This document shows positions 1 to 25,674 of a DNA stretch of 25,674 nucleotides, in pieces; the stretch's first letter is position 1; each line of letters begins with the position of its first letter. The notes beneath the pieces are model-generated. The model had not been told where the DNA came from, did no database searches, and was given only the letters and a program-made list of their open reading frames with translations. A program made the translations under genes and the position numbers. Source of the stretch: a virus. The DNA lies in IMG/VR virus record IMGVR_UViG_3300047470_000054, positions 1-25,674 of that record; one strand, 5' to 3'.

Positions 1-1
1 C

Positions 2-460
2 AACTCGGAAAGCAAGCATCTTCATCCTAAGGCCGGTCGGTTCGCTGACAGGCAAGCGGCCAAAGGGTTCGCTAGGCTCTGCGCAAAGATTGCCATTCGC
101 CACATGGTCGCAACCGGCGTGATTGCCGATTATGACATGGTGACGCAAGAGGCGGTTCGGGCTTCCTTCAAGGTCGCTATGACCAAGGAAGATCGATCGA
201 TCTGTGACGGTTGCTCCGCTGGCGTCTATTTCGCCCGGTTCGGCTGGACGGATTGCATCATTGCCCATGAGGTGGCGCATTGGGCTGACCAATGGGCGCA
301 CAAGCTGGGCGGTCGCGAGACCCTGTCCAACTATGAGCCCCACGGCGCGAAGTGGCGCGGCTGGTATACCTATCTGCTTGCCGCCGCGTCGGATCGCTTC
401 ACAGTCGACGAAATCAAGGTCGGCTGGGCGGCGGATCGGCTGCCCGTCATCATGCCATAG
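2..460 (+). CDS. SprT-like zinc metalloprotease domain protein (5' partial)
   Basis: The frame is open to the left edge of the window, so the true start lies outside; the first internal ATG is at 104. Counting from that Met, the protein has HEVAH at residues 55-59 followed by EPHGAKW with His80. This HExxH plus downstream H-G-x-x-W layout is that of SprT-like zinc metallopeptidases. Family knowledge: SprT/Spartan-type proteins act on DNA-associated proteins; many phages carry small versions of unknown role. Two Cys (CDGC) lie before the HExxH. The family call rests on the motif only, and the substrate is unknown. Confidence 0.7.
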   Translation, partial: NSESKHLHPKAGRFADRQAAKGFARLCAKIAIRHMVATGVIADYDMVTQEAVRASFKVAMTKEDRSICDGCSAGVYFARFGWTDCIIAHEVAHWADQWAHKLGGRETLSNYEPHGAKWRGWYTYLLAAASDRFTVDEIKVGWAADRLPVIMP

Positions 461-469
461 CTTTGTCCA

Positions 470-502
470 TTCCACTGCACTCGCGGGATTGTCTCGTGAG
501 TG
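470..502 (+). promoter_or_regulatory. TTCCACT motif followed by a 10-bp hairpin
   Basis: The intergenic stretch 461-542 holds TTCCACT (470-476). Immediately after it is a stem-loop: CACTCGCGGG (478-487) pairs with CTCGTGAGTG (493-502) around a 5-nt loop, with two G-U pairs. There is no T-tract, so it is not a typical intrinsic terminator. The motif is a variant of the CTCCACT element seen at other gene-block heads. It may be a phage promoter or an RNA-processing site; the function is inferred. Confidence 0.4.
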
Positions 503-542
503 TAGAGGTATGCACAAATCAACCACAACGTGAGGTTCTCAC

Positions 543-1313
543 ATGGCTAAGCTCTTCAAGTCCAAGACCATTCGCAGCGGCGGCAACGCCAAGACCATCA
601 AAGGTGACAAGATGGGCGAATATGAAACCGCGATCATGTATCTCGCGCCGGCTGCTCAATCGCTGCTCGGCAACGTCTGCCCTATGGCGATCACTGCAGG
701 GTGTGAAATGGGCTGCCTGTCCAAGGCTGGCCGCGCCGGCATGTTCTCGTCGATTGTCGAGGCGCGCATAGCCAAGACCCAACGCTATTTCAGGGACCGC
801 GCCGTGTTCATGGCCGACTTGGTCAAGGACGTTGCCGCCTTCGTTCGCTACTGCGAGCGCAAGGGTGTCAAGGCTGCGGTTCGCCTCAACGGCACAAGCG
901 ACATTCAATGGGAGGTGGCGCATCCCTGCTACCGCGACGGCGAGCGCTTCGGGTCCATCTTCGAGGCTTTCCCTGAGGTGCGGTTCTACGACTACACCAA
1001 GATTTACAAGCGGGCCTATCGGGCGCTGCCGGCCAATTACAGCCTGACCCTGTCCTATAGCGCGGCCAGCCCGTTCTATGCCGAGGCGGTTCTAGATACT
1101 GCCGCCAAGACCGGGATCAACATCGCCGTGGTCTACCGCAGCAAGGCTCTGCGCAACGACAAGATTGCCAACCCGTCCATGTCCTTCATGGGCCGCGACG
1201 TGATCGACGGCGACGAAACCGACATGCGCTTCTCTGACCCGATGGGCGTCATCGTCGGGCTCTACGCCAAGGGACCAGCCAAGAAGGACACTTCGGGCTT
1301 CGTCATCGGCTAA
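543..1313 (+). CDS. Phage Gp88-like conserved protein, Cys-rich N-terminus
   Basis: 256 aa starting at ATG 543 behind a GTGAGG ribosome site. The N-terminal third has a C-x7-C-x3-C pattern (Cys46, Cys54, Cys58) followed by a basic helix and an AKTQRYF segment. This layout resembles phage 'gene product 88' family proteins known from actinophages and other phages, whose function is not established. Further Cys occur in RYCERKG and HPCYRDG, so metal or Fe-S binding is possible but unproven. It stands alone between two hairpin-bearing intergenic regions, so it is probably its own transcription unit. The family assignment is from memory of the motif. Confidence 0.6.
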   Translation: MAKLFKSKTIRSGGNAKTIKGDKMGEYETAIMYLAPAAQSLLGNVCPMAITAGCEMGCLSKAGRAGMFSSIVEARIAKTQRYFRDRAVFMADLVKDVAAFVRYCERKGVKAAVRLNGTSDIQWEVAHPCYRDGERFGSIFEAFPEVRFYDYTKIYKRAYRALPANYSLTLSYSAASPFYAEAVLDTAAKTGINIAVVYRSKALRNDKIANPSMSFMGRDVIDGDETDMRFSDPMGVIVGLYAKGPAKKDTSGFVIG

Positions 1314-1316
1314 CCC

Positions 1317-1382
1317 TTCCACTGTCGCAAAGGTTCCCTGAGCGCATCGGTCGGCGTCCTCCAGCGCTGGCCGGTGCAGCTC
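1317..1382 (+). promoter_or_regulatory. TTCCACT motif and strong 17-bp stem-loop
   Basis: Four bases after the preceding stop codon lies TTCCACT (1317-1323). A large stem follows: GAGC (1340-1343) pairs with GCTC (1379-1382), then one bulged A, then GCATCGGTCGGCG (1344-1356) pairs with CGCTGGCCGGTGC (1365-1377) with three G-U pairs and an 8-nt loop. No T-run follows. The length suits an RNase III-type processing site, as T7 uses between early genes, or a mRNA 5' stabiliser. The role is inferred. Confidence 0.45.
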
Positions 1383-1403
1383 GGGCTCACAAAGGAAATC
1401 ACC

Positions 1404-1505
1404 ATGCCTCCTGAAGTCGAAACCATCTGGGCAACCCTCCTGTGGTGCGGGCTGATCACCGGCTGCGCCATCTTCGCCATTCGCACCGCGAGGGCACCGA
1501 AATGA
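1404..1505 (+). CDS. Small membrane peptide, 33 aa
   Basis: ATG 1404 has an AAAGGAAA ribosome site 5 nt upstream. The product carries one hydrophobic helix (about residues 9-27, TIWATLLWCGLITGCAIFAI) with a basic tail (RTARAPK), predicting a single-span inner-membrane peptide with N-out/C-in topology. Its stop overlaps the next start (ATGA at 1502-1505). No family is recognised. It heads a chain of seven overlapping small genes running to 2864. Confidence 0.6.
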   Translation: MPPEVETIWATLLWCGLITGCAIFAIRTARAPK

Positions 1506-1735
1506 GCAAGCGTCAGCCGCGCACCTATTACACCCTCGTTGCCCATGAGGGCGACCACATCGCGGACAACCCTTGGGGCATCGCCTTCGGGGACTACGAC
1601 TTGGAAACCGTGAAGGCCGAGCGCGACGAGTACCGCGACAAGGGCTGGAAGGCCAAGGAACTCAAAATCATCACCACAACCGATCTGCAGGCCGACATCG
1701 ACGCGGCTGTGCGGTCCCTGAACGACGAGGCATGA
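1502..1735 (+). CDS. Hypothetical protein, 77 aa
   Basis: Starts at ATG 1502 in a 4-nt overlap with the previous gene. An in-frame upstream ATG at 1442 is rejected because it lies inside that gene and gives non-protein-like sequence. The product is soluble and charged; it contains YYTLVAHEGD near the N-terminus and ends in a helical acidic tail. It resembles short phage proteins annotated as unknown. Translational coupling to both neighbours (ATGA on each side) supports it as a real gene. Confidence 0.7.
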   Translation: MSKRQPRTYYTLVAHEGDHIADNPWGIAFGDYDLETVKAERDEYRDKGWKAKELKIITTTDLQADIDAAVRSLNDEA

Positions 1736-2136
1736 TCATGCGCTTTGAGTATCTCGAAATCCGCCCCTGCGTCGAACACGATGGGGAGACCCGCAGCTTC
1801 ACCGGGACGCCTGAGTTCGTCGCCACTATCGGGGACGAGGTGGACACGCCTGAGGCTGCCGAGGCAGAGGCTGAGGCCTTCCGCTTGGCACAGAACGGCG
1901 AGGCATCGGCTGTCTTCTGGACGCTCTACGGTCGCGACGAGGCAGGGCTGGCCGTGGCCATTGGGGACTTCTCCACATGGGCTGCCGCCGACGAGGTCAT
2001 GAACGCCATCCTCGCACCAATGGCAGCCGCTCGGGACGCAATCCGTGACGGTGACGATGGTCGCTCCGACGCGGAGAGGGCAGCCGACAACCTCGACGAC
2101 TTCATCAACCAGTGCAGCAACTCGGATCGCATCTGA
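1732..2136 (+). CDS. Hypothetical acidic protein, 134 aa
   Basis: ATG 1732 overlaps the preceding TGA; a second ATG at 1738 is an alternative start. The protein is acidic with an Ala/Glu-rich helix (EAAEAEAEAFRLA) and a middle segment AVFWTLYGRDEAGLAVAIGDF that looks like beta strands. The C-terminal part is helical and rich in Asp. No catalytic motif and no family recognised. Stop and next start share a base (TGATG at 2134-2138). Confidence 0.7.
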   Translation: MIMRFEYLEIRPCVEHDGETRSFTGTPEFVATIGDEVDTPEAAEAEAEAFRLAQNGEASAVFWTLYGRDEAGLAVAIGDFSTWAAADEVMNAILAPMAAARDAIRDGDDGRSDAERAADNLDDFINQCSNSDRI

Positions 2137-2282
2137 TGATGAGCCGCCCCACCTACTTCGCACCCTCGGTTGGCCGGGACTTCATCCCGCGCCGCCGCTG
2201 GCCTGACACCGTGATTGTCGCCGGCCTCTACGCCGCGTCCTTCGCCATCCTCGCAACCCTGATCCTGAGGCACCTCGGATGA
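2136..2282 (+). CDS. Small single-span membrane protein, 48 aa
   Basis: Two tandem ATGs (2136, 2139) follow the previous stop. The N-terminal half is basic (RDFIPRRRWPD) and is followed by a hydrophobic span TVIVAGLYAASFAILATLI near residues 25-43, so the N-terminus is predicted to be cytoplasmic. It ends with an ATGA overlap at 2279-2282. Unknown function; one of several micro membrane proteins in this phage. Confidence 0.6.
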   Translation: MMSRPTYFAPSVGRDFIPRRRWPDTVIVAGLYAASFAILATLILRHLG

Positions 2283-2497
2283 CCACCTACCTTGTCCAGA
2301 AGATCGACCCGCCCACCACCAAGGGCGAGAAGTGGCTCCTCGGGGAGCGCTTCGACGACGGCACCAAGAACGTGCTTGGCTTTCACACCACCAAGAAGGC
2401 CTGCAAGACGGTCGCGGGCTTCATCGCCGGCTGGCGCAACCCTGTCGAGGTCAACACCAAGGCCATCAGGATCGATGCCTGGAGGGTGGACGCATGA
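2279..2497 (+). CDS. Hypothetical protein, 72 aa
   Basis: ATG 2279 overlaps the previous stop. A small soluble basic protein containing a beta-rich N-terminus (TTYLVQKIDPP) and a Lys-rich middle (HTTKKACKTVAG). No known family; overlapping start and stop on both sides place it in the 1404-2864 translational chain. Confidence 0.65.
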   Translation: MTTYLVQKIDPPTTKGEKWLLGERFDDGTKNVLGFHTTKKACKTVAGFIAGWRNPVEVNTKAIRIDAWRVDA

Positions 2498-2772
2498 AGT
2501 GCAAGGCACTGATCTGGTATCACAACGCCGCTGGCACCCTGCGATCCTCGGGCGGTCTCATGGACCCTGCCTTCGACGCCTACGGGTCACTCGACGCTGC
2601 CCACAAGGCGCTCCATCGGGCGACACCCTTCGTCCGCTCTAAGGCGATCTCGGTCGAGGTCACGATCTGCACCCCGAACGTCAACTACCTCGGCGGCTAT
2701 GGCCGCGACCCGTGGAGCTACGGCAGCCCCAAGCAATACACCATCGAGCAGCTCGTCGGGGTGCCCGCATGA
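2494..2772 (+). CDS. Hypothetical protein, 92 aa
   Basis: ATG 2494 lies in an ATGA overlap. The product begins MKCKALIWYHNAAGTL and has aromatic/Gly-rich segments (NYLGGYGRDPWSYGS) near the C-terminus. It is predicted soluble. No catalytic motif recognised. The next start overlaps its stop at 2769-2772. Confidence 0.65.
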   Translation: MKCKALIWYHNAAGTLRSSGGLMDPAFDAYGSLDAAHKALHRATPFVRSKAISVEVTICTPNVNYLGGYGRDPWSYGSPKQYTIEQLVGVPA

Positions 2773-2864
2773 GCCTCGGGGAGTTCATCCAACTGGTCGT
2801 CGCCGGCTGGTTCTTCATCTGCCTGTTCACCGCATGGTGGCTGGTGAAGGCCGAAGGCGCATAG
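2769..2864 (+). CDS. Micro membrane peptide, 31 aa
   Basis: ATG 2769 overlaps the previous TGA. The peptide is almost wholly one transmembrane helix (FIQLVVAGWFFICLFTAWWL) with a Lys in the short tail. It is the last gene of the overlapping early chain, followed by a 100-nt promoter region. Unknown function; a toxin, host-membrane effector or exclusion peptide are possibilities without direct support. Confidence 0.55.
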   Translation: MSLGEFIQLVVAGWFFICLFTAWWLVKAEGA

Positions 2865-2865
2865 C

Positions 2866-2880
2866 CGTACAAATTGTACG
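2866..2880. promoter_or_regulatory. Perfect palindrome, candidate operator
   Basis: CGTACAA-A-TTGTACG is a perfect 7-bp inverted repeat with a 1-nt centre. A half-site (GTACGA) recurs at 2897-2902. It lies 30-44 nt upstream of the -35 box of the sigma70-like promoter at 2910. The placement suits an operator for one of the winged-helix regulators encoded downstream; the partner is inferred. Confidence 0.45.
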
Positions 2881-2909
2881 CACATTCGTCCGATCAGTAC
2901 GATTAGGAA

Positions 2910-2938
2910 TTGAAACCTATCGGCTGATGTTCTATAAA
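2910..2938 (+). promoter_or_regulatory. Near-consensus sigma70 promoter
   Basis: TTGAAA (2910-2915), a 17-nt spacer, then TATAAA (2933-2938). Both boxes are one mismatch from or close to consensus with ideal spacing, and the element sits in an AT-richer gap of an otherwise GC-rich sequence. It would initiate about 20 nt before the ATG at 2965, in front of the regulator and integrase genes. This points to host-polymerase transcription of the lysogeny module. Confidence 0.7.
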
Positions 2939-2964
2939 CGTTCCACAAATCAACCGGAGACAAC

Positions 2965-3417
2965 ATGATCAAGACCACCACCAAGTTCGCAGTCGGCCAG
3001 CAGCTCATCTTCAAGCCCGCCGCCGAGATCGGCCATCGGTTCGCAGCCAAGGAAGGCGCAAAGGCCACGGTCGGCCCTCGCGGCTATTATACGAGCAATT
3101 GGGGCAGCCATTTCCTCGACATCGTCTGGGACAAGAGCGATGGCAACTATCAGTCCAACGGCGGGTATCACGCTCACGACTTCATCGCTGCCGAGCAGCC
3201 GGCCAAGGAGCCCACCGCGCCGATGGCCAAGGCTGTCCTCGATCTGCTGCGCCGCAAGGGTGCCATCACGTCGCTCGAAGCCCAGGGCGTTCTGCGCTGC
3301 CGCCAGTTGCCGGCCCGCGTCCTCGATCTGAAGCGCCTCGGCCACAAGATCGTCACCGAGCTGAAGGTCGACCCGACCGGCCAGAAGTACGCCCGCTATC
3401 ACTTGCAGGCTGCCTGA
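2965..3417 (+). CDS. DNA-binding protein with C-terminal helix-turn-helix
   Basis: 150 aa; ATG 2965 follows CCGGAGA. The N-terminal ~80 residues form an unrecognised beta-rich region (GPRGYYTSNWGSHFLDIVWD). Residues ~90-150 read MAKAVLDLLRRKGAITSLEA ... LPARVLDLKRLGHKIVTEL, the pattern of the small winged HTH found in phage proteins (HTH_39-like), where a basic wing contacts DNA. As the first gene behind the sigma70 promoter it is a candidate lysogeny or early regulator. Confidence 0.65.
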   Translation: MIKTTTKFAVGQQLIFKPAAEIGHRFAAKEGAKATVGPRGYYTSNWGSHFLDIVWDKSDGNYQSNGGYHAHDFIAAEQPAKEPTAPMAKAVLDLLRRKGAITSLEAQGVLRCRQLPARVLDLKRLGHKIVTELKVDPTGQKYARYHLQAA

Positions 3418-3431
3418 TCTCGCAACCAAAT

Positions 3432-3465
3432 GGGGCTCGCGTCAGTTGATCCTGACGTGGGCCTC
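3432..3465 (+). promoter_or_regulatory. 14-bp stem-loop before the wHTH gene
   Basis: GGGGCTCGCGTCAG (3432-3445) pairs over its whole length with CTGACGTGGGCCTC (3452-3465), with three G-U pairs and a 6-nt loop. The stem begins 14 nt after the upstream stop and ends just before the GGGAGG ribosome site of the gene at 3480. It lacks a T-tract. Likely an mRNA processing or attenuation structure; role inferred. Confidence 0.45.
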
Positions 3466-3479
3466 GGGAGGAAATCGAA

Positions 3480-3872
3480 ATGCCCAACAACACGCCTAAG
3501 GAGAAAGCCAAACGTTGCATCCTGATCGAGATGATGCTCGCCATTCAGGAGGCTCTAACGAAACTCGGAGACGACCCGGAGGTCAGCGTCGTGCTTATGG
3601 CGGTGCGCCTCGGGCACTACTCGGACAGGCCGATGGACATCACGTCGCTGGCCGGCGCAACGAGCCTGCCAAGGACAACCGTCCTGAGGCACCTCAGGCT
3701 GCTCGAAGAGAACAAGAGGGTCACCATTCAAAGAGGGGGTCGGCGCACCATCGTCACCCTCGACGGCAGAGCCGATATCAAGGAAACGGCACCGTTCTAT
3801 CGCTTGGTAAATAGGGTTGTCATGGAGGCTGCCCGCAACCTGTCCAAATTGGACACAAAGACCATAGACTAA
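3480..3872 (+). CDS. Winged-helix transcriptional regulator
   Basis: 130 aa; ATG 3480 has a strong GGGAGG site. Residues ~55-95 (MDITSLAGATSLPRTTVLRH ... ENKRVTIQ) are a classical winged helix: HTH, recognition helix, then a beta wing with RGGRRTIVTL. This is the arrangement of MarR/IclR-type regulators. It sits in the promoter-int module, so it may control lysogeny or bind the palindrome at 2866. No repressor is encoded on the opposite strand, which makes this protein or the one at 4441 the best repressor candidates. Confidence 0.75.
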   Translation: MPNNTPKEKAKRCILIEMMLAIQEALTKLGDDPEVSVVLMAVRLGHYSDRPMDITSLAGATSLPRTTVLRHLRLLEENKRVTIQRGGRRTIVTLDGRADIKETAPFYRLVNRVVMEAARNLSKLDTKTID

Positions 3873-3948
3873 ACCAAGAACATTGAATAAATCGACGCCA
3901 GAGCCGTCCCACAGACGGGATTAAGGCCAACTCAGGGAATAACTTATC

Positions 3949-4311
3949 ATGATGCAGCAGTTCGAGGCTATTCTCGTCCAACTGAAACGTATTGCAGACG
4001 CACTTGAGAGTGCTGGGGGGTCCGCGTTGGGGGTCGGCGCGGCTGTGCCCAGCAACCCCTACTCAAGCCCTGACGTGCCGAAAGGCTACGACACAGTGCT
4101 GAGCTATTTTGCTAACACTAACCCGGAAGCCCTTGACTTAATGGGCGATCCGATTGCTGACACCCAACGCGACGGCTTCTGGCTCAAGCATCAGGCCAGC
4201 CGCCGCGACATTCAAATCATCTCGGTCGAAGCACCCGCTCCTTTGAAGGAGATTGGCATCGAGATGGTCAATGCATACCCAATTGAACTGCTGCGGGAAC
4301 GTCTCGGCTAA
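3949..4311 (+). CDS. Hypothetical protein, 120 aa, N-terminal coiled coil
   Basis: Two tandem ATGs (3949, 3952); AGGGA lies upstream. The first ~20 residues (MQQFEAILVQLKRIADALES) form an amphipathic coiled coil, followed by a Gly/Ala/Ser-rich linker and a mixed C-terminal domain with YDTVLSYFANTNPEAL. No known family. The gene is followed by a terminator hairpin, suggesting it ends the transcript starting near 2940 or marks partial read-through to int. Confidence 0.6.
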   Translation: MMQQFEAILVQLKRIADALESAGGSALGVGAAVPSNPYSSPDVPKGYDTVLSYFANTNPEALDLMGDPIADTQRDGFWLKHQASRRDIQIISVEAPAPLKEIGIEMVNAYPIELLRERLG

Positions 4312-4343
4312 CGAGGCGACTGCGAGGGGCAGATAGGGACCAT

Positions 4344-4381
4344 GAGGGGGATGATTGCGGGAACGTAATCGTCCCCTTCTT
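4344..4381 (+). terminator. Rho-independent terminator
   Basis: GAGGGGGATGATT (4344-4356) pairs with AATCGTCCCCTTC (4367-4379) around a 10-nt loop, with a short T-rich tail TTCTT. It lies in the 129-nt gap between the genes at 3949 and 4441. The rest of the gap shows no convincing sigma70 promoter. Confidence 0.55.
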
Positions 4382-4440
4382 GCAAAGGGTGCGGCTCAGG
4401 AGTATTACCCACCACGTAAACACCATGTGAGGGACTTACC

Positions 4441-4797
4441 ATGAACACCTTTGCCGGTCGTCAGACCGAGAACAAGACAGCGCGGCGACTGCTCTCCTTC
4501 ATTGAGGAGTTCGGTAAGCTCGACGCTGAAATGCAAATCCAACAGATCGCCATCTTCCTCCACGTCATGGGGAAGCCCGAGCTGACGATGCGGGAGCTGG
4601 AGCAGGCAACCGGCCTCAGCTCGTCGTCAATCAGCCGGAACGTATCGGCCCTGTCCAAGACGCACCGCAAGGGGCAGCCTGGGCACGACCTCATCACCAC
4701 CTTTGAGGACGCCATGGATCGCCGCATCAAGCGTGTCAGACCGACACCGAAGGGCACCAAGGTCTTCAACACACTCATCAGCATTCTGGGGAGCTAA
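4441..4797 (+). CDS. MarR-like winged-helix regulator
   Basis: 118 aa; ATG 4441 after GTGAGGG. An N-terminal helical stretch is followed by an HTH (MRELEQATGLSSSSISRNVS, residues ~44-63) and a wing with a C-terminal PTPKGTKVF element, typical of MarR-family DNA-binding domains. It ends 4 nt before the integrase start, so the two genes are probably co-translated. It may regulate int or act as an excision/lysogeny switch; inference from position. Confidence 0.75.
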   Translation: MNTFAGRQTENKTARRLLSFIEEFGKLDAEMQIQQIAIFLHVMGKPELTMRELEQATGLSSSSISRNVSALSKTHRKGQPGHDLITTFEDAMDRRIKRVRPTPKGTKVFNTLISILGS

Positions 4798-4801
4798 TCA
4801 C

Positions 4802-5836
4802 ATGGCAGTCAGTCCGCGCGGAAGTGGCTATCAGGCAGAGTTCGTCATCAAGGGCGAGCGCTATCGCAAGCAGTTCGAGACGCACGATCTGGCTGTCAAG
4901 TGGGAGCTGGAAACCCGCACGGCCCTCAAGCTGGGCAAGCCCCTGCCTGATGCGCCTGAGCAACAGATCGGTGGGGCAGATGCAGGCTCCATTGGCAACG
5001 CCCTGCGCGCCGCGAAGGAGAAGCGTTGGGCCTACCAGCGCGGATCGACGCGGGCCGTCCTCAATGCCGAGAAGTTCGTCGAGTGGGTCGGTGCCAAGAC
5101 GCCGGCCAAGGCAGCCCTGAGCGAGGACAAAATCCACGAGTTCGTGCGCCACCTCAAGAACGACCGCAAGGTCACCGGCTCGACGATCAATCGCTACCTG
5201 TCGTCGATCTCGGTCCTGATCAAGTTCGCCCGCGTCGAGCGGCCAGAGCTGAAGTATCAGGAGAAGGGTCCGAGCCGGCTCCGCTACTTCACCGAGGAGG
5301 AGGTCGCGCTTGTCATCCAGACCCTCACGCTGTGGGGCAAGCTTGCCGAGCGGGACCTGTTCATCTTCCTGATCGACACCGGCGCTCGTCCGTACTCGGA
5401 AGGCACCTCGTCGCGCTGGTCTCAATTCCGCGACCGCACGGTCACCTTCGGGGAGCTTCAGCTCACCAAGACGGGCAAGGCCAGGACGATCCCGCTGACC
5501 ACTCGGGCGCTCGAAGCTGTCGCTCGCCAGAAGGCTCTCAAGGGCAACCACGAGGGACCATGGACCGACATCACCGAGTGGCAGATGATCGAGCTGTGGC
5601 GCAACGTCCGTGGCCACCTCCCGCAGCTCAGCGACACCGTGGTCTACACCTGTCGGCACACCTGTGCGTCGTGGCAAGTGCAGCGCGGCGTCGACCTCCT
5701 GCGCGTCAAGGAATGGATGGGGCATAACTCCTACCAGACCACGCTGGGATACGCTCACCTCGCGCCGAAGCACCTCATGGACAACCTCGCTGTCCTCGAA
5801 GGTGGCGCTGGTCCGAACCTTCGGATCGTGAGTTAG
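4802..5836 (+). CDS. int: Tyrosine recombinase (phage integrase)
   Basis: 344 aa; ATG 4802 with GGGGAG upstream. Short N-terminal arm-binding-like region (residues 1-50), core-binding SAM-like domain (~60-150), catalytic domain after ~160. Catalytic set: Arg196 (DTGARPYSE), Lys223 (LTKTGKA), YTCR282-285, His308 (WMGH), nucleophile Tyr317 (LGYAHL). The usual H of H-x-x-R is Tyr282, a variation to note. It catalyses site-specific integration and excision. The attP lies directly downstream. Position upstream of the RNA polymerase matches temperate T7-like phages of cyanobacteria and SAR11. Confidence 0.93.
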   Translation: MAVSPRGSGYQAEFVIKGERYRKQFETHDLAVKWELETRTALKLGKPLPDAPEQQIGGADAGSIGNALRAAKEKRWAYQRGSTRAVLNAEKFVEWVGAKTPAKAALSEDKIHEFVRHLKNDRKVTGSTINRYLSSISVLIKFARVERPELKYQEKGPSRLRYFTEEEVALVIQTLTLWGKLAERDLFIFLIDTGARPYSEGTSSRWSQFRDRTVTFGELQLTKTGKARTIPLTTRALEAVARQKALKGNHEGPWTDITEWQMIELWRNVRGHLPQLSDTVVYTCRHTCASWQVQRGVDLLRVKEWMGHNSYQTTLGYAHLAPKHLMDNLAVLEGGAGPNLRIVS

Positions 5837-5923
5837 AGGCACCTCGGGGTCGCGCCCTGAGCGACGAGTGAAATCGTGACAGGCGGGGAGAGACCCGCAC
5901 AAGATTTGACTGCATCCCCACCA

Positions 5924-5990
5924 TGTGGGACACCGACGAACCGCGTGGGGAATGTGTGGGAAATCTCCCACGTTTCTCCCTCATGTGGGA
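5924..5990 (+). repeat. Left integrase arm-site cluster (TGTGGGA repeats)
   Basis: TGTGGGA occurs at 5924-5930, 5955-5963 (TGTGGGAAA) and 5984-5990, with an inverted copy TCTCCCACG at 5964-5972 and a degenerate GTGGGG at 5945-5950. They lie just downstream of int and upstream of the tRNA-like core. The same heptamer recurs three times on the other side of the core. This is the layout of arm-type binding sites of a tyrosine integrase. Confidence 0.65.
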
Positions 5991-6002
5991 GGCGAAAGCC
6001 CA

Positions 6003-6041
6003 GCGGACGTGGTGGAAATGGCAGACACAAGGGACTTAAAA
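6003..6041 (+). other. attP core: 5' half of tRNA-Leu(UAA)
   Basis: The 39 nt starting GCGGACGTGG at 6003 read as a leucine tRNA from base 1 into the anticodon loop: 7-nt acceptor strand, TG, D-arm (GTGG ... GGCAGACAC), anticodon 5' stem AGGGA and loop CTTAAAA with anticodon TAA. After 6041 the tRNA pairing is lost; no T-arm or 3' acceptor follows. A second copy of the stem complement, TCCCTTG, appears at 6053-6059 and mirrors CAAGGGA (6028-6034). A tRNA fragment directly after int is the hallmark of an attachment site. Integration would rebuild a full tRNA-Leu with the host 3' half. Confidence 0.8.
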
Positions 6042-6094
6042 ACCACTGCAATTCCCTTGCACCCACGCAACGAACCCCTCAACGCCTTATAATT

Positions 6095-6115
6095 CCCCGG
6101 TCTGCGCCGGGGTTT
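6095..6115 (+). terminator. GC-rich terminator-like hairpin
   Basis: CCCCGG (6095-6100) and CCGGGG (6107-6112) flank a 6-nt loop and are followed by TTT. It sits between the attP core and the right arm sites. It could end the int transcript, or be derived from a host tRNA terminator picked up with the core. The T-run is short. Confidence 0.5.
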
Positions 6116-6134
6116 GGCATTTCAAAACCAATCG

Positions 6135-6151
6135 CTCCACTAACGCAACGG
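6135..6151 (+). promoter_or_regulatory. CTCCACTA motif upstream of the antirepressor gene
   Basis: CTCCACTAACGCAACGG at 6135-6151 shares CTCCACTAnCnCnACG with the copies at 9629 and 20635. It lies 66 nt before the start at 6217 and inside the attP region. Candidate phage-polymerase promoter; no host sigma70 pair was found close by. Confidence 0.4.
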
Positions 6152-6155
6152 ATTG

Positions 6156-6193
6156 TGTGGGAAACACGCCGTTGTGGGAATTTCTGTGGGGAA
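6156..6193 (+). repeat. Right integrase arm-site cluster (TGTGGGA repeats)
   Basis: Three direct copies: TGTGGGAAA (6156-6164), TGTGGGAA (6173-6180) and TGTGGGGAA (6185-6193), spaced 12-17 nt apart. They match the left cluster at 5924-5990 and complete a P-core-P' arrangement. The last copy ends 24 nt before the next gene start, so integrase binding could interfere with that gene's transcription. Confidence 0.6.
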
Positions 6194-6216
6194 GCACCCA
6201 CCAAAGGAGAACAAAC

Positions 6217-6906
6217 GTGAACGCACTCTCGACCTTCAACTTCAACACCTCGGCCATCCGCGTGGTGACCATCGACGGCAACCCGTGGTTCGTGGCGTCG
6301 GACGTGTGTCGCGTCCTGGGCTTCAAGAACCCCACCGTCTCTCTCAAAGCGCTCGATGCCGATGAGAGGGCTAAGACAGACTTAGGCCCCATCGCTCCGA
6401 CAGCGAACATCATCTCCGAGAGCGGCCTCTACAAACTGGTCATGCGGTCGGACAAGCCGCAGGCCAAACCGTTCCAAGACTGGGTCGCCAAGATCGTCCT
6501 GCCGGCCATCCGCAAGGACGGCGGCTACATCTTCGGCCAGGAGAACATGACGAGCGACGAGTTCGTCCGCGCCGCCAAGAAGTTCGCAGGGCGTAAGCCG
6601 CGCACCGTGGCCGCTGAGGGCACCCTCTGGTACTGCCTTCAGGACCTGATCCCGCCGTCGCTCCTGAAAGACTACAGCCGGGGAGCCTGCTGGACCCGCG
6701 CCTTCGTCCGCACAAACGCCCCCGAGGGTAGCGTGTCAAAGAGGCGCATGACGAACGCCGCAGGCTATCCGTCGCCCACGATAGTCGTGTCTGCAGACGC
6801 GCTGCCGACCGTCCTGACCTACATCACGGGGAAGATGAAAGGCATCGACTTCAGGGCCTCGTGGGCGAAGCTCCCCGAGCCGCTCCAGATGTCGGTCGCT
6901 GCCTGA
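6217..6906 (+). CDS. BRO-N domain antirepressor-like protein
   Basis: 229 aa from GTG 6217, chosen because AAAGGAGAACAAAC precedes it; an upstream ATG at 6157 would run through the arm sites. Residues ~5-100 (IRVVTIDGNPWFVASDVCRV ... SLKALDADER ... VLPAIRKDGGY) are a BRO-N/antirepressor DNA-binding domain. The C-terminal half (EGTLWYCLQDLIPPSLLKDY ... VLTYITGKMKG) is a separate unrecognised domain. In other phages such proteins switch prophages to lytic growth or bind DNA. Its position between attP and the polymerase suits a lysogeny/lysis switch; the target is unknown. Confidence 0.8.
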   Translation: MNALSTFNFNTSAIRVVTIDGNPWFVASDVCRVLGFKNPTVSLKALDADERAKTDLGPIAPTANIISESGLYKLVMRSDKPQAKPFQDWVAKIVLPAIRKDGGYIFGQENMTSDEFVRAAKKFAGRKPRTVAAEGTLWYCLQDLIPPSLLKDYSRGACWTRAFVRTNAPEGSVSKRRMTNAAGYPSPTIVVSADALPTVLTYITGKMKGIDFRASWAKLPEPLQMSVAA

Positions 6907-7190
6907 TGCCTCAGAACCGAATTGGCCTGCACGTCTTGTCCGAGGCGTGTGGCTACTCCTACGCCGAGCTGAAGCTGGCCTTTCACAAGATCATGATGAA
7001 CACGCCCGACGCCGGTCAGGTCGCGATGGACCTCGCCGTCCACATGTCGCGCACCGAGCCAGACGTTTGGCACCTGAGGAGAATTGTTGATGCAGCACGA
7101 CCACCTACTCCAGCGGCAGATCGAGCTGGAGATCGAGATGTCGGGCCTCGGGCGAGATCGCTACCTCACCCGCGTCCGCAAGAACGTTGA
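6906..7190 (+). CDS. Hypothetical protein, 94 aa, overlaps RNA polymerase start
   Basis: ATG 6906 shares a base with the preceding TGA. The first ~60 residues look protein-like (NRIGLHVLSEACGYSYAELK, a helical region), whereas the tail after residue 60 overlaps the polymerase start by about 100 nt and is Arg/Pro-rich like an out-of-frame read. No family recognised. The GAGGAG ribosome site of the polymerase lies within this gene, so the two are translationally coupled. Confidence 0.6.
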   Translation: MPQNRIGLHVLSEACGYSYAELKLAFHKIMMNTPDAGQVAMDLAVHMSRTEPDVWHLRRIVDAARPPTPAADRAGDRDVGPRARSLPHPRPQER

Positions 7191-9585
7191 CAAGGAGCGC
7201 GGCTATGAGACGGATACGGGGCGCTCGATCCTCGAAAGCGTGGTCGGTCCCGTCTCAGCGGGGATCACCCGATTTATCGAAGAGGTGTACTCGGGTCGTC
7301 CTGGGCCGCGCGCCACCGCCGCGAAGCTGATCAAGGACATGGACTACGACGTGGTCTCCTATCTCGCCTGCAGGGCCATCCTCGGGCGCATGATGAAGCC
7401 ACGCTCGCCGGTCCTCCTCACGCTGGCCGTGGCGGTTGCCCGTGCGGTCGAGCTGGAGGCGCGCTTCACCGAGTTCCGCAACAAGGACAAGGATCGGTTC
7501 GACTACGAGCTGCGCAAGCTGTCCGACGACGGTGCGACAGAACAGCACAAGGCTGTGGTCCTCACCTTCGCCATGAGTAAGCACGGCATCCCGTGGGACC
7601 GCTGGAGCCGCGTCGAAATGATGCACCTCGGGATCAAGCTGATCGAGCTGTTCTGCGAGAACACCGGCCTTGCCATGATCCAGGCAGCCCACGAGGGTGG
7701 CGACAAGAATGCCCCCAAGGACCAGTACCTCGTCCACCTCACCGACCGCGCCATGGCGTGGATCGACCAGTCCCTCCGTGGTGGCGAGCATCTGTTCCCC
7801 GACTTCCTGCCGACGCTGATCCCGCCGAAGGATTGGACGGGCATGTCGGGTGGCGGCTATTACACCGAGCTGGATCGGCCCCTGCCGCTGGTCCGTAGGG
7901 CCAACAAGAAGCAGTTCGAGCTGCTGAAGCGGAAGCTGGCCGAGGCGCAGCACAAGTCTGCCCTGCTGAAGAACGTCAACGCCATCCAGCGGACGCCTTG
8001 GCAGATCAACCAGCCCATCCTCGACGTGATGGCCCAACTGGCTAAGTCCAAGGAAGGCATCGCCGGCCTCGTGCCCGGTGACAGCCCCAAGCCGGCAAGA
8101 CCCGAGGGTGTCCCCGAAGACGCCAAGATCATCGACCTTCCGCCGCACCTCCAGCTCGCGTTCAGGGAATGGAAGTGGGCAGCCCGAGACGTCTACTCGC
8201 TCAACCTCCAGCTCCGTCAGGACAGGCTCCATCAGGAGACCCTGCTAGGGCTCGCTGAGCGGTTCCGTGGCGAGCGGGCGATCTACTTCCCCCACAACCT
8301 CGACTTCCGTGGCCGCGCCTATCCGGTGCCGCTGGTCCTGCACCCGCAGGGCAGTGACCCGGTGAAGGCCTTGCTGCGGTTTGCTGAGGGGAAGCCCCTT
8401 GGGCACGGCGGGGAGCGCTGGCTGGCCATCCATGGGGCGAACACGTTCGGGGTCGACAAGGTCTCGTTCGACGAGCGCGTGGCCTGGGTGGCTGACAACG
8501 CCTGGAACATCGTGCAGTGCGCAATGGACCCGTTCGAGAACCGTTGGTGGACCGAGGCTGACAAGCCGTGGTGCTTCCTCGCGTTCTGCTTCGAGTTCCA
8601 CCGTGCCCAGTGTGAGGGTGAGGACTTCGTCTCGCACCTTCCCATCGCCCTCGACGGCTCCTGCAATGGGCTCCAGCACTTCTCTGCCATGCTCCTCGAC
8701 AGTGTCGGCGGGCGGGCGGTGAACCTGATCCCGGCGCTGAAGCCGCAGGACATCTATCAGGTGGTCGCTGACCGTGTGATGGAACAACTGCGTCAAATCG
8801 TCTCCACTGAAGGGACGATTGCAGAAAGGGGACGATGGGCTCACGAATGGCTCACCATGGGGATCGACCGCAAGGTCACCAAGCGCCCGGTCATGGTGCT
8901 GCCCTACGGCGGGACGCCACGGTCGTGCCTGAAGTATGTCGACGAGGCGGTGAAGGCCAAAATCGCGGCAGGCTACAAGCACAACCTGGGCGACGAGCTG
9001 AAGAAGGCCATCGGGTTCCTCGCCAGCATCATCTGGGACAGCATCGGGGACGTGGTCATCGCCGCAAGGGAGGCCATGGGGTGGCTTCAAAAGACGGCCA
9101 GGGCGATGGGGAAGGACAACCTCCCAATCCACTGGACGACGCCCTCTGGCTTCGTGGCCTATCAAAGCTACGTCGACTTCAGCACCCGGCAGATCAGGAC
9201 CCGCATCGCCGGCAAGATGGTCAAGCCTCGCATCTATGAGGAGACTGACCAGATCAACGCCGGCAAGCAGGCCACGTCGATCAGCCCGAACTACGTTCAC
9301 TCCATGGACGCCTCGGCGCTGTTCCTCACGGTCGGGGAGCTGGTCGATCAGGGCATCACAGACTTCGCCATGATCCACGACAGCTATGGCACCCACGCCT
9401 GCAACACGACCAAGTTAGCCACGACCCTACGGGCAGTCTTCGTCCGCATGTATCAAGCCGATCCTCTCGCGGCGTTCCGTGACGAGGTCATTCAATCCAA
9501 TCCCGGCATCGAGCTGGAAGAGCTGCCAAGCAAGGGAGACCTCGACCTCAACCAAATTCTCAAGTCCGACTTCTTCTTCGCCTAG
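7090..9585 (+). CDS. T7-type single-subunit DNA-dependent RNA polymerase
   Basis: 831 aa; ATG 7090 is 8 nt after GAGGAG, with TTG codons at 7084 and 7087 as alternatives. Motifs match T7 gp1: motif A DGSCNGLQHFSAM with Asp522, motif B VTKRPVMVLPYGG with Lys598 and Tyr606, motif C HDSYGTHA with Asp764, and the C-terminus DFFFA corresponding to T7 FAFA. Slightly shorter than T7 (883). It transcribes phage middle and late genes from phage-specific promoters. Its own expression must come from host polymerase or read-through. Confidence 0.97.
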   Translation: MQHDHLLQRQIELEIEMSGLGRDRYLTRVRKNVDKERGYETDTGRSILESVVGPVSAGITRFIEEVYSGRPGPRATAAKLIKDMDYDVVSYLACRAILGRMMKPRSPVLLTLAVAVARAVELEARFTEFRNKDKDRFDYELRKLSDDGATEQHKAVVLTFAMSKHGIPWDRWSRVEMMHLGIKLIELFCENTGLAMIQAAHEGGDKNAPKDQYLVHLTDRAMAWIDQSLRGGEHLFPDFLPTLIPPKDWTGMSGGGYYTELDRPLPLVRRANKKQFELLKRKLAEAQHKSALLKNVNAIQRTPWQINQPILDVMAQLAKSKEGIAGLVPGDSPKPARPEGVPEDAKIIDLPPHLQLAFREWKWAARDVYSLNLQLRQDRLHQETLLGLAERFRGERAIYFPHNLDFRGRAYPVPLVLHPQGSDPVKALLRFAEGKPLGHGGERWLAIHGANTFGVDKVSFDERVAWVADNAWNIVQCAMDPFENRWWTEADKPWCFLAFCFEFHRAQCEGEDFVSHLPIALDGSCNGLQHFSAMLLDSVGGRAVNLIPALKPQDIYQVVADRVMEQLRQIVSTEGTIAERGRWAHEWLTMGIDRKVTKRPVMVLPYGGTPRSCLKYVDEAVKAKIAAGYKHNLGDELKKAIGFLASIIWDSIGDVVIAAREAMGWLQKTARAMGKDNLPIHWTTPSGFVAYQSYVDFSTRQIRTRIAGKMVKPRIYEETDQINAGKQATSISPNYVHSMDASALFLTVGELVDQGITDFAMIHDSYGTHACNTTKLATTLRAVFVRMYQADPLAAFRDEVIQSNPGIELEELPSKGDLDLNQILKSDFFFA

Positions 9586-9625
9586 TTCGTTGCACTGGCG
9601 GGAATATCCCTCCTGTGGCGAATAC

Positions 9626-9646
9626 GGCCTCCACTAGCCCTACGAA
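9626..9646 (+). promoter_or_regulatory. GGCCTCCACTAG motif after the polymerase gene
   Basis: The 82-nt gap after the RNA polymerase holds GGCCTCCACTAGCCCTACG at 9626-9644. It is nearly identical to the sequence at 20632 (GGCCTCCACTAGCACTACG; one mismatch in 19), and GGCCTCCAC recurs at 23626. It lies 24 nt ahead of the gene at 9668. This is the strongest candidate for a promoter of the phage polymerase. Confidence 0.5.
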
Positions 9647-9667
9647 ACATTCATCGAAGGATTTCAC

Positions 9668-9871
9668 ATGAAGCAGAACATCACGATCCGCATGGGTGCT
9701 GCCCATCAGGACATCACCGTGGGCAACGTCAACATCGACCTTGCTGCCGCCTCCAAGACGGATCGATACGAGGTTCGCAAGAGCCTGATCGAGGGCCTGA
9801 AGGGCAACGGCTACTTCGGCAAGAAGGAACAGCGCAAGGCCACCTTCCGCAACCGGAGGGCTGCAGCTTGA
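9668..9871 (+). CDS. Small basic hypothetical protein, 67 aa
   Basis: ATG 9668 with AAGGA upstream; first gene after the polymerase and the CTCCACTA motif. The N-terminus is beta-like (NITIRMGAAHQDITVGNVNI) and the C-terminus strongly basic (GKKEQRKATFRNRRAAA), which suggests nucleic-acid or membrane association. No family recognised. Its position just behind the polymerase is where T7 encodes small host-takeover proteins. Confidence 0.65.
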   Translation: MKQNITIRMGAAHQDITVGNVNIDLAAASKTDRYEVRKSLIEGLKGNGYFGKKEQRKATFRNRRAAA

Positions 9872-9936
9872 CCCTGGGCCTCTGGCTTCTGACTGCCCAG
9901 ATCGTCCTCTGCCTCCTGTCGCTGTGGCTCGCATGA
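9868..9936 (+). CDS. Micro membrane peptide, 22 aa
   Basis: TTG 9868 overlaps the previous TGA and has GGAGGG 7 nt upstream. The entire product is one hydrophobic helix (LGLWLLTAQIVLCLLSLWLA). Its stop overlaps the next ATG (ATGA at 9933-9936). Below normal gene-finding size, but the ribosome site and overlap on both sides argue that it is translated. Confidence 0.45.
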   Translation: MTLGLWLLTAQIVLCLLSLWLA

Positions 9937-10040
9937 GCAAAGGTCACGACTTCGCTGTCGCCCTGATCATTGCCCTGCTGGTCAACCTCCTGGCCATCGA
10001 CGCAGGCGTCATCACCGCGATCTGGTGGTTCTTCTCATGA
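9933..10040 (+). CDS. Micro membrane peptide, 35 aa
   Basis: ATG 9933 overlaps the previous stop. A short polar N-terminus (MSKGHDF) precedes a long hydrophobic span (AVALIIALLVNLLAIDAGVI) and an aromatic end TAIWWFFS. Predicted inner-membrane peptide; unknown function. The ATGA overlap with the following peptide at 10037-10040 continues the chain. Confidence 0.5.
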   Translation: MSKGHDFAVALIIALLVNLLAIDAGVITAIWWFFS

Positions 10041-10129
10041 GCATTGAGGCAGCCACCTCGATCCTCGCGATCTCAATGATCCTCCTCTTCATCTACGCAA
10101 ACTGGAAAGGCCCTGATGCCCAAGCTTAA
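10037..10129 (+). CDS. Micro membrane peptide, 30 aa
   Basis: ATG 10037 overlaps the previous stop. One predicted transmembrane span (ATSILAISMILLFIYANW) with a short polar tail. It ends inside the start region of the gene at 10116. Third in a row of single-helix peptides directly after the phage polymerase unit; function unknown. Confidence 0.5.
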   Translation: MSIEAATSILAISMILLFIYANWKGPDAQA

Positions 10130-10379
10130 CCGTGACGTGCTGAACACGGCGACCCCTCGTGACGTCGCTATGGCAGCCATGACCGTCCTCGACCGACTGC
10201 AGGACTTCCGCCCCGAGATACAGATCATGGGCGCAGCCACAGTCTTCCTCACCCTCGCAGACCACCTCGGCATTCCTGCTCAGGAAGCCTTCACGGTCAC
10301 CAAGAACCTGATCAACGGCGACGACGGCAAGCGAGCCGAGTTCCGTGGCATCGACGCATACATGAAAGGCGAACTGTAA
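10116..10379 (+). CDS. Conserved-looking phage protein, 87 aa
   Basis: ATG 10116 has AAAGG upstream within the previous micro-gene. An all-helical protein: DVLNTATPRDVAMAAMTVLD, then ATVFLTLADHLGIPAQEAFT and a polar C-terminus. This helical layout recalls small unknown proteins of other podophages. No active-site motif. It ends with a TAATG overlap to the next gene. Confidence 0.7.
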   Translation: MPKLNRDVLNTATPRDVAMAAMTVLDRLQDFRPEIQIMGAATVFLTLADHLGIPAQEAFTVTKNLINGDDGKRAEFRGIDAYMKGEL

Positions 10380-10720
10380 TGAGCATCTCCAAGGGCGATA
10401 CCGTCCGTTGCATCAGGACCAACAGCAGCAGCAAGCTGGTCCTCGGCCAAGACTACACAGTCCTCGAAGTCAGAGGCAGCTACATTAGGCTCGTAGGGCT
10501 CTCGGGTTCCTATTACGCCTCGCGCTTCGAGCCGTCGACGAAGGCCAAGGCTGCCCCGTTTGGTCAGGTCCGCTCTGTCACCGTCAACAAGTCCGACATC
10601 CACGATGTTCTGACCCAGTACGTCCGCTTCGGCCTCGGCATCAACGCCACGGTCGAGAAGATCGTCGACAAGTTCCCCGAGGCTGTCGAGCTGGTCCTGA
10701 AGCACGAGGTGGCTGCCTGA
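10379..10720 (+). CDS. Hypothetical protein, SH3-like N-terminus, 113 aa
   Basis: ATG 10379 in a TAATG junction. Residues 1-50 (KGDTVRCIRTNSSSKLVLGQ ... LVGLSGSYYASRFEP) look like a small beta-barrel of the SH3/KOW type common in phages. The C-terminal ~45 residues are helical (SDIHDVLTQYVRFGLGINAT). Function unknown; it is translationally coupled to the RNA ligase-like gene (TGATG). Confidence 0.65.
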   Translation: MSISKGDTVRCIRTNSSSKLVLGQDYTVLEVRGSYIRLVGLSGSYYASRFEPSTKAKAAPFGQVRSVTVNKSDIHDVLTQYVRFGLGINATVEKIVDKFPEAVELVLKHEVAA

Positions 10721-11322
10721 TGGACTTCCAGCCCTTCCCAAAGCTCACCCGGCTGGCCAAGTTCAGCCAGCACTGCACGATCACCGAGAAGATCGACGGC
10801 AGCAACGCCCAGGTCGTGATCCGTCAGGCTCAGGCCGACGACTACGAACATCCTCAGGTCGTCGCCGTGGTCGATGGTCACTCGATCCGCGCCGGCTCCC
10901 GCAGCCGCTGGATCACACCCGGCAAGGAGACCGACAACTTCGGCTTCGCTGGCTGGGTACAGGACAACGCCGTCGAGCTGGCGAAGCTCGGTGCCGGCCA
11001 GCACTTCGGTGAATGGTACGGCGGCAAAATTCAGTGCGGCTACGGTCGCGCCGAGAAGCGCTTCGCCCTGTTCAATACCGACCGCTGGGGCGATCACAAC
11101 CCGAACACGCCGGCTTGCTGCGAAGTGGTGCCGGTCCTCTACAAGGGCGCGTACTCCGATGCAGTGGCCGAAGCTGCCATGGATCACCTCGCTGAGAACG
11201 GCTCCGTCTTGGTGCCCGGGTTCACGAACCCCGAGGGCATCATCGTCTACCTCCGTGGCCCGAAGCTCCTCCTTAAGAAGACCTTCGAGTACGACGGCGG
11301 GAAATGGACGGCAGTAGCATGA
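10720..11322 (+). CDS. RNA ligase-like nucleotidyltransferase
   Basis: 200 aa from ATG 10720. Nucleotidyltransferase motifs in order: motif I TEKIDGSN with the adenylated Lys24, motif III HFGEWYGG (Glu98), motif IIIa KRFALFN, motif IV PEGIIVYL (Glu172), motif V LLLKKTF (Lys186/187). This is the RNA ligase/Rnl2 superfamily; there is no C-terminal OB domain as in DNA ligases. It likely joins nicked RNA, for example cleaved tRNA, or nicked duplexes. No DNA ligase is seen in this window, so a DNA-repair role cannot be excluded. Confidence 0.82.
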   Translation: MDFQPFPKLTRLAKFSQHCTITEKIDGSNAQVVIRQAQADDYEHPQVVAVVDGHSIRAGSRSRWITPGKETDNFGFAGWVQDNAVELAKLGAGQHFGEWYGGKIQCGYGRAEKRFALFNTDRWGDHNPNTPACCEVVPVLYKGAYSDAVAEAAMDHLAENGSVLVPGFTNPEGIIVYLRGPKLLLKKTFEYDGGKWTAVA

Positions 11323-11444
11323 GCCACCTGACCCTCGCCAAACTCCTCTGGAAGCGCGGTCAGCCGCTGCCGGTCGATCTCTACATCAAGCTGACCGATC
11401 AAGGCTTCGACGTCGAAGCACTCGAACGCCACTACTCCGCTTAA
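11319..11444 (+). CDS. Hypothetical protein, 41 aa
   Basis: ATG 11319 overlaps the ligase stop (ATGA). A short helical soluble protein: LTLAKLLWKRGQPLPVDLYI then KLTDQGFDVEALERHYSA. It resembles small T7-like phage proteins that precede the SSB gene, but I do not recognise a family. The CTCCACT motif follows at 11449. Confidence 0.6.
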   Translation: MSHLTLAKLLWKRGQPLPVDLYIKLTDQGFDVEALERHYSA

Positions 11445-11448
11445 ACCC

Positions 11449-11466
11449 CTCCACTCACGAGATAAT
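11449..11466 (+). promoter_or_regulatory. CTCCACT motif before the SSB gene
   Basis: CCCTCCACTCACGAGATAA occupies 11447-11465 in a 27-nt intergenic gap, 17 nt from the SSB start. It shares CTCCACT with the other block-head copies but diverges after it. Candidate promoter or transcript start for the highly expressed SSB; inferred. Confidence 0.35.
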
Positions 11467-11471
11467 TGCAC

Positions 11472-12254
11472 ATGGCATCTGACAAGAAGAAATCCGCTCC
11501 CTCCTTCACCACCCCCCGCGTCGTCTTCGTTTACCCGAAGGTGACCGAGCCCGACTACGGCAACAAGGACTTCCCGAAACCGGACGGCGAATACAGCGTC
11601 AAGGGCAAGATGTCCCTGGCTGCGCTGGAAGAGTTCGCCTCCCGCAAGAACAAAGACGGCGTCACCCTCAACGACCTCTACGAGGAAGCCCGCCGCAATG
11701 CCGAGAAGGCGTTCTCCGAGCTGGCCGTCAAGACCCGCAAGGAGTTCGAGAAGAAGGGCGTCACCGGCCCGGTCATGAACTCGCTGTTCGAGACCCTCTA
11801 CGACAAGGACACCGAGGAAGAGACCGGCGAGGTCTGCCTCAAGTTCACCAAGAAGGCCTCGGGCACGTTCAAGAAGGGTCCGCGCGAAGGCAAGAAGTGG
11901 GCATCGTCGCCCGACATCTATGACGCTCGCGGCAAGAAGATGGTCGGCAAGCTCCCCAACATCTGGGGCGGTTCGGAAGGCAAGATTTCGTTCTCGGTCG
12001 GCACCGACAAGGACGGCAACATCGGCTACTTCATCCCTGGCACCGCCGCCGCTGGCATCAAGCTGCAGTTGAACGGCGTCCAGGTCATCGAGCTGGTCTC
12101 GAACGGCTCCCGCTCCGCTGACAGCCACGGCTTCGGTGAAGAGGAAGGCTACGGCTACGACCCGAGCGAGTTCGCTGAGGAAGAGGAAGGCCAGGACAAG
12201 TCCGACGCCGGCTCGACCGAAGGCGGCAAGTCTGCAGGCGAAGAAGACTTCTAA
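11472..12254 (+). CDS. Single-stranded DNA-binding protein, T7 gp2.5-like
   Basis: 260 aa; ATG 11472 chosen over an in-frame TTG at 11466. The core shows gp2.5-like segments: KVTEPDYGNKDF near the N-terminus, YDARGKKMVGKLPNIWGGSE, and GIKLQLNGVQVIELVS. The last ~45 residues are very acidic (EEEGYGYDPSEFAEEEEGQD) and end in EEDF, the C-terminal tail that in T7 binds the polymerase and primase-helicase. It coats ssDNA during replication and recombination. Length and gene order before endonuclease I match T7. Confidence 0.9.
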   Translation: MASDKKKSAPSFTTPRVVFVYPKVTEPDYGNKDFPKPDGEYSVKGKMSLAALEEFASRKNKDGVTLNDLYEEARRNAEKAFSELAVKTRKEFEKKGVTGPVMNSLFETLYDKDTEEETGEVCLKFTKKASGTFKKGPREGKKWASSPDIYDARGKKMVGKLPNIWGGSEGKISFSVGTDKDGNIGYFIPGTAAAGIKLQLNGVQVIELVSNGSRSADSHGFGEEEGYGYDPSEFAEEEEGQDKSDAGSTEGGKSAGEEDF

Positions 12255-12257
12255 GCC

Positions 12258-12743
12258 TTGGCACGACGCACGTTCCCTAAGCGGACCTCGACGCGGCAGA
12301 TCGCTGTCGCCAAGGGGTTCCGCTCGGGGCTCGAAGATAAGGTGGCAGGGGAATTGGACCTCGCGTCCGTCCCCTACACCTACGAGAGCTTCAAGATCAC
12401 CTACGAGGTTCCTGCCCGACTGGCGAAGTACACACCGGACTTCCGCCTGCTCGGCAACGGCATCATCGTGGAGACCAAGGGGCAGTTCGTTACAGCGGAT
12501 CGCCAGAAGCACCGGCTGATCAAAGAGCAGAACCCGAACCTCGACATCCGGTTCGTCTTCAGCCGCTCAGGCACCCGCATCTCCAAGCAGTCCCAGACCA
12601 CCTACGCCATGTGGTGCGAAACCCAAGGCTTCCTCTACGCGGACAAGTCAATCCCCCAAGCATGGATCGACGAGCCACCGACTTCCGGTCGCGTGGAGGC
12701 ACTGAACGCAATCCTCAACTCCCAATCAAAGGTCAAGAAATGA
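12258..12743 (+). CDS. Endonuclease I, Holliday junction resolvase (T7 gp3-like)
   Basis: 161 aa from TTG 12258, 3 nt after the SSB stop. Catalytic residues align with T7: Glu26 (GLEDKV), Asp61 (YTPDF), Glu72 and Lys74 (IVETKG), with spacings close to T7 E20/D55/E65/K67. It cleaves branched DNA to resolve replication and recombination intermediates before packaging, and can help degrade host DNA. Slightly longer than T7 (149 aa). The non-ATG start follows the pattern of neighbours. Confidence 0.92.
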   Translation: MARRTFPKRTSTRQIAVAKGFRSGLEDKVAGELDLASVPYTYESFKITYEVPARLAKYTPDFRLLGNGIIVETKGQFVTADRQKHRLIKEQNPNLDIRFVFSRSGTRISKQSQTTYAMWCETQGFLYADKSIPQAWIDEPPTSGRVEALNAILNSQSKVKK

Positions 12744-12976
12744 GCATCCTCTCCACCGTCATCAACTTCATCAAGCGCACTCCCTCGACCGCCAAGGCCG
12801 TCGCCGGCTTCAACAAGGCCATCGCTGAGCTGGAGAACGTGGTCGCCCATCACAACGTCAAGGCCGAGCTGCTCGACGCCCAGATCGCCGTGAAGGTCGC
12901 CGCCCAGGTTGCCGCGAAGGAAGCTGCCGCTGACGCCGACAAGATCGCCAAGCGCATCCGCAAGCTGGTCGCCTGA
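12740..12976 (+). CDS. Ala/Lys-rich coiled-coil protein, 78 aa
   Basis: ATG 12740 overlaps the resolvase stop (ATGA). After a short amphipathic start (SILSTVINFIKRTPSTAKAV), residues ~25-75 are a continuous coiled coil (AIAELENVVAHHNVKAELLD ... VAAQVAAKEAAADADKIAKR). No family recognised. It may be structural or a membrane-associated partner of the next small membrane gene. Confidence 0.65.
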   Translation: MSILSTVINFIKRTPSTAKAVAGFNKAIAELENVVAHHNVKAELLDAQIAVKVAAQVAAKEAAADADKIAKRIRKLVA

Positions 12977-12978
12977 TC

Positions 12979-13158
12979 ATGAAGGCTGCCATCATCTTCC
13001 AGCTCACCCTGATCATCGCCGCGCTCGCCGGCTGGGTCATGAACCTGATCGCCGTCATCCACCTCGCCACGGCTGACGCCCCGCTGACCACCATGGGCAT
13101 CATCCGCATCGTCGGCATCCCGGTCGGGGTCATCGGCGCGGTCCTCGGCTGGTTCTGA
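12979..13158 (+). CDS. Two-span membrane protein, 59 aa
   Basis: ATG 12979 two bases after the previous stop. Two hydrophobic segments (IIFQLTLIIAALAGWVMNLI and MGIIRIVGIPVGVIGAVLGW) are separated by a short polar loop (TADAPLTT). Predicted hairpin in the inner membrane. It is not next to the endolysin, so a holin role is less likely; exclusion or replication-membrane tethering are possible. Confidence 0.6.
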   Translation: MKAAIIFQLTLIIAALAGWVMNLIAVIHLATADAPLTTMGIIRIVGIPVGVIGAVLGWF

Positions 13159-13659
13159 TTGGAACACGATAGCAAGGGTTGGACGGGCCGCGAGGCTCGT
13201 TCAACTCCCTATCCGTCGGTCACCGAGCTGATCGACAAGTACCTTCCGCGCAAGACCCAGAACGAGGTCTACGCGATGTCTCGGGTCTACGAGGCCCGGA
13301 TCACCGACCTGATGCGGACCATCCACGACTATCACCTCCGCTGCGAGGCGATGGGCAAGCACATGGATGGCATGGAGAAGGAGTTCTACAGCCGGGTCGC
13401 ATGGCCGGTCAGCCATGGCACCTTCGAAAGCGCTGCCGAACGCTCTCCCTATGAGATGACGCAGACGTACCAAGTCACATGGCGTCCAGATACGTTCAAG
13501 TGTCGGTACGTCATGAGGGACGGCGACCTGATCAACCAGCAGGATCATCCTCACCTCTTCGAGATGGTCTGCCGGCAGTTCGAGGAACACATCACCCGAA
13601 CGCTGATCCCGAAGCTTCGGCAAGAGTTCGCCAAGCTCTACCCGTTGAGCCGCCGATGA
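13159..13659 (+). CDS. Hypothetical protein, 166 aa
   Basis: TTG 13159 directly abuts the previous stop; no ATG start lies nearby before the protein-like sequence begins. Largely helical and charged, with His/Met-rich stretch CEAMGKHMDGMEKEFYSRVA and a C-terminal helix FEEHITRTLIPKLRQEFAKL. No catalytic motif or family recognised. It lies between replication genes, so a DNA-metabolism link is possible but unproven. Its stop overlaps the next ATG. Confidence 0.65.
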   Translation: MEHDSKGWTGREARSTPYPSVTELIDKYLPRKTQNEVYAMSRVYEARITDLMRTIHDYHLRCEAMGKHMDGMEKEFYSRVAWPVSHGTFESAAERSPYEMTQTYQVTWRPDTFKCRYVMRDGDLINQQDHPHLFEMVCRQFEEHITRTLIPKLRQEFAKLYPLSRR

Positions 13660-13805
13660 AGGCGATCCTCAGGGGCATCATCGGAACCTGGGCGCTGATC
13701 TTAGCCATCGTCGCCTTCGTCGCTCTAGGCAACTACAGCGGCCTCGCGGCATTCGTCGTCGGGATCACGCTCGTCGGTGCCGCCGTAGGTATGGCAACCG
13801 AATGA
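13656..13805 (+). CDS. Two-span membrane protein, 49 aa
   Basis: ATG 13656 overlaps the previous TGA. Basic N-terminus (MKAILRG) then two hydrophobic spans (TWALILAIVAFVALG and LAAFVVGITLVGAAVG). Predicted helical hairpin with short ends. Unknown function; overlaps the next gene by ATGA at 13802-13805. Confidence 0.55.
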   Translation: MKAILRGIIGTWALILAIVAFVALGNYSGLAAFVVGITLVGAAVGMATE

Positions 13806-13945
13806 CCGACGTCGAGACCTACCGGCAGGAGGCAACCCGCGCCTTCCTCGAACGGTGGGAACGGATGAGCCCTCAAGAGCGGGCCGCATACATCCGTCTC
13901 ACCTCCCAACTCCAACAGTTCCAGAACAACCCACCGCAAGGATGA
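13802..13945 (+). CDS. Hypothetical protein, 47 aa
   Basis: ATG 13802 in a 4-nt overlap. A helical, charged, soluble protein (YRQEATRAFLERWERMSPQE) with a Gln/Asn-rich end. The stop is directly followed by the primase-helicase ATG at 13946, so it probably couples translation of that gene. Confidence 0.55.
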   Translation: MTDVETYRQEATRAFLERWERMSPQERAAYIRLTSQLQQFQNNPPQG

Positions 13946-15589
13946 ATGCACGAAACCGACAGTGAGTTTCTGCGCAAGGAGCCGTGCCCAAAGTGCGGTT
14001 CCCGCGACAATCTCGCCCGGTACACGGACGGCCACGCCTACTGCTTTGGCTGCCGTCACCACGAACCCGGAGACAGCAATTTGACAGACCAGACCGAGGC
14101 TGCAGAGCCACGGACAAACGACTTCGTTCCTCTCGGGGAGCCCGCAGATTGGGCAAGCCGAGGCATCAATCTCGAAAGCGCGCAGAAGTGGGGCTTCACC
14201 CGTTCGACCCTGAATGGTGATCCCGTCCGCTTGTTCAACTACCGAAACAGCGCGCAGCAACTGGTCTGGCAGAAGATCAGGTTCGCCGGCAAGGACTTCA
14301 GGTCCAAGGGCCACAAGGACGATATGTGCCTCTACGGCCAGTGGCTGTGGCGGGACGGCGGCAAGCGTGTCGTCATCGTCGAAGGCGAGCTGGACGCGAT
14401 CTCGCTCAGCCAGATGCAGGGTCACAAGTGGCCTGTCGTCTCGATCCCCAACGGTTGCGACGGCGCGGCCAAGGCTCTCCGCAAGAACCTCCAATGGCTG
14501 GAGCAGTTCGAGGAGATCGTCCTCATGTTCGACGGTGACGATCCCGGCCAGAAGGCAGTCGACGAATGCAAGCTGATCCCGTTCACACCGGGCAAGCTGA
14601 AGATCGCCTCGCTGCCCCTCAAGGACGCCAACGAGATGCTCATGGCGGGCCGCATCAAGGAGACCATCGACGCCATCTGGGGTGCCAAGGTCTACCGCCC
14701 TGACGGTCTCGTCGGGGTGTCGGACATCATGGGCGAGCTGCTCAAGCCGGTCACCTTCGGGCTGCCCTGGTGCTTCGAGGAGCTGACCAAGCTCACCTAC
14801 GGTCGGCGCGACGGCGAGGTCTATGGCTTCGGCGCAGGCACCGGCATCGGCAAGACGGACTTCCTGATGCAGCAGATCGCGTTCGACGTGGTCGAGCTGA
14901 AGCAGACGGTCGGGGCAATCTTCCTCGAACAGAAGCCTGTCGAGACCGCTAAGCGCGTGGCCGGCAAGATCGCTGGCAGGATGTTCCACGTTCCCGATGG
15001 GGGCTGGACAGCCGACGAGCTGACGCGGGCAGCCCAAGAGTTGGACGGGAAGGTCTTCTTCTACGACAACTTCGGGCAGACCGATTGGGAGCTGGTCAAG
15101 GGGCACATCCGCTACATGGTGGTGAGCCTCGGCATCAAGCTGATCTACCTCGACCACCTGACGGCCCTCGGTGAAGACGCCGAAGAGCTGGGCCTGATCA
15201 TGAAGGAAATGGCCGGCCTCGCAAACGAGCTGGGCTGCATCATCCACTTCGTCAGCCACCTCGCGACACCCGATGGGAAACCTCACGAGGAAGGCGGGCG
15301 CGTCATGATCCGTCACTTCAGGGGCTCCCGAGCGATCGGCTTCTGGTCCTTCTTCATGTTCGGCATGGAGCGCGACCAGCAGAACGAAGACCCCATCATC
15401 GCCACGACGACGATCTTCCGCATCCTCAAGGATCGGTACACGGGTCGCTCGACCGGCAAGACCATCAACCTCGGGTTCCATTCGGAGACCGGACGCCTGT
15501 TCGTCCGCGACGATGACCCGTTCAAGGACAAGGACGCTGAAACGCATGGCTTCTCGAACGAAGCAGCCGACGACGAAACGCCGTTCTAA
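13946..15589 (+). CDS. Bifunctional DNA primase-helicase (T7 gp4-like)
   Basis: 547 aa (T7 566). N-terminal zinc ribbon with Cys14, Cys17, Cys33, Cys36 (CPKCGSRDNLARYTDGHAYC plus FGC). TOPRIM primase motifs: VIVEGELDAI with Glu146, and FDGDDPG with Asp196/Asp198. RecA-like helicase: Walker A GAGTGIGKT at 296-304, a Walker B region LIYLDHLTAL, and a HFRGSRAIGFWSFFMFGMER segment. It unwinds DNA 5'-3' at the fork and makes primers; the acidic C-terminal tail (EAADDETPF) ends in Phe like T7, for polymerase contact. Confidence 0.95.
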   Translation: MHETDSEFLRKEPCPKCGSRDNLARYTDGHAYCFGCRHHEPGDSNLTDQTEAAEPRTNDFVPLGEPADWASRGINLESAQKWGFTRSTLNGDPVRLFNYRNSAQQLVWQKIRFAGKDFRSKGHKDDMCLYGQWLWRDGGKRVVIVEGELDAISLSQMQGHKWPVVSIPNGCDGAAKALRKNLQWLEQFEEIVLMFDGDDPGQKAVDECKLIPFTPGKLKIASLPLKDANEMLMAGRIKETIDAIWGAKVYRPDGLVGVSDIMGELLKPVTFGLPWCFEELTKLTYGRRDGEVYGFGAGTGIGKTDFLMQQIAFDVVELKQTVGAIFLEQKPVETAKRVAGKIAGRMFHVPDGGWTADELTRAAQELDGKVFFYDNFGQTDWELVKGHIRYMVVSLGIKLIYLDHLTALGEDAEELGLIMKEMAGLANELGCIIHFVSHLATPDGKPHEEGGRVMIRHFRGSRAIGFWSFFMFGMERDQQNEDPIIATTTIFRILKDRYTGRSTGKTINLGFHSETGRLFVRDDDPFKDKDAETHGFSNEAADDETPF

Positions 15590-15806
15590 CCTCGGCTTCT
15601 GGGTGGCCTTCGGGTTCATCCTTTGGGCCGCACTGCTTCCAGCCCCAGCGCCGGCAGCAGAGAAAGCACCAGCCCGCCAGCCCGGTAACGAATGCCGGGT
15701 CGACGTGAACCCGATGGGCACCAAGGAGGTGTTCCTGCTGCCCTGCTCCAAGGTCGAACCAAGCGCCTACCCGATGGTGTGGTTCTGGGAGGGCCAGGAA
15801 GTCTGA
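15546..15806 (+). CDS. Secreted or membrane-anchored small protein, 86 aa
   Basis: ATG 15546 lies inside the end of the helicase gene (44-nt overlap). A basic start (ASRTKQPTTKRRS) leads into a hydrophobic span GFWVAFGFILWAALLPAPAP and an Ala-x-Ala-like signal peptidase site near APAAE. The exported part has two Cys (ECRVDVN and LLPC) that could form a disulfide in the periplasm. An exported phage early protein could act in superinfection exclusion or the envelope; no family known. Confidence 0.6.
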   Translation: MASRTKQPTTKRRSNLGFWVAFGFILWAALLPAPAPAAEKAPARQPGNECRVDVNPMGTKEVFLLPCSKVEPSAYPMVWFWEGQEV

Positions 15807-16000
15807 CCTTCGACCATACCAACGAGAACATCCCCTCAGCGCTGATCATTCGGCGCGAGGGTTCCCGCCTAATCCTCCAAGGCAGAACTGCCACCATCGT
15901 CCTGTTCGCGGAAGCGTGGAGGGACGTGGTCGGAGCAATTCAAGAGGTAATGAATGGAATACCAGATCATCCACAACCTGACGCAGCTCCTCCTCGCTGA
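15803..16000 (+). CDS. Hypothetical protein, 65 aa, apparent CTG start
   Basis: The frame 15803-16000 encodes convincing protein (TFDHTNENIPSALIIRREGS then LILQGRTATIVLFAEAWRDV), but has no ATG, GTG or TTG before it. A CTG at 15803-15805 overlaps the previous TGA exactly as the NTGA junctions elsewhere do, with AGGAAG immediately upstream. I therefore propose a CTG start. Fold looks beta-beta-alpha; function unknown. The end overlaps the next gene by 47 nt. Confidence 0.5.
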   Translation: MTFDHTNENIPSALIIRREGSRLILQGRTATIVLFAEAWRDVVGAIQEVMNGIPDHPQPDAAPPR

Positions 16001-16193
16001 GAAGGAAGAGAAGCGCCAACTCTACAACCGCTACAAGCAACTGGAGCGGCACAAGGACGACCTCGCCGGCATGGTCATGATGGCCCAGGCCGACAAGCAG
16101 AGCGTCAAGGTCCTGACCGAAGAGAACGCCAACCTCGACAAGATGGTGGCCAAGCTCCTCGACGAGAACATGGCGCTGCGTCTCACCACCTGA
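15954..16193 (+). CDS. Coiled-coil protein, 79 aa
   Basis: ATG 15954 with AGAGG upstream. Nearly the whole protein is a heptad-like coiled coil (LTQLLLAEKEEKRQLYNRYK ... TEENANLDKMVAKLLDENMA). Likely an oligomeric accessory protein. Its stop overlaps the DNA polymerase start (TGATG at 16191-16195), so it is co-translated with the polymerase; an interaction is possible but not shown. Confidence 0.7.
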   Translation: MEYQIIHNLTQLLLAEKEEKRQLYNRYKQLERHKDDLAGMVMMAQADKQSVKVLTEENANLDKMVAKLLDENMALRLTT

Positions 16194-18214
16194 TGAGTTC
16201 GACCACCCTCGTCTTCGACATCGAGACGAACGGACTGATCCCAGAGATGACCACGATCCATTCGCTGGTCATCAAGAACGCCGACACCGGCCAAGTCTGG
16301 TCCTGCTGCAAGGAATACGTCGGGGACACCGGCAACTCCATCGCCTTCGGGCTGGGGCTCCTGCAGGACGCAGACGTCATCGTCGGCCACAACATCCAAG
16401 ACTTCGACATCCCGGCCATCCAGAAGCTCTACCCGACCTTCAAGCCGAAGGGAAAGGTCAGAGACACCATCATCATGTCCCGCCTCATGTACGCGGACAT
16501 GAAGGACGCCGACTTCCGGCAAGAGAAGCGCCTCGGCATGGGGCGTTGGATCAAGAAGCACCTGTTCGCTCGGCACTCGCTGGAAAGCTGGGGCCAGCGC
16601 ATGGGCATCTGGAAGGGTGACTACGGCGAGATCAAGAAGGCCGAGGCAAAGGCCAAGGGTCTCACCGGCCAGGAAGCAGTCGACTACGTCTGGGGCCACT
16701 GGTCCAAAGACATGCAGGACTACTGCGAGCAGGACGTCGAGGTCACCGACAGGCTCTGGCAAAAGCTGATCAAGAAGGGGTTCTCGGAAGAGAGCATCCA
16801 GCTCGAACATGACGTGCGCCGTATCGTGGCCCGTCAGGAGGCCTATGGGTTCGCCCTCGATCTCCGCAAGGTGCAGGACCTTCACGGCACCCTGGCTCAG
16901 CGCAAGGCTGATCTGGAGAAGGCACTGCAGGCCGAGTTCAAGCCTTGGTTCCGCAACCTCGGCCCGAAGACGCCAACCATCGACCGATCCGTCCAACAGA
17001 AGCATCTCAAGCCGGTTGGCTATGAGACGAACAAGAAGGGCGAGTTCAAGCTCGACAAGGAAGGCAACCGCAAGCCGATCTATCCGAAGATCCATTATTC
17101 GACGGATGCGCCTTACACCGACGTCAAGCTGGTGCCCTTCAATCCGGGTTCGCGGCAGGACGTCGCTGATCGGATGCGCAAGCTGTTCGGTTGGAGGCCC
17201 ACGGAGTTCACCTCCGATGGTCACCCGAAGGTCGACGACGAGACGCTCAAGGGTCTCACCTATCCGTCAGCCAAGGTCCTCTGCGAGTACTTCGTCGTTC
17301 AGAAGCGCATCGGCCAAGTCGCGGAAGGCAAAGAGGCCTGGCTGCGGCATGTGGTCAACGGTCGGGTCCACGGCAAGGTAGCCACCAACGGCGCGGTCAC
17401 GGGTCGCATGACCCACTCCAAGCCGAACATGGCCCAGGTCCCCGGCATCTACGACAAGAAGACCGGCGAGAAGTTGCCATACGGCTTCGAGTGTCGGGAA
17501 TGCTGGACGGTTGGCAAAGGCAAGAAGCTCGTTGGCTGCGACGCGGATGCGTTGGAGCTGCGTGATCTGGCCGGCTACATGGCTGCCTACGACGGCGGCG
17601 CGTACATCAAGACCGTCCTCGAAGGCAACAAGGCCAACGGCACCGACATGCACACCATCAACGCGAAAGCGCTGGGGTGCAGCAGAGACGTCGCCAAGGT
17701 CTGGTTCTACGCCTTCATCTACGGATCGGGCGACGAGAACCTGGGCAACATCCTCGGGATCACCTCGTCCAAGGCCAAGGCTATCGCAGCCGGCAAGCTG
17801 TCACGTCAGAAGTTCCTCGCGGCGCTTCCGGCTCTCGGCAAGCTGTCGGAGGCAGTCCAGCGCAAGGCCAAGACCCAAGGCTGGATCAAAGGGCTCGACG
17901 GTCGCATCCTCATGGTGCGCTCGGCACACGCTTCACTGAACACGCTCCTGCAGTCCGCTGGTGCCATCCAGATGAAGCGCGCTCTGGTGATCCTCGACAA
18001 CAACCTTCAGGCGCTCGGGCTGGTCCCAGGCGTCCATTACGAGTTCGTCGTGAATGTCCATGACGAGTGGCAGATCGAGGTCGATGAAGACAAAGCAGAG
18101 CTGGTGGGGAAGGAAGCGCAAGACGCGATCCGACTTGCTGGCGAGTACTACAAGTTCCGCTGCCCACTCGCCGGTAATTCCGTCGTGGGAGCGAACTGGG
18201 CCGAGACACACTAA
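16193..18214 (+). CDS. DNA polymerase, family A, T7 gp5-like
   Basis: 673 aa (T7 704). N-terminal 3'-5' exonuclease: ExoI FDIETNG (Asp9, Glu11), ExoII GHNIQDFDIP, ExoIII YCEQDVEVT. Polymerase: motif A GCDADALELRDLAGY (Asp450), motif B RDVAKVWFYAFIYGSG (Lys502, Tyr506, Tyr510), motif C NVHDEWQIEV (His623, Asp624, Glu625). It replicates the phage genome with proofreading. The motif B second Tyr is retained; T7 Tyr526 corresponds to Tyr506. Host thioredoxin use cannot be judged from sequence alone. Confidence 0.96.
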   Translation: MSSTTLVFDIETNGLIPEMTTIHSLVIKNADTGQVWSCCKEYVGDTGNSIAFGLGLLQDADVIVGHNIQDFDIPAIQKLYPTFKPKGKVRDTIIMSRLMYADMKDADFRQEKRLGMGRWIKKHLFARHSLESWGQRMGIWKGDYGEIKKAEAKAKGLTGQEAVDYVWGHWSKDMQDYCEQDVEVTDRLWQKLIKKGFSEESIQLEHDVRRIVARQEAYGFALDLRKVQDLHGTLAQRKADLEKALQAEFKPWFRNLGPKTPTIDRSVQQKHLKPVGYETNKKGEFKLDKEGNRKPIYPKIHYSTDAPYTDVKLVPFNPGSRQDVADRMRKLFGWRPTEFTSDGHPKVDDETLKGLTYPSAKVLCEYFVVQKRIGQVAEGKEAWLRHVVNGRVHGKVATNGAVTGRMTHSKPNMAQVPGIYDKKTGEKLPYGFECRECWTVGKGKKLVGCDADALELRDLAGYMAAYDGGAYIKTVLEGNKANGTDMHTINAKALGCSRDVAKVWFYAFIYGSGDENLGNILGITSSKAKAIAAGKLSRQKFLAALPALGKLSEAVQRKAKTQGWIKGLDGRILMVRSAHASLNTLLQSAGAIQMKRALVILDNNLQALGLVPGVHYEFVVNVHDEWQIEVDEDKAELVGKEAQDAIRLAGEYYKFRCPLAGNSVVGANWAETH

Positions 18215-18248
18215 GGCCCCTCAGAACGCACCGGGTTTCGTCTACATC

Positions 18249-18551
18249 ATGGCGAACCCGGCGTGGCCTGGGCGAAGCAAGGCTGGCTTCGCGAAGGACC
18301 TTAAGAACCGCATCCGTCAGGCCAACACCAACGACCCTGACCGTGCCTACTACTTCCATGAAACGAGGAGATTTGATGATCGGAAACAAGCTGAAGCAGT
18401 TCTTCACGAGCTGCTGGCTGGCTATCGCATCGCCGGCACCGAGTGGTTCGAGCTACATCCAGACGATGCAGCCGGTATGCTACGGGGGCTCCATCGCCGG
18501 GTTGCTGCAGAAGGCAGACCGAGAGGCGATGCAGGAAGTCCTGACGAATAA
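18249..18551 (+). CDS. GIY-YIG nuclease-like ORF, start uncertain
   Basis: The frame reads GFVYIMANPAWPGRSKAGFA with KNRIRQAN, then AEAVLHELLAGYRIAGTEWF, the pattern of the T5orf172/MUG113 branch of GIY-YIG nucleases (VYI = GIY, K-x-G-F = YIG, Arg helix, His/Glu helix). The VYI strand (18240-18248) lies upstream of the first usable ATG (18249), and no standard start exists between it and the polymerase stop; the next in-frame ATG upstream is at 18084 inside polymerase. The last ~20 residues look out of frame. It may be a degraded or frameshifted homing-type nuclease. Confidence 0.5.
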   Translation: MANPAWPGRSKAGFAKDLKNRIRQANTNDPDRAYYFHETRRFDDRKQAEAVLHELLAGYRIAGTEWFELHPDDAAGMLRGLHRRVAAEGRPRGDAGSPDE

Positions 18552-18576
18552 ATACGGCATCAGGGAAATCGACTGA
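18376..18576 (+). CDS. Hypothetical protein, 66 aa, overlapping the GIY-YIG frame
   Basis: ATG 18376 is preceded by a perfect AGGAG at 5-nt spacing, and its stop forms a TGATG junction with the next gene. The C-terminal half (LQKADREAMQEVLTNKYGIR) is strongly protein-like; the N-terminal half overlaps the GIY-YIG frame in +1 and is less so. Either a true overlapping gene, or the true C-terminus of the GIY-YIG protein reached by a +1 shift. Confidence 0.5.
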   Translation: MIGNKLKQFFTSCWLAIASPAPSGSSYIQTMQPVCYGGSIAGLLQKADREAMQEVLTNKYGIREID

Positions 18577-18794
18577 TGCGGTTCGTCATCAAGATCGCCC
18601 CGACCGGCGAGTATGTGGCCGGCGAGAGCTGGTGGAACAAGCGCCCGGTCACTGACATCCACGAGGCCAAGCTCTACCACCGCAAGGGGCAGGCTCAGGC
18701 CATCGTCAACCAATGGTCCGAGCGCGGCTATCACAAGTGGACCCACGGACAGCTCGTCGTGGTGCCCGTCACAATCACTGAGGAGAACAATTGA
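18576..18794 (+). CDS. Hypothetical protein, 72 aa
   Basis: ATG 18576 shares a base with the previous stop. A small soluble protein with beta-rich start (RFVIKIAPTGEYVAGESWWN), a helix (GQAQAIVNQWSERGYHKW) and a strand at the end (QLVVVPVTIT). No family recognised; its end supplies the AGGAGAAC ribosome site of the exonuclease. Confidence 0.65.
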   Translation: MRFVIKIAPTGEYVAGESWWNKRPVTDIHEAKLYHRKGQAQAIVNQWSERGYHKWTHGQLVVVPVTITEENN

Positions 18795-19597
18795 GAACAC
18801 TGCTGATCGACGGGGACATCCTCGTCGTTTCAACTGGAGCTGCCCTTGAGGTCGAGACCGACTGGGGCGACGATGAGTGGACCCTGACGTGCGACGTCGG
18901 GGAAGTTAAGGACACCATCCTCCAAACCGTCCGCCGCCTCGAACGGGACCTCGACGCCGACGCTTCGGTGATCACCCTGTCGAAGGGCACCACCTTCCGC
19001 CACGAACTCTACCACGGCTACAAGAAGGGACGCTCCCGCAAGCCCGTTGGAACCAATGAGGTCAAGCGCTGGCTCATCGAAGAGCATGGCGCGAAATACA
19101 AGCCAGGGATCGAGGCCGACGATGTCATGGGCATCCTCGCGACCAACCCTCGGCTGATCAAAGGCGAGAAGATCATCGTGTCCCAGGACAAGGACATGCT
19201 GACGATCCCCGGCCTGATCTACCGCAATGGTGAGGTCATTACGGTGACGCCTGAAGAGGCCGAGCTGAACTGGCTCACGCAGACCCTGACGGGTGACACC
19301 ACGGACGGTTATCCGGGTTGCCCTGGCATGGGTCCGGTGACGGCCAAGGACGCTCTCGTAAGGCGCATCGGGCTGGAAAGCTACGAACACACCATCGAGC
19401 GCGGCAAGCGCAAGGGTGAGACCGAGACCCGCTGGAAAGAGATCGCCGTCCCCACGCTTTGGGATGTCGTCCTCCACCAGTTCGCTCGTGCCGGCCTGAC
19501 CGCTGACGACGCACTCCTGCAGGCTCGTCTGGCCCGCATCCTCCACAACGACGACTACGACCACGCAAAGAAGGAACCGATCCTCTGGACACCGTGA
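18791..19597 (+). CDS. 5'-3' exonuclease / flap nuclease (T7 gp6-like)
   Basis: 268 aa from TTG 18791, which overlaps the previous TGA and has AGGAGAAC directly upstream. PIN/FEN-type motifs: LLIDGD (Asp7, Asp9), EADDV (Glu108, Asp110, Asp111), SQDKDM (Asp133, Asp135), LTGDTTDGYPG (Asp169, Asp172) followed by an H3TH DNA-binding motif GMGPVTAK. It removes RNA primers and degrades host DNA in T7. Length somewhat below T7 gp6 (300 aa). Confidence 0.92.
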   Translation: MRTLLIDGDILVVSTGAALEVETDWGDDEWTLTCDVGEVKDTILQTVRRLERDLDADASVITLSKGTTFRHELYHGYKKGRSRKPVGTNEVKRWLIEEHGAKYKPGIEADDVMGILATNPRLIKGEKIIVSQDKDMLTIPGLIYRNGEVITVTPEEAELNWLTQTLTGDTTDGYPGCPGMGPVTAKDALVRRIGLESYEHTIERGKRKGETETRWKEIAVPTLWDVVLHQFARAGLTADDALLQARLARILHNDDYDHAKKEPILWTP

Positions 19598-20076
19598 AAC
19601 CTACTCTCTACCTCGATCTCGACGGCGTTCTCGCCAACTTCGACCTCGGCGCTGGCGTCATCCTCGGCACCGACAACATCTACAAGTGGGAGTTCATCCA
19701 CGGCCCCGAGGCCTTCTGGGACCAGCTCAACGCTTACCCGAACTTCTTCGGCAGCCTTCCCCTGATGACCGACGCCAGAGAGCTTTGGGCTGGCGTCAGG
19801 GCAGCCAAGCCTGTCATCCTCACGGCGCTTCCGAAGGTTGACGCTGACGAGGTCGAGCGACAGAAGCGGGCCTGGGTCAAGCACCACCTCGGTGCGGACG
19901 TTCAGGTGATCTGCTGCCAGACCAAGGACAAGCCCCAGTTCTGCTCGCCGGGTGACGTGCTGGTCGATGACCGGGCCGTCAACAAGGAAGCCTGGGAGAA
20001 GCTGGGCGGTCACTACGTCGTCCACACCTACGCTGCCAAGTCCGTGCAGCTCCTCAAGGCCATCGGCATCGTCTGA
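19594..20076 (+). CDS. HAD-family phosphatase, 5'(3')-deoxyribonucleotidase-like
   Basis: 160 aa from GTG 19594 (GTGA overlap). HAD motif I is LYLDLDGVLANFD with nucleophile Asp8 and Asp10; a Thr in VILTAL is motif II; VLVDDRAVN carries the motif IV acids. This resembles the 5'-nucleotidase C type. It probably dephosphorylates nucleoside monophosphates to adjust the nucleotide pool, next to a dNMP kinase. A Cys-pair (ICCQ) is also present. Substrate not determined. Confidence 0.8.
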   Translation: MKPTLYLDLDGVLANFDLGAGVILGTDNIYKWEFIHGPEAFWDQLNAYPNFFGSLPLMTDARELWAGVRAAKPVILTALPKVDADEVERQKRAWVKHHLGADVQVICCQTKDKPQFCSPGDVLVDDRAVNKEAWEKLGGHYVVHTYAAKSVQLLKAIGIV

Positions 20077-20627
20077 TGGCTGACCGTCTGATCGCCTTGT
20101 CGGGGCCTGCGGGTTCCGGCAAGTCGGTAGCAGGATCACACCTCGCGGACACCCACGGGTTCACCGCAGTGAAGTTCGCCGGTCCCCTCAAGGACATGGT
20201 GCGGGCATTCTACCGGGCAGCCGGCTTGACCGACGAGGTCGAGATCGAGCGTCGGATCGAGGGGGACCTGAAAGAGGAACCCTGCCGCTACCTCAACGGC
20301 TGCACCCCGCGTCACGCAATGCAGACCCTTGGGACCGAGTGGGGCCGCATCTGCATGGGCCAGAACTTCTGGATCAACGCATGGGCTCGCAAGGTCGACA
20401 GCATCGCCGGCCCGGTGGTCACCGACGACTGCCGGTTCGACAATGAGGCCGAGACGGTTCGGGCCATCGGCGGTGACGTCGTCAGGCTCAAGCCAAAGGT
20501 TCACCGCAGGAAGACTTCGAGCCACGCCGCAGAGGCCGGCATCGGGGAAGATTGGGTGACACACACGGTCAAGAACGACGGAAGCATCGACGATCTACGT
20601 GACAAGCTCAGTGAAGTGGTCGGGTGA
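20076..20627 (+). CDS. Deoxynucleoside monophosphate kinase
   Basis: 183 aa from ATG 20076 (TGATG). The P-loop is GPAGSGKS at residues 10-17; RHAMQTLGTEWGR and VVTDDCRFDNEAE follow, the layout of phage dNMP kinases (T4 gp1-like). It phosphorylates dNMPs from host DNA breakdown for phage synthesis, a fit with the adjacent exonuclease and phosphatase. The stop overlaps the next GTG. Confidence 0.85.
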   Translation: MADRLIALSGPAGSGKSVAGSHLADTHGFTAVKFAGPLKDMVRAFYRAAGLTDEVEIERRIEGDLKEEPCRYLNGCTPRHAMQTLGTEWGRICMGQNFWINAWARKVDSIAGPVVTDDCRFDNEAETVRAIGGDVVRLKPKVHRRKTSSHAAEAGIGEDWVTHTVKNDGSIDDLRDKLSEVVG

Positions 20628-20857
20628 ATAAGGCCTCCACTAGCACTACGGAGGGGTTTCTCGCTCCTCCGGCAGTCACGCGGGAACTGCTGGCGTACCT
20701 GAGACAGGTATTTCCAGACAAGCTCCCCGACATTGATATTTCCGACCGTGAGCTTGGGGCTTTGATCGGACGCCAGCGAGTGATCACTCACATCGCTTCT
20801 ATGCTCCTCAACCAGGAAGAAGACCTCCTCGCAAATGTGCTCAAAGCCAAAGATTGA
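20624..20857 (+). CDS. Conserved-looking small phage protein, 77 aa
   Basis: GTG 20624 overlaps the kinase stop. The first ~14 codons coincide with the CTCCACTA motif, so the N-terminus may be less constrained than the rest. The body (RELLAYLRQVFPDKLPDIDI ... SDRELGALIGRQRVITHIAS) matches a small helical protein often found just ahead of head-tail genes in T7-like phages; its function is unknown. Confidence 0.7.
   Translation: MNKASTSTTEGFLAPPAVTRELLAYLRQVFPDKLPDIDISDRELGALIGRQRVITHIASMLLNQEEDLLANVLKAKD
20632..20656 (+). promoter_or_regulatory. GGCCTCCACTAG motif with 5-bp hairpin
   Basis: GGCCTCCACTAGCACTACG (20632-20650) is the close twin of the copy at 9626. CCTCC (20634-20638) can pair with GGAGG (20650-20654), followed by GGTTTC. 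It marks the boundary between DNA-metabolism and virion genes. Either a phage promoter or a weak terminator; the match with the hairpin-less copy at 9626 favours a promoter. Confidence 0.5.
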
Positions 20858-21044
20858 GAAGGCCGACCCAGTCGCTCCTCCTCCGCCCCCGGCCAATGAC
20901 AAGCCTCTGGCCCCTGTCTTGAACGAAACATCCCGCCTCGCCAATCAGGAAGGCGCGAACGCAAACGCTGCCCGACGTGGCCGCAAATCACTGACGATCC
21001 CGCTGGCCAGAACTGGCGGGTCCGGCATCAACATTCCGCAGTAA
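20835..21044 (+). CDS. T7 gp7.3-like tail/virion assembly protein
   Basis: 69 aa; ATG 20835 overlaps the previous gene. N-terminus MCSKPKIEKADPVAPPPPPA is Pro-rich. The C-terminus RRGRKSLTIPLARTGGSGIN resembles the end of T7 gp7.3 (KKSLSVARSSGGGINI). gp7.3 is a virion component needed for tail assembly or host adsorption. Position directly before the portal agrees. Confidence 0.78.
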   Translation: MCSKPKIEKADPVAPPPPPANDKPLAPVLNETSRLANQEGANANAARRGRKSLTIPLARTGGSGINIPQ

Positions 21045-21047
21045 CCC

Positions 21048-22643
21048 TTGGCCGACGTTAAGATTACCATCTCAGCGAAGGCTCTCTACGAACAGCTTGT
21101 CACCGACAGAGACCCGTATCTTAAGCGGGCTCGTCGGGCGGCTGAACTCACGGTCCCCTACCTGTTCCCCAAAGAGGGCACTACAGGGGCCGCTGATTTC
21201 GTTGAGCCTAACCAAGGTCTAGGCGCTCGCGGTCTCAGGTTCCTCGCTTCCAAGCTGAGCCAGAGCCTGTTCCCGATCAACGCGCCTTTCTTCAAATACG
21301 AAATCGACGACATCGCCCTTCAGGACCTGACCAAGGCCGACGACAAAAGGGGTGAGATCGAGAAGGCACTCAGCGCCCGCGAACGTGCGGTTCTGTCTGA
21401 GATGAACGGTTCCATGTTCCGGCCCGTCGCCTTTGAAGCCTGCCGTCAGCTCGTGCTGGCTGGCAACTACATGATCTTCATCCCGAAGAAGGGCAAGCCG
21501 CGTGGCTTCCGCCTGTCGTCTTACGTGGTCAATCGTGACCCGTCTGGCAACGTCCTCGACATCGTCATCAAAGAGCAAGTCGCTCGCGCTGCTCTGTCCG
21601 AGGACATCAAGTCCAAGATCGCAAGCTCCGATGTTGCCGATAGCGACAAGGAAGCGACGGTCGACGTCTACACGCTCATCACGCTCGATGACGCCTCCAG
21701 TCAGTACATCGTGGTCCAAGAGATCGACGGTGTGCAGATCGACGGCGAATACTCGGGCTCGTACCCCAAAGACAAGCTGCCCTGGCTGCCCCTGCGTTTC
21801 ACCTATGTGGAAGGCGAGGACTACGGTCGCGGCTTCGTTGACGAGTACATTGGCGACCTGAACTCCCTCGACGTCCTGACCGAAGCACTCCGGGACGGCA
21901 CCGTGCAAGGTGCGAAGGTTGTCTGGATCGTGTCCCCCAACTCGACCGTCCGCGTCGAGAAGCTGTCGAAGGCCGAGAACGGCGCATTCGTCCAGGGCGA
22001 CATCAACATGATCCAGCCCCTCAGGCTCGACAAGCAGGCCGACTTCGCGGTGGCCGAAAGGTTCATCCAGCAGCTCACCGAACGGCTCTCCTTCGCGTTC
22101 CTCCTCAACACCTCCGTTCAGCGGAAGGGTGAGAGGGTCACGGCGGAAGAGATTCGGTACATGGCCGGCGAACTCGATCAGGGTCTCGGCGGTGTCTACT
22201 CGCTGCTCGCTGAAGAGTTCCAGCTCCCCGTCGCCCGTCTCTTTGAGGCGCGCATGGAGTTCGTTCGCAAGGTGGCTCCGCTCCCCAAGGAGATCACCTC
22301 CACGACCATCGTTACGGGCCTCGACGCCCTTGGTCGCGGCAACGATTTGCAGAACCTCGACAGCTTCCTGGCCGGCGCAGCCCAGCTCGGTGGTCCCGAA
22401 ACCATCGCTCGCTACGTCAATCTCGGTGAGTACTTCAAGCGCCGTGGTGCCGCTCTCGGCATCGACATGGGTGGCCTGATCCGCACCGACGAAGAAATCC
22501 AGGCAGCCGATCAAGCCGCTCAACAGCAGGCCATGATCCAGCAGCTCGGCCCTCAAGCCATCTCCCAAATGGGTGGCATGATGAAAGAGGGCATGAAACA
22601 GGACGCCCAACCCCAAGCCACGACAGGAGAACAGAATGGCTGA
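21048..22643 (+). CDS. Head-tail connector (portal) protein, T7 gp8-like
   Basis: 531 aa (T7 536) from TTG 21048, 4 nt after the previous stop; no ATG or clear ribosome site is near, so re-initiation is likely. Characteristic segments: YLFPKEGTTGAADFVEPNQG, ASKLSQSLFPINAPFFK, GRGFVDEYIGDLNSLDVLTE, and RKGERVTAEEIRYMAGEL. It forms the dodecameric ring at the capsid vertex through which DNA is packaged. The C-terminus is Gln/Met-rich. Confidence 0.94.
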   Translation: MADVKITISAKALYEQLVTDRDPYLKRARRAAELTVPYLFPKEGTTGAADFVEPNQGLGARGLRFLASKLSQSLFPINAPFFKYEIDDIALQDLTKADDKRGEIEKALSARERAVLSEMNGSMFRPVAFEACRQLVLAGNYMIFIPKKGKPRGFRLSSYVVNRDPSGNVLDIVIKEQVARAALSEDIKSKIASSDVADSDKEATVDVYTLITLDDASSQYIVVQEIDGVQIDGEYSGSYPKDKLPWLPLRFTYVEGEDYGRGFVDEYIGDLNSLDVLTEALRDGTVQGAKVVWIVSPNSTVRVEKLSKAENGAFVQGDINMIQPLRLDKQADFAVAERFIQQLTERLSFAFLLNTSVQRKGERVTAEEIRYMAGELDQGLGGVYSLLAEEFQLPVARLFEARMEFVRKVAPLPKEITSTTIVTGLDALGRGNDLQNLDSFLAGAAQLGGPETIARYVNLGEYFKRRGAALGIDMGGLIRTDEEIQAADQAAQQQAMIQQLGPQAISQMGGMMKEGMKQDAQPQATTGEQNG

Positions 22644-22779
22644 TGAAACGATCCCCGAAGTGGTGACCCCCGAGGTCGCCGCAGAGAAACCCAAGGCTGC
22701 CCCGAAAGGCAAAGCCAAAGACAAGGCCCCGGTGAACCATGAGGTTCTCCTGAGCGGCAACGTACTGGTGACGCATTGA
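22636..22779 (+). CDS. Small hypothetical protein between portal and scaffold, 47 aa
   Basis: ATG 22636 overlaps the portal end by 8 nt with AGGAG upstream. The N-terminal part is Pro/Lys/Ala-rich and disordered (TPEVAAEKPKAAPKGKAKDK); the last 17 residues (VNHEVLLSGNVLVTH) look structured. Its stop overlaps the TTG of the scaffold. Possibly a capsid assembly accessory; no family recognised. Confidence 0.6.
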   Translation: MADETIPEVVTPEVAAEKPKAAPKGKAKDKAPVNHEVLLSGNVLVTH

Positions 22780-23618
22780 GCGTTGAAACCGTACAGGTCC
22801 AGACCGTAGCACCGTCCGCTGAGGAAAGTGCTGCGGCCCTGGCTGCTGCTGCCGCTACCGCCCCGACAAACGAGGCTGAGGCCCGCGCCAAGATCGAAGC
22901 TGAGAAAGCCGCTGCGGCTGCCCCGGCTCGTCCCGAATGGCTCGATGCCAAGTTCCAGTCTCCCGAGGACATGGCGAAAGCCTACGCCGAGCTGGAGAAG
23001 AAGCTGGGCGCTGCCAAGGAAGAGCCGAAGCCTGACGCCGAGAAGACTGCCGAACAGATCGCCAAGGAAGCTGCCGACAAGGCCGCTGCTGAAGCCAAGG
23101 ACAAGGAGCCCCCGAAGGCCTCTGAAGTCGTTGCTGATCTGAACGCCAAGTTCCTCGCTCAGGACGGCAAGCTGACTGACGCCGACTACGCCGCAGCCGA
23201 GGCCATTGGTCACGACCGCGCAACTGTCGACGCCTTCATCGCCGGCCAGCAGGCTCTTGCCGAAGTGGCAACGCAGCGCATCACCTCCGCAGCCGGTGGC
23301 AAGGAAAGCATGGACCGCATGTTCGCATGGGCGTCCACCTCCATCCCGGCAGCCGAGATCGAGACCTTCAACAAGGCCTTCGAGGGCGCTGACGTCAATT
23401 CCGCGGTGGTCGCCATGGAACAGCTCAAGGCCAAGTACGAGGCTGCCAACGGGAAAGAACCGACGCTCGTCGCCGGCAAGCCCGGTGCCAACGCTTCGGA
23501 CGTGTTCTCAAGCTGGGCTCAGGTGCAGGCAGCGATGTCTGACGAACGCTACGGCAAAGACCACGCATACCGGACCACGGTCGAGCAGAAGCTCGCTCGG
23601 TCCAACAACATCCGATAA
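22776..23618 (+). CDS. Capsid assembly scaffolding protein, T7 gp9-like
   Basis: 280 aa from TTG 22776 (TTGA overlap). Ala/Glu/Lys-rich, low-complexity N-terminal half with long helices (EAEARAKIEAEKAAAAAPAR), then PEWLDAKFQSPEDMAKAYAE, typical for T7-like scaffolds. The C-terminal part (FSSWAQVQAAMSDERYGKDH then RTTVEQKLARSNNI) is a basic helical end that would contact the capsid protein. It guides procapsid assembly and is lost on maturation. Confidence 0.88.
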   Translation: MSVETVQVQTVAPSAEESAAALAAAAATAPTNEAEARAKIEAEKAAAAAPARPEWLDAKFQSPEDMAKAYAELEKKLGAAKEEPKPDAEKTAEQIAKEAADKAAAEAKDKEPPKASEVVADLNAKFLAQDGKLTDADYAAAEAIGHDRATVDAFIAGQQALAEVATQRITSAAGGKESMDRMFAWASTSIPAAEIETFNKAFEGADVNSAVVAMEQLKAKYEAANGKEPTLVAGKPGANASDVFSSWAQVQAAMSDERYGKDHAYRTTVEQKLARSNNIR

Positions 23619-23625
23619 GTGACAC

Positions 23626-23656
23626 GGCCTCCACCTCTGCATCGCAAGTGGGGGCC
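23626..23656 (+). promoter_or_regulatory. GGCCTCCAC motif forming a 9-bp hairpin
   Basis: GGCCTCCAC (23626-23634) pairs with GTGGGGGCC (23648-23656) with one G-U pair and a 13-nt loop; TTCACTCGTTT follows. It lies 7 nt after the scaffold stop. This copy of the block-head motif is shaped as a terminator-like hairpin, perhaps lowering lysis gene expression below virion genes. Promoter function is also possible. Confidence 0.5.
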
Positions 23657-23678
23657 TTCACTCGTTTCAAAGGACATC

Positions 23679-24269
23679 ATGAACCGCCCAGCATTCTTCG
23701 CTGCGGTGCGCTCTGCATTTGGCCCTCTGGCTGCCACTCAGGTGGCCGGCTTCACGCTGATCCTCGACCAAGCCGAGAAGGTGAAGACGCCGCTCGACCG
23801 CCTCACGTACATGCTCGCGACGACCTACTGGGAAACCGGCAGGACGATGCAGCCCGTGGCCGAGGCCAACTGGGTCAAGAACGCTGAGGCATGGCGCAAG
23901 ACGCACCTCCGATACTGGCCTTTCTACGGTCGTGGCTACGTCCAGTTGACGTGGGACTACAACTACAAGAAGGCATCCGATTATTTCCGCACGGTCCTCG
24001 GGATCAACGTGGACTTCGTCAAGAACCCCGAGCTGGTCATGCGCCCCGAGTACGCGGTCATCATCCTGTTCGTCGGCATGGAGCAAGGCTGGTTCACCGG
24101 CAAGAAGCTCGCTGACTACATGGACGGCATCGACGAGGGTGACGTGGAAGACATGCGCGAGATGGTCGAAGCCCGTCGCATCATCAACGGTGTCGACAAG
24201 AAGGTTGAGATCGCCAAGATCGGCCTCGTGTTCGAGAAGGCTCTCCGCACCTCGGGCTACGGCAAGTGA
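23679..24269 (+). CDS. Endolysin, GH19-type
   Basis: 196 aa; ATG 23679 with AAAGGA upstream; an earlier frame start at 23619 would run through the hairpin and is rejected. Typical GH19-like segments: LTYMLATTYWETGRTMQPVA with candidate catalytic Glu52 and Glu62, then FYGRGYVQLTW at 82-92, and EARRIINGVDKKVEIAKIG near the end. It hydrolyses peptidoglycan at lysis. No signal peptide or SAR helix, so it depends on a holin. The holin GTG overlaps its stop. Confidence 0.9.
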   Translation: MNRPAFFAAVRSAFGPLAATQVAGFTLILDQAEKVKTPLDRLTYMLATTYWETGRTMQPVAEANWVKNAEAWRKTHLRYWPFYGRGYVQLTWDYNYKKASDYFRTVLGINVDFVKNPELVMRPEYAVIILFVGMEQGWFTGKKLADYMDGIDEGDVEDMREMVEARRIINGVDKKVEIAKIGLVFEKALRTSGYGK

Positions 24270-24550
24270 CCGTCAAGTCCAGCAGGCGCACCTCTAAGAT
24301 GTTCCTCCTGGGCAACACATTCCTCGCCTGGGGGCTCGCCTTCTACAGCCTCTACACCAACCAAGGGACAGCCGCAGTGGCATCCTCGCTGGCCCTGATC
24401 GGTTCCCTCTACGGAGCCTATGTCGGTGTCGGCCACATGGATTACCGCCGCTTCCTGAACTTCTTCAACGGACAGGAGACAGGCCTATCATACCCAGGGT
24501 CTATGCCTACCTCGCCGGATTGCTTGCCGTCCTCGCCCTCGTTGGCGTGA
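24266..24550 (+). CDS. Holin-like membrane protein
   Basis: 94 aa from GTG 24266 (GTGA overlap with endolysin). Basic N-terminus (VKSSRRTSK) then two hydrophobic segments (FLLGNTFLAWGLAFYSLYTN and TAAVASSLALIGSLYGAYVG) and a charged region HMDYRRFLN. Two spans right after the endolysin suggest a class II-like holin releasing it. The last ~25 residues overlap the spanin frame and look unconstrained. Confidence 0.75.
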   Translation: MTVKSSRRTSKMFLLGNTFLAWGLAFYSLYTNQGTAAVASSLALIGSLYGAYVGVGHMDYRRFLNFFNGQETGLSYPGSMPTSPDCLPSSPSLA

Positions 24551-24816
24551 TCTACGGTAAAGGCCGGCTTGACGCCAAACACGCAGCCGAAACGGCGCTC
24601 CTGAAGGGAAACCTGAAGGTCGCAGAGCTGAACCTCAAGAACGAGAAGGACGCCCGTCAGGGTGACGCCATTCTTGCCACCGAAGCTGCCAAACGACAGG
24701 CAGCCCTCACACACAAGATTGACGAGCTGGATGCCTATGTGGACACGCTTCAAGATCGCGATAGCGTCTGCCTTAGTGGCACTGACACTGAGCGGTTGCG
24801 CGACCTCTGGAAATAG
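24520..24816 (+). CDS. Rz: Inner-membrane spanin, Rz-like; start codon uncertain
   Basis: An N-terminal hydrophobic span (VYAYLAGLLAVLALVGVIYG) is followed by a periplasmic coiled coil (AETALLKGNLKVAELNLKNE ... AKRQAALTHKIDELDAYVDT), the layout of i-spanins. The only standard start is TTG 24520, which lacks a ribosome site and cuts into the span. A strong ACAGGAGAC lies at 24472-24480, ahead of in-frame ATC (24487) and ATA (24490); the gene may really begin there. With Rz1 it fuses inner and outer membranes at lysis. Confidence 0.75.
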   Translation: MLAVLALVGVIYGKGRLDAKHAAETALLKGNLKVAELNLKNEKDARQGDAILATEAAKRQAALTHKIDELDAYVDTLQDRDSVCLSGTDTERLRDLWK

Positions 24817-25012
24817 GATCGTCGCTCCCACCTACCCAGAGCTGCCCGCCGACTTGCGGGTTTGCTTCAGCACCCAGGTTGCCCCACCGGCAGCCGGCGT
24901 GATGACCAAGAAGCGAGTGATCTTCCTGATCGCTGCGCTGAAGAAATCGGAGACCGAGAAGACCGACTGTGGCAAGCGCCTCATCGCCTTCTACGACAGC
25001 GTCTCCCACTGA
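24737..25012 (+). CDS. Rz1: Outer-membrane lipoprotein spanin, Rz1-like
   Basis: Start at ATG 24737 (or ATG 24731), inside the Rz gene in another frame, as in lambda. MWTRFKIAIASALVALTLSG followed by Cys is a lipoprotein signal with lipobox LSGC; mature Cys gets lipidated and sorted to the outer membrane. The mature part is longer than classical Rz1 and includes PPAAG and a helix KKRVIFLIAALKKSE; it runs about 200 nt past the end of Rz. Confidence 0.8.
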   Translation: MWTRFKIAIASALVALTLSGCATSGNRIVAPTYPELPADLRVCFSTQVAPPAAGVMTKKRVIFLIAALKKSETEKTDCGKRLIAFYDSVSH

Positions 25013-25021
25013 GCGCGCCCG

Positions 25022-25037
25022 TTACCGAGGCCGGTAA
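25022..25037 (+). other. Perfect 6-bp stem-loop in the capsid leader
   Basis: TTACCG (25022-25027) and CGGTAA (25032-25037) flank the loop AGGC. It starts 10 nt after the Rz1 stop. No T-run follows. Part of a heavily structured 305-nt gap before the capsid gene. Confidence 0.35.
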
Positions 25038-25069
25038 GTATCGGAACGTATGCCCCACGCACGGGGTTG

Positions 25070-25118
25070 GGGGACGCCTGCGGCGCTAACCACGAGGGTT
25101 CAATCCCCTCGGTCCCCG
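25070..25118 (+). other. tRNA-like structure lacking D and anticodon arms
   Basis: GAGGG-TTCAATC-CCCTC (25094-25110) is a textbook T-arm with a TTCAATC loop. It is enclosed by a 6-bp stem GGGGAC (25070-25075)/GTCCCC (25112-25117) acting as acceptor. Only a small GCC-TGC-GGC hairpin (25076-25084) occupies the place of the D and anticodon arms, and no CCA follows (GTCACC). It is not a functional tRNA. Acceptor plus T-arm is the minimal substrate of RNase P, so mRNA processing is one possible role. Confidence 0.45.
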
Positions 25119-25145
25119 TCACCTACTCCCCGTCCTGTTCTGACA

Positions 25146-25172
25146 GATCACACCCCTCTTTAGGCGGTGATC
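25146..25172. promoter_or_regulatory. Inverted repeat in the capsid leader
   Basis: GATCAC (25146-25151) and GTGATC (25167-25172) are perfect 6-bp arms around 15 nt. The 5' portion CACCCCTCTTTAGGCGG faintly resembles the CTCCACT element but lacks its core. The rest of the 25013-25317 gap shows no gene. Candidate 5'-leader structure for the capsid mRNA. Confidence 0.3.
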
Positions 25173-25317
25173 AAGGAACCAAGGAAGTCTCACCAGAAGA
25201 CAACTTGTGACCCGCCAACCGCACCTGAGGGTGTGGAAGCCGGATAATCCCAATGAAGCTTCCAGTGCTGCTCCGAGGTCCGCGCAAACCTCAGAACAAA
25301 CACGGGAAATACACAAC

Positions 25318-25674
25318 ATGGCCAATGGTGGCATTGTTTCTAACCTCGGTCAGGCCAACGGCACTGGCGACGTCCAGGCTAACTTCGTCAAGGTTGCGAC
25401 CGGCGAAATCCTGACTGCATTCACTCGCACTGTCGAGTTCGCGGACAAGCACATGGTCCGCAACATTTCGGAAGGCAAGTCCGCTTCCTTCCCGGTAACG
25501 GGTCGCACCTCGGGTGCCCGCTATCACACCCCGGGCGATCAGGTCCTGGGTACGGTCACCAAGTTCAACGAGCGCGTCATCACCATCGACGACCTCCTGC
25601 TGACCGACTACTTCACCGCCAACATCTACGAGGCGATGAACCACTTCGAGACCCGCTCGGAGATGACCAAGCAG
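25318..25674 (+). CDS. Major capsid protein, T7 gp10-like (3' partial)
   Basis: ATG 25318 opens a frame that runs off the window (119 codons seen); CGGGAAAT precedes it. The visible part has the T7-like capsid N-terminus: ATGEILTAFTRTVEFADKHM, VRNISEGKSASFPVTGRTSG, ARYHTPGDQVLG and RVITIDDLLLTDYF, followed by a helix with HFETRSEM. It forms the icosahedral shell (HK97 fold in this family). Placement after scaffold, separated by the lysis cassette, is unusual. Confidence 0.9.
   Translation, partial: MANGGIVSNLGQANGTGDVQANFVKVATGEILTAFTRTVEFADKHMVRNISEGKSASFPVTGRTSGARYHTPGDQVLGTVTKFNERVITIDDLLLTDYFTANIYEAMNHFETRSEMTKQ

Follow-up and report, generated by a model that had tools for sequence, protein, structure and literature searches.

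A probable attP built on the 5' half of tRNA-Leu(UAA) beside the integrase gene of a T7-like phage

Organization of the region between the integrase and RNA polymerase genes

The stretch of DNA analyzed here (the window) comprises 25,674 nt, positions 1 to 25,674 of the IMG/VR record IMGVR_UViG_3300047470_000054, and the phage genome is known as this 25.7-kb fragment. The region 5924–6193 is placed between a tyrosine integrase gene, int (4802..5836, plus strand; Pfam Phage_integrase, E 2.1e-11), and genes for a BRO protein and a T7-like RNA polymerase (RNAP). The candidate catalytic residues of the integrase (R198, K225, R287, H310, and Y319) are invariant in the seven integrases compared. Just 5' of int is an ORF for a MarR/winged-helix regulator of 118 aa (4441..4797, plus strand; Pfam MarR_2, E 2.7e-7). 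On the other side, the BRO-N domain gene (6217..6906, plus strand; Pfam Bro-N, E 3.5e-24) occupies the interval preceding the RNAP gene (7084..9585, plus strand; Pfam RNA_pol, E 1.1e-111). The BRO-N gene is antirepressor-like, and L002 and L001, two of the closest relatives, carry other ORFs in the corresponding interval. The arrangement, with int directly upstream and RNAP downstream, is that of the 5'-half attP of the P-SSP7 type. No complete tRNA was found in the 25.7-kb fragment by ARAGORN or with Rfam.

The core of the region starts 169 nt past int and runs in the same direction. Its 39 nt at 6003..6041 (plus strand), GCGGACGTGGTGGAAATGGCAGACACAAGGGACTTAAAA, consist of the acceptor 5' strand, the D arm, the anticodon 5' strand (AGGGA), and the anticodon loop (CTTAAAA) of tRNA-Leu(UAA). 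The sequence-only reading had seen tRNA-Leu from base 1 to the anticodon loop, followed by loss of pairing, and this was borne out: 3' of the core the anticodon-stem 3' strand fails, as ACCAC gives two of the five pairs. Past 6041 there is no T-arm or acceptor 3' strand, so that the feature of a canonical 3'-half attP is missing. Tyrosine recombinases exchange strands across a 7-bp overlap, and the anticodon loop (6035..6041, plus strand), which is common to the phage and host halves in integrated relatives, is the probable overlap region. The same 39 nt are present in the same place in three other IMG/VR contigs. Together with the window, these contigs share an unbroken identical run of 66 nt (5982–6047), and their flanks differ by 10–15%.

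Exact TGTGGGA repeats lie on the plus strand to the left of the core at 5924..5930, 5955..5961 (conserved in four phages), and 5984..5990 (conserved), and to the right at 6156..6162 and 6173..6179 (both conserved). Sequence reading adds an imperfect inverted copy, TCCCAC (5966..5971, minus strand), and a right imperfect repeat, TGTGGGG (6185..6191, plus strand). The earlier count of at least three copies plus an inverted one on the left and three on the right was thus correct for the left direct copies, while the right side has two exact copies and the third, like the inverted one, is imperfect. Five of the six TGTGGGA sites of the window, counting both strands, fall inside 5906–6200 (295 nt; Poisson P about 7e-10). 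The repeats are probably arm sites of the integrase: they are conserved and flank the core on both sides, the arrangement expected of a heterobivalent (lambda-like) attP. Alternatively, they could be operators for the MarR-like regulator, whose gene lies upstream of int, or for another DNA-binding protein. We regard this as unlikely, since the repeats stand on both sides of the core in the fashion of arm sites and the equivalent places in other family members are occupied by different repeats (GTGACA, GTGGGAAAAT).

Between the core and the RNAP gene, a laxer scan found a terminator-like hairpin with a weak T tail, CCCCGGTCTGCGCCGGGG (6095..6112, plus strand), which a stricter tool did not call as a terminator. 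Its stem, like the arm repeats, is conserved in the three related contigs. A hairpin of this kind follows the core at 9 of 26 loci and is thus not universal; in phage LUZ100, the mapped terminator T4 is located at the position corresponding to the window hairpin.

The interval between int and the attP region also holds, outside attP, a structured RNA motif of three hairpins (5838..5902, plus strand), identified by covariation in 13 sequences. In these sequences 98.6% of cells are paired, with 25 double-change cells versus 0–3 in slid controls. The motif also occurs at L011:5039-5104 and L006:278-343 and in L013, L014, L267, and L268–L275, and is absent from the closest relatives L001–L003. It lies 3' of int in the window, 5' of tRNA-Cys in Rhizobium phage B1VFA, and in other phages often immediately 5' of small ORFs. 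Neither the motif nor the attP region matched any Rfam family, even at E 5, and the three-hairpin model R1 had zero matches among 397 Hyphomicrobiales genomes. The motif is possibly a new RNA family of phage 5' UTRs. A short conserved ORF for a membrane-like peptide of ~37 aa, found between int and attP in L011 (about 5115-5240) and in the matching place in L001, is absent from the window.

Predicted exchange at the anticodon loop of a host tRNA-Leu(UAA) gene

An exact copy of the 39-mer was found in none of 84,980 species genomes. The sequence-only reading had proposed to look for the core in bacterial tRNA-Leu(UAA) genes and had named a match over about 35 nt. The nearest host tRNAs, tRNA-Leu(UAA) of Hyphomicrobiales, match at 37 of the 39 positions with both differences in the D loop, and the usual Mesorhizobium tRNA-Leu(UAA) matches at 35; the uninterrupted identity adjoining the crossover is 14–19 nt. 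Two of the four differences from the Mesorhizobium 5' half, at positions 11 and 24, form a compensatory pair (C-G to U-A). The host of the phage is most likely a member of Hyphomicrobiales, Mesorhizobium or near kin. In an attL assembled in silico from the phage 5' half and the 3' half of the Mesorhizobium gene, ARAGORN called tRNA-Leu(taa); neither attP nor attR was read as a tRNA.

We consider it highly probable that a temperate, T7-like Hyphomicrobiales phage has its attP at 5924–6193 and that exchange at the anticodon loop of tRNA-Leu(UAA) would rebuild the host tRNA from the phage 5' half. This agrees with the original proposal of an attP with a tRNA-Leu(UAA) 5' half beside int, now supported by the conservation of the core, the valid tRNA obtained when the halves are joined in silico, and a relative (see below) whose integrated copy ends at precisely the anticodon loop of tRNA-Leu(UAA). 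From these observations and the sequence itself we infer recombination by the window phage, binding at the arm sites, and the source of transcription. The integrase would recombine CTTAAAA of attP with the identical 7-bp loop in the host tRNA-Leu(UAA) gene. At attL, the phage 5' half and the host 3' half would then form a complete tRNA-Leu(UAA) directly downstream of int and in its orientation. The host promoter, at attR, would be left with only the host 5' half, running into phage DNA, the terminator-like hairpin, and then the BRO and RNAP genes.

As the phage supplies the 5' part, the rebuilt gene would lose the host promoter, and the earlier statement that it would lie downstream of int, severed from that promoter, follows from the geometry of the site. 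Because the host promoter would remain at attR with a 5' half alone, transcription of the rebuilt tRNA would have to start in phage DNA; probably the tRNA would form the 3' end of a marR-int transcript or be read from an unrecognized promoter, and an essential host tRNA would thereby be tied to the prophage. A sigma70-like match, TTGTTA-16-TATAAT, ends 18 nt before the half in P-SSP7, whereas no sigma70 promoter was found 5' of the half in the window; dependence of the rebuilt tRNA on phage transcription is a plausible reading.

Integrated relatives and footprints in Mesorhizobium genomes

A relative whose integrase is 89% identical to that of the window, IMGVR_UViG_2791355132 (L011, G001), is a prophage in the genome of a Mesorhizobium isolate. 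The permutation point of its genome falls exactly between int and the RNAP gene. The order at its left end is int, the arms, a complete tRNA-Leu(UAA), a short core (AAGGGACTTAAAA), and the host tRNA-Leu(UAA) 3' half; the contig stops short of attR, so that the junction is seen at this end. The host 3' half at the edge is identical to that of 43 Mesorhizobium loci, and the host flank beyond it corresponds to M. jarvisii sequence adjoining an intact tRNA. The complete tRNA of its own and the short core indicate that L011 opens the tRNA-Leu(UAA) gene at the anticodon loop predicted for the window phage but does not rebuild it. The search for prophages ending at the core thus succeeded for this relative, bounded at the anticodon loop, but the attL expected of the window phage was present in none of the 397 Hyphomicrobiales genomes.

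Another Hyphomicrobiales genome (G022) contains a more distantly related element (integrase about 38%) in which both ends are visible: the host 5' half lies at 594102 and the host 3' half at 579588, and the element encloses a complete tRNA-Leu(UAA). Genes resembling those of type I restriction-modification and a gene resembling DUF262 were named by inspection in this 14.5-kb element (G022:C1:579588-594102; L163, L164), which follows the same tRNA-Leu(UAA) strategy and is a possible defence island using this type of integrase.

A core too short to rebuild the tRNA, as in tRNA-dependent lysogeny, is found in L011, G022, and others; the window core is not of this kind, and no complete cognate tRNA is encoded in the 25.7-kb fragment. 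One could still suppose that the window phage has a complete tRNA-Leu elsewhere in its genome and follows tRNA-dependent lysogeny, with the 5' half serving merely as sequence for the integrase. The sister phage L011 behaves in this way, and the tRNA is remote from the core in LUZ100, RHEph01, and L191. We nevertheless judge this quite improbable, given that the fragment contains no tRNA and that the half is invariant along all 39 nt in four phages and rebuilds a tRNA, which would be needless for a phage with a short core.

Footprints of such elements were found in Mesorhizobium genomes. In Mesorhizobium sp. WSM3862 (G004), a complete tRNA-Leu(UAA) of the element type and TGTGGGA arms are followed by the displaced host 3' half, with chromosomal genes around and the phage absent. 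No homologue of 16 window proteins was found in 58 kb at this site, the scar being adjoined only by chromosomal genes, and pattern searches detected no other tRNA-Leu(UAA) in WSM3862. A foreign tRNA-Leu(UAA) beside a displaced host 3' half occurs in 7 of 146 Mesorhizobium genomes, and searches of all seven, which are draft assemblies, found no intact native tRNA-Leu(UAA). The arms at the seven loci are TGTGGGA or GTGACA, a difference pointing to different elements behind the seven cases. Some Mesorhizobium thus seem, from their genome sequences, to live on a viral tRNA-Leu(UAA) alone. At the locus L280, a MarR-like gene almost abuts the arms, and int is absent. In the Mesorhizobium genomes G455, G453, G536, G444, and G403, the 3' part of tRNA-Leu(UAA) is present in two or three copies 0.5–16 kb apart, as if the site were a hot spot for repeated integration by other elements.

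These genomes also bear on whether the site could serve integration without stable lysogeny. Site-specific integration of this kind has been reported for two T7-like cyanophages of the Autographiviridae, P-SSP7 and S-TIP37, for which PCR showed integration into tRNA-Leu and no stable lysogens were found (PMC8776855), and a lysogen of the exact window phage was likewise not found among the 397 Hyphomicrobiales genomes. However, the genome of an isolate contains the nearest relative as an integrated prophage, and element tRNAs stand in place of the native tRNA in Mesorhizobium genomes; we therefore think it unlikely that stable lysogeny is lacking here.

tRNA-Leu genes beside related integrases and known systems

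We surveyed the relatives of the integrase in IMG/VR and in isolated phages. Wherever an isotype was assigned to a tRNA beside int, it was Leu (anticodon UAA, UAG, or CAA). Among 28 loci with a complete tRNA-Leu, which include near-duplicates (e.g., L209–L211 and L194/L195), 27 have a second copy of the tRNA's own anticodon-loop heptamer, and this second copy usually occurs once per locus, 3' of int. LUZ100, RHEph01, Lo5R7ANS, and YIMV22061, all isolated phages, obey this rule. The matching core suggests that the tRNA-Leu genes are working parts that keep the host alive once its tRNA gene is cut. Ten of the 19 complete tRNAs on the sense strand start at most 70 nt from the int stop codon, a spacing that suggests co-transcription with int. 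In Mesorhizobium phage Lo5R7ANS, the annotation places a gene for a BglII-like restriction enzyme and one for an adenine methyltransferase between int and tRNA-Leu(UAG) (L005:7233-8502).

Under a stricter limit on the region after int, 26 of 28 loci contained the tRNA's own loop, whereas other Leu loops scored 10 of 112 (Fisher 6e-18) and the reversed loop 2 of 28. On these counts we rejected the view that the tRNA-Leu genes beside int are excision relics, an explanation proposed for that of LUZ100 (PMC10134795). The tRNA is on the opposite strand in LUZ100, RHEph01, and YIMV22061, which this idea does not fit.

The window group, P-SSP7, L216/L217/L221, and L233 have tRNA-Leu 5' halves instead of whole tRNAs. 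L198 has a tRNA-Arg(UCU) 5' half 53 nt past int, and L226 possibly a tRNA-Cys 5' half 411 nt past int. The half in the window might be a dead relic of imprecise excision, for such relics do occur and an integrated copy of the window type was not found in the 397 Hyphomicrobiales genomes. However, the half is perfectly conserved in four phages despite the divergence of their flanks by 10–15%, independent occurrences of this half are found in P-SSP7, L198, L216, and L233, and loci with a complete tRNA retain the matching anticodon core even when the tRNA is distant or on the other strand. A relic is accordingly the explanation to which we give hardly any weight. In the integrase tree, the window clade (100/99) consists of three half-type members and one whole-type member, and L169, of the half type, is sister to L170, of the whole type (100/100). 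The starred branches force at least four half/whole switches, in a tree that has long branches and unsure deep placements.

T7-like phages have long been considered strictly lytic. Taking the evidence together, we think it likely, with somewhat less confidence than for the attP itself, that tRNA-Leu beside int of T7-like phages and related elements is a part of lysogeny: either a 5' half would rebuild the host tRNA, or the host tRNA would be broken and a whole cognate supplied, with lineages switching from one mode to the other at an unchanged target. Lysogens would depend on tRNA-Leu transcribed from the phage, and in several Mesorhizobium species the element would have decayed to leave its tRNA-Leu(UAA) as the sole copy. 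On this reading, tRNA-dependent lysogeny reaches beyond actinophages to the Autographiviridae that infect Proteobacteria, and the near-identical pair L169/L170 offers a system for studying conversion between the half and whole modes. It also suggests that viral genes can take the place of core translation genes in soil bacteria. In the literature consulted, we found no description of the anticodon-matched core across T7-like phages, of the half/whole switch at one target within near-identical phages, or of an element tRNA that is apparently the sole tRNA-Leu(UAA) in several Mesorhizobium genomes. Host tRNA substitution has been noted in S. meliloti (PMC11476347).

The attP of the window itself belongs to a known type, as P-SSP7 integration and tRNA-dependent lysogeny are already published. 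The comparable tRNA-Leu fragment by int in P-SSP7, mentioned in the sequence-only reading, is indeed the same half in the same orientation and place. P-SSP7 and S-TIP37 share with the window the order MarR-int-attP-RNAP, and P-SSP7 further shares the tRNA-Leu(UAA) 5' half directly after int and a terminator-like hairpin past the core; it differs in that its half is preceded by a sigma70-like promoter and in lacking TGTGGGA arms. The same layout with tRNA-Thr occurs in CRP-810, a roseophage of another family (PMC11288001). The canonical attP with a 3' half of a tRNA, e.g., that of mycobacteriophage Omega (PMC10865867), resembles the present one in the anticodon-loop crossover and the restoration of the tRNA at the junction but has the opposite polarity, as the window phage gives the 5' part. 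In the tRNA-dependent lysogeny of actinophages, Fionnbharth and others (Guerrero-Bustamante and Hatfull 2024, PMC10865867), the integrase likewise attacks a host tRNA gene, and close relatives likewise switch modes: of Cain and Ximenita, one rebuilds the tRNA and one brings a whole tRNA (PMC10865867), as do L169 and L170 here. The window phage differs from tRNA-dependent lysogeny in rebuilding the tRNA from a 5' half, and its whole-tRNA relatives differ from the actinophages in being T7-like phages of Proteobacteria that carry tRNA-Leu, mostly after int and before the core.
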